A DNA stretch of 64,000 bases from Haloarchaeobius salinus (GTDB lineage Archaea > Halobacteriota > Halobacteria > Halobacteriales > Natrialbaceae), in assembly GCF_024464185.1 (NCBI RefSeq), contig NZ_JANHAU010000002.1:744001-808000 (forward strand). The letters run 5' to 3'. Positions 1 to 64,000 of the stretch are shown piece after piece (positions within the stretch are counted from its first letter, which is position 1; every line of letters starts with the position of its first letter). Both the position numbers and the translations under genes were made by a program. A model generated the notes under the pieces. The model was given only the letters and a program-made list of their open reading frames with translations. It ran no database searches and had not been told where the DNA came from.

Positions 1-571
1 ACGCCTCCTCGTCGCCCCCGTGGTCCGGGTGGACCTCCATCACCCGTTCGCGGTAGGCGTCGCGCACCTCGTCGGTCGAGGCGGCGGGGGAGAGCCCGAG
101 CGCCCGGTACGCACGCTCGACGGTGTCGGGTTCGCTCGCCGGCTCCCACTCCAGCTCCGGCACCTCGAAGGGCAGTCGCCGGCCGAGGTGGTGGCCTGGC
201 ATCTCGTGCTCGCACAGCACCGCGTCGATGCCCGCGCCCTGGATGTCGAAGAACGCCTGCGCGTCGAACGTCACCGCCACGTCCCGTTCGGGCAGGTAGA
301 ACGCCACGGTGTGTCCGGCGACGGGATGGCGCTCGGCGTAGCGCTCGCCGATATCGTCGAGGTAGCGACGGATCTCCGTGTGGCGGCGTGCCTGTCCCTG
401 CTCGTCGTCGTCGCTCCGGCGACCCGGCGGGCTCGGGAACAGCTGCTCGCCGACGACGAACATCGCCGCCGAGAACGCGCCGAAGACGAGGCCGAGCGAG
501 AGCCCAGCCAGCACCCACGACGGGAGCGCCGCGGCCCACTCGAGCCCGAGGGCGAGCGGTTGTAGTCCCAC
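1..571 (-). CDS. J-domain membrane protein (DnaJ-like), 3' end outside window
   Basis: A GTG-initiated frame gives 190 visible residues. A hydrophobic segment at about residues 11-41 anchors the protein, a charged linker follows, then a middle domain of unknown type (about 65-145). A J domain begins near residue 148, with the diagnostic HPD tripeptide at 181-183 close to the window edge. J domains stimulate Hsp70 (DnaK) ATPase, so a membrane-tethered co-chaperone is the likely role, although no DnaK partner is nearby. The C-terminus is cut by the window edge. The GTG start is chosen because no ATG lies in frame near the 5' end and the frame is clean from there; the start is moderately sure and the J-domain call is strong. 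Confidence 0.8.
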   Translation of the reverse strand, partial: MGLQPLALGLEWAAALPSWVLAGLSLGLVFGAFSAAMFVVGEQLFPSPPGRRSDDDEQGQARRHTEIRRYLDDIGERYAERHPVAGHTVAFYLPERDVAVTFDAQAFFDIQGAGIDAVLCEHEMPGHHLGRRLPFEVPELEWEPASEPDTVERAYRALGLSPAASTDEVRDAYRERVMEVHPDHGGDEEA

Positions 572-643
572 GCTGGGCCGTAGGTGTTGCGCGGTAAAGA
601 AAACAGCGGACCGAACCCGTTCGGTCCGACGGGCGCGCTCGAC

Positions 644-1405
644 TCAGCCGATGTAGCGCAGGTCGTCGTCGCTCGGGACGTTCGCCTGCTGTTGTTGCTC
701 CATCTCCTGTATCTTCCCGATGACCTCCTCCATCTCGTCGGCGCGCTCCTCGAGCGAGGCGTAGTCCACGTCCATCCCGAGCATGCCCTCGAGTACCTCG
801 AGGACGGCACGCGCGCTCTTGGGGTCGACGAGGTAGCCCGAGGTCTCCCCCATCAGGCAGGCGGCCTCGACGTCACGGCGCGCGCCGAGCCCGAGCAGCA
901 GCCCGGAGACGCCGACGATGCCGCCCGCGGGCTCGTCCTCGCGGAACTCGACGCCCTCCTCTTCGAGCGCCTCGACGACGGACTCCCGGGTCGCCGCCCC
1001 GAGCACCGCGTACTCCTCGATGAGCTCGCCGGTGGGGACGCCGCCGAGCGCGTACAGCTCCTCGCAGCCGAACTCCGCGGCCACGTCGAGCACCGCGCTC
1101 GCGAGACGGTAGTGCCCCTCGTTGGTCTGTGCCTGGTGGTCGCCGGTCAGCACCAGCAGGTCGCGTCCCTCGGTCTCGACGGCGTGGAACTCGAGGTGGG
1201 TGAGCTCGGCGATCCCGTCGTCGCCGACGTCGACCTGCGGCGGCAGGTCGTGCGAGTAGAGCCGCCGAACGAGCGTCCCCTCGTACTGGTCGAGGATGTG
1301 CTCGGCCGCCAGCTTGCCAACGTGACCGACGCCCGGCAGTCCTTCGATGAACGCCGGATCGGAGAGTTCGGCCGAATCGACGGTCTCGATGTCGAGTGGC
1401 TCCAT
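644..1405 (-). CDS. PAC2-family protein (proteasome assembly chaperone-like)
   Basis: This 253-residue protein has the N-terminal glycine-rich EGLPGVGHVGKLAA signature (about residues 21-34) typical of the archaeal PAC2 family (COG1938). In that family homologues act as proteasome assembly chaperones; some databases call it ATP-grasp-like. The C-terminus has a short helical, glutamine-rich stretch and ends in the tail RYIG, which resembles the Tyr-containing tails proteasome partners use to dock on the alpha ring but is not a strict HbYX end. It lies 5 bp downstream of Nop10 as the last gene of the L44e-S27e-eIF2alpha-Nop10 cluster, an arrangement widely conserved in archaea. Family assignment is sure; proteasome function is inferred. 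Confidence 0.88.
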   Translation of the reverse strand: MEPLDIETVDSAELSDPAFIEGLPGVGHVGKLAAEHILDQYEGTLVRRLYSHDLPPQVDVGDDGIAELTHLEFHAVETEGRDLLVLTGDHQAQTNEGHYRLASAVLDVAAEFGCEELYALGGVPTGELIEEYAVLGAATRESVVEALEEEGVEFREDEPAGGIVGVSGLLLGLGARRDVEAACLMGETSGYLVDPKSARAVLEVLEGMLGMDVDYASLEERADEMEEVIGKIQEMEQQQQANVPSDDDLRYIG

Positions 1406-1410
1406 ACCCG

Positions 1411-1593
1411 CTACTCGCGGTCGGCGCGCTTAAGAGCGCGTCGGTAGTCGCCGTAGCTGTCCTCGGGGTCGACCGGGGCCGGCGCGCTGTTTATCGCGTC
1501 GGCTCCGCAGTCGGGACAGGTCGCAGAAAGGGTGTACACCGGGCGTTCGTGGCGGTCGCGCCACGCCGAGCACACCCGGATGTCCGACTTCAT
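1411..1593 (-). CDS. nop10: Ribosome biogenesis / H/ACA RNP protein Nop10
   Basis: A 60-residue protein starting [11 protein letters not shown] with a CxxC pair (TCPDCG) and the conserved basic C-terminal helix (YRRALKRA). Nop10 binds Cbf5, L7Ae and Gar1 to form the H/ACA guide-RNA pseudouridine synthase that modifies rRNA. The start was set at 1593 because the ATG overlaps the eIF2-alpha stop by four bases (ATGA), the usual coupling in this operon; longer upstream reading in this frame is only the antisense-like extension through eIF2-alpha. Length matches the family (about 55-60 residues). Confidence 0.93.
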
Positions 1594-2390
1594 TCGTCGT
1601 CGGAACGACGCTCGCGGTGGTACTCGCCGGACCCACCGTGTTCCTCGATGGCGACCGCCGCCCGATCGGCGGCCGCCTCGAGCTCCGACTCCGCGGTCTT
1701 GTAGTTCGGTGCCTTCACGCGGATGCGGTACTCGGGCGAGCCGACGTAGGTCACGTCGAGTTCGACCTCGTCCGGCACCTCGCCGTTGCCCTCTGCCGCC
1801 TGCAGCGCCTCCTGTACGTCGTCGACGCCGTTCGAGTTCGGGCTTCGGAGGTCGACGTAGCCCGTGACGGTGACGTACGGGACGGAGACGTTGTCGCGCG
1901 CGGTGTCGACGAGCTGTTCGACCTCCTCGTCGGTGAGGTCGCTGTCCGAGAGCGCCTCGGGGCCGTGGATGGCCGCCTGCTCGAAGCCGTCGTAGAGGCT
2001 GCCGAACTCGGCGAGCAGCTCGTTGGCGACGGAGGCGTACTGCTCGTCGCTGACGTCCTCGCCGAACGCGAGCAGCATCCAGTTGTCGGCCTTCTGCTCG
2101 TTCTTCCACTCCTGGATCTTGTCCGACCGCTGGTGGTCGTTGACGTCCTTGATGGAGAGGTCTATCTGCTGGGAGTCCTCGTCGACGTCGAGCACCTTAC
2201 AGACGACGGTCTGGCCCTCTCCGACGTGGTCGCGGACGTTCTTGATCCATCCGCTGGCGACCTCGCTGATGTGGACGAGGCCACGCTTGTCCTCGTACTC
2301 CTTGAGGTCGACGAAGACGCCGAAGTCCTCGATCTCGTCGACGTCGCCGACGACGAGTTCGCCCTTCTCGGGCCAGCCGCTGTACTTCAT
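1590..2390 (-). CDS. eif2a: Translation initiation factor aIF2 alpha subunit
   Basis: The 266-residue product has an S1 OB-fold at residues about 9-83 ([25 protein letters not shown]), the helical middle domain and the C-terminal alpha/beta domain that contacts the gamma subunit. It is part of the aIF2 heterotrimer that delivers initiator Met-tRNA to the 30S subunit. The ATG at 2390 overlaps the S27e stop (ATGA), and residues from there match the family N-terminus [13 protein letters not shown]; an upstream in-frame extension of 26 residues is rejected. It is co-transcribed with S27e and Nop10. The initiator tRNA gene it serves lies 6 kb away at 8780. Confidence 0.97.
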
Positions 2391-2560
2391 CGTGCTTCGA
2401 CCGTCTCCACGACCTCGTGGGGGATCTCCGCCTTGCCACCGGTCGGGGTGGCGAGCGTGGTGCCACACACCGCGCAGTTGACGGTGGTCGAGGCGTTCCC
2501 GAACACGATCTGTTCGTTCTCGCAGTCGTTACACTTGACTCGGATGAAATCTCCTGCCAT
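2387..2560 (-). CDS. rps27e: 30S ribosomal protein S27e
   Basis: A 57-residue C4 zinc-ribbon protein: CNDC near the N-terminus and CAVC near residue 30 form the metal site. It binds 16S rRNA in the archaeal small subunit. The ATG at 2560 gives the family N-terminus [10 protein letters not shown]. The stop overlaps the aIF2-alpha start by four bases and its own start is 4 bp after the L44e stop, so the four genes are one transcript. Confidence 0.96.
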
Positions 2561-2564
2561 GGGT

Positions 2565-2846
2565 TTACTCCTGAAGCTCCAGTCGGCCGGCACGCCATCC
2601 CGGGCGGAGGTGCGCCTTGCCGCACTCGCTGCAGCGGTACTTGAGGTCGGTCTTCTTCGTGGGCTTGTCCCCACCGGGGACCTTCGAGAAGCGACCGGCG
2701 TTCCCGATGACCTTCTTCCCCTCGCGCTGCTTGCGCTGGTCCTTCTTCATGCCCGAGCTCCGGCCCGTGCGGACCTTCTCCACCTCGTGCTCGTGGTGCT
2801 CGTTGCAGTGTGGACAGTACGTGTTGAAACGTCGTGGCATCTGCAT
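2565..2846 (-). CDS. rpl44e: 50S ribosomal protein L44e
   Basis: A 93-residue basic protein with two zinc-binding CxxC knuckles (CPHC at about residue 11 and CSEC at about 74). It starts [14 protein letters not shown], the usual haloarchaeal N-terminus; the second Met two codons on is an alternative. It binds 23S rRNA near the E site. It is the first gene of the translation operon; a TATA box lies about 40 bp upstream, leaving a short leader. Confidence 0.96.
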
Positions 2847-2882
2847 AGATATCGGCCTCTTGGGTCCACGTTGTCTCCGGCA

Positions 2883-2890
2883 CTTTAAAA
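2883..2890 (-). promoter_or_regulatory. TATA box of the rpl44e operon
   Basis: On the minus strand the sequence reads TTTTAAAG. It lies about 37-44 bp before the rpl44e ATG, so transcription would start near 2858 and leave a leader of roughly a dozen bases. Confidence 0.55.
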
Positions 2891-2916
2891 CCCGTTTGGT
2901 TCGCCGGCGGTGGCCG

Positions 2917-4191
2917 TCACTCGCCCGTATCGGCCGTCTCACCGTCGGAGCCGTCGTCGGGACGCTCCTCATCCTCGGCGGCCGCCGCCTCGCCGGCCCC
3001 CTCGTCGACGGTCGCGGCGTCGACCGTCGGGTCGTCCTGGAACGCCTCGCCCAGCTGTTCGCGCCACTCCTCGGTCGCCGCGAGGTCGGCCTCCAGCTCG
3101 GCGACGTGGTCGGCGAGCTCGGTCATCGACTCGCCGTGGCGCTCCTCGATGTCCGCGACGCGGGTCCGGAGCCCGGCGAGGTCGTCCGCGAGCGAGTCCA
3201 CACGGGCGTCGGCCTCGTCGGCACGGCCACCGACGCGGTCGAGACGGGCGTTCGTCCGGTCGAGCTCCTCGTCGAGCGTCGCCACGTCCGCGGCGACGTC
3301 GTGGACCCGGCCGTCGATGCGGGTCTCGACGGCCTCGAACCGGTCCTCGACCGCGCCGAAGCGCTCGTCGACGGCCTCGAACCGCCCCTCGACGTCGGTC
3401 AGGTGCTCCTCGACGGCGGTGACGGTCTCGCGCACAGCCGCGATGTCGTCGTGCAGGTCGTCGACGATCTCGGTCGCCGTGCCGTGCTCGTCGATGAGGT
3501 CGGCGAGGCCGTCGGCGTACGCGGCGAACTCCTCGAGCCGGGCCTCCAGATGGCGGAAGTGGACCTCCTCGCTGCGGACCTGCCCGGGGGCGACGTGCCC
3601 GCGCAGTCGCTCGGCCTGCTGCTCGCCGACCGCGCCGTTCTCGAAGGCGTCGACGAGCGCGTCGACGACGGCCTCCGGCGGGAGTGCGGAGACCACGGCG
3701 TCGGCAGACAGCGCGTCGGCGACCGCATCGCTCGACAGCGCGCTGGCGACGGCCGTCTCCGTGAGTTCGGGTGCACGGTTCGCGGTCCTGCCGCCAGCCG
3801 AGCGTGACCGCCTGCTCTCGGAGTCCACGGGGTCGACCATGTCGATGTGCGGTTCCCCGAACACGGGCTGGACGCGGTCGAGCTCCGCGGTCGCGACCAC
3901 GTAGCCCGTCGTCACGCTGTCTCCAGCCGGCAGGATGTCGACGAGGGCGAGCGTGCCCTCGCCGTTCTCGAGCAGCCAGTCGCCGTGCCCGGCGGCGTCC
4001 AGATCGAGCGTCTCGAACGGGAACCCCCGGCCAAGCGACTCCTCGAGGCGGACGGCGGCGGTGTCGGCACGCTCCGACGTGATGCGGTACTTCACCGTCA
4101 TCGCCCCATCCCCCGGCCGGATGCCCTTCTCTACCCGGATCCCGTCTTTGGTGGTCGTTGTCGTGTTGCTGAGTGTGTCCGTCGAGTGCAT
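2917..4191 (-). CDS. Uncharacterised haloarchaeal coiled-coil protein
   Basis: This 424-residue acidic protein is not assigned to a functional family. Residues about 20-125 form a compact domain of unknown type (contains [20 protein letters not shown]). A low-complexity Arg/Ser stretch follows, then from about 195 to 385 a long heptad-rich coiled coil (repeats such as [18 protein letters not shown]) like phage tape-measure or chemoreceptor stalks. The acidic tail is disordered. The ATG at 4191 is preferred because a GGAGG ribosome-binding site lies about 5 bases upstream and the TATA-like AAATTAAT sits further out; reading upstream would run through that TATA. It is transcribed alone. A structural or scaffold role is only an inference. 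Confidence 0.75.
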
Positions 4192-4230
4192 GGCCTCCCC
4201 TCCGTTCTCCCGGCGTACACACCCCACCAC

Positions 4231-4239
4231 CATTAATTT
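4231..4239 (-). promoter_or_regulatory. TATA-like box of the coiled-coil gene
   Basis: The minus-strand sequence is AAATTAAT, about 40-48 bp upstream of the ATG at 4191. A leader of some 15 bases would carry the GGAGG ribosome-binding site immediately before the start, one of the few clear Shine-Dalgarno sites in the window. Confidence 0.45.
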
Positions 4240-4330
4240 CACGACGGTTCACTATCCAATCATATCGCGGGGCGGCGAACGCGTCGGCTGCTTCGACACC
4301 CTTAATGTGGGGCTGTCCGAACCGACGCGC

Positions 4331-4597
4331 ATGAAGCGGCTCATCATCGACGGGGACCCGGGCATCCGGAAGGACGCCATCATCGACTACGACGGCGAGG
4401 AGGTCCACTGCTTCTCGGTGACGCGCAACGGCGACTGGCACGGCCCCGAGCGTGTCCAGCTCTGGTGTGTCGTCGGTAACGAGGACGAGCACGACGACTT
4501 CATGCGGCGGAACTTCATCCCGCACCACCTGGAGGTCGACCGCATCGAGGCCGAGGCGGTCGACGTCATCGAGGCCAAGGGCGAACTCGCCGTCTGA
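4331..4597 (+). CDS. Small conserved haloarchaeal protein (HAH_0734-type)
   Basis: An 88-residue acidic protein beginning MKRLIIDGDPGIRKDAII. I recognise it as a small protein family confined to haloarchaea (I recall the label HAH_0734 family); no function is known. It has no membrane segment or cysteine pair beyond isolated residues and probably folds as a small alpha/beta domain. A TATA element (CCTTAATGT, 4301-4309) lies 25-30 bp before the ATG, so the mRNA is probably leaderless, which fixes this start over the longer in-frame extension. It is convergent with the DUF2298 gene, 15 bp away. Confidence 0.8.
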   Translation: MKRLIIDGDPGIRKDAIIDYDGEEVHCFSVTRNGDWHGPERVQLWCVVGNEDEHDDFMRRNFIPHHLEVDRIEAEAVDVIEAKGELAV

Positions 4598-4612
4598 ACA
4601 GCGCCCCTCTTC

Positions 4613-7240
4613 TCAGCGACTCCGGTTCGCCGTCGCGAGTGCCGACTGGTCGACCTCGTAGATCACCACGTCGCCGAAGCGCTCCGCCACGGAGATGTAC
4701 GGCTCGCTCGCGAGGTCGTCGACGGTCTGGTGCTGGCGCTCGTGCGGGCCGACGTAGATGTACTCGACGTCGTACTGCGCCAGCACGCTCGCCCGGGCCG
4801 AGCTGTCGCGGGTGTACACCGTCCGCACGTCGGCGACGCGTTCCTGCCAGCCCGCCTCCGTGTGGTAGTTCGAGGCGTGCGTCCAGCCAGCGACGGTCGG
4901 GAGCCCCGTCAGCGAGGAGACTCCGCTGACCAGCTGTGTGGCGGGCGTGTTGATGCCGTAGACGTGCTCTCTGGTCGGCTGTTCGACGACGACGGGACGG
5001 CCTTCGCGGTCGTCCAGCCACTCGATGGCCGCCGCCTGGTCCGGGTAGGTGCCTTCGGCCCAGGCCTTGCCGTCGAGCGTGTTGGCGTCGTTGGCCTCGA
5101 AGTGCCCGCTGAGCGCCAGCCCGCCGTACACCGAGAGCGAGACGACGAGGACGACGGCGAGCCCGACCGATGCGACCTGGCCGGCGCGCTGCCCGCTCGC
5201 GGAGCGTCGCGCCGCGAGGCGCTCGCCGATGCTCCAGTCGGGCCACTGCCGGGCGACCACGTCGACGAGCATCACGCCCGCGGCGGTGCCCCAGAGCACC
5301 CACACCTGCATGTAGAACTTGAACACGGTGTTGTAGCGCCCGCTGCCCGCGCGCTCGGAGACGTAGACGAACTCGACCATCGTCACGAGGCCGACGGCGG
5401 CGACGAGCAGCACCGTCTCGTAGCCGAGGTCGCGGCCGAGCCGGAGCGTCACCCAGCCGAGCGCGAGCACCGGGAAGACGACGGCGAGTATCGCGAGGTC
5501 GACGGCGATGGCCGCCGCCGCGAGCACGAGGAACGCTGCGATGGCGAGCGCGACGATCTGGGTGTCGGTGTCGAAGCCGGCCACGGCCGCGCCGACCGCG
5601 ACGACGACTGTCGCACCGTAGACGCCCAGCGTGCCGAACGGCGCGCCGAGTGCGCCCGTCGCGGCGACGGTGACGCCGATGGCGAGGACGAACAGCAGCG
5701 CGGCCGGCCCGCGCTCGTCTGCCTCGACCTGTGTGACCGCGAGCAGGCCGGCCGCGCCGACCAGTACGAGCGGCACCGGAATCCAGCCGCCGATGGCGTT
5801 GGCGACCGCGACGGCGGCGAGGACCGTGAGCGGGGCGACCATCCCGAGGTCCGGCTCCAGGTCGGGCTGGATTCTCGGTGCGAGGAACGCGGCCGAGACG
5901 AGCAGGAACGCGCCGTGGACGAGCAGCAGGCCGGCCGCACCGCTACGCCCGGGGAGCAGCGCGAGCGACTGGCCGCTCGTCGCGCCCGTGAAGAAGGGGA
6001 ACGCGACGAGCGCGCCGAGCAGCCCGACGGCGATACCCGCACAGCCCGCGCCGAGCATCCGGAGGATCTCCGAGACGACGCGGCCGTCCGTGTGTGGTTC
6101 GAGTCGCTCCCACATCGACGCCGGCAGGAGCGACCCGGGATGCGCTCCCGCAAAGAGCACCACGAGCGTCGTCAGCCCGGCGACGGATGGGTAGCTCCAG
6201 GTGTTCACGACCGCGAGCAGGCCAGCGAGCAGGGGCGCACACACGAACACGTACGCGCGTCGTCGCCACACCTGCGCCGCGGGCGTCAGCCAGTAGGCGA
6301 AGCCGACCGCGGCGGTCACGAGCAGCAGCGGCGTGCTCATCATGTGCGCGTGCAGGTCGCCGTTGAGGAACGCGAACAGCGGGAACTCGTTGATGGTGTT
6401 GGGGATGACCCGGCTCGCCGGCCAGTAGTAGAACTGGTCCGGGCCGAGCGCGAGGTCCGTCCACGTGTGGCCGAACGCCCGGACCGCCTCCGGGCCGTCC
6501 TGTGCGGCCGGGTTCTCGTCCACGTACGTCTTCATGCTCTCCGGCAGCAGCCAGACGACGAGCCGTGCGACCGGCGCGAGGTTGCTCGCGAAGCCGACGA
6601 AGAAGAGCGCGAGGGCTCCCGCGAGGCTCCGGGGCAGGTCGCGCTCGGCCGCGAGGTTCCGTGCGAGCCCGAACGCCGCGCCGACGAGCGCGCCGTAGAA
6701 CGTCGCCAGTGCGAGGTTGTACGCGTACCGCGGCGCGATGCCGGTGAGACGTGTGAGCTGGGCGGCGATGAGGTGGCCGCCGTAGTAGTACTGCACCCGG
6801 TCGCCCGCGAACCAGAAGTCCTCCGGCGGGAGGCTGTCGGCCCGGACGAGCGTCTTCAGCAGGCCGAAGTCGAGGAACTTCTCGCCGCCGCCGGCGTAGA
6901 TGCCCGGGTCGGCGCTCCGGATGGCGACGACGAGCCCGAAGCCGACGGCGACGGCCGTCAGCCCGAGCCCGACGGCTCCCCAGTCCGGCTCGTAGTCGCG
7001 CGACAGTGCGAACGCCGAACCGCCACCGAGCACCAGCAGCGACGCGACGAGCGCCGGCCAGCCGAACGCCACCTGTCCGACGAGGTAGCTGACGACCCCG
7101 ACGACGGCCAGCGCGAAGGGGAGGGCGAGGGTCCCGCCCCGGTCCGACAGGGGGGCGAAGACCAGCGACGCGAGGGGTGCGGCGATGGCGGCCAGTCCGG
7201 CCACGGTGGCGAGCCACAGCAGGACCAGCCCGTACTCCAT
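4613..7240 (-). CDS. DUF2298 polytopic membrane protein (predicted GT-C-like)
   Basis: An 875-residue protein with about 18-20 hydrophobic segments. It carries the YYYGGH motif (near residue 150) and the LPPEDFWFAGD stretch just before it that mark DUF2298 (COG5427). The topology, with large loops early in the protein and a soluble C-terminal portion after the last membrane helices, resembles GT-C glycosyltransferases that use lipid-linked sugars, so transfer of a sugar at the external face is plausible but unproven. It is divergent from a dolichol-phosphate-type GT2 and GtrA gene pair, which supports a surface-glycan role. The ATG at 7240 begins directly with the first membrane helix. Confidence 0.88.
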   Translation of the reverse strand: MEYGLVLLWLATVAGLAAIAAPLASLVFAPLSDRGGTLALPFALAVVGVVSYLVGQVAFGWPALVASLLVLGGGSAFALSRDYEPDWGAVGLGLTAVAVGFGLVVAIRSADPGIYAGGGEKFLDFGLLKTLVRADSLPPEDFWFAGDRVQYYYGGHLIAAQLTRLTGIAPRYAYNLALATFYGALVGAAFGLARNLAAERDLPRSLAGALALFFVGFASNLAPVARLVVWLLPESMKTYVDENPAAQDGPEAVRAFGHTWTDLALGPDQFYYWPASRVIPNTINEFPLFAFLNGDLHAHMMSTPLLLVTAAVGFAYWLTPAAQVWRRRAYVFVCAPLLAGLLAVVNTWSYPSVAGLTTLVVLFAGAHPGSLLPASMWERLEPHTDGRVVSEILRMLGAGCAGIAVGLLGALVAFPFFTGATSGQSLALLPGRSGAAGLLLVHGAFLLVSAAFLAPRIQPDLEPDLGMVAPLTVLAAVAVANAIGGWIPVPLVLVGAAGLLAVTQVEADERGPAALLFVLAIGVTVAATGALGAPFGTLGVYGATVVVAVGAAVAGFDTDTQIVALAIAAFLVLAAAAIAVDLAILAVVFPVLALGWVTLRLGRDLGYETVLLVAAVGLVTMVEFVYVSERAGSGRYNTVFKFYMQVWVLWGTAAGVMLVDVVARQWPDWSIGERLAARRSASGQRAGQVASVGLAVVLVVSLSVYGGLALSGHFEANDANTLDGKAWAEGTYPDQAAAIEWLDDREGRPVVVEQPTREHVYGINTPATQLVSGVSSLTGLPTVAGWTHASNYHTEAGWQERVADVRTVYTRDSSARASVLAQYDVEYIYVGPHERQHQTVDDLASEPYISVAERFGDVVIYEVDQSALATANRSR

Positions 7241-7390
7241 GTTCGAGAACCGAGGCGGCGGCGGGTAAGGACTTTTCCCTTCGCCGATACCCCACGGTGA
7301 CGAGGCAGGATGCCGCCGTCCGCCGATGGCCGGCCCCGTCCCGGCCGGAAACGAATGGTTTTACTCCCCTGGGGGACGCGTTTCGAACAG

Positions 7391-8173
7391 ATGAGCCGGT
7401 CCGTCGGCATCGTCATCCCCGCGTACGATCCGGTGGTCGACAGCCTCGTCGACTACCTGCACGCCCTCCACGACCACCTCGACCCGGCGACGGTGCGCAT
7501 CGAGCTCGACGCGCCCGATGCGGCGACCCTCGCTGCGCTCGAGGACGAGCCGTGTACGGTCAACGCGGTCGACCGCCGTCGTGGGAAGGGTGCCGCCATC
7601 ACCTGCGGGTTCGAGGCGCTCGACACCGACGTCCTTGCGTTCGCCGACGCCGACGGTGCGACGCCCGCCGACTCCATCGTCGACGTGGTCCAGCCCATCG
7701 TCGACGGAACGACCAAACTCGCCGTCGGCTCGCGTCGGCATCCCGACGCGACCGTGCTCTCCCACCAGACCGTCGCCCGGCGGTACCTCGGCGACGGTTT
7801 CGCCTTCCTCGCGCGTACCCTCCTCTCGGTTCCGCTCTACGACTTCCAGTGCGGCGCGAAGGCCATCGACGCCGAGGCCTGGGCGAGCGTCCGCGACCAC
7901 CTGTACGAGCCCGGCTTCGCCTGGGACATCGAGCTCGTCGCCATGGCCGCCGCGCTCGGCTACGACCCCGTCGAGGTGCCCGTCACCTGGGAGGACCAGC
8001 CCGAGTCGACCGTCTCTCCGGTCGGAACGACGCTCGAGCTCGGCGTCTCGCTTCTCAGGTCCCGCCACCGTGTGAAGCGCCTCCAGGGCAGCTCCGTCCA
8101 CCGGTTCGTCGCCTCGCGACGCACGACCCGCCTCTCGCTCGTCGACCGTCTCGGAGCCGAGACCGATGAGTGA
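7391..8173 (+). CDS. Family 2 glycosyltransferase, dolichol-phosphate-sugar synthase type
   Basis: A 260-residue GT2 enzyme. Rossmann-like start (SVGIVIPAYDP), a lysine/glycine loop (RRGKGAAI at about residue 66) and the nucleotide-metal motif DADGA near residue 88 are visible. The later CGAKAID and GFAWDIEL stretches match dolichyl-phosphate glucose/mannose synthases of the DPM1/Alg5 type. It likely loads a nucleotide sugar onto a polyprenyl phosphate on the cytoplasmic face. There is no C-terminal membrane domain; the GtrA protein encoded next, overlapping by 8 bases, could supply the membrane function. The ATG at 7391 is about 27 bp from a TTTTACT TATA element. Confidence 0.88.
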   Translation: MSRSVGIVIPAYDPVVDSLVDYLHALHDHLDPATVRIELDAPDAATLAALEDEPCTVNAVDRRRGKGAAITCGFEALDTDVLAFADADGATPADSIVDVVQPIVDGTTKLAVGSRRHPDATVLSHQTVARRYLGDGFAFLARTLLSVPLYDFQCGAKAIDAEAWASVRDHLYEPGFAWDIELVAMAAALGYDPVEVPVTWEDQPESTVSPVGTTLELGVSLLRSRHRVKRLQGSSVHRFVASRRTTRLSLVDRLGAETDE

Positions 8174-8687
8174 GGACGACCCCGTGGCGGGGCGGACCGA
8201 CGCCGACGAGACCGGGACCGACGGCGGGAGGACCGGCCTGCTCGACGGCGACGCCGCCGAACTCGTCTCCGGCACCCGGTTCGGCCAGTTCGCCTCCGTC
8301 GGCGTCGTCGGCGCGCTGTTCGACGTGACCACCTCGACCGCGTTGAAGGAGCTCGGCGTCTTCCCGGAGCTCGCGGTCTTCATCGGCATCGAGGTCGCGG
8401 TCGTCGTCATGTTCCTGCTCAACGACAGCTGGACGTTCTCCGGGCAGGGTCACGACGGCCTGCTGGCGACGCTCCGCCGGCTCGCCCGCTCGAACCTCGT
8501 CCGCCTCGGCGGCATCACCGTCCAGCTGGCGACGTTCCGACTCGTCTACCGGGTCATCGACCTCGAACTCACCGTCGCGAGCATCGACGGCTGGTTCGTC
8601 GTCTCGAAGGTCACCGGCATCGGTGTCGCCATGTTCGTCAACTACGTGGCCGAGAGCCTGTTCACCTGGCGCGTCCACGCGAAATGA
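8166..8687 (+). CDS. GtrA-family membrane protein
   Basis: A 173-residue protein with a polar N-terminal tail (about 35 residues), then four hydrophobic helices typical of GtrA: FGQFASVGVVGALFDV at the first, FLLNDSWTFSG between the second and third, and NYVAESLFTW at the end. GtrA proteins are thought to move or hold polyprenyl-linked sugars across the membrane. Overlap with the GT2 gene (ATGAGTGA) indicates translational coupling and one pathway. Confidence 0.9.
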   Translation: MSEDDPVAGRTDADETGTDGGRTGLLDGDAAELVSGTRFGQFASVGVVGALFDVTTSTALKELGVFPELAVFIGIEVAVVVMFLLNDSWTFSGQGHDGLLATLRRLARSNLVRLGGITVQLATFRLVYRVIDLELTVASIDGWFVVSKVTGIGVAMFVNYVAESLFTWRVHAK

Positions 8688-8747
8688 AAAGGCCTGTCGG
8701 TCGCGGTGCCTGGTGGGACGAACCCGCATACGGCGACCCAAACACAA

Positions 8748-8757
8748 CCCTTAACTA
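8748..8757 (+). promoter_or_regulatory. TATA box for initiator tRNA
   Basis: The sequence CCCTTAACTA lies about 27 bp before the first base of the tRNA, the expected spacing for an archaeal promoter driving a tRNA gene. Confidence 0.5.
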
Positions 8758-8779
8758 GTGGACCGGGTTACGTGATGGT

Positions 8780-8854
8780 AGCGGGATGGGATAGCCAGGA
8801 GATTCCGGCGGGCTCATAACCCGCAGATCGGTAGTTCAAATCTACCTCCCGCTA
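8780..8854 (+). tRNA. Initiator tRNA-Met (CAT)
   Basis: The gene folds as a full cloverleaf. The acceptor stem AGCGGGA pairs with TCCCGCT, the discriminator base is A, the T arm contains GTTCAAATC, and the anticodon is CAT in the loop CTCATAA. The anticodon stem GCGGG/CCCGC ends in three consecutive G-C pairs next to the loop and the 1-72 pair is A-T; together these mark an archaeal initiator rather than an elongator tRNA-Met. No intron is visible and CCA is not encoded. The last 21 bases are repeated 125 bp downstream. Confidence 0.95.
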
Positions 8855-8979
8855 TTTTCCGACGAACAACGACGAGGAGCGAAGCGACGGGTCCGTGAGT
8901 CGGAAAATAGCCCGGAGGAGATCTGAGCCAGGGAGCGGAACGGAGTGGAGCGACCGTGGTTCAAATCTACCTCCCGCTA
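8834..8979 (+). repeat. Direct repeat of the tRNA 3' end (21 bp at 8834-8854 and 8959-8979)
   Basis: The last 21 bases of the tRNA (T arm plus 3' acceptor strand) recur exactly 125 bp downstream. Similarity continues beyond both copies (related blocks with GACGAGGAGCG and GTGAGT), so the unit is an imperfect tandem duplication of about 125 bp rather than a bare 21-bp repeat. A 10-bp inverted repeat (ATTTTCCGAC at 8854-8863 and its complement at 8899-8908) lies between the copies. There is no integrase gene, and only about 100 bp separates the copies. Confidence 0.85.
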
Positions 8980-9088
8980 CTTTCTGACGCGAACCGAACG
9001 AGGAGCGTATCGACGAGTTCGTGAGTGTCGAACGCAGCTCGCATCGACCTCCGGAACGACTTTGCAATCACCCTCTCGACACCCGGGT

Positions 9089-9592
9089 ATGGACGTGACG
9101 GACCCCCGCGACCGGTACGACGACCTGCTGACAGAGCGCCGGTCGTGGACGGTCGACGCGGAGACGTTCGCCGGGATGGACGACAACGAGGCGTTCACGG
9201 CGGGCTGGGTGGCCATCGGGGTCGTACTCGACGACGACGGACGGATACTCCTCGTCTACAACGGCGACGACGAGCAGTGGGTGGTGCCCGGCGGGAGCGT
9301 CAAGCCGGGCGAGACGCTCGCCGAGGGTGTCGTCAGGGAACTCGAAGAGGAGACCGGCGTCCCGGTCGAACCGGTACGGCCGCACGCTGCGGTCGAGAAC
9401 GTCAACGAATCCGAGGGGCGCACGCGGTCGTTCACGACGGTCGCGTTCGAGGCGGAGCCGGCGACGACCGCGGTCGGCGAGCAGCTCGGCGAGGACGACG
9501 AGGCCATCGAGCGGGCGGACTGGTTCGCGGACCTGCCGGAGCAGACGTTCGAGCGGGAGTTCGCGGTGCGACTACTGCAACGGCTCCGCTAG
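9089..9592 (+). CDS. NUDIX hydrolase
   Basis: A 167-residue protein with a complete Nudix box: [13 protein letters not shown] at about residues 69-81 continues into [11 protein letters not shown], giving the GX5EX7REUXEEXGU pattern with all catalytic glutamates. The enzyme should hydrolyse a nucleoside diphosphate linked to another group; the substrate cannot be told. The N-terminal 45 residues ([11 protein letters not shown]) are a helical extension seen in haloarchaeal members. The ATG at 9089 lies about 25-30 bp from an ACTTTGCAAT TATA-like site. The stop TAG forms a CTAG shared with the opposing dppF-type gene. Confidence 0.9.
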
Positions 9593-10985
9593 TCGTCGGC
9601 GACCTCCGTCGTGGCGGTCTCGGCCGTCTCGGAGCCGTCGACGAGGTGGCAGGCGGCGACGTGGTTCTCGCCGGTCCGCTCGAGTGCCGGGGTCTCGCGC
9701 TCGCAGACCGTCGTGAACGTCCCGGCGAGGCGCTCGGCCGCGGCGTCGAGGTCGTCGTCGAGCACGCTGTCGACGGCGGCGGCGACGCTCTCCTCGGCGG
9801 CCGGGTCGGCGAGCCCGTCGGGGAGGTCGAACTCCGCGCGGAGCGCCCGGCGGCGGTCGTCACGGGTGGGTTCGCCGTCGTCGTCCGCTTTCCGGGCGCG
9901 GGCGAGCTCGGTCGCGCCCTGGGCGTCGACGTCCTCGCCCTCGACCTGGTGGCGGAAGTCGAGCGCGCGACGGAACTGCTCCTGCGGGAGGTCGAGGTCG
10001 TCCGGCTGGATGACCTTCGGACAGCGCGTGTGGAACCGACAGCCGGACGGCGGGTTCTCGGGGCTCGGTACGTCACCGGTGAGCTCCATCCCGAGGCCGC
10101 GCTGGCGCGGGTCCGGCGTCGGGATGGATGCGAGCAGCGCCTGCGTGTAGGGGTGCTGGGGGTTGCGGAACAGCTCCTCGGTGGGGGCGACCTCGACGAT
10201 CTCGCCGAGGTACATCACGGCGACGCGGTCGCAGATCTCGCGGATGACGCCCATGTCGTGGCTGATGAAGAGCATCGACAGCCCGAAGCGGTCCTGCAGG
10301 TCCCGCATCAACGAGAGGATCTCGGACTGGATGGAGACGTCGAGTGCGGAGACCGGCTCGTCGGCGACGAGGAACTCGGGGTTGACGACGAGCGCCCGGG
10401 CGAGGGCGACGCGCTGTTTCTGCCCGCCCGAGAACTCGTGGGGGTAGCGGTCGTAGTCGTCAGCGTCGAGCCCGACGCGTTCGAGCAGGTCCTCGGCGAT
10501 CTCCCGGCGCTCCGCGGGGTCGTCGAGCCCGTGGATGAGCAGCGGTTCGGCGACGCTCTCGCCGACGGACATCCGCGGGTCGAACGAGCTGGTCGGGTTC
10601 TGGAAGATCATCTGGGCCTTCCGGCGGAACCGCTTCAACTGGGACTGCGAGAAGCCGACGAGGTCGTTCGGCTCGCGCGGCTCGTCGTCGCCACGGACGC
10701 CACGGAGCTTCTCGAGCGGGGTCTCGCGGTTCGTGTCCGCGGGCACCTCGCCGTGGTAGATGACCTCGCCGACGGTCGGCTCCTCGAGCCGGAGCAGGGA
10801 GGTGGCGGCGGTCGACTTCCCGCAGCCGGACTCGCCGACGAGCCCGAGCGTCTCGCCCTCGTACAGCGTGAAGTCGATGCCGTCGACGGCCTTCACGCGG
10901 CCGACCTCGCGGCGGAGGATCCCCTTCGTGACGGGGTAGTGCTTCTTCAGTCCCCTGACCGAGAGGACCGGGTCGGCGTCGTCGT

Positions 10986-10989
<4 letters not shown>
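9589..10989 (-). CDS. Peptide-type ABC transporter ATP-binding protein (DppF/OppF-like)
   Basis: A 466-residue ATPase. Walker A is GESGCGKST (about residue 53), the signature [14 protein letters not shown] and Walker [14 protein letters not shown] follow, and the oligopeptide C-terminal domain begins at the GCRFHTRCP zinc-like stretch near residue 318. That domain is interrupted by an acidic insertion of roughly 100 residues before the closing HVAACHLV. It energises import of peptides, nickel or sugars with its DppD-like partner; the start overlaps that gene by four bases. Substrate is unknown because no binding-protein gene is present. Confidence 0.92.
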
Positions 10990-12085
<1,096 letters not shown>

Positions 12086-12086
<1 letters not shown>

Positions 12087-13708
12087 CAGGAATCACTCCG
12101 TGGGTCGAGTACGTCGCGGAGGGCGTCGCCGAGCACGCTGAACGAGAGCACCGTCACCGAGAGGACGACGACCGGGATGGTCGACATCCACCAGCCGTCG
12201 GGGACGTACCGGAGCAGGCTCGAGATGGTCTCCCCCCACGAGGGGAGCATGATGTTGTTCAGTGCGAGGAACGCGATGGCCGCCTCGGCCAGGATGAGGT
12301 TGGGGATCTGCCTCGTCACCGAGGTCAGGACGGTGTTCGAGACGTTCGGCAGGATGTGGCGTCCCATGATCCGCCAGTGGCCCGCACCGGCGCTGCGCGC
12401 GGCCGTCACGAAGTCCTCCTCGCGTCGCTGGATGACCTCCGAGCGGACGAGCCGTGCTGCGCCGGCCCACGAGAACAGCCCGAAGACGACGACGAGGACG
12501 AACAGGCTCCGTCCGTAGACGTGGATGGTGATCATGTAGACGATGATGGCCGGCACCGTCTGCTGGATGTCGGTGTAGCTCATCAGCAGGTCGTCGACGA
12601 CGCCGCCGACGTAGCCCGCGACCGTCCCGACGAACGTCGCGAGCGGGACGATGAGCATCGAGCAGACGAGCGCCACCTGCAGCGAGACACGCATCCCGCT
12701 GAACACGAACGGGATCATCCCCTGCCCGTAGCGGGCGGTCCCGAGCGGGTAGTCCCAGGTGCCGTAGCAGTTGGTCCCGCGTCCGGGCGCTGCGGCGGAC
12801 GCCGGGCAGGAGGTCGAGCTGACCCCGCTGGCGATGGGGTCGAACTGCAGCAGGTCGTAGACGACGAGCTGGAGCAGCTCGACGCCGACAACGAGGACGC
12901 CCAGGAACGCGGCGAGGACGACGGCGGTCCCGCGCAGGTGCTCGCTGCCGAACGAACGGTCGGAGCGGACCACCCAGCGGAGCCCCCACACGAGCCCGAC
13001 GAGCGCACCGATGCCGGCGGCGACACGGAAGCTGGCCACCGAGAACACGTTGAAGACCGTCCCGAACAGGGTGAACGTCGCGAGGAAGCCGAGCCCGACA
13101 CGGACGACCACGCGGGCGACGTCACCGAACCCGCCGAGTTCCCGGTCCCGTCCGAGTCTGTCGAGGAGCGCCCACGTCGCCAGCGCAGCGAGCGAGCCGA
13201 CGACCAGCAGCGAGAACAGGTCGACGCGCCCGAGCGGCGTCGCGAACGACACCGGCGGGCGGGAGGTCGCCGCGAGGTCCGGGTCCGGCTGGCCGACCAA
13301 CAGCGGGCCGAACACCCCACCGAAGAAGAACAGCGTCACGTAGCCGAGCGCGAACGTCGCGGCCCTGTCGTTCGTCAGCTCGTCGAAGTACGCCCTCGTC
13401 CGGTCGCGGTTCTCGTACATCGGGTAGAGCACGTAGAAGACGAACACGAGCAGCGAGACGGCGAACAGCCAGTCGATACCACGAACGTCCCACGTGAACG
13501 GGCTCTGGAGCCCCTCGGCGAGCCCGACGTTGCGGAACAGCGGGTCCGGCGACGCGACGGCGAAGTCGTACCAGAACGTCACGGCGAGAACCGCCAGACT
13601 GACGAGAAACAGCGCCGAGCGCCGACCGAGCCCACCACCCGACGGCTCGACGGCGTCCCAGTCGACCTGCTCGAACCGTGCCCCCTCGTCGGCGTCACTC
13701 GTCGCCAT
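12086..13708 (-). CDS. ABC transporter permease (DppC-like) with long N-terminal membrane extension
   Basis: A 540-residue permease, well above the usual 280-320. The binding-protein-dependent permease core starts near residue 325; the EAA loop with GAGHWRIMGRHILPN is at about 440. The N-terminal 290 residues add about six extra hydrophobic segments (31-53, 78-97, 115-139, 163-181, 199-245, 261-285) not present in bacterial DppC. A cysteine-containing loop (300-314) separates the two parts. It heads the C-D-F transcript. The partner permease is on the opposite strand 245 bp away. No clear TATA lies within 30 bp of the start; a T-rich element near 13787 may serve, leaving a leader of about 50-70 bases. 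Confidence 0.9.
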
Positions 13709-13880
13709 CTATTCGCCACCCACCTGTCGACGACCGCGTTCGTACCACCCAGAGTCCATGCTGCTCGGTCCATTCGCGTAGGTGAACAAAAAAGGTGATA
13801 GTTGCTCAAATCGCGGCTTTACATATCCCCGCGGCGACGTCTATCGATTTCGACCACATTTCCAGCGGCGGTCCCCCGCA

Positions 13881-13887
13881 TTTATTA
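13881..13887 (+). promoter_or_regulatory. TATA box of the dppB-like gene
   Basis: TTTATTA, preceded by GC-rich sequence. A start of transcription about 27 bp downstream would fall at 13910-13913, exactly at the ATG of a 12-codon reading frame rather than at the permease start. Confidence 0.5.
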
Positions 13888-13912
13888 GCTCTGGTACGAC
13901 AGTCCATCTCGA

Positions 13913-13951
13913 ATGCTACGACAGGGCCACGGGTCGGTGGTGCGGCCGTGA
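13913..13951 (+). other. Possible leaderless 12-codon leader ORF before dppB-like gene
   Basis: An ATG at 13913 opens a reading frame MLRQGHGSVVRP that stops with TGA at 13949-13951. It begins where transcription from the TATA at 13881 is expected to start, and its stop overlaps the GTG at 13948 that is in frame with the permease. That layout would allow termination-reinitiation coupling. It may equally be chance; no conservation can be tested here. Confidence 0.3.
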
Positions 13952-13953
13952 GC

Positions 13954-14970
13954 ATGGTCTGGCGGCTCGTGCGGCGGGGTGTGTTCGCGGTCGTCTCCGC
14001 GTACATCGTGATGACGGCGGCGTTCGCCGTCATCGCGTTCACGAACGATCCGAACGTCGGGTCGGTCGCGTACGGTGCCTCGACCACCGGCGGGAACGTC
14101 ACCGAGGCCATCCAGGCGTACCGGGAGGCCCGGAACCTGAACGACCCAATCCTCCAGCGCTGGCTGCGGTGGGTCGTCGGCATCTCCACGGGTGACTGGG
14201 GCATCGCCTACTCGACCGGGCAGCCGGTGCTGACCTCGATCCGCGAGAGCATGAAGTACACGCTGTTCTACCTCGTGCCGTCTGTCGTCATCGCGACGGT
14301 CACGGGCATCAGCTTCGGGCTGTTCGCCGCGTTCAGACGGCACACGTTCAGCGACCGATTCGTCACGACCGCCGCGTACGTCGGGCTCGGTATCCCCAAC
14401 TTCTGGCTGGCCTCCGTACTGTTCAGCGCGGCCGTGATGGACCACCAGGTCATCGAGTTCCCGGGACTCCCGCTCGAGTCCGCACAGCTCTGGTCGTTCG
14501 ACTTCACGCTCGCCTACGGCTTCGTCCCCTGGCTCGACGCGAACGCGACGCAGGCGTTCTTCGCGCTGCCCATCATCGTGCTCACGACGGCGCTCCTCGC
14601 CGGGCAGCTCCGCTATACGCGGTCGGAGTCCCTCGAGTACATCGACATGGAGTTCGTGAAAATCGCCCGAGCGAAAGGGGCCGGTCCGCTCCGTGTCGCC
14701 CGACACGTGCTCCGGAACGCGGCCATCCCGCTGCTCTCGCTGTTCCTCACGGAGATGCTCAGCGTGCTCGTGCTGGGCATCCTCGTCATCGAGGAGGTGT
14801 TCAACATCCCTGGCTTCGGCAGCCTCATGCTCAGCGCGGTCGGGGCCCGCGACATGCCGCTCATCCTCGGGGTGACGATGGTCGTCGCCTTCGTCGGTAT
14901 CGTCGGGAACTTCTTCCAGGACATCGCCTACACGCTGCTCGACCCGCGCGTCGGCAGCGACACCGACTAG
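13954..14970 (+). CDS. ABC transporter permease (DppB-like)
   Basis: A 338-residue permease with the N-terminal helix typical of DppB/OppB ([20 protein letters not shown]), a periplasm-facing loop with [13 protein letters not shown], and the EAA loop [19 protein letters not shown] near residue 235. It should form the channel with the divergently encoded DppC-like protein. ATG 13954 is used; GTG 13948, two codons earlier, overlaps the stop of a short upstream frame and is a credible alternative. The stop shares CTAG with the opposing hpt gene. Confidence 0.92.
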
Positions 14971-15536
14971 TCGTCGCCGTCCTCGTCGACGATGACGACC
15001 TCGCCGTCGACCACGTCGACGTTGATGAGCGTCTTCACGCTGTAGGGCGACTCGTCGATCTTGTTCTCGCCGCCGACCTTCTTGATGACCGCCACGCAGT
15101 CGACGACCTCCGCGTCTATCTCGTCGAGCGCGCCGAGCACCGCCGCGAGCGTCCCACCCGTCGAGAGCACGTCGTCGAGAACGAGCACGCGGTCGTCCGC
15201 CTCGACGTCGTTGATGAACATCTCGTTCTCCGAGTAGCCGGTCTGCTGGGCGAGCGACACCTCGCCCGCCAGTCCGTACTCGCGCTTCCGGATGACCGTC
15301 AGCGGGATGTCCGTCATCAGCGACACCGCCGTCGAGATGTGGATGCCCATCGCCGCCGGTGTGACGATCTTGTCGACCTCCTCCAGGTCCGCCTTCCGGA
15401 TGATGCGGATGACGATCTCGCGGAGGAGTCCCGGGTCGAGCTGCGGCACGCCGTCGCTTATCGGGTGGACGAAGTAATGGTAGCCGTCTTTCTCGATGAT
15501 GGGCGCATCGCGCAGGGACTGGCTGAGTCTGTCCAT
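14967..15536 (-). CDS. hpt: Archaeal hypoxanthine/guanine phosphoribosyltransferase-like protein
   Basis: A 189-residue type I phosphoribosyltransferase. The PRPP loop [13 protein letters not shown] is at about residues 117-129 and the TPAAMGI loop near 59. It matches the archaeal Hpt/HGPRTase-like family, which salvages hypoxanthine or guanine to the nucleotide with PRPP. It lacks the N-terminal helix-turn-helix of the GfcR regulators that share this fold, so an enzymatic role is preferred. A TATA sits about 25 bp before the ATG, so the mRNA is leaderless. The acidic tail is typical of halophiles. Confidence 0.88.
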
Positions 15537-15552
15537 GTCGTAGCTACACGAA

Positions 15553-15569
15553 CCAGCAATAAAAGCTGG
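15553..15569 (-). promoter_or_regulatory. TATA box of hpt framed by an inverted repeat
   Basis: CCAGCAATAAAAGCTGG: the arms CCAGC and GCTGG flank the minus-strand TATA (CTTTTATT). The centre is about 25 bp from the hpt ATG. A protein binding the palindrome would block TBP, so it is a candidate operator; no regulator is identified. Confidence 0.45.
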
Positions 15570-15606
15570 CGATTGTGACCGCCGACTGCCGGGGTGTCAC
15601 GGCCGT

Positions 15607-16068
15607 TCAGCCGACCTGCTGCTCGCTGAGGATGGCGGACTGTTCGCCCTTCTGCCAGACGACACGGATGGTGTCACCGACCGAGACGTTGCTCGACCCC
15701 GTAGTCAGCGTGAGACTGTCACCGCCCTCGAGTCCGTCGGCCCACTCGTCGGCCCCGACGATGTTGTAATCCGAACTGTTGCTTCCGGCTTCCCAGGCGA
15801 TCTCGCCGTCGACGTAGACGGTGACGTACTGCGCCTCGACCGGGTTGCCACCCTCCTGCGTGAGCGTCATCGTCTCGGCCCCGGTACCGTCGACGTCGAA
15901 ATCGTACTCGACGACCGCGTTCGGCGTCTGCTCGGTCACCTGTGACCCGATATCCAGTACGAACACGCCGACCGACGCCGACAGCACGACCGTCAGCGCG
16001 ACCATGAGGACGACGCCGATGACAGGCGACAGCGCGTCCTCGTCCGCCAGCATCCCCCTGAAGTTCAT
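15607..16068 (-). CDS. Type IV pilin-like protein (archaeal pilin N-terminal domain)
   Basis: A 153-residue protein with the hallmark haloarchaeal prepilin N-terminus: a short charged leader, ALSPVIGVVLMVALTVVL at about residues 12-29, and a single hydrophobic helix. PibD-type peptidase would cleave before the conserved SPVIG region, leaving a hydrophobic helix that packs into a filament. The rest is a small beta-rich external domain (DVDGTGAETMTLTQEGGNPV) with N-glycosylation sequons such as NSS and NVS. It stands alone, with a TATA (GCTTATCAT) about 30 bp upstream. No assembly ATPase is nearby. Confidence 0.88.
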   Translation of the reverse strand: MNFRGMLADEDALSPVIGVVLMVALTVVLSASVGVFVLDIGSQVTEQTPNAVVEYDFDVDGTGAETMTLTQEGGNPVEAQYVTVYVDGEIAWEAGSNSSDYNIVGADEWADGLEGGDSLTLTTGSSNVSVGDTIRVVWQKGEQSAILSEQQVG

Positions 16069-16187
16069 CGGTCGTGAGTTGTCGATGGGGCATGATAAGC
16101 CAAGTGGCCAACTGGCGTGGACACGAATCCGTGAGACAGTCGCTCCCGGGTAGTTCTCTCGAAGCGACCGGGACGGGCTGGTGGTCC

Positions 16188-16775
16188 TTACTCGAAGTCG
16201 AGCTCCGGCGGGACCTCCAGATCGCCGAGGCGCATGTTGCGCTCGTAGTAGATGTGGACCGAGGCGGAGACCGTCAGCGTCAGCGCGATGAGCGTCGCCC
16301 AGGCGACGTCCGGCAGGAGCGAGAACGGGTATATCCCACCCCAGACCGCCGCACAGAGTGCGGTGCTGACCGCGCCGAGCGAGAGGTAGTACTCCCGCCA
16401 GGGGAGCTCGCTTCCGGGGACGATCTCGAGGTAGATAGAGAGGTCGCGCGTGCGCGCCGTGGGCTGGATCAGCCCCGACTCCGAGTCGTAGTCGACGATG
16501 TGTGCCTCGGCCATCCTCGGGAGGTGTGTCTGCTGGAGCGTCGTGTACACGCGCTTTCGCTGCTCCGAACTCACCTCGTCACAGGGCGTGCGGTACTCCC
16601 AGGAGGCGACCTGTGTCGCGAGGTCGCCGAGCTCGACTGGCTCGTCCGCGCGCTTGAGGTACTGGAGGACGAACCGTCGGCGCTGGTTCCGGAGCACGTC
16701 GAATATCTCGCCTTTCGACAGCCCCCCGTCCGTCAGGGCCGTCGTGTCGTCTGCGTCGGCGGGGTCCTCAGACAT
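16188..16775 (-). CDS. DUF7344-type winged-helix protein with two membrane helices
   Basis: A 195-residue protein. Residues about 20-110 form the ArsR-like winged helix of the haloarchaeal DUF7344 family (GEIFDVLRNQRRRFVLQYL, then VELGDLATQVASWE). Two hydrophobic segments at about 138-155 and 160-178 anchor it in the membrane. It is probably a membrane-bound regulator; targets are unknown. The neighbouring pilin-like gene, 119 bp downstream on the same strand, is one candidate for functional linkage. The start at 16775 gives the family-like acidic N-terminus. Confidence 0.82.
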   Translation of the reverse strand: MSEDPADADDTTALTDGGLSKGEIFDVLRNQRRRFVLQYLKRADEPVELGDLATQVASWEYRTPCDEVSSEQRKRVYTTLQQTHLPRMAEAHIVDYDSESGLIQPTARTRDLSIYLEIVPGSELPWREYYLSLGAVSTALCAAVWGGIYPFSLLPDVAWATLIALTLTVSASVHIYYERNMRLGDLEVPPELDFE

Positions 16776-17293
16776 TGTTCTGCGGATATCGTGACGAATT
16801 TCGGAATACTCGCGCTTCGTCCCCTCCGCCGTACATCTTACCATACCGTGTAACCGGAGCGTACATAACGTTTCGTACTGCCCGCCGCGGCCGGAGTGTC
16901 CCGCCCCCGTTCGGCGGACGGGAGCGTAGGGAACCCCTACCGGGGTGCCACCAGGCCACCCCGACGAAACGCCGTTCGGGTGGGTGGTCGACCCCGCCGA
17001 CGGGTCGCTCCGAAGTGGCGGCAAAGCCGACGGAATCGACGGATTCCACTACGCTTAAGTTGGCCATGGTACCTTCAGGTAGGTATGTACAGGGAGTTCA
17101 CGAAGACGGTCTCGTCCGCCGGTCGCCTCGCCCGTTCTCGCACTCCGTCGCCACACTGGACTCCCCGCCGACGCCAACGGCCGTCCGAGCCGACGGCTCG
17201 ACCCTCCCGGCCGTCGGCGGACCCCGGTGGTAGGGATGTCCAGCCCCGGCCGATCCACATCCGGAACGACCCACCAGCCATCGGAACCCCGTG
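16776..17293. other. 518-bp intergenic region upstream of the mnh operon
   Basis: No convincing gene. A TATA-like CTTAAGT at 17054-17060 faces the mnh operon; transcription would start near 17085, giving an unusually long leader of about 210 bases. That leader contains a 69-codon frame (17085-17294) starting at its first base and ending in a TGA that overlaps the mnhE ATG by one base. Its product would be rich in Arg, Pro and Ser, unlike the acidic proteins around it, so it is not called as a gene. The left part contains divergent promoter sequence for the DUF7344 gene. Confidence 0.5.
17054..17060 (+). promoter_or_regulatory. Candidate TATA box of the mnh operon
   Basis: CTTAAGT, followed 25-30 bp downstream by ATG at 17085. 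It is the clearest TATA between the divergent DUF7344 gene and mnhE. Confidence 0.4.
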
Positions 17294-18328
17294 ATGACGG
17301 GAGCACGACTGCTGGTCCCCGTCTCGGAGTCGGACGGTCTCCGGAGGACGGTCTCGTACGCCATCCGGACCGCCCGCGAACGCGGCGAGGACGGCGAGGG
17401 CCGCCCGACGGTCCACTTCGTCTATCCCCTCTCCCAGCGGCTCTCGGACGACGGGCCGCCGGGTGCGGTGACCGAACTCCTCGAACAGGTGTCCGTCTGG
17501 GCCGCCGAGGACATCGGCGACGAGGAGGACGGTGAGGTCATCGTCGAGACGGCGGTCGTCGGGGCCGACCGGTACCTGTTCAGCCCGACCGACTACGCGG
17601 ACATACTCGCCGAGTACGTCCGCGAGAACGACGTCGACACGGTGGTCTTCGACCCGGACTACAACCCGGGTGGGACGTCACCGCTGCTCCCACCCATCGA
17701 GGCGGAGCTGCAGCGTCGAGGGATCGACATCGCGGAGGCACCGGTCGAGCGTGAACACCGGGGCGGCTCGCTGACGACGCCCGCGACGGTCGGCCAGTTC
17801 CTCGCGCTGTTCGGCGTGTCGTACGTCTTCTACCTCCTGCTGGCGGGCTCGCTCGCCACCTACGAGCTCGTGACGGGGTTCGCGACGGCGGCGGTGACGG
17901 CGGGCGTCCTCTGGCAGGTCCCCTTCCGGGCCCCGTTCGACCCGGTCCGGCTGCTCCGCCAGTCGGGACGGATCGTGCTGTACACGCCGTTCTTGCTCTG
18001 GGAGATCGCGAAGGCGAACGTCCAGCTCGCCAGGATCGTCCTGCACCCGAAGCTCCCGATCGAGCCCGAACTGGTCGAGTACGAGGTGGCTGTCTGGTCC
18101 GACCTCGCGGTGGCGACGCTGGCGAACAGCATCACCCTCACCCCGGGGACGCTCACCGTCAGCGTCACGAAGAACGACCTCGTCATCCACTCCCTCACCG
18201 AATCCGACCGCGAGGGGCTCTTCGCCGGTACGCTGGAACGGCCCGTCCGATTCGTCTTCTACGGGCTGTCGGCCGCCCGGCGGGTCACCCCCGCAATGCG
18301 ACGGGCGGAGGAGGGGGATGACAGATGA
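17294..18328 (+). CDS. mnhE: Mrp/Mnh Na+/H+ antiporter subunit E with N-terminal extra domain
   Basis: A 344-residue protein. The C-terminal part (about 150-330) is MnhE/MrpE: two or three hydrophobic helices (LFGVSYVFYLLLAGSLA, VTGFATAAVTAGVLWQVPF) followed by NSITLTPGTLTVSV, the MrpE signature. The N-terminal 145 residues are soluble, start RLLVPVSESDGLRRTVSYAI and look like a universal-stress-protein/Rossmann alpha/beta fold. Bacterial MrpE lacks this. MrpE is needed for assembly and activity of the antiporter. ATG 17294 is used; GTG 17291 directly precedes it. It is first in the operon and overlaps mnhF by four bases. Confidence 0.92.
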   Translation: MTGARLLVPVSESDGLRRTVSYAIRTARERGEDGEGRPTVHFVYPLSQRLSDDGPPGAVTELLEQVSVWAAEDIGDEEDGEVIVETAVVGADRYLFSPTDYADILAEYVRENDVDTVVFDPDYNPGGTSPLLPPIEAELQRRGIDIAEAPVEREHRGGSLTTPATVGQFLALFGVSYVFYLLLAGSLATYELVTGFATAAVTAGVLWQVPFRAPFDPVRLLRQSGRIVLYTPFLLWEIAKANVQLARIVLHPKLPIEPELVEYEVAVWSDLAVATLANSITLTPGTLTVSVTKNDLVIHSLTESDREGLFAGTLERPVRFVFYGLSAARRVTPAMRRAEEGDDR

Positions 18329-18603
18329 CGCTGGTGACCGACGTGCTCACGGCGACTGCCGGCGCGTTCGTCCTGGCATCGCTCGTCGCCGTCTACCGTA
18401 TCGTCGTCGGCCCGACGATACCTGACCGCATCATCGCCCTCAACAACGCCGGCTCGAACATCGTGGTCGTCATCGTGCTGCTCGCGGCCATCTTCGAGGA
18501 CCCCGGCGCGCTCGACATCGCGCTGGTGTTCGCGCTGCTCAACTACCTGCTGAGCATCGCGTTCTCGAAGTTCACCATCGAACGGGAGGTGTTCTCGGAG
18601 TGA
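18325..18603 (+). CDS. mnhF: Mrp/Mnh antiporter subunit F
   Basis: A 92-residue protein with three membrane helices. The core motif RIVVGPTIPDRIIALN after the first helix is diagnostic of MrpF. It is a small subunit of the multi-protein Na+/H+ antiporter in the cytoplasmic membrane. Overlaps of four bases with both neighbours show tight coupling. Confidence 0.95.
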   Translation: MTLVTDVLTATAGAFVLASLVAVYRIVVGPTIPDRIIALNNAGSNIVVVIVLLAAIFEDPGALDIALVFALLNYLLSIAFSKFTIEREVFSE

Positions 18604-18914
18604 CGCCGCGCGAGGTCGCCGTGCTCGTGCTCGCCGGGAGCGGGAGCTTCTTCGTGCTCATCGCGGCGGTCAGTCTCGTCCGGTTCCCGGACGTCTACTC
18701 GCGAATCCACGGCGCGTCACAGAGCGAGACGCTCGGGGCGGTGCTGACGTTCGCCGCCGTCACCGTCGCGTTCGGCTTCGACATCACGACGGTGAAAATC
18801 GCGCTCCTGCTGCTGTTCATGTTCATCACCAACCCGACCGCGGCCCACGCCGTCGCCCGGGCCGCATACGACCAGGGAATCGAACCGTGGACCGACGAGG
18901 AGGGCGAGTCATGA
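18600..18914 (+). CDS. mnhG: Mrp/Mnh antiporter subunit G
   Basis: A 104-residue protein with a GTG start overlapping the mnhF stop. Three hydrophobic helices and the stretch VSLVRFPDVYSRIHGASQSE (about 24-43) identify MrpG; FMFITNPTAAHAVARAA closes the membrane part. It packs with MrpF and the DUF4040 protein in the antiporter. Confidence 0.95.
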   Translation: MTPREVAVLVLAGSGSFFVLIAAVSLVRFPDVYSRIHGASQSETLGAVLTFAAVTVAFGFDITTVKIALLLLFMFITNPTAAHAVARAAYDQGIEPWTDEEGES

Positions 18915-19450
18915 GCACGGCGATCGGCCTCGTGCTCCTGGCGTTCGTGCTGGCCTGCGCGGTCGCCACCGCCGTCCTGCGGGACGTGCTCGGGTCCGTC
19001 ATCGCCTTCGGGGCGTACAGCCTCGGACTCGCGGCCATCTGGGTGCTGCTCCAGGCCCCCGACGTGGGGCTGACCGAGGCAGCAGTCGGGGCCGGACTCG
19101 TCATCGTGCTCTACCTGATCACCATCGCGAAGACGGTCCGACCGACGGGCGAGCGCGTCATCGAACGGATCGACGTCCCCGCCGTCGTCGTCTCGGTCGC
19201 GCTCGTTGCCGTGCTGCTCTCGACCGTCGGGGCGCTCCCCCCGGTCGGGGCGGAGGCACCGTCCTCGACGGGCGATGTCTCGACGTACTACCTGGAGAAC
19301 GCCTACGAGGAGATCGGCGTCACGAACGCCGTGACCGCCGTCCTCGCGGGCTACCGTGGATTCGACACGCTCGGGGAGGCCGTCGTCGTCTACACCGCCG
19401 GTGTCGGCATCCTCGTCGCGCTGCGACAGGGGGTGAGCTCGGATGAGTGA
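18911..19450 (+). CDS. DUF4040 subunit of the Mrp-type antiporter (MbhD-like / MrpA C-terminal equivalent)
   Basis: A 179-residue protein with five or so hydrophobic helices. The stretch SVIAFGAYSLGLAAIWVLLQAPDVGLTEA (read here in two parts) matches the DUF4040/MbhD domain, which in bacteria is fused to the C-terminus of MrpA. In archaea it is a separate subunit, as here. A second half (from about 80) continues with helices and the LENAYEEIGVTNAVTAVL loop that resembles the MrpB N-terminal part. ATG 18911 overlaps mnhG. Confidence 0.88.
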   Translation: MSTAIGLVLLAFVLACAVATAVLRDVLGSVIAFGAYSLGLAAIWVLLQAPDVGLTEAAVGAGLVIVLYLITIAKTVRPTGERVIERIDVPAVVVSVALVAVLLSTVGALPPVGAEAPSSTGDVSTYYLENAYEEIGVTNAVTAVLAGYRGFDTLGEAVVVYTAGVGILVALRQGVSSDE

Positions 19451-19925
19451 GGCGGACGACGACGACGATGTACCCCGGATCCCCGGGCCGCAGTACGTCG
19501 AGAGCTCCGTCATCATGGCGACGGTCCGCGTGCTCGCCCCGTTCGTCCTCACGTTCGGTGCGTTCATGATGTTCCACGGGGCGGACGGCACCGGCGGCGG
19601 CTTCCAGGGCGGGGTCACCGTCGGCACCGTCGTCATCATGCTCGGGGTCGCCTTCGGCATCCGTGTCACCCGCGACTGGGTGGGGACGCGGGTCCCGGCC
19701 ATGCTGATGGGCCTCGGCGTGCTCGTCTTCCTCGGCATCGGACTCGGTTCGGTCGCCCTCGGCGGGGGCTTCCTCGACTACCCGATCTACGGGATCAAAG
19801 ATGCCAGCAAGTACAGCGTCGAACTCGTCGAACTCGCCATCGGGCTCATCGTCGCCGGCGTCAGCATCGGGCTGTTCTTCGCCCTCGCGGCCGGCATGCC
19901 CCCGAAGGGAGGTGAGGACGCGTGA
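19443..19925 (+). CDS. mnhB: Mrp/Mnh antiporter subunit B
   Basis: A 160-residue protein with four hydrophobic helices. The motif GADGTGGGFQGG (about 50-61) is the MnhB signature. An acidic N-terminal tail (SEADDDDDV) precedes the first helix. It is encoded with eight-base overlap to the DUF4040 gene and four-base overlap to mnhC. Confidence 0.94.
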   Translation: MSEADDDDDVPRIPGPQYVESSVIMATVRVLAPFVLTFGAFMMFHGADGTGGGFQGGVTVGTVVIMLGVAFGIRVTRDWVGTRVPAMLMGLGVLVFLGIGLGSVALGGGFLDYPIYGIKDASKYSVELVELAIGLIVAGVSIGLFFALAAGMPPKGGEDA

Positions 19926-20278
19926 TCGAGATGTTCCTGGACCGGTCGTACTACGTCGCGAGCGTCCTGCTCCTCGGCGTGGGAACGTACATGCTGCTGG
20001 CGAGTCGCAACCTCGTGAAGAAGGTCATCGGGATGAACCTGTTCCAGACGGGCATCTTCCTGTTCCTCATCACGTCGGCGTTCGTCGACGGGGGGAAGCC
20101 GCCGGTGGTGGGCGGCGAGGGTCCGTACGTCAGCCCGCTCCCGCACGTGCTCATCCTGACGGCCATCGTCGTCGGGGTGAGCCTGACGGCTGTCGCGCTC
20201 GCGCTCATCGTCCGTGCCTACGACGAGTACGGCACGCTGAACGAGGACACGCTCCGGGAGGTGCGTGGCGATGAGTGA
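19922..20278 (+). CDS. mnhC: Mrp/Mnh antiporter subunit C (NuoK-like)
   Basis: A 118-residue protein with three helices like NuoK. The conserved GMNLFQTGIFLFL in the second helix and LPHVLILTAIVVG in the third, with the family's DPLPQALVLTAIVIG-type pattern, identify MrpC. GTG start at 19922 overlaps mnhB; the stop overlaps the ATG of the next gene. Confidence 0.94.
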   Translation: MIEMFLDRSYYVASVLLLGVGTYMLLASRNLVKKVIGMNLFQTGIFLFLITSAFVDGGKPPVVGGEGPYVSPLPHVLILTAIVVGVSLTAVALALIVRAYDEYGTLNEDTLREVRGDE

Positions 20279-21764
20279 CCTCCCGGCGCTGGTCGTCGCG
20301 CTGCCCATCCTCGGCTCGGTCGCGGCCCTGCTCGCGGGGCTCGTCCGCGAGCGGACGGGCTGGCACGTCGCGGTGCTCGCGATGGCCGGGCAGGTCGTGC
20401 TCACCGTCGCACTCGCCGCGAGGGCGTTCGACGAGCGGGTCACGTACGTCGTCGGCTGGTTTGAGGCCCCCTACGGCATCGAACTCGTCGTCGACGGGCT
20501 CTCCGCGACGATGGCCGTCCTCGTGGCGGTCGTCTCGCTGGGCGTGCTCGCCTACGCACGCCGGGCCGGCCCCCGGTCGAACCCGTTCTACGCGACGTAC
20601 CTCCTGCTCGTCACCGGGCTCACCGGGGTCAGCGTCACGGGCGACGCGTTCAACCTCTACGTCTTCATCGAGATCATGGGGCTCGCGGCGTACGTGCTCG
20701 TCGCCGGGGGGCGGACCGCCGAGTCGGCCATCGCCGGCCTGAAGTACCTCATCGTCGGCACCGTCGGCGCGTCGCTGTACCTGCTCGGCGTCGCCTACGC
20801 CTACGTCGCGACGGGGACGCTCAACATGGCCGACCTCTCGAACGAACTCGCGGCCGTCGGGCACGACACGACGCTCGTCCAGACCGCGTTCGCGCTGGTC
20901 GTCGTCGGGCTGTTCATCAAGATCGCCGTCTTCCCGCTGCACACCTGGCAGCCCGACGCCTACGCGGACGCACCGCCGGTCGTCAGCGGGCTCATCTCCG
21001 CGCTCGTCTCGACGGTGGCCACGTACGCGCTCGTGCGCATGGTGTTCACCGTGTTCACCGTCGACTTCCTGCTCGCGAACCCGGCGGCCCGGACGGTGCT
21101 CGCGGTCGGCGGTGCGGTCAGCATCGTCGTCGGCAGCGTCCTCGCGGTGACACAGACCGAGATCAAGCGCGTCCTCGCGTACTCGTCGGTGTCGCAGTTC
21201 GGGCTGGTCGTCGTCGCCATCGCCGTCGCGAACGTGACCGCGCTCACCGGCGCGTTCATCCACCTCGTCGGCCACGCGGTGATGAAGGGCGGGCTGTTCC
21301 TGACCGCCGGTCTCGTCGCCAGCGCGACCGGCGCACGGAGCGTCGACGAGTACGACGGCCTGAGCGAGCGCGTCCCCCTCGGGAGCGCCGCCCTCGGCGT
21401 CCTCGCGCTGGGGATGGTCGGCGTCCCGCCCGCGGTCGGCTTCGTCGCGAAGTGGTACATCGCGCTGGGCTCGGTCGAGGCCCAGGCGTGGCCACTGGCG
21501 GTCGTCATCCTCCTGAGCACGCTGCTCACGCTCGCGTACTTCGCGAGGCTCATCGAGCGGATGTTCTTCCGCGACGCTCCCGAGAGCGCGCCCGACGACC
21601 GGGGGCTGGTGGCCGACGGGGCGACGGTCGCCGACGTCGCCAGCGTCTCCACGGGCATGCGGGCGACGGTCGTCGTCGCGGCCCTGCTGGCGGTCGGACT
21701 CGGCGTCGTCGGCTTCGAGTACGGACAGCTCCTCGAACCAACCATCGAACGACTCCTCGCATGA
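20271..21764 (+). CDS. mnhD: Mrp/Mnh antiporter subunit D, first copy (NuoN/M-like)
   Basis: A 497-residue proton-conducting transporter with about 14 helices. Visible channel residues: the helix-5 glutamate in YVFIEIMGLA, the lysine in GLFIKIAVFPLHTWQPDAY, and a lysine in GFVAKWYIALG. The lysine usual in the following helix of MrpD/NuoM is replaced (ALVSTVATYAL), as in NuoL. It exchanges H+ against Na+ together with the other subunits. The ATG at 20271 overlaps mnhC by eight bases; a GTG two codons earlier is possible. Confidence 0.94.
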   Translation: MSDLPALVVALPILGSVAALLAGLVRERTGWHVAVLAMAGQVVLTVALAARAFDERVTYVVGWFEAPYGIELVVDGLSATMAVLVAVVSLGVLAYARRAGPRSNPFYATYLLLVTGLTGVSVTGDAFNLYVFIEIMGLAAYVLVAGGRTAESAIAGLKYLIVGTVGASLYLLGVAYAYVATGTLNMADLSNELAAVGHDTTLVQTAFALVVVGLFIKIAVFPLHTWQPDAYADAPPVVSGLISALVSTVATYALVRMVFTVFTVDFLLANPAARTVLAVGGAVSIVVGSVLAVTQTEIKRVLAYSSVSQFGLVVVAIAVANVTALTGAFIHLVGHAVMKGGLFLTAGLVASATGARSVDEYDGLSERVPLGSAALGVLALGMVGVPPAVGFVAKWYIALGSVEAQAWPLAVVILLSTLLTLAYFARLIERMFFRDAPESAPDDRGLVADGATVADVASVSTGMRATVVVAALLAVGLGVVGFEYGQLLEPTIERLLA

Positions 21765-23470
21765 CTGACTCACTACTCCCACTCGCAGCGGTGCTCGTCT
21801 CCGGCGGTGCGGCAGTACCGATACTCGCCTCCGGCGGTCGACCGAACGTCCGTGAGGGCTGGACGCTGCTCGCGGCCGCGGCCAACCTGGCCATCGTCGC
21901 CAGCATGGTCCCCGGCGTCGTCTTCGACGGGCAGGTCTACGTGACCGACTTCGGGACGTTCGTCCCGGGCGTACGCTTCGCGCTCCGGGTCGACCCGCTC
22001 GCCCTGCTGTTCGGCCTGCTTGCCAGCCTGCTCTGGCTGGTGACGAGCTTCTACAGCATCGGCTACATGCGCGGGCTGGACGAGCACGCACAGACCCGCT
22101 ACTTCGCGGCGTTCGCCGGTAGCGTCGCCTCGGCGGTCGGCGTCGCCTTCGCGTCGAACCTGGTCGTGCTGTTCGTCTTCTACGAGCTGTTGACCGTGGC
22201 GACGTACCCGCTGGTCACCCACGACGAGACGGACGAGGCACGCGCCGCCGGCCGGAAGTACCTCGCGTACACGTTCGGCGGCGGCGTCGCGGTGCTCGCC
22301 GGCACCGTGCTGGTCTTCTGGGCGACCGGGACGACCGCGTTCACCGCCGGCGGCATCGGGGCGCTGGCCGACGCCGACCCGACCGTCGCCCGGGCCGCCT
22401 TCGCGCTGCTCGCCGGCGGGTTCGGCGTGAAGGCCGCGCTGATGCCGCTGCACTCCTGGCTGCCCGACGCGATGGTCGCGCCGACGCCGGTTTCCGGGCT
22501 GCTCCACGCCGTCGCCGTCGTCAAGTCGGGCGTCTTCGGCATCGCGCGGGTGCTGCTCGACGTGTTCGGCCTCGACCTCGTCGGCGCGCTCGGCCTCGAC
22601 GTGGTGCTGGCGTCGGTCGCAGCCTTCACGCTCGTGGTCGCGAGCGTCATCGCGCTCAGACAGGAGAACCTCAAGCGGCGGCTGGCGTACTCGACGGTGA
22701 GCCAGCTGTCCTACATCGTGCTCGGGCTCTCGGTGCTCGACCCGATGGCGACGACCGGCGGACTGCTCCACATCCCCGCCCACGCGTTCATGAAGCTCAC
22801 CCTGTTCTTCTGTGCGGGTGCCATCCACGTCGAGACCCACACCGACGACATCCCGAACATGGCCGGCATCGGCGCGCGGATGCCCCTGACGATGGGGGCG
22901 TTCACCGTCGCCGCCGCGGGCATGGCGGGGATCCCGCTCGTCGCCGGCTTCGTCAGCAAGTACTACATCCTCATCGGCACCGTCTCGACCGGACAGGTCG
23001 TGTTCACCGCCGCACTGCTCGTCTCGGGCGTGCTCAACATCGCGTACTTCTGGCCGGTCGTCTACACCGCCTTCTTCGAGTCGCCCGGCCGGAGCGACAC
23101 GAAGCCTGTCGTCGAGGGCCCCCTCGGCGGTCGCTTCGGCGGCGAGACGCCGGCGACCGACGGCGGACGGGAGCCCGACGAGGAGGACGCCAACGGCACG
23201 GACGACCACGGCTTCGCGCCGGACCACGAGGGCCAGGGCGTCCAGGACGATATCGAGGTCAGCGAGCAGCTGGCCCCCGAGCACGGCCCCACCAGCAGTC
23301 TCGACTGGGAGCACCGCGCACCGAACGGCTCCGAGTCCACCTGGTTCATGCTCGGACCCATCCTCTTCGCGGCGGCCGGCTCGGTCGTCCTCGGACTGGT
23401 CCCGACGCAGGCGGTGTTCCTCCGCATCGTCGACCTGATCGTCTCCGGACTGACGGGGGTGGTGGTCTGA
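21761..23470 (+). CDS. Mrp/Mnh antiporter subunit D, second copy
   Basis: A 569-residue proton-conducting subunit. It keeps the helix-5 glutamate (FVFYELLTVAT), lysine in GGFGVKAALMPLHSWLPDAM, the next-helix lysine in VVKSGVFG, and GFVSKYYILIG. A hydrophilic acidic loop of about 90 residues (roughly 445-535, with TDGGREPDEEDANGTDD) interrupts the membrane part before the last helix; such a loop is expected to sit on one face and may contact other subunits. Start overlaps the preceding gene by four bases. Confidence 0.92.
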   Translation: MTDSLLPLAAVLVSGGAAVPILASGGRPNVREGWTLLAAAANLAIVASMVPGVVFDGQVYVTDFGTFVPGVRFALRVDPLALLFGLLASLLWLVTSFYSIGYMRGLDEHAQTRYFAAFAGSVASAVGVAFASNLVVLFVFYELLTVATYPLVTHDETDEARAAGRKYLAYTFGGGVAVLAGTVLVFWATGTTAFTAGGIGALADADPTVARAAFALLAGGFGVKAALMPLHSWLPDAMVAPTPVSGLLHAVAVVKSGVFGIARVLLDVFGLDLVGALGLDVVLASVAAFTLVVASVIALRQENLKRRLAYSTVSQLSYIVLGLSVLDPMATTGGLLHIPAHAFMKLTLFFCAGAIHVETHTDDIPNMAGIGARMPLTMGAFTVAAAGMAGIPLVAGFVSKYYILIGTVSTGQVVFTAALLVSGVLNIAYFWPVVYTAFFESPGRSDTKPVVEGPLGGRFGGETPATDGGREPDEEDANGTDDHGFAPDHEGQGVQDDIEVSEQLAPEHGPTSSLDWEHRAPNGSESTWFMLGPILFAAAGSVVLGLVPTQAVFLRIVDLIVSGLTGVVV

Positions 23471-25230
23471 TGGTCGACCCCGTCGTCCCGCCGTTCGTCC
23501 CGGTGCTGCTCGCCGCGCTCGTCCTGCCGTTCGTGAGCCGCCGGGTCGGCCACGCGGTCGGCGTCGTCGCCACCGGAGCGGTCGTCCCGTACGTCTGGCT
23601 CGTCGCCGATGGACAGCACCTCCCGACGGAGCTGTTCGGCTTCGACGTGGTGCTGTTCAACGTCGACGCCTTCTCGACGCTGATGGGGCTCGTCTTCGGC
23701 TTCATCGGTGCGGTCGCGGTGCTGTACTCGTGGGCGAGCAACGCCGACTCGGTCCAGACGGCGTTCGCGCTCGGCTACGTCGGCACGAGCCTCGGTGCGG
23801 TGTTCGGCGGCGACTGGCTGACGCTCGTGTTCTTCTGGGAGCTGATGGCCGTCACCAGCACGCTGCTGGTCTGGCACTACGGCGGCCGCGCCGTCCGGGC
23901 CGGCTTCCGGTACGCACTGCTCCACGGCATCGGCGGCACGCTGCTGCTCGGGGCGGTCGTCTGGCACTACGTCGAGGTCGACTCGTTCCTCTTCACCGCC
24001 GCGCCGGACGGGATGGCCGGTGCCGTCGCGCCCGTCCTCGCGGCGATCGGTATCGGCGTCAACGTCGGCTTCGTCGGCCTGCACGCCTGGCTGCCCGACA
24101 CGTACCCGCGTCCGCACATCGCGGCCAGCGTCTTCCTCTGTGTCTACACCACGAAGACCGGCGTCTACGGGATGTACCGTGCGTTCCCCGAGGGACAGCT
24201 CGCCATCGCCTACATGGGCGGGATCATGGCGGTCTTCGGGGCCACGTACGCCCTCTTCCAGAACGACATGCGCCGGCTGCTGTCGTACCACATCCAGTCG
24301 CAGGTGGGGTACATGGTCGCCGGGGTCGGCATCGGGTCGACGCTCGCCCAGGCCGGGGCGATGGCCCACGTCTTCAACCACATCCTCTACAAGGGCCTGC
24401 TGTTCATGACCGCCGGCGTCGTCATCTACCGGACGGGCAGGTCCGACCTGAAGAAGCTGGGCGGCCTCGCGCGGGAGATGCCGATCACCGCCGGGACGTT
24501 CACGGTCGCGGCGCTCTCGATCGCTGGCTTCCCGCTGTTCAACGGCTTCGTCAGCAAGGGCATCGTCGTCTCGGCCAGTCACTACGACTTCCCGAAGGGG
24601 CCGCTCGCCGTCGGCGGCTTCACCACGCTCGAACTGCTGCTGCTCCTCGGCGGCGTCGGGACGTTCCTCTCGTTCATCAAGTTCGGCTACTACGCGTTCT
24701 ACCACGGGGAGTACGACGGGAGCGTCCCCGACGCCAACCGGGGGCAGACCGTCGCGATGGTGTCGGTCGCCGCGCTCTGTGTCGGCTTCGGCGTCTTCGA
24801 CTCGGCGCTGTTCGCCATCCTCCCGTACGACGTCACCTCCGAGTCGGTGGTCTCCCACGCCTACGTGACCTACACCGTCGACCACGTCGTCGAGGGACTC
24901 GTGCTGGCGGTCATCGGACTGGTCGGCTTCGCCCTGATAAAGAAGCCCCTGAAGCGCCTCGGGCGTGTTCCCGACGTCGATAGCCTCTACAACCCGCTCG
25001 CCATGTACGGCACGCGCTGGCTCGTCGTCGCCACGACCGAGCTGTACGCCGCTGTCGACCGGGCCGCCGTCGCCACCGCGAACGTCGCGGTCGCGCGGAC
25101 GGCCGGTGACGGCGCGAGCGCCGACGTCGCGTCGACCTCCGAGTACCTCCGGGAGCGCTCGGCGTTCACGATGAGCCTGCTGCTCGTCGCGATCGTGCTC
25201 GTCGGCGTCCTCGCGGCGCTGTTACTCTGA
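23470..25230 (+). CDS. Mrp/Mnh antiporter subunit D, third copy (MrpA-like position)
   Basis: A 586-residue proton-conducting subunit, last of the operon. The helix-5 glutamate (VFFWELMAVTS), the lysine in TTKTGVYGMYR and GFVSKGIVV are present, but the usual lysine before the HxWLPD motif is asparagine (GIGVNVGFVGLHAWLPDTYP). A C-terminal extension of about 80 residues with one more helix (SLLLVAIVLVGVLAALLL) follows, recalling longer NuoL/MrpA types. The start shares one base with the previous stop (TGATG). Its stop overlaps the end of the opposing coaBC gene by nine bases. Confidence 0.92.
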   Translation: MVDPVVPPFVPVLLAALVLPFVSRRVGHAVGVVATGAVVPYVWLVADGQHLPTELFGFDVVLFNVDAFSTLMGLVFGFIGAVAVLYSWASNADSVQTAFALGYVGTSLGAVFGGDWLTLVFFWELMAVTSTLLVWHYGGRAVRAGFRYALLHGIGGTLLLGAVVWHYVEVDSFLFTAAPDGMAGAVAPVLAAIGIGVNVGFVGLHAWLPDTYPRPHIAASVFLCVYTTKTGVYGMYRAFPEGQLAIAYMGGIMAVFGATYALFQNDMRRLLSYHIQSQVGYMVAGVGIGSTLAQAGAMAHVFNHILYKGLLFMTAGVVIYRTGRSDLKKLGGLAREMPITAGTFTVAALSIAGFPLFNGFVSKGIVVSASHYDFPKGPLAVGGFTTLELLLLLGGVGTFLSFIKFGYYAFYHGEYDGSVPDANRGQTVAMVSVAALCVGFGVFDSALFAILPYDVTSESVVSHAYVTYTVDHVVEGLVLAVIGLVGFALIKKPLKRLGRVPDVDSLYNPLAMYGTRWLVVATTELYAAVDRAAVATANVAVARTAGDGASADVASTSEYLRERSAFTMSLLLVAIVLVGVLAALLL

Positions 25231-26469
25231 GGGGAACGTCGCCGCGAGCGCCCGGGCGACCTCCAGCCCGAGCACGGACTTCGCGCCCTCGAACTCCGAG
25301 TACCCCTCCTCGTGCACCAGCAACGCACGACTCGACTCCTCACCCATCACGCTCGCGTCGTTGGCGACGACGAACGCGAGGCCGGCCCGTGCTGCCGTCT
25401 CCCGCGCCGCCGCGACCATCGCGTCGTCGTCGCCGCTCGTCTCGGTCTTGAACCCGACCATGCGGAGGTCGGGGTGCTCTGTGCGGACCGTGTCGAGCAG
25501 TTTCGCGGTGGGTGACAGCGACAGCGAGAGCTCGTCCTGCCCGGAGCGGATCTTCTCGTCGGCGGGGTCGACCGTGTAGTCGCCGATTGCCGCGACGGAG
25601 ACGAGCGCGTCGGCTGCCGTCCCGCCGTCGTCGTCACCGTCGACCGCCGAGAGCGCCGCCGCCGTCATCTCTTCGGCGCTCTCGACGCTCACGAGGTCGG
25701 CGTAGGGGACCCCGGTAACGGGGTCGCCGTCGGTCACCGCGTGCGGGCCGACCGCCCCGTGGATCAGCGTCACGTCCGCGCCGAGGACGTAGCAGGCCCG
25801 CGCGACGGCCCGGCCCGTCCGCCCGGAGGCACGGTTCGTCAGCACGCGTACCGGGTCGATGGCCTCCACGGTCGCGCCGCTGGTGACGACGACGTGGCGG
25901 TCCGAAAGGGGCGTGTCGCCCGTCGCCCGGGCGACGCCGAGGGCGATGGCGTCCTCCGTCGCGATCTTCGCCTTGCCCTCCTCGACGCGGGGGTCGACGA
26001 AGTCCACGCCCCACGACTGCAGGGTGTCCATCGCCTCCAGCACGCCCGGGTGGTCGTACATCGGCTCGTGCATCGCCGGCGCGACGACGACCGGCACGTC
26101 GGCCCCGAGCGCGGTCGTCGCGCACGTCGTGACGGGCGTGTCGTCGACCGCGGCGGCTATCTTGCCGACCGTGTTCGCCGTCGCCGGCGCGATCAGGAGC
26201 ACGTCCGCCCAGCCCTCGCGGCCGCAGAGCTCGACGTGCTCGACCTTCCCGGTTATCTCGGTGACGACGTCGTGCTCCGTGGCGAACTCGACCGCCCAGG
26301 GGTGCACGATGCCCTCCGCGCTGTGGCTCATCACCGCGCGGACGTTCGCGCCACGCCGGCGCAGCTCGTGGGCCAACTCGACGGTCTTGACGGCGGCTAT
26401 CGACCCCGTGATGCCGAGCGCGACGTTCACTCCGTCCAGCATAGCCCCGGCTTCGTGGTCCCGGCTCAT
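25222..26469 (-). CDS. coaBC: Bifunctional phosphopantothenoylcysteine decarboxylase / phosphopantothenate-cysteine ligase
   Basis: A 415-residue two-domain enzyme. The CoaC flavoprotein half (about 12-190) has GITGSIAAVKTVELAHEL, the FMN loop LLIAPATANTVGKIA and PAMHEPMYDHP. The CoaB half (about 200-410) has VTSGATVEAIDPVRVLTNRASG and the lysine-containing KIRSGQDELSLSL region. It makes 4'-phosphopantetheine from 4'-phosphopantothenate and Cys. In place of the bacterial Cys-containing clamp the sequence has EEGKAKIATEDA. ATG 26469 is chosen; Met 10 (26442) would also keep the fold. The archaeal upstream steps are encoded at 49-51 kb. A 10-bp gap to the FAD oxidoreductase suggests one transcript. 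Confidence 0.93.
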   Translation of the reverse strand: MSRDHEAGAMLDGVNVALGITGSIAAVKTVELAHELRRRGANVRAVMSHSAEGIVHPWAVEFATEHDVVTEITGKVEHVELCGREGWADVLLIAPATANTVGKIAAAVDDTPVTTCATTALGADVPVVVAPAMHEPMYDHPGVLEAMDTLQSWGVDFVDPRVEEGKAKIATEDAIALGVARATGDTPLSDRHVVVTSGATVEAIDPVRVLTNRASGRTGRAVARACYVLGADVTLIHGAVGPHAVTDGDPVTGVPYADLVSVESAEEMTAAALSAVDGDDDGGTAADALVSVAAIGDYTVDPADEKIRSGQDELSLSLSPTAKLLDTVRTEHPDLRMVGFKTETSGDDDAMVAAARETAARAGLAFVVANDASVMGEESSRALLVHEEGYSEFEGAKSVLGLEVARALAATFPSE

Positions 26470-26479
26470 GTGTGTTCCG

Positions 26480-27220
26480 TCAGTTCTCCTCGTCGTCGGC
26501 CGCGACGACGCTCGGGTGCATCGTCGGCTCGTCGTCCAGCATCTCGGTGTACGGCCGGAGCGCCTCCCGGGCGCGCTCGTCGCGCTCCATGCGCTCGGCG
26601 TCGTCGATCTCCGCACAGCCCGGCGGCACCTCGCGGCCCCTGCCGGTGAAGTAGCCCTCCGGCGTCACCCAGTCGTGGTAGAAGTTCACGTCGGAGTCGT
26701 GGACGATGGTCCGCCCGACGGTCGCGCCGTGGCCCGCACAGACGATGGCCTGATGGTACTGGTCGGCGAGCCGACCCGCCGCGTAGATGCCGTCGACGTT
26801 CGTCCGGCCCTCCCGGTCGGCCAGGACGTACGTCTTGCTCCCGCGGGTCTCCGTCTCCACGCCGAGCCCGTCGAGGTACGACGCGTCGGACCACGAGGCA
26901 GCGACGACGCGCTCGGCCGTGAACACCGTGTCCTCGTCGACGGTCACGGTGAACCCACCGTCGTCACCCGCTCCCACGTCGGTCACCAGCCCGTCGCGGA
27001 ACGAACAGCCCGCGATTCGGGCCTGCTCGCGGGTCCGCTCCAGCAGGCGGCGCGCGTCGACACCGAACGGGAAGCCCGGGTAGTTCTCCAGATGCGCGTT
27101 CCGCCGCAGTATCGACTCCTCGTCGTCGACGACGACGGTCGCCAGGTCGGCCCGCGAGGTGAAGATGCCCGCGGCCAGCCCGGCGACTCCGCCGCCGACG
27201 ATGCAGACGTCTGCGTCCAT
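26480..27220 (-). CDS. FAD-dependent NAD(P)/FAD oxidoreductase (thioredoxin-reductase-like, no CxxC)
   Basis: A 246-residue protein with an FAD-binding dinucleotide fold (DVCIVGGGVAGLAAGIFTSR at residues 4-23), ENYPGFPFGVDARRLLER, and the second FAD contact TNVDGIYAAGRLADQYHQAI. It has the small pyridine nucleotide-disulfide layout but lacks the redox CxxC of thioredoxin reductase and is shorter than usual (about 300), so the NAD(P) domain is reduced or missing. The reaction is unknown. A TATA (GTTTATCTC) lies about 27 bp from the ATG, indicating a leaderless mRNA that likely continues into coaBC. Confidence 0.85.
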   Translation of the reverse strand: MDADVCIVGGGVAGLAAGIFTSRADLATVVVDDEESILRRNAHLENYPGFPFGVDARRLLERTREQARIAGCSFRDGLVTDVGAGDDGGFTVTVDEDTVFTAERVVAASWSDASYLDGLGVETETRGSKTYVLADREGRTNVDGIYAAGRLADQYHQAIVCAGHGATVGRTIVHDSDVNFYHDWVTPEGYFTGRGREVPPGCAEIDDAERMERDERAREALRPYTEMLDDEPTMHPSVVAADDEEN

Positions 27221-27261
27221 ACCTGCGGGTCGGACCGCCGGGGAGATAAACCGGTCGAGAG

Positions 27262-28626
27262 CTACCGGACCCGCCGCCGGAGGAGCGAGACGACCGCGAA
27301 GCCGGCGACCACCCAGAACGCCGGGTCCGCGGTGCGCATCGTCGGGTCCTCGACCGGTGTGCTCATGGCTCCGACCGCCCCCATGATACTCCCACCGTCG
27401 CCTCCGCCGGATTCGTCGAGGAGCGGGTTGCCAGCGTCGGCGACCTGCTCGTCACCCGTCGCGCCGGCTTCGTCCCCGTTCGCCCCCGAAGCGGGATCGT
27501 TGGCCGGGGCGTCACTGGCCTGCTGTTCCTCGCCGGATGCCCGGCGATCTCCGCCGTCGGAGTCGTCCGAGCCGGAACCGACCGGTTCCTCGCCACTCGC
27601 GCCGTCTTCGGAGCCGCCAGTGCTTGTCTCGTTGTCGGCCACGCTGTCCTCCTCACCATCGCTGGTCTCGTTGCCGGCCACGCCGTCGTTCTCGCCAGTG
27701 CTCGTCTCGTTCCCGGTCATACCGTCGTCGGAGCCACCATCCGTGGATTCGTTGCCAGCGTTCTCGTCGGAGCCGCCGTCACCGTCGTCTCCGCTCTCGC
27801 TGTCGTCGGTGTCTCCGCCGCGGTCGCCGCTATCACTGTCACCGTCACCATCGCTGCTGCTATCTTCGTCACGATCACCGCCGTCGTCGTCGCCACTGTC
27901 GTCGTCGCCACTGTCGTCGCCGCCACTACTGCCGTCGTTACCGCCGCCGTCTCCCCCGCCGTCACCTATCTCCCCACCGTCGCTGCCCTCACCGCCGTCA
28001 CTCCCATCACTGTCGTCACTCCCATCGTCTTCCTCACCGCCGTCACTCCCATCGTCTTCCTCACCGCCGTCACCACCATCGCTGTCGTCACCACCATCAC
28101 CACCATCAGCGCCATCTCCGCCGTCGCCGCCCTCGTCCCCACCGCCGCCACCGCCGCCACCGCCGCCACCGACGGTGACGGTGGTCTGGTTCGTCGCCGT
28201 GTTCCGGTCGGCGTCGCCGACGAACGCCTGGATGGTGACCTCGCCGGTCGACGCGTTCTCGGGGACGGACAGGGTGACCGTCGGCGACACCGACTGGCCG
28301 GCCTCGAGCGACCCCCACGCCCAGCCGACGCCGCGGCCGGCGAACTGCCCACCGTCGTCGCTGTGGCCCGTGACGGACCAGCTCCGGGGGACCTGCGCCT
28401 CGACCTGCACGTTGCTCGCGGCCCCGTCGCCCTCGTTCGTGGCGGTGAACGCGAGCGCGACGGTCCCGCCGGGTTCGACGGACCCGCCCTCGACGGTGAT
28501 GTCGAAGGCGACCGCGGTCTCGTCGCTCGGTCCGTCCGCCTCGTCCGCGCTCGCCAGGGGCGCGAACGGGAGTGTGCACGCGACGGCGACCAGCAGCAGG
28601 GCCGCCACCCGACGTTTATTCAACAT
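27262..28626 (-). CDS. Secreted acidic repeat protein with NEW3/CARDB-like domain and C-terminal anchor
   Basis: A 454-residue protein. Residues 1-27 are a signal peptide (hydrophobic VAALLLVAVACTLPFAPLA, cleavage likely after SADEA). A beta-sandwich of the NEW3/CARDB type spans about 35-150 (VEPGGTVALAFTATNEGDG). From about 152 to 290 a Gly/Asp/Ser low-complexity stretch follows, starting with a run of nine glycines, and from there to about 420 an Asp/Glu/Ser/Thr-rich spacer with several N-glycosylation sequons (NESTD, GNETS repeated, DNETS). A C-terminal hydrophobic helix followed by RRRVR anchors it to the membrane. It is not the PGF-CTERM motif. Likely a cell-surface stalk protein; ligand unknown. 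Confidence 0.8.
   Translation of the reverse strand: MLNKRRVAALLLVAVACTLPFAPLASADEADGPSDETAVAFDITVEGGSVEPGGTVALAFTATNEGDGAASNVQVEAQVPRSWSVTGHSDDGGQFAGRGVGWAWGSLEAGQSVSPTVTLSVPENASTGEVTIQAFVGDADRNTATNQTTVTVGGGGGGGGGGGDEGGDGGDGADGGDGGDDSDGGDGGEEDDGSDGGEEDDGSDDSDGSDGGEGSDGGEIGDGGGDGGGNDGSSGGDDSGDDDSGDDDGGDRDEDSSSDGDGDSDSGDRGGDTDDSESGDDGDGGSDENAGNESTDGGSDDGMTGNETSTGENDGVAGNETSDGEEDSVADNETSTGGSEDGASGEEPVGSGSDDSDGGDRRASGEEQQASDAPANDPASGANGDEAGATGDEQVADAGNPLLDESGGGDGGSIMGAVGAMSTPVEDPTMRTADPAFWVVAGFAVVSLLRRRVR
28017..28070 (-). repeat. Exact 27-bp tandem duplication within the acidic stalk
   Basis: Two identical 27-bp units (28017-28043 and 28044-28070) encode two copies of a nine-residue GGEEDDGSD-type unit. 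They sit inside a wider imperfect Asp/Ser/Gly repeat and show recent slippage in the stalk-coding DNA. Confidence 0.85.
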
Positions 28627-28738
28627 CTGCTGTTCTCAATTTTAACCAATGGTCTGGTTTATATCTTTTCGTCGCGACGGCGTGTCCGCGGCCCTCGCTG
28701 ACGGAAAGGCTTACGGTCGAACTGCCGGTAGAACTGGT

Positions 28739-29263
28739 GTGGAACGCGTCGAGGTCACGACGGTCATCTACGCTCCGCCCGAGCGAGTGTTCGAGTTCCT
28801 CGTTGACTTCCCGGGGTACGCACGCTACTCCGAATACCTGAAGGAGGTACGTCGGGACGGCGACGGCGGTGCCGGGACGCGCTACGAACTCGAGTTCGCC
28901 TGGTGGAAGCTGACCTACACGGCACACTCGGAGGTCACGGCCATCGAGCCGCCGGAGACTATCGAGTGGCGTATCCTCAAGGACATCGACGCCGTCGGCC
29001 AGTGGCGGGTCGACCCGGAGCCCGAATCCGCACCGGAGGGCGAGGAACACGCCTGCCGGGTGCGCTTCCTGGTCAAGTACGACCCGGACTCGGCTCGGGC
29101 GGGCGACATCAGGATACCGCGGTTCGTCTCCATCTCGTGGGTCATCGACAAGGTGAAACCGAAGATCCGCAGCGAGGCGAAGCGCATCGTCGAGCGGGTC
29201 GTCAGGGACGTCGAGGGTCGCCGTCGCGACGTCGACGTGACCATCGACACCAGCTCGGACTGA
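28739..29263 (+). CDS. SRPBCC / START-like lipid-binding protein (COQ10-type)
   Basis: A 174-residue protein beginning VERVEVTTVIYAPPERVFEF, the typical START/SRPBCC N-terminus with a helix after the first strand, and FPGYARYSEYLKEV. The C-terminal long helix (IRSEAKRIVERVVRD) closes the cavity. The COQ10/polyketide-cyclase relatives bind quinones or other hydrophobic ligands; ligand here is unknown. The GTG at 28739 is chosen because it starts directly at the fold and lies about 27 bp from a CTTACGG TATA-like element; a longer frame from 28649 adds 30 non-homologous residues. Confidence 0.8.
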   Translation: MERVEVTTVIYAPPERVFEFLVDFPGYARYSEYLKEVRRDGDGGAGTRYELEFAWWKLTYTAHSEVTAIEPPETIEWRILKDIDAVGQWRVDPEPESAPEGEEHACRVRFLVKYDPDSARAGDIRIPRFVSISWVIDKVKPKIRSEAKRIVERVVRDVEGRRRDVDVTIDTSSD

Positions 29264-29320
29264 AACCCGAACCCTCTTGTCACCCCCAGCGGTAGACGCG
29301 TCCAACTGGACTGAGGTCGG

Positions 29321-30658
29321 ATGTACGTTATCGTAATCGGAGCCGGCGAGGTCGGAAGCAACATCGCGGCGAGCCTGGCCGACTCCCACGAGGTGGTCCT
29401 CGTCGACCGAGACGGGGACGTGGTGGACTCGCTCACGTACGAACTCGACGTACTCCCGATGCAGGGCGACGGCACCTCCCTGGACACACTGGAGGAGGCC
29501 GGGATCACCGAGGCGGACATGGTCATCGCCTGCACGGACGTCGACGAGACCAACATCGTCGCCTGTGCGACCGCCAAGACAGTCAGCGACGCGTTCACCA
29601 TCGCCCGGGTGAAGCGCACGGAGTTCCTCGACACCTGGAGTGGGACCGAGGGCGCGTTCGGCGTGGACTTCATGGTCTGTACGGACCTGCTGACCGCCCA
29701 GACCATCGTCCGCATCGCCGGGCTGCCCGGTGCGCGCGACGTCGACTCCTTCGCCAACGGCTGTGTCAGCATGGCGGAGTTCGAGGTGACTGCGGATTCG
29801 CCCATCGCGGACGAGACCGTCGCCGACGCCGACCGCTTCGAGTCGCTCACCTTCGCAGCTATCATCCGGAACGGTGACGTGACCATCCCCCGCGGCGACT
29901 CCATCATCGAGGTCGGTGACAAGGTCATCGTCATCGGGAGCCCCGAGAGCGTCCGCCAGTTCGCCCGGTCGGTCACCCCGACCCACGACCTCGGTGAACT
30001 GGAGGACGTCTACATCGTCGGCGGGAGCGAGATCGGCTTCCAGACCGCCCGGCTGTTCGAGGAACGCGGCCTCACGCCACACCTCATCGAGCAGGACCCG
30101 GACCGGGCACGCGACCTCGCCGAGCGGCTGCCCGGGAGCATCGTCTTCGAGAACGACGCGACCGACGTGGAGTTCCTCGACCAGGAGAACGTCGACGAGG
30201 CCGACCTCGTCGTCACCACGCTCGAGTCCGACGAGAAGAACCTCCTCGTCTCGCTGCTGGCCAAGCGCGTCGGCGCGGCCCGTACGGTCACGGTCGTCGA
30301 GAACGGCCGCTACGTCGACCTGTTCGAGACCGTCGGCGTCGACGTCGCGGTCAACCCGCGCGAGGTGACCGCCGAGGAGATCACCCGGTTCACCCGCGAG
30401 GAACACACCGAGAACATCGCCATCATCGAATCCGACCGCGCGGAGGTGCTGGAGATCGAGATCGACGCCGAGAGCATCCTCGCGAACCGGACCATCGCCG
30501 ACGCCGCGGCGGACCTCCCGGAGGGAGTCGTCATCGGCGCGGTGACGCGTGACGAACAGTTCATCACGCCCCGTGGCGACACGGTCGTCGAGGTCGGCGA
30601 CCACGCGGTCGTGTTCGTTGACACGAACGTGCTCGACGACGTCGCGAGTCGACTATGA
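29321..30658 (+). CDS. trkA: Trk K+ uptake regulatory protein TrkA (two RCK modules)
   Basis: A 445-residue cytosolic protein with two RCK_N Rossmann folds: YVIVIGAGEVGSNIAASLAD (residues 2-21) and VYIVGGSEIGFQTARLFEE (about 227-245), each followed by an RCK_C domain. It forms the ring under TrkH and gates K+ uptake in response to nucleotides; the typical NAD-binding acidic residue after strand 2 (VLVDRD) is present. It overlaps trkH by four bases. A GAGGT-type ribosome-binding sequence precedes the ATG, so this mRNA probably has a leader. Confidence 0.95.
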   Translation: MYVIVIGAGEVGSNIAASLADSHEVVLVDRDGDVVDSLTYELDVLPMQGDGTSLDTLEEAGITEADMVIACTDVDETNIVACATAKTVSDAFTIARVKRTEFLDTWSGTEGAFGVDFMVCTDLLTAQTIVRIAGLPGARDVDSFANGCVSMAEFEVTADSPIADETVADADRFESLTFAAIIRNGDVTIPRGDSIIEVGDKVIVIGSPESVRQFARSVTPTHDLGELEDVYIVGGSEIGFQTARLFEERGLTPHLIEQDPDRARDLAERLPGSIVFENDATDVEFLDQENVDEADLVVTTLESDEKNLLVSLLAKRVGAARTVTVVENGRYVDLFETVGVDVAVNPREVTAEEITRFTREEHTENIAIIESDRAEVLEIEIDAESILANRTIADAAADLPEGVVIGAVTRDEQFITPRGDTVVEVGDHAVVFVDTNVLDDVASRL

Positions 30659-32286
30659 AGCTGCGGGTTGACTGGCGGGCGAGTCTCAGCCTCGTCGGCA
30701 CCGTCCTCAAGTACCTCGCCGTCACGACCGTCGTCCCCATCGTCACCGGCCTCGTCTACGGCGACGCGTTCGTCCCGTACATCCTCCCGTTCTTCGTGAC
30801 CGCCGTGCTCGCCGTCGGCATCGGCACGTCGATGGAGCGGCTCGACCCGGACCCGGACCTCGGGGCTCGCGAGGGCCTGCTCATGGTGTCGCTCACCTGG
30901 ATGGCCGTCTCCATCGTCGGCGTCGTCCCCTACGTCCTCGAGGGACTCACCTACCAGAACGGCGGGTTCGTCTACCTCATCGACTCGACGCTGCACCACC
31001 CCGAGAACGCCCTCTTCGAGTCGATGAGCGGCTTCACGACGACCGGGGCGACCGTGATGGGGACCATCGACCCCACCTACCACTCCCGCGGGTTGATGCT
31101 CTGGCGGCAGATGACCCAGTGGCTCGGCGGCATGGGTATCGTCGTCCTCGCGGTCGCCATCCTCCCCGAACTCTCCGTCGGCGGCGCACAGCTGATGGAC
31201 GCGGAGGCTCCCGGCCCCGGAATCGAGAAGCTGACCCCCCGTATCGCCGAGACGGCGCGGGCGCTGTGGGTCATCTACGCCGGCATCACGCTCGTCGAGA
31301 TACTCCTCCTCTACGGCCTCAACCAGGCCGGAATGGCCCCGAACATGACCCCGTACAACACCATCTCCCACGGGTTCACGACGATGTCGACCGGCGGCTT
31401 CTCACCGGAGGCACGCAGTATCGAGGCGTTCAGCGCGGCAGTCCAGTGGCTCATCGTGCCGTTCATGGTCGCCGCCGGCACGAGCTTCCCGCTGTTCTGG
31501 CACGTCTCGAAGGGGAAGTTCGGGAAGCTCCGGACGGACCCCGAGTTCCGCTTCTACACCGGTGTGATGGGGGCGCTGTCGGCGCTCGTCGCCGGCTTCC
31601 TCTTCGTCGACGTGGGGCTGACCGACGCGGCGACCGACGCGACCCGTGCGGCATACGAGGGCGTCGGCGCGGACGCGATCGCCCACACGTTCCCCATCGC
31701 CGGAGACGTCGAGGGGTCGCTCCGGCAGGCGACGTTCCAGGCCGTCTCGCTCACGACCTCGACGGGCTACGCGACGATGGACTTCAACACGTGGTCCGGG
31801 CCCGCGAAGTACGCGCTCGTCTTCGCCATGTTCATCGGCGGCTCCGCCGGCTCGACCGGCGGTGGCATCAAGGTCGTCCGCTGGCTTGTCATCCTGAAGT
31901 CGCTCCGCCGGGAACTGTTCGGCACCGTCCACCCCTCGGCGGTCAAGCCGGTCCGCCTCGGTGGCCGGGCGCTCGACGAGCGCGCGATTCGGGGCATCTA
32001 CGGCTTCACGCTGCTGTACATAGTCATCTTCTTCGTCGGGGCACTGGTACTCGCCGCCGACGCCGCGTTCTTCGGGACGACGAAACTGACCGTCATCGAG
32101 GCGATGACCGCGAGTGCCGCGACCATCGGGAACATCGGTCCGGGGCTCGGGATGGTAGGCCCGATGGGGAGCTACATCGACTTCACGGCACAGTCGAAGC
32201 TGTTCATGGTCGGGCTGATGTGGGTCGGCCGGCTGGAGATCTTCCCCGTCCTCGTCCTGCTGACGCGGGCGTACTGGCAGTCCTGA
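30655..32286 (+). CDS. trkH: Trk K+ uptake channel protein TrkH, copy 1
   Basis: A 543-residue membrane protein with four M1-P-M2 repeats. The selectivity-filter glycines are visible in FTTTGAT (repeat 1), TTMSTGGFS (2), TTSTGYATM (3) and TIGNIGPG (4). Together with the two-RCK TrkA encoded just upstream it imports K+, the main compatible cation of haloarchaea. Translation is coupled to trkA. Confidence 0.95.
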   Translation: MKLRVDWRASLSLVGTVLKYLAVTTVVPIVTGLVYGDAFVPYILPFFVTAVLAVGIGTSMERLDPDPDLGAREGLLMVSLTWMAVSIVGVVPYVLEGLTYQNGGFVYLIDSTLHHPENALFESMSGFTTTGATVMGTIDPTYHSRGLMLWRQMTQWLGGMGIVVLAVAILPELSVGGAQLMDAEAPGPGIEKLTPRIAETARALWVIYAGITLVEILLLYGLNQAGMAPNMTPYNTISHGFTTMSTGGFSPEARSIEAFSAAVQWLIVPFMVAAGTSFPLFWHVSKGKFGKLRTDPEFRFYTGVMGALSALVAGFLFVDVGLTDAATDATRAAYEGVGADAIAHTFPIAGDVEGSLRQATFQAVSLTTSTGYATMDFNTWSGPAKYALVFAMFIGGSAGSTGGGIKVVRWLVILKSLRRELFGTVHPSAVKPVRLGGRALDERAIRGIYGFTLLYIVIFFVGALVLAADAAFFGTTKLTVIEAMTASAATIGNIGPGLGMVGPMGSYIDFTAQSKLFMVGLMWVGRLEIFPVLVLLTRAYWQS

Positions 32287-32409
32287 CGGACGCGAGGGTT
32301 CAAGTACCAGGACGCGCCCAACGGCGGCGTGCCCTGACGAACCGCCGTCCGTCGGCTCCGCGGGAGCGTGGCACACCGACGGACGGACCCTTGTGCCGCC
32401 TGTTCGCCC

Positions 32410-34074
32410 CTACGGGTTCAGCCCCTTCAGCGCCGACCGGAGGAGCACCAGCACGGGAATTATCTCCAGTCGACCGACCCACATGTTGAACAGGAACAGC
32501 GTCTCGGCGACGGCGGGCATCTCCGGCCCCGTGATGCCCGTCGAGAGGCCGACGTTGCCCTGCGCGCTGGCCACCTCGAACAGCGCGTCGGCGTAGCTGA
32601 AGTCGGGACCGGTCACGTTCACCAGCACGAGGCTCGACACCAGCAGGAGGATGACCCAGAGCAGGCTGACGATGGCCGCCTCGGCGAACTCCCGGTTCAT
32701 CGCGTCCTCGTCGAGCCGCCGGTCGCCGATGACCGCCGTGACGACCGCGCTCTGTGGCAGGAACACCCGCGAGAACTGCCACTGGATCCCCTTCGAGACG
32801 GTGTAGCCCCGGATTATCTTGATGCCGCCGACGGTCGAGCCGGCGGCACCGCCGATGGTCATGCCCATGGAGAGCACCAGCTTCCCCCCGTCGGACCACT
32901 GGCCGATGGGTGAGGACTGGAAGCCGGTGGCGCTCAGCGCGCTCACCCACTGGAACGTCCCGTCCCGAATGGCGTCGAGTTCGGCCGTCGAGAGCATCGG
33001 GACCGGTGAGGGGACGGTCGCGCCGTAGCCTCCCGGTACGAGGCCGACGAGGAGGTTCTGTGCGGAGAGGACGACGATTCCTGCCGCGAACAGCAGGAAC
33101 AGCCAGCGCGTCTGGACGTCCTCGTACAGCTCCGACCACGCGCCGTTCGACAGCACCGCGTAGTGGATGGGGAAGGCGATCGCGCCGAGTGCCATCACCG
33201 GCAGCAGGACCGTCTCGACCAGCGGCGAGTTGTACGACTCAATCGAGTTGTCCGTCACGGAGAACCCGCCCGTCGACAGTCCGGTCATCGCGTGGTTGAG
33301 CGCCTGCCAGAACGTCTCGAACAGCGGCAGGTCCTGGGTCCACCAGAGTGCGAAGAAGAGGACGCCGATGGAGAGCAACGTGTAGCCGACGAAGATCTTC
33401 CAGACGGTCCGGACCGTCGAGACGACCGACGGATGGATCTTCTCCTCGCGGGCCTCGGAGCGATAGAGCGCGTAGCTCCCGCTCCCGGGCCGCGAGAGGA
33501 TGGTGACGGTGAGGACGATGACGCCGACGCCGCCGACGTACTGGATGAGCGAGCGCCACCACTGTACCGACCGCGGGAGCGACGGCTCGTGGGCGGCCAT
33601 CGTGAGCCCGCTCCCCGTCCACCCGCTCATCGACTCGAACATGGCGTGCAGCGGGTTCCGGAAGTAGAGCAGGCTGGACCGGCTCGTCGCGCCAGCGACG
33701 GTGACAGGGTCCCAGCTCGCTCCCGCCGGTACGTAGCCGGCCATCGTCGCGACCGGCGTCAGCCAGGCGACGAAGAAGAACGCCAGCCCGCCGAAGATGG
33801 CGGTCGCGAACCAGCCGCTGGCCGCGATGACCATCCCGTGTTTCATCTTCGGGTCGGGTGCGTCCGCGAACAGCCGACGACACCCCTCGCCGACGCCGGC
33901 AGCGACGCCGCCGGCCAGCAGGAACCCCAGTGCGGGCGCGAACTCGCCGAACAGGAGGGCGACGACCACCGTCAGCGACAGCAGTCCCGCCTGCATCAAC
34001 AGTAGGGTCCCCACGTCGCGGAGGATGACGGCGAGGTCGGCGGGGACACCCGCGATTCGTTGGTTCCGGGGCAT
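32410..34074 (-). CDS. Trk K+ uptake channel protein TrkH, copy 2
   Basis: A 554-residue paralogue of the facing TrkH. Filter segments read SGWTGSGLTM, TGLSTGGFSV, LSATGFQSSP and SAQGNVGLST, so every repeat keeps its glycine, but the sequences differ from copy 1. It is convergent with copy 1 (123 bp between stops) and its start abuts the stop of a single-RCK TrkA upstream, so it forms its own channel-regulator pair. Differences suggest different affinity or regulation. Confidence 0.93.
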   Translation of the reverse strand: MPRNQRIAGVPADLAVILRDVGTLLLMQAGLLSLTVVVALLFGEFAPALGFLLAGGVAAGVGEGCRRLFADAPDPKMKHGMVIAASGWFATAIFGGLAFFFVAWLTPVATMAGYVPAGASWDPVTVAGATSRSSLLYFRNPLHAMFESMSGWTGSGLTMAAHEPSLPRSVQWWRSLIQYVGGVGVIVLTVTILSRPGSGSYALYRSEAREEKIHPSVVSTVRTVWKIFVGYTLLSIGVLFFALWWTQDLPLFETFWQALNHAMTGLSTGGFSVTDNSIESYNSPLVETVLLPVMALGAIAFPIHYAVLSNGAWSELYEDVQTRWLFLLFAAGIVVLSAQNLLVGLVPGGYGATVPSPVPMLSTAELDAIRDGTFQWVSALSATGFQSSPIGQWSDGGKLVLSMGMTIGGAAGSTVGGIKIIRGYTVSKGIQWQFSRVFLPQSAVVTAVIGDRRLDEDAMNREFAEAAIVSLLWVILLLVSSLVLVNVTGPDFSYADALFEVASAQGNVGLSTGITGPEMPAVAETLFLFNMWVGRLEIIPVLVLLRSALKGLNP

Positions 34075-34770
34075 CTACTCCAGCTCGTGGTCCTCGAAGT
34101 GTCCGAACACGTCCGTCACACCGGGGGTCGCGCCCTCGGCGGCGTAGACGGTCAGCAGGTCGCCGGCCTCGATACGGGTGTTCCCCCGTGGCGTTATCGG
34201 CGTGCCGTCAGTGTCGCCGTTGCGCTCGATGGCGACGATGAGGACGTCCTCGTCCAGCAGCCCCTGTTCGTTCGCCTCCTGGAGCGTCACGCCGGCGACG
34301 GGTGCGCGTGCGTCGACCGTGATCTCGAACACCTCGGCAGTGTCGCCAACCTTCATGTAGTCCTTGATGGAGGGTCGCTTCACCGCGCGGTAGAGGTACT
34401 CCGCGATGAGGCTCTGGGGGTTCTCCATCGTCGAGATGCCGATGCGCTCGAACAGCTTCATGTGTTCGGGGTTGTGAACGACGCTGACGATGGCGGGGAC
34501 GTCGTGCTCCATCGCGAGCAGCGAGACCATGATGTTCGTCGCGTCCTGGTCGGTCGTCGAGATGAGGGCGTCCGCGCGGGCGATGCCGGCCTCCTCTAGC
34601 GTCTCGGAGACGGTCGCGTCGGCGTTGAGGACGAGGCAGTCGTAGCGTGTCGCAGCAGCCTCGGCCTTCTCGGGGTTCCGTTCGACCACGACGACCTCGT
34701 TCCGGTCACCCGTGGCGATTTCGATGAGCGGGGTCCCGATGTTCCCCGCGCCGACGATGATGACGTACAT
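34075..34770 (-). CDS. TrkA-type K+ regulatory protein, single RCK
   Basis: A 231-residue protein with one RCK_N domain (MYVIIVGAGNIGTPLIEIAT) and one RCK_C domain from about 150 to 215 (VFEITVDARAPVAGVTL). It is half the size of the TrkA at 29.3 kb and should assemble as an octameric ring like KtrA-type regulators. It is immediately upstream of TrkH copy 2 with no gap, so the two form one operon. Confidence 0.92.
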   Translation of the reverse strand: MYVIIVGAGNIGTPLIEIATGDRNEVVVVERNPEKAEAAATRYDCLVLNADATVSETLEEAGIARADALISTTDQDATNIMVSLLAMEHDVPAIVSVVHNPEHMKLFERIGISTMENPQSLIAEYLYRAVKRPSIKDYMKVGDTAEVFEITVDARAPVAGVTLQEANEQGLLDEDVLIVAIERNGDTDGTPITPRGNTRIEAGDLLTVYAAEGATPGVTDVFGHFEDHELE

Positions 34771-34816
34771 GCCTGCCCGCTTCCCACGGGACGAAAGAAA
34801 AGCTACCGTTCGGTCG

Positions 34817-35377
34817 CTACTGCGGGGTCTCGTAGTCGCCGCCGTACCGGAGGAACAGGTACGCGAGCGAGAGCGTCGTCAGCATGGCCGCGACGGTACC
34901 GACGGCGAGCGACATCGCGCTGTCGGGCAACGTCGGACCGCCGCCGCCGCTGGACGGCGGGGAACCGGTCTCGTTGACGATGATGGTACCGACCATACCG
35001 AGTCCGGCGTGGGGCGTGCACTCGTACTCGTAGGTGCCCATCGTCTCGAACGTGTGTTCGTACGTGAATCCGGTGTTCTCCGTGGGCTGGTGGCCCTCCC
35101 AGGTCGCGCCATCCGGAACCGACGTGGGGGCGATGTTGTGGTTGTCCGACTGCCAGTTGAACGTCACCGTCGTCCCCGGTGCGATGTAGAGTGGCTCCTC
35201 CGTACCGGGTGTGTACACGTAGTCGCCGTCCGGGCCGACCGCGACGGTCGCGCTGCCGCCGCCGCCACCGCCTTCGCCCTCCTGTGCGGTCGCGACGCCT
35301 GCGGACGCGGCGGCGGCCGTCGCGCCGGCCGCTCCCTGCAGGAATCGCCGACGCGAGACCGGTGTGTCTGAGTTCAT
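34817..35377 (-). CDS. Halocyanin-type blue copper protein, membrane anchored (copy outside bc cluster)
   Basis: A 186-residue protein. A twin-arginine signal (SRRRFLQGAAGATAAAA) leads to export in folded form. A plastocyanin-like domain spans about 42-135; copper ligands are His in SDNHNI, Cys and His in ECTPHAGLGM and the terminal Met of that loop. A proline/glycine linker and one C-terminal helix (about 152-174) anchor it. It should carry electrons at the outer face of the membrane. It is very similar to the halocyanin at 46.1 kb in the bc cluster. It stands alone, between the second Trk operon and an M42 peptidase. Confidence 0.92.
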   Translation of the reverse strand: MNSDTPVSRRRFLQGAAGATAAAASAGVATAQEGEGGGGGGSATVAVGPDGDYVYTPGTEEPLYIAPGTTVTFNWQSDNHNIAPTSVPDGATWEGHQPTENTGFTYEHTFETMGTYEYECTPHAGLGMVGTIIVNETGSPPSSGGGGPTLPDSAMSLAVGTVAAMLTTLSLAYLFLRYGGDYETPQ

Positions 35378-35421
35378 GAGCGGAGGTTAGGGACGCCCCG
35401 TACTGAATTCTTCGATACGGG

Positions 35422-36468
35422 TCACAGCGTGTAGTCGTGGGTACCGTCCTCGCTCGCGAGGAACGCGGCGGTGAGGTCGATGGCACCGGCGATGTCGTCG
35501 GCGTGGGCGACCTCGGTCGGCGTGTGGAGGTACCGCGTCGGGATGGAGACCGCACCGACCGGCACCGACCCGTGTGCGCGCTGGAGGCCGCCGGTGTCGG
35601 TGCCGCCCGCGGGGAGCACCTCGAACTGGTGGTCGATGCCTTCGCCCTCGGCCACCTCGCGCAGGCGACGGTGGACCTTCCGGTTCGTGATGACCGATGA
35701 GTCCTTGAGCTTGATCGCCGCGCCCGCGCCGAGGTCGGTCACGTGGTCGTACTCGTCGAAGTCGCTGAGGTCGTTCGCGACGGTGGTGTCGAGCGCCAGC
35801 GCGAGGTCGGGGTCGAGGTCGACGCCGATCGTCTGTGCGCCCCGGAGGCCGACCTCCTCCTGGACGGTGGCGACGAAGTGGATGGTCGCGGCGGGGTCGT
35901 CGACGCGCCGGGCGAGCTCCAGCAGCGCGAACACGGAGACGCGGTTGTCGATGGACTTGCCGGAGATGCAGCCCCCGAGCGGTTCGGTCCGCTGGTCCAT
36001 GGTGACCAGGTCGCCGACGTCGACGCGCTCTTCGACCTCCGCTTTCGGGAGTCCCACGTCGACGCGTACGTCGTGGACCTCGCGCTCGTCGTCGTCGCTG
36101 CCGCCGGTGTGGGGCGGGACGGAGCCGATGACGCCGGGGAGCTTCCCCTGCTCGGTCTGGACGACGACGCGCTGGGCACGGAGCACCTCGGGGTCCCAGC
36201 CGCCGAGCGCGTCGATGGCGACGAAGCCCTTCTCGTCGATGCGGCGCACCATGAAGCCGATCTCGTCCATGTGGGCGGCGACGACGACCTCGTGGTCGGC
36301 CTCGCCCTCGACGGTGCCGACGACGTTGCCCATCGCGTCGCTCTCTACGTGGTCGACCTCGTCTTCGAGTTCGCGCCGGACGATGTCGCGGACGTTGCCC
36401 TCGTAGCCGGGTGGGCCGTGGGTCTCGGTGAGTTCGGCGAGGAGGTCGTAGTCGAAGTCGTAGTCCAT
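35422..36468 (-). CDS. M42 family metallo-aminopeptidase
   Basis: A 348-residue cytosolic peptidase of the TET/endoglucanase M42 family. Metal ligands and catalytic residues can be placed: His in AAHMDEIGF, Asp in SIDNRVSVF, Glu-Glu in VQEEVGLRG, Asp in LALDTTVAN, His in RYLHTPTE. TET aminopeptidases form dodecamers that trim peptides left by the proteasome. Transcribed alone. Confidence 0.95.
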   Translation of the reverse strand: MDYDFDYDLLAELTETHGPPGYEGNVRDIVRRELEDEVDHVESDAMGNVVGTVEGEADHEVVVAAHMDEIGFMVRRIDEKGFVAIDALGGWDPEVLRAQRVVVQTEQGKLPGVIGSVPPHTGGSDDDEREVHDVRVDVGLPKAEVEERVDVGDLVTMDQRTEPLGGCISGKSIDNRVSVFALLELARRVDDPAATIHFVATVQEEVGLRGAQTIGVDLDPDLALALDTTVANDLSDFDEYDHVTDLGAGAAIKLKDSSVITNRKVHRRLREVAEGEGIDHQFEVLPAGGTDTGGLQRAHGSVPVGAVSIPTRYLHTPTEVAHADDIAGAIDLTAAFLASEDGTHDYTL

Positions 36469-36540
36469 GCCACGGACTCACGGTCGCGCGGACAAAAGCG
36501 AGTCGGAAGCGGTCGCGGGCGTCGGTATCGCCCGGCCGAC

Positions 36541-37473
36541 TCAACGACGCAGTCGTGCGAGCCGGCCGACGGTGAACAGGTCGCGCTTGATGAGCGCGAA
36601 GCCGGCGAAGATGACGACGAAACCGAGCAAGGTGGTCCCGTCGACGACGCTCCCGAGGACGAGCCAGGCGACGGCGGTCGCGACGACGGGTTCGAGGTAG
36701 CCGACGAGGTTGAGCTCCGTGGGGCCGAGGCGCTCCAGCAGCTCGAAGTAGAGCAGGAAGGCGACGACCCCGGAGGCGAGCGTGAGGTAGGCGAGCGACG
36801 CGACGGCGGTGCCGGTCCACTCGATGGCGAGCACGGACTCGCCGCGGACGGCGCTGCCGACGTGGAGGACGGCGGCACCGAGGAGCATCGCCCAGGCCTG
36901 CTTCGTCTGGACCGGGAGCCCGGTGTCGAGCGGTCTGGTCAGCACCGAGCCGAGCGCGAAGCTCGTCCCGGCACAGAACACGAGGAGTACGCCGACGAGA
37001 CTGGACGAGAGGGCACTCCCCGGTTCGGGTTGGACGACGACGACGACGCCCGCGATGCCGACGAGGAAGCCGACCGCGCCCAGGGGCTGGAGCGGGTCGT
37101 CGACCGCCAGTGCGCTCCCGAAGCCCGCGGTGAGGATGGGCGAGAGGCTGATGACGACGGCGGCGACCGCGCCGGAGACGTGTTGTTCGCCGAGGTAGAG
37201 CAGCGCGTGGTAGGCGGCGAAGACGAACAGCGCGGTGACGCCGGTCTGGAGCCACTCGGTCCGCCCGCGGGGTCGCCAGCGGTCGACCGAGATCACCGCG
37301 TACGCGAGTACGAGCACGCCGGCCACGTCGTACCGGAGCGCCGCGAACAGCAGCGGTGGGAAGTGGTGGAGACCGATCTCGATGGCGACGAACGACGCAC
37401 CCCAGAGAGTGGCCAGTAGTACGAACAGTCCGCCAGTGTTTGGGACTGCTTTCGACTGAATCGATTCTATCAT
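36541..37473 (-). CDS. EamA/DMT family transporter
   Basis: A 310-residue protein with ten membrane helices in two EamA repeats (first begins GGLFVLLATLWGASFVAIE; second GVLLVFCAGTSFALGSVL). DMT proteins export or import metabolites such as amino acids or drugs; substrate is unknown. A TATA on the minus strand at 37504-37497 is about 27 bp from the ATG at 37473, favouring this leaderless start (MIESIQSKAVP) over the in-frame ATG at 37491 and longer forms. It is divergent from an Lrp-type regulator that may control it. Confidence 0.9.
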   Translation of the reverse strand: MIESIQSKAVPNTGGLFVLLATLWGASFVAIEIGLHHFPPLLFAALRYDVAGVLVLAYAVISVDRWRPRGRTEWLQTGVTALFVFAAYHALLYLGEQHVSGAVAAVVISLSPILTAGFGSALAVDDPLQPLGAVGFLVGIAGVVVVVQPEPGSALSSSLVGVLLVFCAGTSFALGSVLTRPLDTGLPVQTKQAWAMLLGAAVLHVGSAVRGESVLAIEWTGTAVASLAYLTLASGVVAFLLYFELLERLGPTELNLVGYLEPVVATAVAWLVLGSVVDGTTLLGFVVIFAGFALIKRDLFTVGRLARLRR

Positions 37474-37496
37474 GGTATAATCTGCAACCATGGTGG

Positions 37497-37504
37497 TATA
37501 AAAC
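37497..37504 (-). promoter_or_regulatory. TATA box of the DMT transporter gene
   Basis: Reads GTTTTATA on the minus strand, about 27 bp from the ATG at 37473. It overlaps the start of the block containing the palindrome GTTCGAAC at 37507-37514. Confidence 0.55.
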
Positions 37505-37573
37505 TGGTTCGAACTAGTGGCCCAAGAACAAAGTATTGTAGCGTGTTCTGGGATAGAGTTGAACCTGGTTCGA
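37504..37573. promoter_or_regulatory. Candidate Lrp operator region between divergent DMT and Lrp genes
   Basis: CTGGTTCGAA occurs at 37504-37513 and 37564-37573. Between them an imperfect inverted repeat CCCAAGAACA (37521-37530) and TGTTCTGGG (37544-37552) flanks an AT-rich centre. The region adjoins the DMT TATA. Such paired, helically spaced repeats suit Lrp/AsnC octamers. Confidence 0.4.
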
Positions 37574-37652
37574 ATAAATCTGTATTTGAGGGAGAAAGAA
37601 CCTATACCGTGGCATGCCAAAGATTCTTTAGCACGGCGTCGGACGGGAGACC

Positions 37653-38138
37653 ATGGACGAGCGCGACATCAGGCTCCTGAAGGCCATCGCCGAGCTCGGG
37701 ACGGGGAGTCCGGACAAGCTGCACGAGGAGACGGGTATCCCGGTGTCGACCATCCACTACCGGCTGAACAACCTGCGGGAGGACGGCATCGTCGAGAACG
37801 ACCTCTACGACATCGACCTGGACGAGTTCGGGCTGAGCGTCACCGTCATCGTCGAGGTGCTCGCGGACTACAGCGGGACACACTCCGACGTGGCCGCAGG
37901 TATCCGCGACATCGAGGGCGTGACACAGGTGTTCTCGACGATGGGCGAGACGGACTTCATCGCCATCGCACGCGTCGGCGACGCCGACACGGTCGGCGAC
38001 CTCATCCGGTCGTTCGAGGAGGTACCGGAGATCGAGCGGACGAACTCGACGTACGTCATCGACACGCTCTGGGACGACGCACGGGGGCTGAACAGCTACA
38101 GCATGGAGACGCTGCTCGCGGAGTTCACGGACGACTGA
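37653..38138 (+). CDS. Lrp/AsnC family transcriptional regulator
   Basis: A 161-residue protein with an N-terminal winged helix (DERDIRLLKAIAELG, recognition helix in IPVSTIHYRLNNL) and a C-terminal RAM/AsnC ligand domain (about 65-145, FGLSVTVIVEVLADY and GETDFIAIARV). Lrp proteins sense amino acids and form octamers on DNA. The divergent transporter gene and repeats in between make that transporter the first candidate target. Confidence 0.93.
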   Translation: MDERDIRLLKAIAELGTGSPDKLHEETGIPVSTIHYRLNNLREDGIVENDLYDIDLDEFGLSVTVIVEVLADYSGTHSDVAAGIRDIEGVTQVFSTMGETDFIAIARVGDADTVGDLIRSFEEVPEIERTNSTYVIDTLWDDARGLNSYSMETLLAEFTDD

Positions 38139-38150
38139 GAAGCGAAAGAG

Positions 38151-39215
38151 TCAGTGGCCGACCTGCGGGTCCTCGGGGAGCTGCCGGCGCTGCTCGCGGA
38201 GGTGGGCGGGCATCTCCTCGTAGACGTGCTCGAACATCTCCTCGGGCTCGTAGCCGGTGTGCTCCTCGGCGGCGTCGACCGCGCGGGCGACCTCCTCGGT
38301 GGCCCACTGGTCGACGGCCTCCTGGTCCTCCTCGCTCCAGCCGAACTCCTCCTCCAGATAGGTCCGCGAGCGGTCGAGCGGGTCCTCCTGCAGCCAGTCG
38401 GCGGCCTCGTCCTCGTCGCGGTAGACCGAGGGGTCGTCGGTCGTCGTGTGCGCGCCGCGGCGGTAGGTGACGGCCTCGATGAGCGTCGGGCCGCCGCCGT
38501 TCTTGGCCTTCTCCAGCGCCTCGCTCACGACGTCGTGCACCGCGAACACGTCGTTGCCGTCGACGCGGACGCCGTCGAAGCCGTACGCCTGGGCCTTCTG
38601 GGCGATGGTGGCGCTCGCGGTCTGGCGCTCGCGCGGGACCGAGATGGCGTAGCCGTTGTTCTGGCAGAAGAACACCGTCGGCGTGTCGAAGACGCCGGCG
38701 AAGTTCATCCCCTCGTGGAAGTCACCCTCGCTCGTCGCGCCGTCGCCGAAGGAGACGAGCGAGGCGACCTCGTCGCCCTTGTACTTCGCCGCCATGCCGA
38801 CACCGACTGCGTGGGGCAGCTGCGTTGCGATGGGGATCGCACTGGTGAACGTCGTCAGGTCGTCGCCGTCCTCGCGGTCGACGTACTGGCCGTCGCCGAG
38901 GAGGTGGAGCAGGACCTCGCGCAGGTCGATGCCGCGCTCGACGAACATCGCGTGGTCCCGGTAGGTCGGGAACAGGTAGTCCGAGTCCGCCATGGCGGCG
39001 GCCGCACCGACCTGGGCCGCCTCCTGCCCACGCATCGGGGCGTAGGTTCCGATGCGGCCCTGGCGGTGGAGGCTGATCGCCTTCTCGTCGAATGTCCGTG
39101 CGAGCACCATGGACTCGTAGAGCGCTTTCGCCTCGCTCTCACCGAGCTGGCGGTCTCCGACGGCGGAGCCACCCGGCGACATCACACGGACCAGGTTTTC
39201 AGCCTCACTTGACAT
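38151..39215 (-). CDS. pdhA: TPP-dependent 2-oxoacid dehydrogenase E1 component, alpha subunit
   Basis: A 354-residue E1-alpha. The thiamine-diphosphate motif is GDGATSEGDFHEGMNFAG (about 172-189) ending in QNNGYAIS, and the phosphorylation-loop analogue TTDDPSVYR is near 276. It would decarboxylate pyruvate or a branched-chain 2-oxoacid and pass the acyl group to E2 lipoate, but no E1-beta, E2 or E3 is in the window. Haloarchaea carry several such paralogues with uncertain substrates. ATG 39215 has an AGGTGA ribosome-binding site six bases upstream and a TATA (TTTATTA) near 39261, so the mRNA has a leader. Confidence 0.9.
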   Translation of the reverse strand: MSSEAENLVRVMSPGGSAVGDRQLGESEAKALYESMVLARTFDEKAISLHRQGRIGTYAPMRGQEAAQVGAAAAMADSDYLFPTYRDHAMFVERGIDLREVLLHLLGDGQYVDREDGDDLTTFTSAIPIATQLPHAVGVGMAAKYKGDEVASLVSFGDGATSEGDFHEGMNFAGVFDTPTVFFCQNNGYAISVPRERQTASATIAQKAQAYGFDGVRVDGNDVFAVHDVVSEALEKAKNGGGPTLIEAVTYRRGAHTTTDDPSVYRDEDEAADWLQEDPLDRSRTYLEEEFGWSEEDQEAVDQWATEEVARAVDAAEEHTGYEPEEMFEHVYEEMPAHLREQRRQLPEDPQVGH

Positions 39216-39257
39216 TGGGATTCACCTGAGAGTCTATCGGACAATCGGGCCTATACG

Positions 39258-39264
39258 TAATAAA
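39258..39264 (-). promoter_or_regulatory. TATA box of the E1-alpha gene
   Basis: TTTATTA on the minus strand, about 43-49 bp before the ATG. The resulting leader of about 15-20 bases carries the AGGTGA ribosome-binding site at 39222-39228. Confidence 0.5.
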
Positions 39265-39426
39265 ACATCGCCCTGGGCTCGTTTCGGTGTGGAATTTACA
39301 GCCATATTTATATGCTGTTCGGGACTCGGTCAGAAATTGTCGATGAACGCCCGCGGTACTCTGACGATTCGTAACTCGTGCGCCGGAGTCACAACCCTTA
39401 CGCGGGGGCGCATCGAGGGGGCGGAC

Positions 39427-40752
39427 ATGAGCAACTGGATCGGTCGCACCTTCACGAGCGACACCGGGTGGGACCACCTCGAGACGCTGGTCGACGTCGG
39501 CAACCGCATGGCCGGCAGCGATGGCGAACGCGCCGCTGCGGAGGCAACGCGCGACGCGCTCGCCGAGGCAGGCGCACGCGATGCACACCTCGACGAGTTC
39601 GAGATACAGGGCTGGGAGCGTGGCGACAGCGAGATTCGAGCCGCCGACGCGACCTACGCCGACGCACACGAGTGCATCGCGCTCCCACGCAGCCCGGCCG
39701 ACGAGGTCGCCGGGGAGCTCGTCGATCTCGGCCACGGCCTCCCCGAGGACTTCGAGGGGACCGACTGCGAGGGCAAGGTCGTCATCGCCCGGAGCGACGT
39801 CCCCGAACACTACGACCGCTACCTCCACCGCCGGGAGAAGTACTACCACGCCGTCGAGGCGGGTGCCGCCGCGTTCGTCTACCGGAACCACGTCGAGGGC
39901 TGTCTCCCACCGACGGGCTCCGTCGGGACCGACGAGTCACCGGTCGGCGACATCCCCGCCGTCGGCGTCTCCGCCGAGACGGGCGCGCAGCTGGTCCGCC
40001 GGCACGAGGGCGAGGCGCTCACCGTCGCCGTCAGTGCCGAGACGCCCACTGCCACCAGCCAGAACGTCCACGCCGAGCTCGGCCCCGACACCGACGAGGT
40101 CGTCTACGTCACCAGCCACGTCGACGCCCACGACATCTCCACGGGCGCGATGGACAACGGCGCGGGCACCGCGATGGTCGTCGAGCTCGCACGCATCCTC
40201 GCCGACCTCGAGGCCGACCTCGAGACCCGCGTCCGCTTCGTCGCCTTCGGTGCCGAGGAGGTGGGGCTCGTCGGGTCCGCGCACGAGGCCGACCGCGTCG
40301 ACCTCGACGACGTGAAGGTCGTGGTCAACGCAGACGGCGTCGCCCAGGGCCGCGACCTCGCGCTCTACACCCACGGCTTCGACGAACTCGACGACGCCGT
40401 CGAGACCGTCGCCGACCGTTTCGAACACCCCGTCGAGACCGTCCCGAAGCTCGGTCCCCACAGCGACCACTGGCCGTTCACGAAGTGGGGCGTCCCCGGC
40501 TACCACGCCTACGGCAAGTCCGGCGGCTCGGGCCGCGGCTGGGGCCACACCCACGCCGACACCCTCGACAAGCTCGAGGTACGGGACCTCCGCGAGCAGG
40601 CCATTCTGCTGGCCGCACTCACCGTCCAGGTCGCGGCCGAGTCGTTCGAGATTCCGCACAAGGAGCCCGAGGAGATCGCCGAGGCCCTCGAGGACGAGGA
40701 CCTCGCCGAGGGCATGAAGATCACCGGCGACTGGCCCTACGGCGAGGACTGA
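39427..40752 (+). CDS. M28 family zinc peptidase (with PA domain)
   Basis: A 441-residue protein. A PA-like insert lies at about 95-205. Zinc site residues appear in order: His/Asp in TSHVDAHD, Asp in GAMDNGAG, Glu-Glu in GAEEVGLVG, Asp in VVNADGVA, His in HTHADTLDK. It should be an aminopeptidase; no signal peptide is visible, so it is cytosolic. The start at 39427 gives MSNWIGRTFTSDTGW; a longer in-frame reading from 39289 runs through the promoter region. Confidence 0.92.
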   Translation: MSNWIGRTFTSDTGWDHLETLVDVGNRMAGSDGERAAAEATRDALAEAGARDAHLDEFEIQGWERGDSEIRAADATYADAHECIALPRSPADEVAGELVDLGHGLPEDFEGTDCEGKVVIARSDVPEHYDRYLHRREKYYHAVEAGAAAFVYRNHVEGCLPPTGSVGTDESPVGDIPAVGVSAETGAQLVRRHEGEALTVAVSAETPTATSQNVHAELGPDTDEVVYVTSHVDAHDISTGAMDNGAGTAMVVELARILADLEADLETRVRFVAFGAEEVGLVGSAHEADRVDLDDVKVVVNADGVAQGRDLALYTHGFDELDDAVETVADRFEHPVETVPKLGPHSDHWPFTKWGVPGYHAYGKSGGSGRGWGHTHADTLDKLEVRDLREQAILLAALTVQVAAESFEIPHKEPEEIAEALEDEDLAEGMKITGDWPYGED

Positions 40753-41028
40753 GTCGGAGTTCGGTTCCCGTCTCGACAGCCACCGTGTACGGCTGTTGGT
40801 GATCTTCCACCACCGGCGAGCCTGCGAGCGGAGGACAGCGTGACGACGGAGGCGTCTCGCCAGTCGCGGGAGTCGAGCGCCTCGGGGGGTGTTGTCGACT
40901 CAGGTACTTCCTGCGTCAGGCGGGGCTCGCCGGCTGATCCCGTCACCAGTCCCTCCCACGAACACGAACACCGATGCTATCGGGAGCGAGTTGTAGCCTT
41001 TTTGTCGGCGCGGGCGCGAGTACTCACC

Positions 41029-41787
41029 ATGGAGAGTGCCGCCCGCGACAGCGACGAGCCGCCGACCGTCGGCGTCGTCGGGGCAGAGCAGGACACGGTC
41101 GAACGCATCAGGGCCGCCGTCGCGGAGGCGAACGCGGTCCCGCTGGCTGGCGACGCGACCAGCGTCGGTGACGCGGCGTTCGTCGTCGCCGGCGGCGAGC
41201 GGGCGCTCGGCGAGCTGGCGAGCGCGGAAGTCGACGTGCCGGTGCTGGCGGTCGATGCGGGCGCTGGCGTCCGGTCGGTGGCTGCCGCGGACGCGTCGGC
41301 TGCCATCGCGGCCGTCCTCGACGACGAGATAGCGCGGACCACGCGGCGCGCGTTCGCGGTCCGCGTCGGCGACGAACGCCACCAGGCGGTGTTCGACGTG
41401 ACGCTCGTGACGACCGAGCCGGCGCGCATCTCGGAGTACTGCGTGGCGGCCGGCGGCGAGGTGGTCTCGCAGTTCCGGGCGGACGGCGTCGTCGTCGCCA
41501 CGCCGGCCGGGAGCCGCGGCTACGCCCGCGCTGCGGGTGGGCCGGTCGTCGCCGGAACCGCGCCGGTCGCCGCGGTCGTGCCGATCGCGCCCTTCGCCAT
41601 CGACACGAACCACTGGGTCGTCTCGAACGAGGACGTGGTCCTCTCGGTCGAGCGCGACGAGGGCAGCGTCTCGCTGCTCGTCGACGACCGGGCCGTGGGC
41701 ACGGTCGACCCGGCGGCACCGGTCCGACTGTCGCCCGGGCACGAACTCGAACTGCTCTGTCCACCCGGGAGCCAGCCACCGTGGTAG
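41029..41787 (+). CDS. NAD kinase-like protein lacking the GGDGT motif
   Basis: A 252-residue protein. The C-terminal half is the NAD kinase beta-sandwich (RADGVVVATPAGSRGYARAAGGPVV split around residue 155-180 corresponds to the DGxxVATPTGSTAY region). In the N-terminal half, where NAD kinases have GGDGT, this protein has GGERA (about residue 56), and TPTGST is TPAGSR. The GGDGT aspartate is needed for ATP and catalysis, so activity is doubtful. It may be a paralogue that binds NAD(H) for regulation. Start set at 41029, about 30 bp after a T-rich TATA-like element. Confidence 0.8.
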   Translation: MESAARDSDEPPTVGVVGAEQDTVERIRAAVAEANAVPLAGDATSVGDAAFVVAGGERALGELASAEVDVPVLAVDAGAGVRSVAAADASAAIAAVLDDEIARTTRRAFAVRVGDERHQAVFDVTLVTTEPARISEYCVAAGGEVVSQFRADGVVVATPAGSRGYARAAGGPVVAGTAPVAAVVPIAPFAIDTNHWVVSNEDVVLSVERDEGSVSLLVDDRAVGTVDPAAPVRLSPGHELELLCPPGSQPPW

Positions 41788-41832
41788 ACGGCTTTGGAAA
41801 AACTCTAATGTCCTACCGTCCGAGGTTGGAGT

Positions 41833-42288
41833 ATGGACCCAAACGTGATGCTCGGCCCGCTCGACCAGCTCGGGCGCGAGGTCGTCGCAGGCGTGCTGGT
41901 TATCGAGTTCGTCCTGTTCGGACTCGTCGTCACCAACATGCTGACCCGATTCCTCGCGTACCGCCGTAACGTCGCCGAGGCGGCCGAGGAGGACGTCGAG
42001 TCGCTGAGTCGGCACCCGCTGCACGAGGCGACGAACGTGCTCCTCCTGCTCGGAACGTTCTACTACACCACCTACGAGCCCCACGGCGGCATCGTCCTCT
42101 CGATGTTCATCGTCGGCCTCGTCATCACCGACGTCTTCGAACACGAGGTCCGCAGCGTCGACCTCCGCAAGGACGACAAACTCCGCGCACCGAAGGGTGC
42201 CCTCGGAATCTCCGTGTTCACGCTCGCCTACGCCGGCTTCCAGTCCCTGTTCTTCCTCGTCTCGGACTACTGGGGCGCTATCGTCTGA
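41833..42288 (+). CDS. Conserved haloarchaeal membrane protein (DUF7313-type)
   Basis: A 151-residue protein with four hydrophobic helices (about 20-40, 66-85, 88-108, 126-146). An acidic soluble loop (AEAAEEDVESLSRHPLHEA) separates the first two. No catalytic motif is visible. I recall this family as DUF7313, found beside the bc-type complex genes; it lies convergent to that cluster here. Role unknown, possibly assembly or quinone-side partner. Confidence 0.78.
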   Translation: MDPNVMLGPLDQLGREVVAGVLVIEFVLFGLVVTNMLTRFLAYRRNVAEAAEEDVESLSRHPLHEATNVLLLLGTFYYTTYEPHGGIVLSMFIVGLVITDVFEHEVRSVDLRKDDKLRAPKGALGISVFTLAYAGFQSLFFLVSDYWGAIV

Positions 42289-42637
42289 GGCCGGCCCGCT
42301 GTTCTGCCGCCTTCGCCAGCGACCCAGCCCGCGGCTCGACGGTCGGTCCGTGAAGTGCGTTCCCGCGGTGTCGCTCCACGTCGTCCGCCTGCTGGTTCGG
42401 CGACGAGCACCGCTCGCTCTGGTTCGACCCGCCATCGTCCGCTCACTCCCGTCAGTGCAGCCGTGTCCCCGCTCCGCTCTCCCGCTGGTACCGTGCCCCG
42501 ATACCTCCCCGGGCTCCCGGTCACGGTCCGACACTTGCGCGACGCCCGGGACGGACTGCAGGAACCAGTCGGCGTGAAGACGACGGCAGCAGCACGGCTC
42601 CGCGACGAGACGACCGCGACCGCAGAAGTCGACGCAG
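42289..42637. other. 349-bp gene-free stretch
   Basis: Lies between the convergent DUF7313-type gene and the end of the bc cluster. I see no credible coding frame, tRNA or strong hairpin; frames crossing it are Arg/Pro-rich. It may simply be spacer. Confidence 0.5.
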
Positions 42638-42895
42638 TTAGTTGGCGAACCGTGCGCGCGCCTGGCGTGCCATCGGGAGGACGACCCAGAACGTCAGCGC
42701 ACCCAGGATCATGAACCAGAAGAGGCCCTCCTTGACGATGAGGGCGATCGCCTCCAGTGCGCTCGGGTCCGCCGGGTCCGCACCGAGGAGCTGGGTGTCC
42801 TCGAAGCCGGGGGTGTTGTACCAGCCGGCGAGCACCATCCAGATGAGGCCGGAGGCCGTCGCGATGGCCAGGCCCTTCATGAATTCGTCAGCCAT
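42638..42895 (-). CDS. Small two-helix membrane protein of the bc cluster (DUF7314-type)
   Basis: An 85-residue protein with helices at about 8-24 and 54-74 (GLFWFMILGALTFWVVLP). No motif of known function. Its start overlaps the preceding gene by eight bases and it is the last gene of the eight-gene bc cluster, so it is likely a small subunit or assembly partner. I recall the family as DUF7314. Confidence 0.8.
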   Translation of the reverse strand: MADEFMKGLAIATASGLIWMVLAGWYNTPGFEDTQLLGADPADPSALEAIALIVKEGLFWFMILGALTFWVVLPMARQARARFAN

Positions 42896-43229
42896 TGTCG
42901 GATTCTTCGTCGGTGTCGTCTTTAGACTTTCCCATTCCCGCGGTCCGGAAGCGCGTTGAGAACGCGTAGATGGCCGCGCCCGCGACGATGAGACCGAGCC
43001 CGAACAACGCGAGCACCAGGTTCACCTCCGAGAGCGCCGCGCTCGCGTTGTTCGTCGCGGTGTCGAGCACGATGAACCCGAGGATGACGCCCGTCATCGC
43101 GAGCATGGTCGCGAACACCGTGACCGTCTTGTACAGCCGCATGGGCACCTCGACCTCGCGGCTGCGGAAGCCCGACGACTCCTCGGACGCTGGTGATTCG
43201 GGCGGCTCTCCGGTGTCTGCGTCGTCCAT
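42888..43229 (-). CDS. Two-helix membrane protein of the bc cluster (DUF7315-type)
   Basis: A 113-residue protein. An acidic N-terminal tail (DDADTGEPPESPASEE) is followed by helices at about 33-54 and 67-89 and a basic then acidic C-terminus. Function unknown; conserved next to cytochrome b genes in haloarchaea (I recall DUF7315). It follows the second cytochrome b gene by 16 bp. Confidence 0.8.
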   Translation of the reverse strand: MDDADTGEPPESPASEESSGFRSREVEVPMRLYKTVTVFATMLAMTGVILGFIVLDTATNNASAALSEVNLVLALFGLGLIVAGAAIYAFSTRFRTAGMGKSKDDTDEESDNG

Positions 43230-43245
43230 GGGAGGAAGGAGGTGG

Positions 43246-44010
43246 TTACTTCGGCGGCCGGAGACGGTAGTACCGGCGGTTCAGGCTGTACATGTACCCC
43301 TCCTGCATCGCCCGGAGCACCGTGTAGGCGATGAGTCCCAGCACGGGCGGGATGAGGAACGTCAGGTCGAACAGCAGGTGCGAGTCCATCGGCAGCAGGT
43401 TCTTGACCGACAGCGCGGCGATGGTGAACGCGAAGGCGACACCCATGACGCCGATACCGGCCCAGAACGGCTGCTCGACGGGGCGGCGCGCGCTCCCCTT
43501 GTTGAGGAACGGCACTATCGCGATGAAGCCGACGACGACGATGTTCGCGACGACACCGTAGGTGCGGTCGGCCATCAGCTTGCTGCCGCCGAGGATGGAC
43601 AGCTCGGGGTTGAGCGGGCCGAGCTTCAGCAGGCCGAACGACCAGTACAGGTACCAGTCGGGCAGGATGATCGCCGGCGTCGAGGACGGGTCGGCCGGCG
43701 GGCCGATGTGCGGCGGGAGCGTGGCGGAGAGGAACAGGATGAGCCCGACGAAGAAGCTCGTCAGGGCGAAGTTCCGGATCATCTCGTGTGGCCACGCGGG
43801 GAAGCCGAGCACGTCACGCTCGACGTAGTCGGACTCCATCCGGAGGTCCTGGTCCTCGCGGCGCGCGCGCTCGAAGTACTCGTAGGTCAGCCGGGAGAGA
43901 CCCTGTGTGCGCTCCTTGCGCTCGCTCCACGTGGGGGTCTCGTCGTCCGGCGCGACGATGCCGGTACCGCTGCCGTCTGCGATGGGTTCGGAGTCGTTGT
44001 CTTCTGGCAT
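43246..44010 (-). CDS. petD: Cytochrome b C-terminal domain protein (PetD-like)
   Basis: A 254-residue protein equivalent to the C-terminal half of cytochrome b (subunit IV of b6f) with an N-terminal soluble extension of about 80 residues. The Qo-site motif appears as PDWY (ILPDWYLYWSFGLLKLG, near 116) instead of PEWY. Four or more membrane helices follow. With the cytochrome b6-like protein upstream (7-bp gap) it forms the quinol-oxidising site of the bc-type complex. PDWY is often seen in menaquinol-oxidising complexes, in line with menaquinone in haloarchaea. Confidence 0.92.
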   Translation of the reverse strand: MPEDNDSEPIADGSGTGIVAPDDETPTWSERKERTQGLSRLTYEYFERARREDQDLRMESDYVERDVLGFPAWPHEMIRNFALTSFFVGLILFLSATLPPHIGPPADPSSTPAIILPDWYLYWSFGLLKLGPLNPELSILGGSKLMADRTYGVVANIVVVGFIAIVPFLNKGSARRPVEQPFWAGIGVMGVAFAFTIAALSVKNLLPMDSHLLFDLTFLIPPVLGLIAYTVLRAMQEGYMYSLNRRYYRLRPPK

Positions 44011-44017
44011 GGTTCTA

Positions 44018-44812
44018 TCAGTGCGGTTCCGCGATACCCTGCATCCAGACGATGCCGATGTGCAGTGCGATCAGCGTCGTCACCACGAAGGGCAGGACGA
44101 ACACGTGCAGGATGTACATCCGCTGCAGCGTCGACTGCGTCAGGGTGAAGCCGCCGAAGATGAGCTGTGCGACCCACTCGCCGGCGAGCGGGATCGAGAG
44201 CGACATCTCGACACCGATCTGGCCCGCCCAGAACGCGAGCTGGTCCCACGGGAGCAGGTAGCCCGTGTAGCCGAACACCATCGTCAGGGAGATGAGGATG
44301 ATGCCGAGGATCCAGTTCAGCTCGCGGGGCTCCTTGTACGCGCCGGTGAAGTACACGCGGAGCATGTGCAGGAACACGGCCGCGACCATCACCTGTGCGG
44401 ACCAGCGATGGAGCGACCGGAGCATGAACCCGAAGTTCAGGTCCTGCATGATGAACACGATCTGGTTGTACGCCGCCGACGGGTCCCCCGCGGTCGACGG
44501 GGAGTAGTAGAATCCGAGCAGTGCACCGGAGATCGCTGCCACCACGTACGCTATCGTGGAGAACGACCCCAGCGCGTACAGCGGGTACCAGTACCAGAAC
44601 TTGTTGTCGAGGTTGTACTGCTCGGTGTGGCTCTTCGGCATCTGGAGGTTGACCTTGTAGTACAGGTCCTCCAGCAGCTCCAGGTAGTCGACGACCCGGA
44701 GGCGCTTGTCGAGCCAGATGAGCGTCATCAGGTACGTCTTCTCGACGGGGGTGAGGTCCTTCGTCTTCATCCACCCCGTGTGGTCGTACTCGTCTTTCTT
44801 TTGCAGACTCAT
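44018..44812 (-). CDS. petB: Cytochrome b N-terminal domain protein (b6-like)
   Basis: A 264-residue protein with four membrane helices. Two heme b His pairs are visible: LHRWSAQVMVAAVFLHMLR in the second helix and ILHVFVLPFVVTTLIALHI in the fourth. GYTGYLLPWDQ between them is the family's cd-helix region. The N-terminal 60 residues are soluble and contain TPVEKTYLMTLIWLD. It transfers electrons across the membrane between the Qo and Qi sites. Start at 44812 is fixed by the 4-bp gap to the Rieske stop. Confidence 0.94.
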   Translation of the reverse strand: MSLQKKDEYDHTGWMKTKDLTPVEKTYLMTLIWLDKRLRVVDYLELLEDLYYKVNLQMPKSHTEQYNLDNKFWYWYPLYALGSFSTIAYVVAAISGALLGFYYSPSTAGDPSAAYNQIVFIMQDLNFGFMLRSLHRWSAQVMVAAVFLHMLRVYFTGAYKEPRELNWILGIILISLTMVFGYTGYLLPWDQLAFWAGQIGVEMSLSIPLAGEWVAQLIFGGFTLTQSTLQRMYILHVFVLPFVVTTLIALHIGIVWMQGIAEPH

Positions 44813-44816
44813 GGTG

Positions 44817-45698
44817 CTAGTCCCTCGCCGGCCGCGGCAGAGCCACGAAGTTCGTGCTGATGATGTTGAACGGGTCGTACACCGACTGGTGGCACTGACA
44901 GTAGACGCGGTCGGCCGCGCCGAAGTTGGCGGCACCGGCCTGGCCCTTGAACGCCGGCACGCAGCAGAAGTGCGTGCACTTGTTCAGGTGGGCCATGACG
45001 CCGCGGTCCGTCGTGGCGGCCAGCCACTCGTTGTCCTGGGCCGCCTCCTCGATGCGGGTCGAACGGATGACCTCGATGGCCATCGTCTCGGCGGGCTCGA
45101 GCCCCTCGGAGCGCCAGCTACCGGTCGCGGGCTTGCCCATGCCGGCGGTGCCGATGCCGTTGCCCCACGTCTCGTAGTCGGCGAAGTGGCTCAGCTTCAT
45201 CCGCTGGCCACCGCTGACCTCCTCGTTCTGCCAGTCGAACTTCGAGTTCGCGTTGTACTTGAAGTAGTTGGTCAGGTCGGAGTTCTCCTCCTCCGCGTCG
45301 GGGTAGACGCCCGGATAGGTCTGGACGCCGCAGTACTGGAACCACTCCGAGGAGTACGTCTCGCCGGCGATCTCCTCACGGGCGACCATGAAGGTCCGCC
45401 CCTGCTCCTCGATCTCCTGGACCTCTGGCCAGCGGCCCTTGATGTAGAAGTCGTCCTCGCCCTCGACGGGTTCGAGTTCGATGGGGATCTGGGGCATCCC
45501 CCGCGGTGCGGGTCCGTCGGTGTTCTCGATGGCGCGGAACGTCACCGTGCCACCGCCACCGCCACTGGACGATGTCGTGCTGTTGACGGCCGCTGCGCCC
45601 GCTGTAGCGATGCCGGCGAGCGATGCGCCACCGACGACGCCCTTCACGAAGCGACGACGGTCCGATTCGACCGGATACTTGTCTTCGTCTACTGGCAT
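44817..45698 (-). CDS. petA: Rieske iron-sulfur protein
   Basis: A 293-residue protein. A twin-arginine signal/anchor (SDRRRFVKGVVGGASLAG) lies at residues 12-29. The 2Fe-2S ligands are in CTHFCC (near 241) and CQCHQSVYDP (near 266). It takes electrons from quinol at the Qo site and passes them, probably directly, to the halocyanin encoded two genes upstream, as no cytochrome c1 or f gene is present. A large soluble part (about 50-235) without close bacterial counterpart precedes the cluster domain. Confidence 0.94.
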   Translation of the reverse strand: MPVDEDKYPVESDRRRFVKGVVGGASLAGIATAGAAAVNSTTSSSGGGGGTVTFRAIENTDGPAPRGMPQIPIELEPVEGEDDFYIKGRWPEVQEIEEQGRTFMVAREEIAGETYSSEWFQYCGVQTYPGVYPDAEEENSDLTNYFKYNANSKFDWQNEEVSGGQRMKLSHFADYETWGNGIGTAGMGKPATGSWRSEGLEPAETMAIEVIRSTRIEEAAQDNEWLAATTDRGVMAHLNKCTHFCCVPAFKGQAGAANFGAADRVYCQCHQSVYDPFNIISTNFVALPRPARD

Positions 45699-45700
45699 GG

Positions 45701-46090
45701 TTATTTCTTGTAGTAGGGATACACCGCACGTTTGAGTGTGTCGAGCGCGCTTGCGTCGCCGAGCTGCTCGCCGTCGACGTCCTCCTCGCGGACGTAGAGG
45801 TCCTCCCACTTCCGACGGCGCTTCTTGACGATCATCACGTCTGGCAGGAACTCCTTGCGGTAGAGCAGGAGGATGAACGCGAGGTCGATGAAGACGATGG
45901 CGAGCAGGAACCCGAGGTACATGTTCCCCTCACCGCTCAGTCCCCAGCCGTTGACCAGGCCGTACGTGAACAGTCCGATGAAGACGACCTCGATGACGGT
46001 CAGCAGGACGATGGCGACCGCTGCGGCCGTGCTCTCTCTCGCCGGTTCGTACCGGTGGATGTCGCCGTAGTTGCTTCCTTTCGTGGACAT
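45701..46090 (-). CDS. Two-helix membrane protein between halocyanin and Rieske genes (DUF7318-type)
   Basis: A 129-residue protein with two helices (about 23-46, 56-77) and a basic then acidic C-terminal cytosolic tail (KKRRRKWEDLYVREEDVD). No cofactor-binding residues stand out. Its position between halocyanin and Rieske genes, 2-3 bp from each, strongly suggests it is part of the complex. I recall the family as DUF7318. Confidence 0.82.
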   Translation of the reverse strand: MSTKGSNYGDIHRYEPARESTAAAVAIVLLTVIEVVFIGLFTYGLVNGWGLSGEGNMYLGFLLAIVFIDLAFILLLYRKEFLPDVMIVKKRRRKWEDLYVREEDVDGEQLGDASALDTLKRAVYPYYKK

Positions 46091-46093
46091 CTA

Positions 46094-46750
46094 TCAGTCC
46101 CTCCCTGGGCTGCTCGTGTGTGCGGACTCGCCGTACTTGAGCACGTAGAACGTGAACATCAGCGAGCTCATGATGGCGAGGATGGTCGCGATGCCGACCC
46201 AGTGGGCCTGGATGGGAACGCCCATGTGCTCGGGGTCGACCTCGCCGCCACCTTCGCCGCCCGGTGCCTGACCGGACTCGTTGACCTCGATGGTGCCGAC
46301 CATGCCGAGGCCGACGTGGGGGTCGCACTGGTACTCGTAGGTACCGAGCGTCTCGAAGGTGTACTCGTACGTGAACCCGGTATTCTCGGTGGGCATGTGA
46401 CCCTCCCAGTCCGACTCTTCGGGGACCGACGTGGGGTTGATGTTGTGGTTGTCCGACTCCCACTCGAACGTCACCGTCGTCCCCGGACTGATGTAGAGTG
46501 GCGTCTCCGTACCAGGTGTGTACACGTAGTCGCCGTTCGGGCCGACCGCGACGGTCGCGCTACCGCCGCCACCGCCGCCGTCAGGAGCAGCGGTCGTGTT
46601 GTTGGCCGTGCCGTTGTCGGTGGAGTTGTTGCCCTCCTGGACGGCGAACGAGCCGGACGACCGTGTGTCCTCCTGGGCGGCGGCCGCACTCGCGGCTCCA
46701 GCGCCGCCGGCAACGCCGCTGGCAGCCATCAGAAAGTCCCGCCTATTCAT
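46094..46750 (-). CDS. Halocyanin-type blue copper protein of the bc cluster
   Basis: A 218-residue protein with a short N-terminal signal (MNRRDFLMAASGVAGGAGAA, twin arginine), a Ser/Thr/Asn-rich linker, the plastocyanin-like domain at about 65-160 with copper ligands His in SDNHNI, Cys and His in QCDPHVGLGM and its Met, and a C-terminal helix (about 180-203). It should accept electrons from the Rieske protein and hand them to a terminal oxidase. A TATA (GTTTAAGC on minus, 46776-46783) is about 28 bp from the ATG, so it heads a leaderless transcript into the complex genes. Confidence 0.93.
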   Translation of the reverse strand: MNRRDFLMAASGVAGGAGAASAAAAQEDTRSSGSFAVQEGNNSTDNGTANNTTAAPDGGGGGGSATVAVGPNGDYVYTPGTETPLYISPGTTVTFEWESDNHNINPTSVPEESDWEGHMPTENTGFTYEYTFETLGTYEYQCDPHVGLGMVGTIEVNESGQAPGGEGGGEVDPEHMGVPIQAHWVGIATILAIMSSLMFTFYVLKYGESAHTSSPGRD

Positions 46751-46775
46751 ACATACGATGGTCAGGATTGGGTTC

Positions 46776-46783
46776 GCTTAAAC
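46776..46783 (-). promoter_or_regulatory. TATA box of the halocyanin-bc transcript
   Basis: GTTTAAGC on the minus strand, centred about 29 bp before the halocyanin ATG. It lies in the 58-bp gap after the DUF7319-type gene, giving the redox genes their own promoter. Confidence 0.5.
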
Positions 46784-46808
46784 CCACCGATGCAAGGGTC
46801 ACAGGGGC

Positions 46809-47699
46809 CTACGACTCGGAGTCGGGCGTGTCGCTGACACCCACGGACTCGCGGGGGTCCCCCTCGGGCTCGACGGGGAGGAACGACGGCCGCTCGCCGT
46901 CCTCGAGACCGATGGCACGCAGGCGGTCGCGGTACTCCTCCGCGCGGAAGCGGTCGGAGAGCCTGGCGTTGGCCACGGTCAGGAACAGCGCGACGCCCGC
47001 GATGGCGAACACCATCGCCATCACGATCATGATGCCCCGTGCGAGGTCGTCGCCGGCGTTGCCGGTCGCGAGGAACGCCCCGGCGACGAGCCCGAGCGCC
47101 CCCAGCAACAGCGTCGTGGCGACGACCTGCAGCATGTTGTTTCCCAGCTGGCCGCTCCCCTCCGGGATCTCGTCCGGGTGGGGCAACACTGCCTCGGCGG
47201 GCGGCTCCGTGGGCTCGTACTCGTCCATCGAGCAGAGCGCGACGGTCGGCTTGACGTCGCGGAGGACGGTCCCGAAGCCGTCGATGGAGCCGTCGGGGAA
47301 CACCATCGCGTACCCCTCGTCTGAGTACGCGAGCAGGACCTCCTCGCCCTCGTACGTGACGCGCTCGATGACGGCGAACACGTCCCGGCTGGCGATCTGG
47401 GCGTTGAGGTCCTGCTCGACGCGGTCGAGCAGCTCCTCGCCGACGATCCACGTCTCCGGGTCGAACGCGGCGTCCCACTCCTCGTAGCTCATCTCCGCCA
47501 TCTCGGCCGGGCCGAAGTCGTCGAAGTCGTACTTCTCCTCGACCTGGCGGCGGAGCTCCTCGTCGGAGAGTTGCTCCGTCTCCGACGGCTCGACGGCGTC
47601 GGTCGACTCCGTCGCCTCCGCGGGCGTCGAGCCGGCCGCCTCGTTCCGGTCGGCCTGCTCGTCCTCGCCCTCGGACCGGGACGGTCCAGCGTCGGTCAT
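46809..47699 (-). CDS. Conserved membrane protein upstream of the bc cluster (DUF7319-type)
   Basis: A 296-residue protein. The first 50 residues are acidic and disordered; about 50-170 form a soluble alpha/beta domain (YEEWDAAFDPETWIVGEELLDRV); two membrane helices follow at about 195-215 and 222-245; an acidic tail ends it. Function is unknown; I recall DUF7319, conserved beside bc-complex genes. A TATA (CGTTTACAGG on minus, near 47725-47734) is about 28 bp from the ATG, indicating a leaderless mRNA. Confidence 0.8.
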   Translation of the reverse strand: MTDAGPSRSEGEDEQADRNEAAGSTPAEATESTDAVEPSETEQLSDEELRRQVEEKYDFDDFGPAEMAEMSYEEWDAAFDPETWIVGEELLDRVEQDLNAQIASRDVFAVIERVTYEGEEVLLAYSDEGYAMVFPDGSIDGFGTVLRDVKPTVALCSMDEYEPTEPPAEAVLPHPDEIPEGSGQLGNNMLQVVATTLLLGALGLVAGAFLATGNAGDDLARGIMIVMAMVFAIAGVALFLTVANARLSDRFRAEEYRDRLRAIGLEDGERPSFLPVEPEGDPRESVGVSDTPDSES

Positions 47700-47795
47700 C
47701 ACCCCGACTTTGGTCCCGACCCTGTAAACGCTTTCCGACGTCCGCCCCGGACCGGATTCCGACCTTTTAACGCGGCGCGAGACGGAGGTCCGGGC

Positions 47796-48284
47796 ATGGT
47801 CGAGGACCTCACCGTCGCCACGGTCGCGCTGACCATGGTCTCCGCGAGCTTCCCTTTCTACCTCTACGGCGCGTGGATCATGATCGACACCGAGGTCGTC
47901 ACGTGGGACGTCCTCGTCTACCACTTGAAGTTCATCGTGGTCGGGCTGACGCTGAACACCCTCCCCGTCGTCCTCTGGATGGGCCCCCGGCTCATCAACG
48001 AGCAGCAGTTCGGCGGGCTGGCCGCCCTGCACTCCTTCCTCGGCCTGCAGGCGTACGCCCTCCTGCTCTTTGCCCTCACCGGCATCTACCACATCCTGCA
48101 GGCCAAGCGCCGGCTCAACCTCTATGACGACCCCGACCCCGACATCGCGCTGGACGATATCCACGAGAACATGCCCGCGTGGCGGTTCCGCCTCCGCGTC
48201 GGCGTCTTCGGCTACGTCGTCTTCTGGATACTGGCCTACGTCGTCGGCATCATGCGCTACGTCGTGCTGTACCAGATCTTCTGA
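47796..48284 (+). CDS. Four-helix membrane protein divergent from the bc cluster (DUF7321-type)
   Basis: A 162-residue protein with four helices (about 6-26, 38-58, 70-97, 135-155). His residues at the starts of helices (YHLKFIVVG, LHSFLGLQAY, YHILQAKRRL) recall heme-b ligating arrangements in small cytochrome b proteins, but this is only suggestive. I recall the family as DUF7321. A TATA (CTTTTAACG, 47763-47771) is about 28 bp upstream and a GGAGGT lies just before the ATG, so start is well placed. Confidence 0.8.
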   Translation: MVEDLTVATVALTMVSASFPFYLYGAWIMIDTEVVTWDVLVYHLKFIVVGLTLNTLPVVLWMGPRLINEQQFGGLAALHSFLGLQAYALLLFALTGIYHILQAKRRLNLYDDPDPDIALDDIHENMPAWRFRLRVGVFGYVVFWILAYVVGIMRYVVLYQIF

Positions 48285-48287
48285 GCC

Positions 48288-48971
48288 TCACCAGGGCTCA
48301 CCCGACGCGAGGTCCACATCCGAGTCACCCTGCTCCGACGGACAGATGTCCGCGAGCACGCAGGCGTCGCAGTCCGCCGACCGCGCGCCACAGACCGCCC
48401 GCCCGTGGTCGATGAGCAGGTGGGTGAACTCCTGCCACTTTCCCTCGGGGACGACCTCCTGCAGGTCCGGCTCGATGGTCGCCGGACGCTCCTCCTCGGT
48501 CAGCCCGAGCCGCCGGGAGAGCCGCTGGACGTGCGTGTCGACGACGATGCCCTCGACGATGTCGTGACCGTGCTGGAGCACGACGTTCGCGGTCTTGCGC
48601 CCCACGCCCGGCAGGTCGGTCAGCGCCGACATCGTGTCCGGGACCTCCCCGTCGTGCTCCTCGACGAGAATCCCGCCGATGCCCTGCAGGTAGCCGCCCT
48701 TGTTGTTGTGGAAGGTGATGCCGTAGATGTCCTCGGCGAGCTGCTCCTCGCTCGCTTCGGCGTAGTCCGCGGCGGTCTCGTACTGCTCGAACAGCTCCGC
48801 GGTGACCTCGTTCACGCGCTCGTCGGTGCACTGCGCCGAGAGGACGACCGCGACGAGCAGCTCCAGCCGGTTCGAGAAACGCAGCGAGATGGCCGAGTCC
48901 GGATACTCCGCCTCCAGCCGTTCGACCACTTCCCCGGCCTGCGCCGAGCGTGTCTCCAGTGGGGTTCCCAT
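48288..48971 (-). CDS. nth: Endonuclease III (DNA glycosylase/AP lyase)
   Basis: A 227-residue base-excision repair enzyme. The helix-hairpin-helix LPGVGRKTA with catalytic Lys (about residue 122), the catalytic Asp in VVDTHV (about 140), and the 4Fe-4S cluster C-x6-C-x2-C-x5-C (CGARSADCDACVLADIC) are all present. It removes oxidised pyrimidines. Convergent with the DUF7321 gene, 3 bp apart. Confidence 0.95.
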   Translation of the reverse strand: MGTPLETRSAQAGEVVERLEAEYPDSAISLRFSNRLELLVAVVLSAQCTDERVNEVTAELFEQYETAADYAEASEEQLAEDIYGITFHNNKGGYLQGIGGILVEEHDGEVPDTMSALTDLPGVGRKTANVVLQHGHDIVEGIVVDTHVQRLSRRLGLTEEERPATIEPDLQEVVPEGKWQEFTHLLIDHGRAVCGARSADCDACVLADICPSEQGDSDVDLASGEPW

Positions 48972-49057
48972 GTGCTCGTGTTCGGCGGCTGGCGTTTCAG
49001 CGGTTCGGTTCCGTCTGTCCTGGGAACCGCTGGTGTCGAGAACGGACCACCAGCGCC

Positions 49058-49810
49058 CTACTCGAAGCTCCCCGACCGGATCTCGCGTTCGGCGTCGTCC
49101 AGTGCCTGCTCGGCGTCGAAGCTCTCGACGATCTCGCGAAGCGTCGCCTCGTCGGCGTCGGCCAGTTTCCGGGCGTGCGCCGTCATGTTCGGGAGTGCAC
49201 GGATGATGTTGTCGACGATGGGGACGGTGGCCGAGCGAGCGGAGCGCGAGCCGGGGTTGAGGTCGACGACGAGCTCGGTCTTGCCCATCGCGGCGAGCGC
49301 CTCGGCGCGGTCGCCGTCCTCCAGCGGGACGAGCACCACGTCGGCGTCGTGGATGCCGTCGGCGTCGACCTTGCCGCGCTCGTGGGAGAGTCCGGGGATG
49401 CGCGCGTCGGCGGTCAGGCCCTTGACCTCGCGTGCGCCGTGCTCGCGCAGGTGGTCGGCGATGGCTTCCATGCGCGCTTCGGTGCGGTTGAACAGGTTCA
49501 CCTCGATGTCCGCGCCGGTCGCCTCGGCGAGTTCGACGGTCTCCGCGGGCGCGAGCGCGGCGACGTTGCCGTTGACCGAGAGCACCGCGTGCTCGGCGAG
49601 CAGGAGGTGGGCGGCGGCGACGCGCTCGGCCTCGTCGGCCGACTCCGTCGTGCGCTCACCGAGCAGGTAGTCGAACGCCTCGCCACGGCCCTGCGCGATG
49701 AGGCCCTGACGGCTGGTGATCCCCTTGTCGACGCCCGCCTCGATGCGGTGTCGGGTCAGCAGCGACTCGTACCGGGGGTGGTCCTCGGGCACGTCGACGT
49801 GTTCGCTCAT
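49058..49810 (-). CDS. 4-phosphopantoate-beta-alanine ligase (phosphopantothenate synthetase)
   Basis: A 250-residue protein of the archaeal phosphopantothenate synthetase family. Recognisable blocks are HPRYESLLTRHRIEAGVDKGI, SVNGNVAAL (about 84), NLFNRTEARM and VDLNPGSRSARSATVPIVDN near 195-215. It joins beta-alanine to 4-phosphopantoate with ATP, the second step of the archaeal CoA route after pantoate kinase, which lies two genes upstream. Start at 49810 rather than an ATG three codons before, as the longer form adds only MAA. Confidence 0.9.
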   Translation of the reverse strand: MSEHVDVPEDHPRYESLLTRHRIEAGVDKGITSRQGLIAQGRGEAFDYLLGERTTESADEAERVAAAHLLLAEHAVLSVNGNVAALAPAETVELAEATGADIEVNLFNRTEARMEAIADHLREHGAREVKGLTADARIPGLSHERGKVDADGIHDADVVLVPLEDGDRAEALAAMGKTELVVDLNPGSRSARSATVPIVDNIIRALPNMTAHARKLADADEATLREIVESFDAEQALDDAEREIRSGSFE

Positions 49811-49843
49811 GGCCGCCACTCCGCGCCGGACGGTGAAAAACGC

Positions 49844-50182
49844 TCACGATTCGAACTGTCCGCCCGACCGGGCCAGCGAGACGAACGCCACGCCGCCGAG
49901 CCCGGTGCCGACGAGGAACGTCGGGTCGCCGGTGACGGCGGCCCCGAACGTCGAGAGGCCGACGATGGGGACGAGCACGAGCAACAGCGCGACCCGACCC
50001 GCGGGGCGGCCGTGTGCGGTGACCCTGGCGAGGCCGAGCAGCAGTAGCGCGACGATGAATAGCGGCACGGACTGGATCAGCGTCGGCGCGTTGAGGAGCC
50101 CGAACGCCCCGAGCGCGAACGCGAGCAGCGCCGTCGCGAAGATGGCGACGACGATGGGGCCGGGCGTGCGCTGGTCGGTCAT
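49844..50182 (-). CDS. Small membrane protein in the CoA gene group
   Basis: A 112-residue protein with four hydrophobic segments (about 9-30, 35-51, 61-80, 84-101). No family is recognised. It lies between pantoate kinase and phosphopantothenate synthetase genes, on the same strand with gaps of 58 and 33 bp, so it may be co-transcribed, but nothing links it to CoA synthesis. Start at the second Met gives TDQRTPGPIVVAIF. Confidence 0.6.
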   Translation of the reverse strand: MTDQRTPGPIVVAIFATALLAFALGAFGLLNAPTLIQSVPLFIVALLLLGLARVTAHGRPAGRVALLLVLVPIVGLSTFGAAVTGDPTFLVGTGLGGVAFVSLARSGGQFES

Positions 50183-50240
50183 CGGTCGCACTCCGGGCGC
50201 AGTACACGAAAGCGCGTCGGTCGCGGTCGACCGGGTCGGC

Positions 50241-51071
50241 TCACTTCAGCATCGCGCCGGCGGGGTGGGTCGCGCACACGGACGGGTCGTAGCCCGCATC
50301 CGAGAGGCCAGTTCCGAGCGCGAACACCGTCTCGCCCAGCATCGCCATCGACGCCTGGCCGTCGGCGGCGAGCACGTCCTCGATGACCCCGACCACGTCG
50401 GGAGTCAGGAGCTCCGCCTCCCTGGCGAACCGACGCGACGCGTGGACGAAGCTCGCGAGCGTCGGCTCCTCGACGACTCGGGAGAGCGCGCGGCGGCCCG
50501 CCTCGGAGAGCAGTTCGGTGTCGCCGGAGAGGACGTCCTCCGTCGATAGCTCCCCCAGCGAGACGTACTCGACCCGTGCCCGCGACGGGATGCCGTCGAG
50601 GTGGTTGTCCTGTGGCCCACCCGGCTCCAGCCGGATGGGGACGCCGCCGCGGGCCTGTGCGACGACGTCGCCGAGCCCGGAACCGGCCTGCACCTCCGCG
50701 CCGTGGGCGATGGTGACCAGTTCGTTCTCCGAGAGCTTCCGGCGGTAGACGCGGTTCGTCGCCAGCGCGGTCCCGAGCGCCAGCGCCCCCGAGACCCCGA
50801 AACCCGCCCCCAGCGGCAGGTCCGTCTCGGCCGCGACGACGGCCGGTGCCGAGAGCGTGTCGAGCACCCGGTCGACCGCCTCGACCTCGACCGCGTCGCC
50901 GTTGAGCATCAGGGACGGCCCGTTGCCCCGCTGGACCGTCACCTCGACGCCGTCGGTCAGGGTCAGCCCGGCACCCGTGGAGCCGGCCTTCGTCGGGTCG
51001 GACTCGTCCGGGTGCGCGCTGAAGAAGCCCGTGATGTGTCCCGGAACGAACGCCCGTGCCTCCTCGGTCAT
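50241..51071 (-). CDS. Pantoate kinase (GHMP family)
   Basis: A 276-residue GHMP kinase. The N-terminal substrate loop (PGHITGFFSAHPDES), the ATP loop LPLGAGFGVSGALALG at about 106-121, and the C-terminal HPAGAMLK segment match archaeal pantoate kinase. It phosphorylates pantoate before condensation with beta-alanine. A TATA (GATTAAGG) sits about 25 bp before the ATG. Forms a local set with the synthetase at 49.1 kb. Confidence 0.9.
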   Translation of the reverse strand: MTEEARAFVPGHITGFFSAHPDESDPTKAGSTGAGLTLTDGVEVTVQRGNGPSLMLNGDAVEVEAVDRVLDTLSAPAVVAAETDLPLGAGFGVSGALALGTALATNRVYRRKLSENELVTIAHGAEVQAGSGLGDVVAQARGGVPIRLEPGGPQDNHLDGIPSRARVEYVSLGELSTEDVLSGDTELLSEAGRRALSRVVEEPTLASFVHASRRFAREAELLTPDVVGVIEDVLAADGQASMAMLGETVFALGTGLSDAGYDPSVCATHPAGAMLK

Positions 51072-51314
51072 GCCACTGTGTGGGTGACGGGTGCCTTAAT
51101 CCGTTTTCATTGACGGGCGGTCGGCTCGGGTGTGTCGGACGCCCGAAACGGGACTGCCGGTCGTTCCGGTGGGTCCGCGAGAAATCGGTGTACTCGTCTC
51201 GGTGCTCGCCGGAAGCGGCTTCGCCTAGGGGCTCAGCCGCTGGCAATCACGCGGGAATTCACTCGCTCCGTTCCACTCCGCTCGTGCTTCCCACGCTCCT
51301 CGCAGCGTCGTCGC

Positions 51315-52619
51315 CTACGGCGACAGACGCTGGCGGTCGCGTGGGAACAGCACGGCCTCCCGGATGTTGTCCAGCCCGAGCATCGTCATGACGAGGCGCT
51401 CGCCGCCGAGGCCCCAGCCGGCGTGCGGGGGCATGCCGTACTTGAACATCTTCGTGTAGTACTCGAACTCGTCGGGGTCGAGGCCCTGCTGCTCGAAGCC
51501 GGCGACGAGCTGCTCGTAGCGGTGCTCGCGCTGGCCGCCCGAGACGAGCTCCATGCGCGGGTGCATGAGGTCGAAGCCGGTCGATGTCTCAGCGTCGTCG
51601 TCGTAGTCCTTGATGTAGAACGGCTTGATCTCGCTGGGCCAGTCGACGATGAAGTAGTGCTCGCCGACCTCCTCGCCGAGGACGCGCTCTGCCTCCGTCG
51701 AGAGGTCGTCGCCGTAGACGAGCATCTCGTCGAGCTCGCCGGTCGCGTTGATGCGGTCGAGCGCCTCCTCGTAGGTGAGCCGCGGGAACTCGCCGTTGGG
51801 GGCCTCGAACTCCTCTTCGAGGCCGAGCAGTGCGAGCTCCTCCTGGCAGTTCTCCGCGACGGCCTCGTAGGCGGCCTTGACGATACCCTCGACGACGTCC
51901 ATCGCCTCGGTGTGGTCGTGGAACGCGCCCTCGAAGTCGATGGAGGTCGCCTCGTTCAGGTGCCGCGGCGTGTTGTGCTCTTCGGCGCGGAAGATGGGGC
52001 CGATCTCGAACACCTTCTCCAGGCCGGAGCCGGCCATGAGCTGCTTGAACAGCTGCGGGCTCTGGTTCATGAACGCCTCCTCGCCGAAGTAGGAGATGGG
52101 GAACAGCTCGGTGCCGCCCTCGGTCCCCGTGGCGACGATCTTCGGCGTGTTGATCTCCGTGCAGCCCTCGTCGCGGAACTGCTCGCGGACCGCGCGCAGG
52201 ACCTCGGCGCGGATCTCGAAGACGGCCTTCACGTCGGGCTTGCGGAGGTCGAGCGTGCGGTTGTCCAGCCGGGTCGGGAGCTCGGCGTCGACCTTGCCGG
52301 ACGGGTCGAGCGGGAGCTCGGGGTCGGCCGGCGCGATGACCTCGAAGCCGTCGGGGGTGACCTCGACGCCCGTGGGGGCGCGGGGCTCCTCGTCGACGGT
52401 GCCGGTGACGCTGACGACGCTCTCGCGGGAGGCGTCGAGCCCGGCCTCGACGAGGTCGTCGTCCATCTCCTCTTTCTCGAACTTGATCTGGATCTTCCCC
52501 GTCTTGTCCCGGAGGATGAGGAAGGCGATGCCGCCGAGGTTGCGGATCTCGTGGACCCAGCCGGCCACTGTCACGTGGTCGCCCGGCTCGGCGTCCGCGG
52601 TGTACGTTCGGTTCTCCAT
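51315..52619 (-). CDS. aspS: Aspartyl-tRNA synthetase (archaeal, likely Asp/Asn nondiscriminating)
   Basis: A 434-residue class IIb synthetase. OB-fold anticodon domain at 1-105 ([23 protein letters not shown] in parts), motif 2 with [14 protein letters not shown] (about 214) and motif 3 [13 protein letters not shown] (about 403). Haloarchaeal AspRS usually also charges tRNA-Asn, later corrected by GatCAB. Start at 52619 gives [13 protein letters not shown]; a TATA (GTTTAAGG) lies about 28 bp upstream, so the mRNA is leaderless. Confidence 0.95.
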
Positions 52620-52678
52620 ACCAGCGGTTTCCGGAGGGGTAGCCTTAAACACCGTCTTTTCGGTCGACGGTGGCGGAC

Positions 52679-53428
52679 TCAGAAGCCGCCGTATCGCAGG
52701 TAGACCATGCTGGCGATGACCGCGAGCTGGAACACGCCCTGGATGCCGCTGAGTCGTGCGTTGCGCATCCCGATGCGGCTGATGACCTCGGTGTCCGGGC
52801 TCTCCGATCTCATCTCGCGGTACATCTTCACCTCGCCGGGGAGCAGGATGCCGAAGCCCATCACGCTGAGCACCGCGACGATGACGAGCGCGACAGCGAT
52901 GACGTTGCTCGTCATCTCGAAGGCGGGCAGCGTCGTCGCGAGGTATCCGACGCTCACGGCCAGCGCGACGCCGAAGGCCACGAGCCAGCGCCGGTCCCGG
53001 AAGGCGTCGAACTGCCAGCCGATGCTCAGGAGCGCGGGCAGGAGCGTGAACGCGGTGAACAGGGCCAGCCACGGCTGGGCGTTCGGGAACACCTGTACCC
53101 GTAGCGCGAGCGTGATGCCGCCGGCGATGGTGACGAGCGCGAGCGACGGCATCAGGAACGTCATCTTCGGCGTGAACCGCTCGAACACCGCAGAGCGTGC
53201 GTCGACGGCGAGCCCGCCGAGCACCGGCCCGAGCACCATCGCCATGAACAGGTCGATTCCAGTCCACAGCACGCCGGCCATCACGTGGACGTACGTGTGG
53301 TGCTCGCGCGTGCCGACGGTCGCCGCCAGCACGAGCGCGAGCACCGGCAGTAGGACCGCGCCCATCGCGAACGCCGGATTCGCTCTCGATCCCATGCCTC
53401 GAATCGTCCCCCGAACCGTCTCGGCCAT
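52679..53428 (-). CDS. Six-helix membrane protein, family uncertain
   Basis: A 249-residue protein with about six membrane helices. [21 protein letters not shown] in the second helix and [11 protein letters not shown] near the end resemble the CopD/DUF2269-type membrane family with buried His, but the match is weak. No operon partner. Alternative start at Met 12 (53395). ACGTTTTTCC on the minus strand about 28 bp from 53428 could be its TATA. Confidence 0.65.
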
Positions 53429-53592
53429 GCGAGTCCGTGTCGATTCCCGGCGGGAAAAACGTTGTTCCAGTGACAGTCGTCACGGCGACGGCGCTACCGT
53501 TACCATCGTTAATACACCGACGGGACAGTGCTAACAGTCGTGTTCGACACGCCAACCTTTTAGAGGGAATACCCCCTTGGGCAAGACGAGCC

Positions 53593-55152
53593 ATGGCAAA
53601 TCTTGTCACAGGGGTCGCCGACACCGCGTCGGTGCATCCGGACACGACGGCGCTGCACTACGACGGGCAGGACATCAGCTACGAGGAGTTCTGGGGACAG
53701 GTGGGCCAGTTCGCCGCCGGGCTCCAGGAGGCGGGCATCGAGCCCGGCGACCGCGTCGGGATATACCTCCCGAACCTGCCACAGTTCGTGGTCGCGTTTC
53801 ACGGGACGCTCCGGGCCGGCGGCATCGTCGTCCCCATCAACCCGCAGTACAAGACCCGGGAGATCAGCCACCTCCTCGGGGACAGCGGCGCGAAGGTGGT
53901 GGTGACAATCGGCGACCTCGTCCCGTTCGTCAGCGAGGTGCAGGACGACACCGAGGTCGAGGAGGTCGTCGCCATCGGCGGGCACGAGGACGCGACCGCG
54001 TTCCGCGCGTTCCTCGCGGCCGGCGCACCGGACATCGTCGACCGCGACGACGACGACGTGGCCGTGCAGCCGTACACCTCCGGTACCACCGGCCAGCCGA
54101 AGGGGGTGCTGCTCACCCACGAGAACCTCCGGTCGAACGCGGAGATGGCGGCGTCGCTCATCCCGGACGGCATCCAGACCACCGACAAGGCACTCGGGGT
54201 GCTCCCGCTGTTCCACATCTACGGGATGACGGTCGTGATGAACGCGACGCTGTTCAGCGGCGGAGCGTACTACCCGCTGCCGTCGTGGGACGCCCAGCAG
54301 GCGATGGAGCTGCTCGCCGCGGAGGAGCTCACCATCATGCACGGCGTGCCGGCGATGTACAACGACGTCATCAACCAGCCCAACGCCGAGGAGTTCGACT
54401 TCTCGTCGGTGCGGCTCTGTGGCGTCGGCGGCTCGGGTATCCCCGCGGAGGTGCTCCGCCGGTTCGAGGAGCTCTACCCCGCGAAGATCTACGAGGGCTA
54501 CGGGCTCACCGAGACCAGCCCGGTCACGCACTTCAACAGCCCGGAGAAGGGCCGGCGCGTCGGCAGCATCGGCAAGACCCTGCCCGGCGTCGACTGCCGC
54601 GTCGTCGACGAGAACTTCGAGGAGGTCGCCCCGGTCGACGAGGGACCGGTCGACGAGGACGAGGTCGACCTCGACGAGATCACCGGCGAGCTCGTCATCA
54701 GCGGCGCGAACGTCATGCAGGGCTACTACGGCCTGCCCGACGCCAACGAGGACGCCTTCACCGAGGCCGACGGCAAGCGCTGGTTCCACACGGGCGACAT
54801 CGGCTACCACGACGCGGACGGCTTCTACTACGTCGTCGACCGCGAGAAGCACATGATCGTCAGCGGCGGGTACAACATCTACCCGCGCGAGGTCGAGGAG
54901 CTGCTGTTCGAGCACCCCGACATCGCCGAGGCGGCCGTCGTCGGCATCCCCGACGAGCGTCGGGGCGAGACGGTGAAGGCGTTCGTCGTGAAGACCCCCG
55001 ACTCGGCCCTCACCGCCGACGAGGTCCGCGAGTACTGCCTCGAACGCCTCGCCGAGTACAAGCACCCGCGCGAGGTCGCGTTCGTCGACGAGCTCCCGCG
55101 GACCACGACGGGCAAGGTCCAGAAGTTCGAGCTGCGGGAGGCCGACGAATGA
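53593..55152 (+). CDS. Fatty-acid/medium-chain acyl-CoA ligase (AMP-forming)
   Basis: A 519-residue ANL-family ligase. The AMP loop is [11 protein letters not shown] (about 162-172), followed by [10 protein letters not shown] (about 303), [12 protein letters not shown] (about 403) and the C-terminal catalytic Lys in [11 protein letters not shown] near 511. It activates a carboxylic acid to acyl-CoA via acyl-AMP. The next gene overlaps it (ATGA) and encodes a crotonase, so both act on the same pathway. The exact chain length is unknown. Confidence 0.92.
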
Positions 55153-55940
55153 GCGACGCCGTCCTCGTCGACATCGAGGACGGCGTGGCCACCATCACGC
55201 TGAACGAGCCCGACCGCCGGAACGCGTTCTCGCTCGACATGTCCGCCGGCCTGCGCGACGCGCTGGACGAGGTCGAGGGGAGCGACGCCCGCTGTGTCGT
55301 CATCGAGGGTGCGGGCGACGCGTTCTCCGCGGGCGGCGACGTGGAGCTGATGTCCCAGACCGCGACCGGCGCGGTCCCGCTCGACGAGAGCGTGCGCACA
55401 CTGGAGAAGACCACGAGCGAGACGATGGCCCGCGTCGTCTCGTTCCCGCTGCCCACCGTCGCGAAGGTCGAGGGGCCCGCCGTCGGAGCCGGCGCGAACC
55501 TCGCCATCGCCTGCGACGTGCAGCTCGCCAGCGAGGACGCTGCCATCGGCTTCGTCTTCCGCGAGGTCGGGCTGGCGGTCGACGCCGGCACCTCGTACCT
55601 GCTCCCGCGCGTCGTCGGCACCAACGTCGCCAAGGAGCTGGTGTTCACCGGCGAGGTGCTCGGAGCCGAGCGCGCCCACGAACTCGGCCTCGTGAACCAC
55701 GTCTACGACGCCGACGAGTTCGGGGCGGAAGCGGCGGAGTTCGTAGACCGCATCGCCAGCGGCCCCACGGTCGCGCTCAGACACTCGAAGCGGCTCATCG
55801 ACGAGGGCCTGCGCCGGACCGTCGACGAGGCAATGGTCGCCGAGGCGACCGCCCAGGGCCTCTGCTTCGACTCCGACGACCACGCCGAGGGCGTCACCGC
55901 CTTCGTCGAGAGCCGCGAGCCGGAGTTCGAGGGCTCCTGA
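55149..55940 (+). CDS. Enoyl-CoA hydratase/isomerase family protein (PaaG-like active site)
   Basis: A 263-residue crotonase-fold protein. The CoA/oxyanion segment FSAGGDVELM (about 60) and GPAVGAGANLAIACDVQLAS are present. The first catalytic Glu of typical hydratases is Asn (GANLA), while GLAVDAGTSYLLPRVVG carries the Asp used by PaaG-type isomerases. It is therefore more likely an isomerase or specialised hydratase than a standard FadB-type hydratase. Overlaps the ligase gene. Confidence 0.88.
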   Translation: MSDAVLVDIEDGVATITLNEPDRRNAFSLDMSAGLRDALDEVEGSDARCVVIEGAGDAFSAGGDVELMSQTATGAVPLDESVRTLEKTTSETMARVVSFPLPTVAKVEGPAVGAGANLAIACDVQLASEDAAIGFVFREVGLAVDAGTSYLLPRVVGTNVAKELVFTGEVLGAERAHELGLVNHVYDADEFGAEAAEFVDRIASGPTVALRHSKRLIDEGLRRTVDEAMVAEATAQGLCFDSDDHAEGVTAFVESREPEFEGS

Positions 55941-56010
55941 ACCCTCCGGCTCGGTCGCGAGAGCTGCCCGAACCGAAGCTGATACACCACTCGACCCGGA
56001 GGCACTCGAC

Positions 56011-56529
56011 ATGACAGACGACGACGCACCGGACTGGACGTTCAAGGAGCGCGACGTGGTCATCCTCCGCGAGCTGGCCGCGAACCCCCAGCGCTCATCG
56101 CGCGAGCTGACCGACATCCTCGAAACCGAGTACGACATCGACGTCTCCCACGTCACCGTCAGCGAGACCATCCGGAAGATGCGCGAGGAGGGGGTCTTCC
56201 GCGAGGCCGTCATCCCCAACGAGGAGTACTTCATCTTCGGGCTGTTCGAGTTCAAGTTCGACCCCGAGCACTTCGCGGACGAGTGGCGCGACGCCATGGA
56301 GTACATCCGCGACAGCGAGAACACCCTCTTCTACTTCCTCTCCGACGGGGAGTACCAGTGGAAGTCGGTCATGATGTTCGCGACCAGGGAGGCCGAGTCC
56401 CGCTGGATACACGAGTTCTACAAGAACCACGGGAAGGTCGTCTCGAACCTCCGGAACTCCGTGATTCACAACGTCCTGAAGTTCGGCACCGACCCCGAGA
56501 TCTTCGAGGCGCTGGACGAGGAGCACTGA
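56011..56529 (+). CDS. Winged-helix transcriptional regulator beside acyl-CoA genes
   Basis: A 172-residue protein. An Lrp-like winged helix lies at about 10-65 (ERDVVILRELAANPQRSSRELTDIL, then VSHVTVSETIRKMREEGVF). The rest (about 70-165) is an unassigned aromatic-rich effector domain (YFIFGLFEFKFDPEHF, FYFLSDGEYQW), unlike the standard AsnC domain. Position between the ligase/crotonase pair and the MaoC-thioesterase-HADH operon makes it the natural candidate regulator of acyl-CoA metabolism. Effector unknown, perhaps acyl-CoA. Confidence 0.83.
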   Translation: MTDDDAPDWTFKERDVVILRELAANPQRSSRELTDILETEYDIDVSHVTVSETIRKMREEGVFREAVIPNEEYFIFGLFEFKFDPEHFADEWRDAMEYIRDSENTLFYFLSDGEYQWKSVMMFATREAESRWIHEFYKNHGKVVSNLRNSVIHNVLKFGTDPEIFEALDEEH

Positions 56530-56578
56530 ATCGGACGGTATCTCGGTTACACTATTGACCGTCCCGCGCGCCAGCCAA

Positions 56579-57022
56579 TCACCGAACGAGCGCGAGCAGT
56601 TCGCAGGAGAGCACGACCGTCCCGTCCTGCTTCACCACTTCGGCCCCCTCACGAACCACGCCGGCGGCCTCGGGATGGTCGGAGCGTTCCTCAAGTTCGA
56701 CGACCTCGGTCTCGACGTGTATCGTGTCGCCGACGAACGTCGGACCGCGAAAGCGCAGGCTGTCGACGCCGTAGAACGCAACCACGTCGGAGCCCCCCTC
56801 ACCGCCAGCGCGTTCCTGCCAGAGCAGGCCTGTCGCGATCGAGAACACGAGCGCGCCGTGGGCGATGCGCTCGCCGTACTCCGACTCCTGCATCCGTTCG
56901 GCGTCGGTGTGCAGGTGGTTGAAGTCGCCGCTGACGCCGGCGAAGTTCACGAGGTCCGCGTCGGTGATGGTCCGGCCGGCGGTCCGTCGGCCGTCCCCGA
57001 CCTCGGTGTCCGCGAAGCTCAT
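56579..57022 (-). CDS. MaoC-like (R)-enoyl-CoA hydratase
   Basis: A 147-residue hotdog-fold protein. The active-site block DLVNFAGVSGDFNHLHTDAE (about 25-44) contains the catalytic Asp and His of R-specific enoyl-CoA hydratases, and ERIAHGALVFSIATGL follows. It hydrates trans-2-enoyl-CoA. Overlaps the thioesterase gene (ATGA), last of the three-gene minus operon. Start from the overlap. Confidence 0.9.
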   Translation of the reverse strand: MSFADTEVGDGRRTAGRTITDADLVNFAGVSGDFNHLHTDAERMQESEYGERIAHGALVFSIATGLLWQERAGGEGGSDVVAFYGVDSLRFRGPTFVGDTIHVETEVVELEERSDHPEAAGVVREGAEVVKQDGTVVLSCELLALVR

Positions 57023-57471
57023 GCGTCCCCCATGAGCCGGTAGCTCGTGCGGCCGACGGCCACGTCGACCGTCTCGCCGTCCTCGTGCTCGGTCGTGACC
57101 AGTGCGTCCGTGACACCCATCGACGAGCCCGCCCGGATGACCTCGGCCTCGACCCGCAGATCGCCCGTGGCGGGTCGGAGGTACGACACGTCGAGGTCGG
57201 TCGTCGTCAGCCGCGCAGTGGCGGGGTCGTCGAACGTCGTCCGGAGCGCGAAGCCGCTCGCGGTGTCGACCAGCGAGGCAGCGACACCGCCGTGGACGAC
57301 ACCGTCGGAGGCGGGGTTCGTCAGCTTCCCGTCGTAGGGGACGGCGAAGACGACCCGACCGTCCTCGACCGTCTCGACAGAGAGCCCGAGCCACGAGAGG
57401 AATCCGTGACTGTCGATGTACTGCTGGTAGGCCGTCGCGATGTCCTCGTGGGCGAAATCGGGGCGGCTCAT
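57019..57471 (-). CDS. PaaI-type hotdog thioesterase
   Basis: A 150-residue hotdog-fold protein. VVHGGVAASLVDTASGFAL (about 60-78) holds the HGG loop and catalytic Asp of PaaI/YigI-type acyl-CoA thioesterases. It releases free acid from acyl-CoA, possibly as a detoxifying step. It overlaps both neighbours by four bases. Confidence 0.91.
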   Translation of the reverse strand: MSRPDFAHEDIATAYQQYIDSHGFLSWLGLSVETVEDGRVVFAVPYDGKLTNPASDGVVHGGVAASLVDTASGFALRTTFDDPATARLTTTDLDVSYLRPATGDLRVEAEVIRAGSSMGVTDALVTTEHEDGETVDVAVGRTSYRLMGDA

Positions 57472-59426
57472 CGACCCTCGAACTCCGGCTCGCGGTCCTG
57501 GGCGAACGCCGTGGTGCCCTCGACCACGTCGTCGGTGCTCATCAGCAGCCCGAAGCCCTGGCTCTCCATCGCCAGCGCGGCGGCCAGGCTCGCGTCGTCG
57601 CCCTCGTTCAGGACCTTCTTGGCGACCTTCAGCCCGAGTGGCGGCCCCGACAGCAGGTCGTCGCAGAACTCCTCGACCGTCGCGTCGAACTCGTCGGCAG
57701 GGACGGCGCGGTTGATGAGCCCCCAGTCCTCGGCCCGCGCGGCCTCGATTCGGTTGCCCCGGAACACGAGTTCCTTCGCGCGGGTCTCGCCGAGGATACG
57801 GAGGAGGCGCTGTGTCCCGCCACCTCCGGGGATGAGCCCGAGCCGGATCTCCGGACAGCCGAACTCCGAGCCTTCCGTCGCGATGCGGAGGTCGCAGGCC
57901 AGCGCGAGCTCCAGTCCAGCGCCGAGACAGTAGCCGTCGATCTTCGCGAGTACGGGCCGCGGGAAGTCGTTGACCGCCTCGAACGCGGGCGTCACGTCCA
58001 TCACGTCGGTCGGCTCCACGTCGGCGAAGCCGCCGATGTCCGCGCCGGCACTGAACGCCCTGTCGCCCGCACCCTCGATGGTCGCGCACCGAATCTCGTC
58101 CGTGTCTACCGACTGGAACAGGTCGGCGATCTCGGAGAGCAGGTCCGCCGAGAGCGCGTTCATTCGCTCCGGGCGGTCGAGCTCGACCGCGAGCAGGCCG
58201 TCGTCGTCGACCTCGTAGTTCAGCAGCCGATACGGTCCCGGCCCGTCGCCGGTGTCGTACTCGTAGAATCCCCGTCCCGCCCCTTCGCCGGTGTGGCCGG
58301 CCTCGACGAGTTCGACGAGGTACTTCGCTGGCTCGTACCGGTCCGCCCCGGTCGCGTCGTGCAGTTCGCGGAGCTTCGCCAGCACGGTGTCCAGTCCGAG
58401 CTCGTCGCCGCGGCGGCACGGCCCCATCGCGAAGCCGGCCCCCAGTCGTGTCCCGGTGTCCACGGCCTCGGGCGTCGCCACGTCGTCGCCGACGAGCCTC
58501 GCGGCCTCGTTGACCATCCGTGCCTCGACGCGCAGCGTGTCGAAGTCGCCCGCATCCTCCGGCTCGTAGTCCGCGCCGCCGCCGTCCTCGTAGTCGTAGT
58601 AGCCCGTACCGGTCTTGCGCCCGAGGTCGCCTGCCTCGACCTTCTCCTCCGCGATGGGTGGGACCGGAATCCCGCCCTCGGTCCGGACGTGGTAGCCCAC
58701 GTCGATGCCGGTCAGGTCGGCGAGCTCGAACGGTCCCATCGGGTAACCCCGCTCGTGGACCATCGCGGCGTCGGCCTCCCGGATGGTGGCCTCGCCCTCG
58801 GAGACCATCCATGCGGGCTCGCCGCCGAACGGGCCGAGGATGCTGTTGACGACGAAGCCCTGGACGTCCTTCCGAACGTGGATGGGGGTCTTCCCCAGCG
58901 ACTCGACGAACGCGGCACCCTTCTCGGCGACCGATTCGGCGGTCTCCTCGCCGTGGACGACCTCGACGAGTTCCATCTTCACCGGCGGGTTGAAGAAGTG
59001 GAGTCCGACGACGCGGCTCGGGTCGTCGACGGCCTCTGCGATGCCCGTGATGCTCAGACTGGAGGTGTTCGACGCGAGGATGGTCCCCCCACTCGTGTGC
59101 GCCTCGACCTCGGCGAATATCTCGCGCTTGAGGTCCATCTGCTCCGGTGCGGCCTCGACGACGAGGTCCGCGTCCGAAACGGCTTCGGCGAGGTCGACCG
59201 TCGTATCGAGCCGCGAGAGCACCGCCTCGGGCGACTCGTCGATGCGGTCCTTCTCGCCGAGCTTCTGCAGGCTCCACTCGACGTCCTCGTAGCCCTCCTC
59301 GACCAGCTTTTGCTCCACGTCGCGCATCGTCACCCGGTAGCCTGCGAGTGCGGCGACCTCGGCGATGCCGTGCCCCATGTTCCCGGCACCGAGCACCGCG
59401 ACCCGGTTGATGCCATCGACTGTCAT
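57468..59426 (-). CDS. Bifunctional 3-hydroxyacyl-CoA dehydrogenase / enoyl-CoA hydratase
   Basis: A 652-residue fusion. The dehydrogenase half (about 1-390) has NRVAVLGAGNMGHGIAEVAA and VVGLHFFNPPVKMELVEVV with a second C-terminal HAD repeat. The crotonase half (about 395-652) has DRAFSAGADIGGF, GAGLELALACDLRIA and CPEIRLGLIPGGGGTQRL with both catalytic Glu present. The order (dehydrogenase first) is the archaeal one, reverse of bacterial FadB. ATG 59426 lies about 26 bp from a TTAAG TATA; a GTG at 59444 is an alternative. First gene of the HADH-PaaI-MaoC operon. Confidence 0.93.
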   Translation of the reverse strand: MTVDGINRVAVLGAGNMGHGIAEVAALAGYRVTMRDVEQKLVEEGYEDVEWSLQKLGEKDRIDESPEAVLSRLDTTVDLAEAVSDADLVVEAAPEQMDLKREIFAEVEAHTSGGTILASNTSSLSITGIAEAVDDPSRVVGLHFFNPPVKMELVEVVHGEETAESVAEKGAAFVESLGKTPIHVRKDVQGFVVNSILGPFGGEPAWMVSEGEATIREADAAMVHERGYPMGPFELADLTGIDVGYHVRTEGGIPVPPIAEEKVEAGDLGRKTGTGYYDYEDGGGADYEPEDAGDFDTLRVEARMVNEAARLVGDDVATPEAVDTGTRLGAGFAMGPCRRGDELGLDTVLAKLRELHDATGADRYEPAKYLVELVEAGHTGEGAGRGFYEYDTGDGPGPYRLLNYEVDDDGLLAVELDRPERMNALSADLLSEIADLFQSVDTDEIRCATIEGAGDRAFSAGADIGGFADVEPTDVMDVTPAFEAVNDFPRPVLAKIDGYCLGAGLELALACDLRIATEGSEFGCPEIRLGLIPGGGGTQRLLRILGETRAKELVFRGNRIEAARAEDWGLINRAVPADEFDATVEEFCDDLLSGPPLGLKVAKKVLNEGDDASLAAALAMESQGFGLLMSTDDVVEGTTAFAQDREPEFEGR

Positions 59427-59527
59427 GCTGGAACGTGTGGCCACGAGCGTCTTAACTCCACCGAGGGGTGTTTACGACTGTTAAACAGGGAGGGAGAAAC
59501 CGAAACAACGGTAACGGCTACTGCCGG

Positions 59528-60229
59528 TCAGGCGTCGTTCGCGCCCTCGACGGTCCGCGCGACCGCGTCGACGCCCTCGTCGTGGACGAGGTCCCCGACG
59601 ACGACCACGTCGGCGTGTTCGGCCATCAGGTTCGCCGACTCGTAGTCGTGGATGCCGCCGCCGTAGAACAGCGTCGCTTCGTCGAGTGCGTCCGCGGCCG
59701 CCTGCACCGTCTCGGGGTCCCCGAGCATCCCCGAGTACTCGACGTAGACGATCTCCTGACCGAACATCTTCTCCGCGACCTCGGCGTAGGCCGCGACGTC
59801 GTCGGTGGAGAGGTCGCAGTTCGCTTCGGTGTACTCCGCGACGCTCGCCTCCGGATTCAGCACGATGTACGCCTCCGTCGTCGTGCGGTCCCAGTCGAGG
59901 CCGCCCTCGATGCGGACCCACTCCTTGTGCGCGCCGGTGACCCAGAAGATGTCCCCGGCGTTGAACACCGTCGGAACGAGATAGCCGTCGAGCGCGTCGC
60001 TGTCGACGACGACGCTCGGGTTCGACGGCTCCTGGTAGATGGGGACGTCGTAGTCCGCACACGCCTGGATCATCTCGCGCATGTTCTCCTCGGTCATCCC
60101 CAGCGTCCCGCCTATCTCGATGGCGTCCGTACCCGTCGCACACACGTCCTCGAACGTCTCGCCCTCGACCAGGTCCTTGTCGGGGTCGAGCTTGAGGATG
60201 TGGTTCCAGTCCTCCCAGGCTGCGCTCAT
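59528..60229 (-). CDS. Geranylgeranylglyceryl phosphate synthase
   Basis: A 233-residue TIM-barrel protein of the PcrB/GGGPS family. Signature blocks are [16 protein letters not shown] (about 34), QEPSNPSVV (about 65), [10 protein letters not shown] (about 160) and [20 protein letters not shown] with the phosphate-binding GGGI near 187. It makes the first ether bond of archaeal lipids from glycerol-1-phosphate and GGPP. Start at 60229 gives [18 protein letters not shown], the family N-terminus. Confidence 0.94.
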
Positions 60230-60345
60230 ACCCGGTCGAACCCCACCTGCGACCAAAACCCCTTCGATACGGTGAAATCGGGGCGTGACTCGGGACTCGA
60301 AACCGGACGAACGGTTAAGCCCGGCCGGACGGGATACCCGCTCGA

Positions 60346-60843
60346 ATGCGACGACGACGGGTGCTGCGGCTGGCCGGTCTCGCAACCGCGACGGGAGTCG
60401 CCGGCTGTTCCGAGCTCTCGGGCGGCTCCGGCTCGGACACGGCCAGCGTAATCGCCCGCCGCCCCGACGACGACGCCCCGCCACGGGCCGTCCTCCCGAG
60501 CCCGGAGGGCGGGCTGGAGATAACCGGCATCCGAACCACCGGGGGCTCGGTCGGCGCGAACGCCGGCCAGCTCGCCACCTACGAGGCCGACGACGGCACC
60601 ACCTTCGAGGTCGCCGCGCTCCGGATGGAGACCGACGCCGACGCCACGGCGCTGGCGAGCCGCATCCGAGACCAGGGCCGGTTCTACGGGATGGACGTGG
60701 CCGTCCGCCACGGTGTGTACGTCGTCGCCGGCGGGACCGAGGACGCCGGCACGCGCGACCGGCTGCTGACGCTCCTGAGCTACTCCGAGGCGGTGAGCCG
60801 GTCGTACATCGCGGAGCACGACCTGCTCGCGGCCGACGGATAG
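60346..60843 (+). CDS. Predicted lipoprotein of unknown function
   Basis: A 165-residue protein with a basic start (MRRRR), a hydrophobic stretch and lipobox VAGC at residues 18-21, so it is probably lipid-anchored outside the cell, with possible twin-arginine export. The mature part is a small alpha/beta domain with a repeat-like [19 protein letters not shown]. No family recognised. A TATA (GGTTAAGC) about 30 bp upstream places the start. Confidence 0.75.
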
Positions 60844-60878
60844 CCACCGTTTTACTCGCGCCACCCATCGACCCGGAC

Positions 60879-61217
60879 ATGAAGCAGGCCATCGTCGCGC
60901 GGACCGACATCGGCATGGGCCAGGGGAAGCTGGCCGCACAGGTCGCCCACGCGTCGCTCAGCGCGTACGAGGACACCGACGCCCGGACGAGGAAGGCGTG
61001 GAAGGGCTCCGGCCAGAAGAAGGTCGTCCTGAAGGGCAGCGGCGAGTCGGAACTGTTCGAACTCGCCGACAGGGCCGAGTCCGAGCGGCTCCCCCACGCC
61101 ATCGTCAGGGACGCAGGACACACCCAGCTCGACCCCGGTACCGTGACCGCGCTCGCCGTCGGCCCCGGCGAGGACGAAGCGGTCGACCGCGTGACCGGAC
61201 ACCTCTCGCTGTTCTGA
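60879..61217 (+). CDS. pth2: Peptidyl-tRNA hydrolase Pth2
   Basis: A 112-residue protein of the archaeal/eukaryal Pth2 family: [20 protein letters not shown] start, [18 protein letters not shown] and the [11 protein letters not shown] catalytic block (about 78-88). It frees tRNA from prematurely dropped peptidyl-tRNA. A TATA (GTTTTACTC) about 27 bp upstream makes a leaderless mRNA. It is 3 bp from truD and probably co-transcribed. Confidence 0.95.
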
Positions 61218-61220
61218 GCG

Positions 61221-62543
61221 ATGCGCGAGGCACATCCACGCGAACGGGCCGTCGGCATCGAGCACTACGTGAGCGACGACGACGGCGTCGGCGGCCGGCT
61301 CCGCGCCGAGGACGAGCACTTCCACGTGGTCGAGCGCGAGCGGTTCGAGACGAACCCCGTCGACGCACCCACTGGCGACTACCCGTACCTGGTGGTTCGC
61401 GCGACGCTCCGCGGCTGGGACACCAACGACTTCGTCCGCCGGCTCTCGAACGAGCTCGGGATGAGCCGCGGCCGGGTCTCGTGGGCCGGCACGAAGGACA
61501 AGCGTGCGGTGTCGACGCAGTTGTTCACCCTGCAGGACGTCGACCCCGACGACCTGCCGTCGCTCTCGCGGGCTGCCCTCGAAATCGTCGGCCGCGCCGG
61601 CCGTGCCCTCCAGTTCGGCGACCTGCTCGGTAACGAGTTCGAGATCGTCGTCTCCGACCCGGACGACTCGACGGCTGCGGACCGCGTGACAACGGAGCTG
61701 CGCGAGTTCGGCGACGGACAGGTAGCTGTTCCCAACTTCTTCGGCCAGCAGCGCTTCGGGAGCATCCGGCCGGTCACCCACGAGGTCGGCCTCGACATCG
61801 TCCGGGGCGACTGGGAGGCTGCGGTGCGGACCTACGTCGGCAACCCGCATCCGGACGAGCGCGAGGAGACCCGTGAGGCGCGCGAGCTCGTGGACGACGG
61901 CGCGGCCTGGGCGGATGCACTCGAGGCGTTCCCCGGCGGGCTCCGCTTCGAGCGCTCGATGCTCCACACGCTCGTCGAGAACGGCGGCGAGGAACCCGCG
62001 GACTTCCGCGAGGCTATCGAGACGCTCCCGGAGAACCTCCAGCGACTGTTCGTCCACGCGGCGCAGTCCTACGCGTTCAACCTGATGCTGAGCCGGCGGC
62101 TGGAGCGGGGGGTCCCGTTCACGAAGCCGGTGGCCGGCGACGTGGTCTGCTTCGCCGACGCCGACGCGCCCGAGGCGTTCCCGTTGCCGGACGTGGACCG
62201 CGAGCAGCGCGTGACCGAGCGTCGCGTCGACACCGTCTCGCGCCACTGCGAGCGCGGCCGCGCGTTCGTGACCGCGCCGCTGGTCGGGACGGAGACGGAG
62301 CTCGCCGACGGCGAGCAGGGCGAGATCGAGCGCGACGTGCTCTCGGAGCTGTCGCTCTCCCCGTCCGATTTCGACCTGCCGGGCGAGTTCCACAGCACGG
62401 GGACCAGACGTGCGGTGCTCGTCGGCACGGCCCTCGACGTCGTGCAAGAGCCCCTGACGTTCTCGTTCTCGCTCCCGAAGGGCTCCTACGCGACCGTCCT
62501 GCTGCGCGAGTACCTGAAGGTGGACCCCGTCGAACTTGGCTGA
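61221..62543 (+). CDS. truD: tRNA pseudouridine(13) synthase TruD
   Basis: A 440-residue TruD-family synthase. The catalytic Asp lies in [14 protein letters not shown] (about 90-103); [15 protein letters not shown] (about 173) and [12 protein letters not shown] follow, and the TRUD insertion domain lies between. It makes pseudouridine 13 in tRNA. The gene follows pth2 directly. Confidence 0.95.
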
Positions 62544-62720
62544 CAGGCGACGCTCGCTACCGGTGGACCGTCGCGTCGCACACCCGCTACGCGGTCCACG
62601 GCCGCTGGTCAGGGCACGCCGGTCGTGGCCCCGCCTTCGTATTTGAATGCTTGCCGGTGAACGGGACCGCTGGCTCCCCGAACCGCACGGCTTTAGGCCG
62701 GGCGACGGCTACGTCCGGTT

Positions 62721-63440
62721 ATGGACTGCAGGCGGTGTGAGACGTCACTCGAGCGGCCGGGAGACTACTGTCTCACCTGCCACACCGCCAACTGCGACGC
62801 CGTCGTCCTCGACTGCGCCCGCGAGCGAGCGACCGTGACCGTTCTGGACGGCGAGGAGGTCGTCGGCGAGACGACGGTGACGACGGTGCCGGACGACGGC
62901 CAGGAGACCGGCGTCGTCGAGTTCCGCAACTTCGCGGGACGCGTGGCGGACGAGATACGCCGGAAGCGCCCGGAGACGGTGTACGCGGCGGGCGACCGGT
63001 CCGTCGTCCGGGAGACCCGTGCCCAGCTCCACCACGAGTTCTACCGTGTGGACGACGAGGACCCAGTCGCGGCGGCCATCGGTGGACTCGGCGAGTCCGG
63101 GCTGGACGTGGTCGACCTCGCGCCCCGGGAGAAGATCGGCGGCGCGCACTCGACGCTCATCGGCGGTCGGACCGGACAGACCGCCATCCGGACGGTCGCC
63201 GAGCACCCGCACGTGAAGAAGGTCATTCCGGGCCCCATCGAGGCCGGCGGGTCGAGCTCGCAGGCGAGCGTCGGGGCGAAGGTGACCCGCGCGGACGGCA
63301 ACGGCAACGTGCGGATGCTCATCCGCGACGGCTCCAGCGTGCAGGAGAACCGCGTCGTCACGACGGCGGGCGACCGGGAGATGGGCGAACGCGTCCGCGA
63401 GGACCTGAACGAGGCGCTCACGACAGCCGATCTGGGCTGA
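62721..63440 (+). CDS. DUF2103 protein with N-terminal zinc ribbon
   Basis: A 239-residue protein. Two CxxC pairs at the N-terminus (CRRC at residues 3-6, CLTC at 17-20) form a zinc ribbon. The conserved DUF2103 core runs about 120-235 with [19 protein letters not shown] and [16 protein letters not shown]. Function unknown; nucleic-acid binding is plausible. A TATA (GCTTTAGG) about 27 bp upstream gives a leaderless mRNA. It precedes L37ae and RpoP, a translation/transcription neighbourhood. Confidence 0.88.
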
Positions 63441-63462
63441 GACGTGCGCTCCAACTCAACAG

Positions 63463-63470
63463 GTTTATTT
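63463..63470 (+). promoter_or_regulatory. TATA box of the L37ae-RpoP-Pcc1 operon
   Basis: GTTTATTT, about 28-34 bp before the L37ae ATG at 63497; the mRNA would have almost no leader. Confidence 0.5.
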
Positions 63471-63496
63471 GCGCGCTGACGGTACGAACTGGTATC

Positions 63497-63772
63497 ATGG
63501 CCAAGAAAAAGGGAAAGACCGGTAGCGCCGGCCGATTCGGCGCTCGCTACGGTCGTGTCTCGCGACGCCGCGTCGCGGAGATCGAGGACGAGATGCGGAA
63601 CTCCAAGGTCGACGGCGACGACGTCAAGCGCGTCGGCACCGGCATCTGGGTCAACGAGGAGACCGGCGAGAAGTTCACCGGCGGCACCTACCGCGCCCAG
63701 ACGCCCGCAGGCAAGACCGTCCGGCGCTCCATCCGCGCCGCACTCGCCGAAGACAGCGACGACGACGAATGA
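63497..63772 (+). CDS. rpl37ae: 50S ribosomal protein L37ae without zinc-binding cysteines
   Basis: A 91-residue protein with the family N-terminus ([19 protein letters not shown]) and C-terminal half ([18 protein letters not shown], then [11 protein letters not shown]). The four cysteines that form the zinc ribbon in most L37ae are all absent; their places are taken by an Asp/Asn/Glu-rich stretch ([14 protein letters not shown] and VNEETGEKF). The fold is probably kept without metal. It overlaps rpoP by four bases. Confidence 0.94.
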
Positions 63773-63903
63773 GCTACAAGTGCTCGCGCTGCAAGCGTGA
63801 CGTGACGCTCGACGAGTACGGCGGCGTCCGCTGTCCCTACTGCGGGCACCGCGTCCTGCTGAAGGAGCGCAGCACGGACATCAAGGAAGTCGACGTGCGG
63901 TAG
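63769..63903 (+). CDS. rpoP: DNA-directed RNA polymerase subunit P
   Basis: A 44-residue Rpb12-type protein, [19 protein letters not shown], with the zinc ribbon C-x2-C and C-x2-C (CSRC and CPYC) and the basic end [15 protein letters not shown]. It bridges RpoB and RpoD in the archaeal polymerase. Start overlaps L37ae stop (ATGA). Length is typical. Confidence 0.95.
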
Positions 63904-63910
63904 ACGGGCG

Positions 63911-64000
63911 ATGCCCGCGAACGAGACCGTTCTGGAGTTCGAGTACGACGACGACGCGACGGCGACGCTGGTCGCCGAGAGCGTCCGTCCGGAGGTCGGC
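63911..64000 (+). CDS. pcc1: KEOPS complex subunit Pcc1 (5' part)
   Basis: The first 30 residues read MPANETVLEFEYDDDATATL, then VAESVRPEVG, which matches the haloarchaeal Pcc1 N-terminus. The gene is cut by the window edge. Pcc1 is the dimerising subunit of KEOPS, which makes t6A in tRNA. It follows rpoP by seven bases, a known archaeal neighbourhood. Confidence 0.8.
   Translation, partial: MPANETVLEFEYDDDATATLVAESVRPEVG

Follow-up and report, generated by a model that had tools for sequence, protein, structure and literature searches.

A conserved haloarchaeal NAD kinase paralogue that has lost its catalytic residues is a probable non-catalytic subunit of a heteromeric NAD kinase

Known NAD kinases are described as homo-oligomers, mostly encoded by a single gene, and the dimer is reported to be required to assemble the active site (PMC8553519). 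The closest known relatives of the protein studied here are the prokaryotic ATP/poly(P)-NAD kinases: A. fulgidus NAD kinase (Afnk; 1suw/1z0s), M. tuberculosis Ppnk and L. monocytogenes NADK1. In Ppnk the elements of Asp-85, Asn-159 and Thr-200 are reported to be essential by mutagenesis, and Asp-189 and Arg-187, as well as Asp-145 of the A. fulgidus enzyme, are contributed by the adjacent subunit; a figure legend in the same source gives Gly at position 187 of Ppnk (PMC8553519). Human NADK interface mutants are reported to lose activity, with R356A and Y327A abolishing it, and Cys349, Leu353 and Arg356 sit at the tetramer interface (PMC12052686).

H. volcanii encodes two paralogues, both listed as probable NAD kinases. 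The second, HVO_0837 (nadK2), is 25% identical to nadK1, and its use of ATP versus polyphosphate is listed as unresolved; in its passages on these genes, this account mentions neither motif loss nor a complex (PMC8305020). An inactive paralogue that activates its partner has a precedent in the trypanosomatid deoxyhypusine synthase, a different enzyme in a different organism, the complex of which has been shown experimentally (PMC3663545), whereas we infer that of the haloarchaeal proteins from genomes. Searching the openly licensed literature, mostly at summary level and without supplements, we found no description of a heteromeric NAD kinase or of motif loss in haloarchaeal NadK2.

We have analysed a 64,000-nucleotide stretch of Haloarchaeobius salinus DNA (the window), in which an open reading frame with an ATG start encodes a 252-amino-acid protein, here called NadK2. 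We take it to be the probable orthologue of HVO_0837, as the second haloarchaeal NAD kinase paralogue. The start codon is backed by Haloarchaeobius iranensis (83% identity) and Haloarchaeobius sp. FL176 (81%), both aligning from residue 1. The gene and the segments discussed below are as follows.

41029..41787 (+): NadK2 open reading frame
41191..41205 (+): residues 55-59, GGERA replacing GGDGT; GDG loop in 0/102 orthologues
41392..41397 (+): residues 122-123, F-D replacing N-E, from an ungapped alignment to A. fulgidus NAD kinase
41476..41487 (+): residues 150-153, RADG, with Arg150 and Asp152 corresponding to Ppnk 187 and 189; 102/102 orthologues
41500..41523 (+): residues 158-165, TPAGSRGY replacing TPTGSTAY; catalytic Thr gone, Tyr165 retained
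41581..41616 (+): residues 185-196, PIAPF...W, shared by NadK2 and the ancestral-type enzymes but lost from NadK1

NadK2 matches the Pfam model NAD_kinase_C (PF20143) at 1.6e-14 (54.1 bits against a cut-off of 23.7), and no match to PF01513, the NAD kinase N-domain model, was found at E<=1. Despite this missing match, the alignment of a NadK2 family profile (31 rows) with solved NAD kinases, which the profile recovers at up to 1.2e-22, extends into the N-terminal domain. On the homology of its C-terminal domain, NadK2 is assigned to the NAD kinase fold/superfamily. These matches bear out the initial annotation, which had read the protein as an NAD kinase homologue without GGDGT; the two substitutions that it named, GGERA for GGDGT and TPAGSR for TPTGST, are indeed present, and to them we add a loss that it did not mention, that of the Asn of the NE motif (F122-D123). 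An AlphaFold prediction of NadK2 on a three-row alignment (the window protein and its two Haloarchaeobius homologues) had a pLDDT of 31.

Among 102 NadK2 orthologues (60 genera, nine families), all three catalytic elements that we tested are absent in 96. GDG occurs in no ungapped loop, Asn122 is found in 0/102, and Thr163, at the position of Ppnk Thr 200, in 6/102, the window protein not among them. The first Gly of GGERA is itself rare (3/94 orthologues), VGExA being the commonest form there. The losses in NadK2 thus set it apart from the prokaryotic NAD kinases in GGDGT, the NE Asn and the catalytic Thr; what it shares with them is the acid of the NE/D motif (Asp123, 101/102), Tyr165 (Ppnk 202; 100/102) and Asp152. 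The residues on the partner side are conserved throughout: Arg150 and Asp152 in 102/102 each, Pro185 in 100/102, Phe or Tyr at 189 in 102/102 and Trp196 in 101/102. Asp152 aligns gap-free with Afnk 145, the Asp given to the neighbouring subunit. By residue spacing from Tyr327 alone, segment 185-196 maps to human Cys349, Leu353 and Arg356.

Catalytic residues are therefore lost clade-wide in a protein that is itself conserved, and since the three lost elements are those reported as essential in Ppnk, NadK2 is unlikely to phosphorylate NAD on its own, as the initial annotation had also supposed for normal NAD phosphorylation. NadK2 might still be a kinase, acting on NAD, NADH or some other substrate, in which Glu57 takes the place of the catalytic Asp. 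At residue 57, 73 of the 102 orthologues have E and 11 have D, which makes 84 with an acid, although the other 18 have neither and the residue facing the catalytic Asp shifts by one between alignments (E57 in two, residue 58 in another). The annotation of the H. volcanii protein as an NAD kinase also speaks for activity (PMC8305020), but Asn122 and Thr163, each reported as essential in Ppnk (PMC8553519), are gone from all and from nearly all orthologues, respectively, and PF01513 finds no match in NadK2. We consider such activity very improbable and have rejected this reading on the loss of catalytic residues across the 102 orthologues.

The initial annotation had proposed looking for a canonical NAD kinase elsewhere in the genome, and had regarded the lack of any other NAD kinase as speaking against its reading. 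A canonical enzyme with both Pfam domains, NadK1, is encoded on a different contig from NadK2 (G000:C1:759505-760326, minus strand), and this objection falls away; the mostly single-gene NAD kinases differ from the haloarchaeal system with its two paralogues. We aligned NadK1 from 86 sequences (60 genera) and 13 ancestral-type enzymes from Halobacteriota. The catalytic set of NadK1 is intact (GGDG[TSN] and N122 in 86/86 each), and the partner-side set is not: Arg150 is present in 6/86 (His in 71), Pro185 in 2/86 and Trp196 in 0/86. NadK1 does retain the trans Asp152 in 84/86 and Tyr165 in 86/86. The ancestral-type enzymes (n=13) have the catalytic set and nearly the whole partner set, sharing the PAxI, RADG, PLAPF and W segments with NadK2. 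The residues retained are complementary, the catalytic set lying in NadK1 and Arg150 with PxxPF...W in NadK2. Ppnk with Gly at 187, together with NadK1 keeping Asp152, indicates that the partner set is not strictly required in every NAD kinase. An active NadK1 homo-oligomer is possible, because NadK1 keeps both Asp152 and Tyr165 and because Arg150 is not universal.

A third PF01513 protein is encoded in the same genome (L001:916-1980, minus strand, on G000:C4; 2.7e-22). It has GGDGT and is without TPTGST, and presumably resembles the AcoX-type relatives of NAD kinases.

With the NadK2 protein as query, matches at E<=1e-5 came from 288 of the 292 class genomes. Re-scoring of eighteen weak or empty genomes, together with motif checks, gave NadK2 in 282 genomes, a single GGDGT enzyme in three and only other NAD-kinase-fold proteins in seven. 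Conservation in 282/292 rules out local decay of a pseudogene. NadK1, sought in the same 292 genomes, is missing from exactly the seven without NadK2; the chance of a random 7/7 overlap in 289 is 3e-14, a figure that relatedness makes far too strong. Nine genomes added through genus searches (G533-G541) have both genes in four cases and neither in five. Over 301 haloarchaeal genomes, a count that leaves out G542, both genes are found in 286, neither in 12, one ancestral-type enzyme in three and a single member of the pair in none.

Completeness is below 90% in three of the 12 pair-less genomes (68 for G537, 72 for G539 and 89 for G540). By group, g29 accounts for five of the twelve (G014 and four others), g6 and g57 for three each and g72 for one. 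The absences thus span at least three lineages (g6, g29 and g57/g72) and probably represent three or four loss events rather than twelve. The three single-enzyme genomes, G021, G217 and G285, belong to the same order; their enzymes (L125, L142 and L143) have GGDGT, NE and TPTGSTAY and combine the catalytic with the partner-side residues, and neither NadK1 nor NadK2 is found there. The joint retention and loss of NadK1 and NadK2 suggests a single NADP-making enzyme built from the two. A NadK2 that had become a different kinase would leave unexplained why it is missing exactly where NadK1 is missing.

The two proteins also diverge together. NadK1 and NadK2 distances correlate with a Mantel r of 0.77 (73 genomes, 58 genera; 0/999 permutations), a test that leaves some phylogeny in, and the partial correlation given the M28-family peptidase, NadK2's neighbour and our sole control gene, is 0.56 (47 genomes, 0/999). 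The corresponding control partials are 0.27 between NadK1 and M28 when controlling for NadK2, and 0.35 between NadK2 and M28 when controlling for NadK1. We rely on this run, which used the whole hit range with length limits; a flawed one, in which split hits were truncated to single domains, gave an r of 0.60 (74 genomes) and a partial correlation of 0.23 (48 genomes, 27/999). A smaller set of 43 genomes gave an r of 0.83 and a partial of 0.57, with a bias in that its NadK1 sequences came mostly from a best-scoring list. The five genomes with the most diverged NadK2 (G101, G071, G002, G129 and G007) are also the five most diverged for NadK1; the first four had been picked for low NadK2 scores, their NadK1 being unselected.

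In a tree of 72 rows (33 of 94 NadK2, 26 of 52 NadK1 and 13 of 13 ancestral-type sequences), the NadK1 sequences fall into a single group, as do those of NadK2 (100/100 for each); the ancestral-type enzymes branch between these two groups, which do not pair. Such a tree would fit a duplication as well as separate origins. Halobacteriota enzymes from outside the class (n=10) score 112-142 bits against the NadK2 profile and 86-107 bits against NadK1, a comparison between a profile and a single query in which bit scores are not strictly comparable. If NadK1 is of separate origin, the 'complementary loss' would in part be a lineage difference.

Alternatively, catalysis may not require NadK2 at all: it could be a pseudoenzyme with a regulatory or inhibitory role, binding NAD(P)(H) and modulating NadK1. 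The same joint presence and correlated divergence would be expected of such a protein, and the near-universal retention of the nicotinamide-stacking Tyr165 and of Asp123 fits it as well. A dispensable regulator should, however, sometimes vanish alone, and NadK1 without NadK2 occurs in 0/301 genomes; nor would regulation account for NadK1 having lost a segment that the ancestral-type enzymes have. We regard this role as unlikely, though less so than a residual kinase activity.

The absence of the pair from the same genomes, the complementary residues and the correlated divergence are best fitted by a heteromer, and NadK2 is probably the subunit without catalytic function in an NAD kinase heteromer whose catalytic subunit would be NadK1. 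NadK1 would give the catalytic half-site (the GGDGT Asp, NE, Thr and Tyr), and NadK2 would give or stabilise the partner half-site (Arg150, Asp152 and the PIAPF...W segment). The heteromer would contain two kinds of site, of which only one would be functional. The physical NadK1-NadK2 complex, its stoichiometry and its effect on activity are what we infer from these patterns. NadK2 is a candidate for the prozyme type: its catalytic residues are lost across the clade, and it is present only with an active paralogue.

What stands in for the pair where it is missing is in most cases another type of NAD kinase. The five proteins of this type that we scanned against Pfam (from G014, G043, G117, G199 and G533) have an NAD kinase at the N-terminus fused to an inositol monophosphatase (IMPase) at the C-terminus. 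The kinase part of the fusion is matched at E<=1e-40 in 44/292 genomes, the IMPase domain having been scanned in the five proteins only, and this type of kinase is present in six of the seven pair-less genomes versus 38/285 others (Fisher p 5e-5). In the remaining pair-less genome, G267, only a 270-aa NAD-kinase-fold frame was seen. Group g6 holds both states: G071 and G101 have NadK1, NadK2 and this type of kinase together, and G043, G208 and G533 have this type without the pair. It looks as if a self-sufficient NAD kinase arrives and both paralogues then go.

The wider proposal would be that haloarchaea have divided NAD kinase between two genes, both of them obligatory, with the catalytic half-site alone surviving in one subunit and the partner half-site alone in the other. 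The composite sites would be asymmetric, and the pair would be dispensable only as a unit, when a self-sufficient kinase such as the NADK-IMPase fusion replaces it. This we put forward tentatively, with somewhat less than even confidence. If it is true, an essential NADP-making enzyme described as homo-oligomeric has, within one large group of archaea, turned into an obligate heteromer, with residues lost complementarily after two copies arose, a clean natural case of molecular complexity ratcheting up. Public records that list NadK2 as an NAD kinase would then need correcting, and haloarchaeal NadK1 assayed alone may appear weak or dead.

In the fusions at loci L066, L067, L069, L072 and L225 the kinase is N-terminal and the inositol monophosphatase C-terminal. 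The NCBIfam model for the bifunctional NADP phosphatase/NAD kinase has the kinase near the C-terminus (match 373-514 of 570), and the domain order of the haloarchaeal fusion looks reversed relative to it. A further NAD-kinase-fold type of 256-302 aa, with GGDGT/S and TPFGSTGY-like motifs (L070, L071, L082 and L084), occurs in G208, G267, G199 and G117; the Pfam match was weak in the two proteins scanned.

In the window, NadK2 lies among the following genes.

39424..40752 (+): M28-family peptidase (Pfam), within 2.6 kb of NadK2 in 45/63 genomes, the commonest neighbour
41833..42288 (+): DUF7313 membrane protein (Pfam), within 2.6 kb of NadK2 in 40/63 genomes
42888..46750 (-): bc-type cluster of DUF7315, cytochrome b C- and N-parts, a Rieske-type protein, DUF7318 and halocyanin

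The Rieske-type protein was named from its sequence, the frame tried giving no Pfam hit. Neighbours were counted in the 63 genomes with at least 2.6 kb of flank on each side of NadK2. The initial annotation had pointed out that the protein sits beside the bc-type respiratory genes and suggested that it may have become an NAD(H) sensor or a different kinase; an independent sensor of NAD(H) or NADP(H), serving the respiratory chain for instance, would agree with the retained NAD-site Tyr and Asp and with a bc marker lying within 2.6 kb of NadK2 in 34/63 genomes. At the genome level petB (E<=1e-10) is present in 223/292, and it is missing in five of the seven genomes without NadK2 versus 64/285 others (p 0.009), which also points this way. 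However, among the 282 genomes with NadK2, petB is found in 220 (a few of the matches weak, about 1e-30 to 1e-43) and gives no match in 62, and G014 and G199 keep petB while missing NadK2. EndoIII takes the neighbouring position in 17/63 genomes, none of which has bc genes or DUF7313 nearby. Because so many NadK2 genomes lack a petB match, NadK2 does not depend on the bc complex, and we have set aside a role as a partner or sensor of that complex; a functional link to the respiratory genes is not supported. An independent sensor would also leave the joint absence with NadK1 unexplained, and we think it about as improbable as a NadK2 that is still a kinase.

In nine loci (L019, L027, L090, L095, L113, L117, L120, L126 and L129) DUF7313 and NadK2 are on opposite strands, so the co-directional order seen in the window is not fixed. 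The window also holds two similar halocyanin-like genes, one at 46094-46750 in the bc cluster and one at 34817-35377, which adjoins a Trk-like potassium transporter pair (named from sequence).
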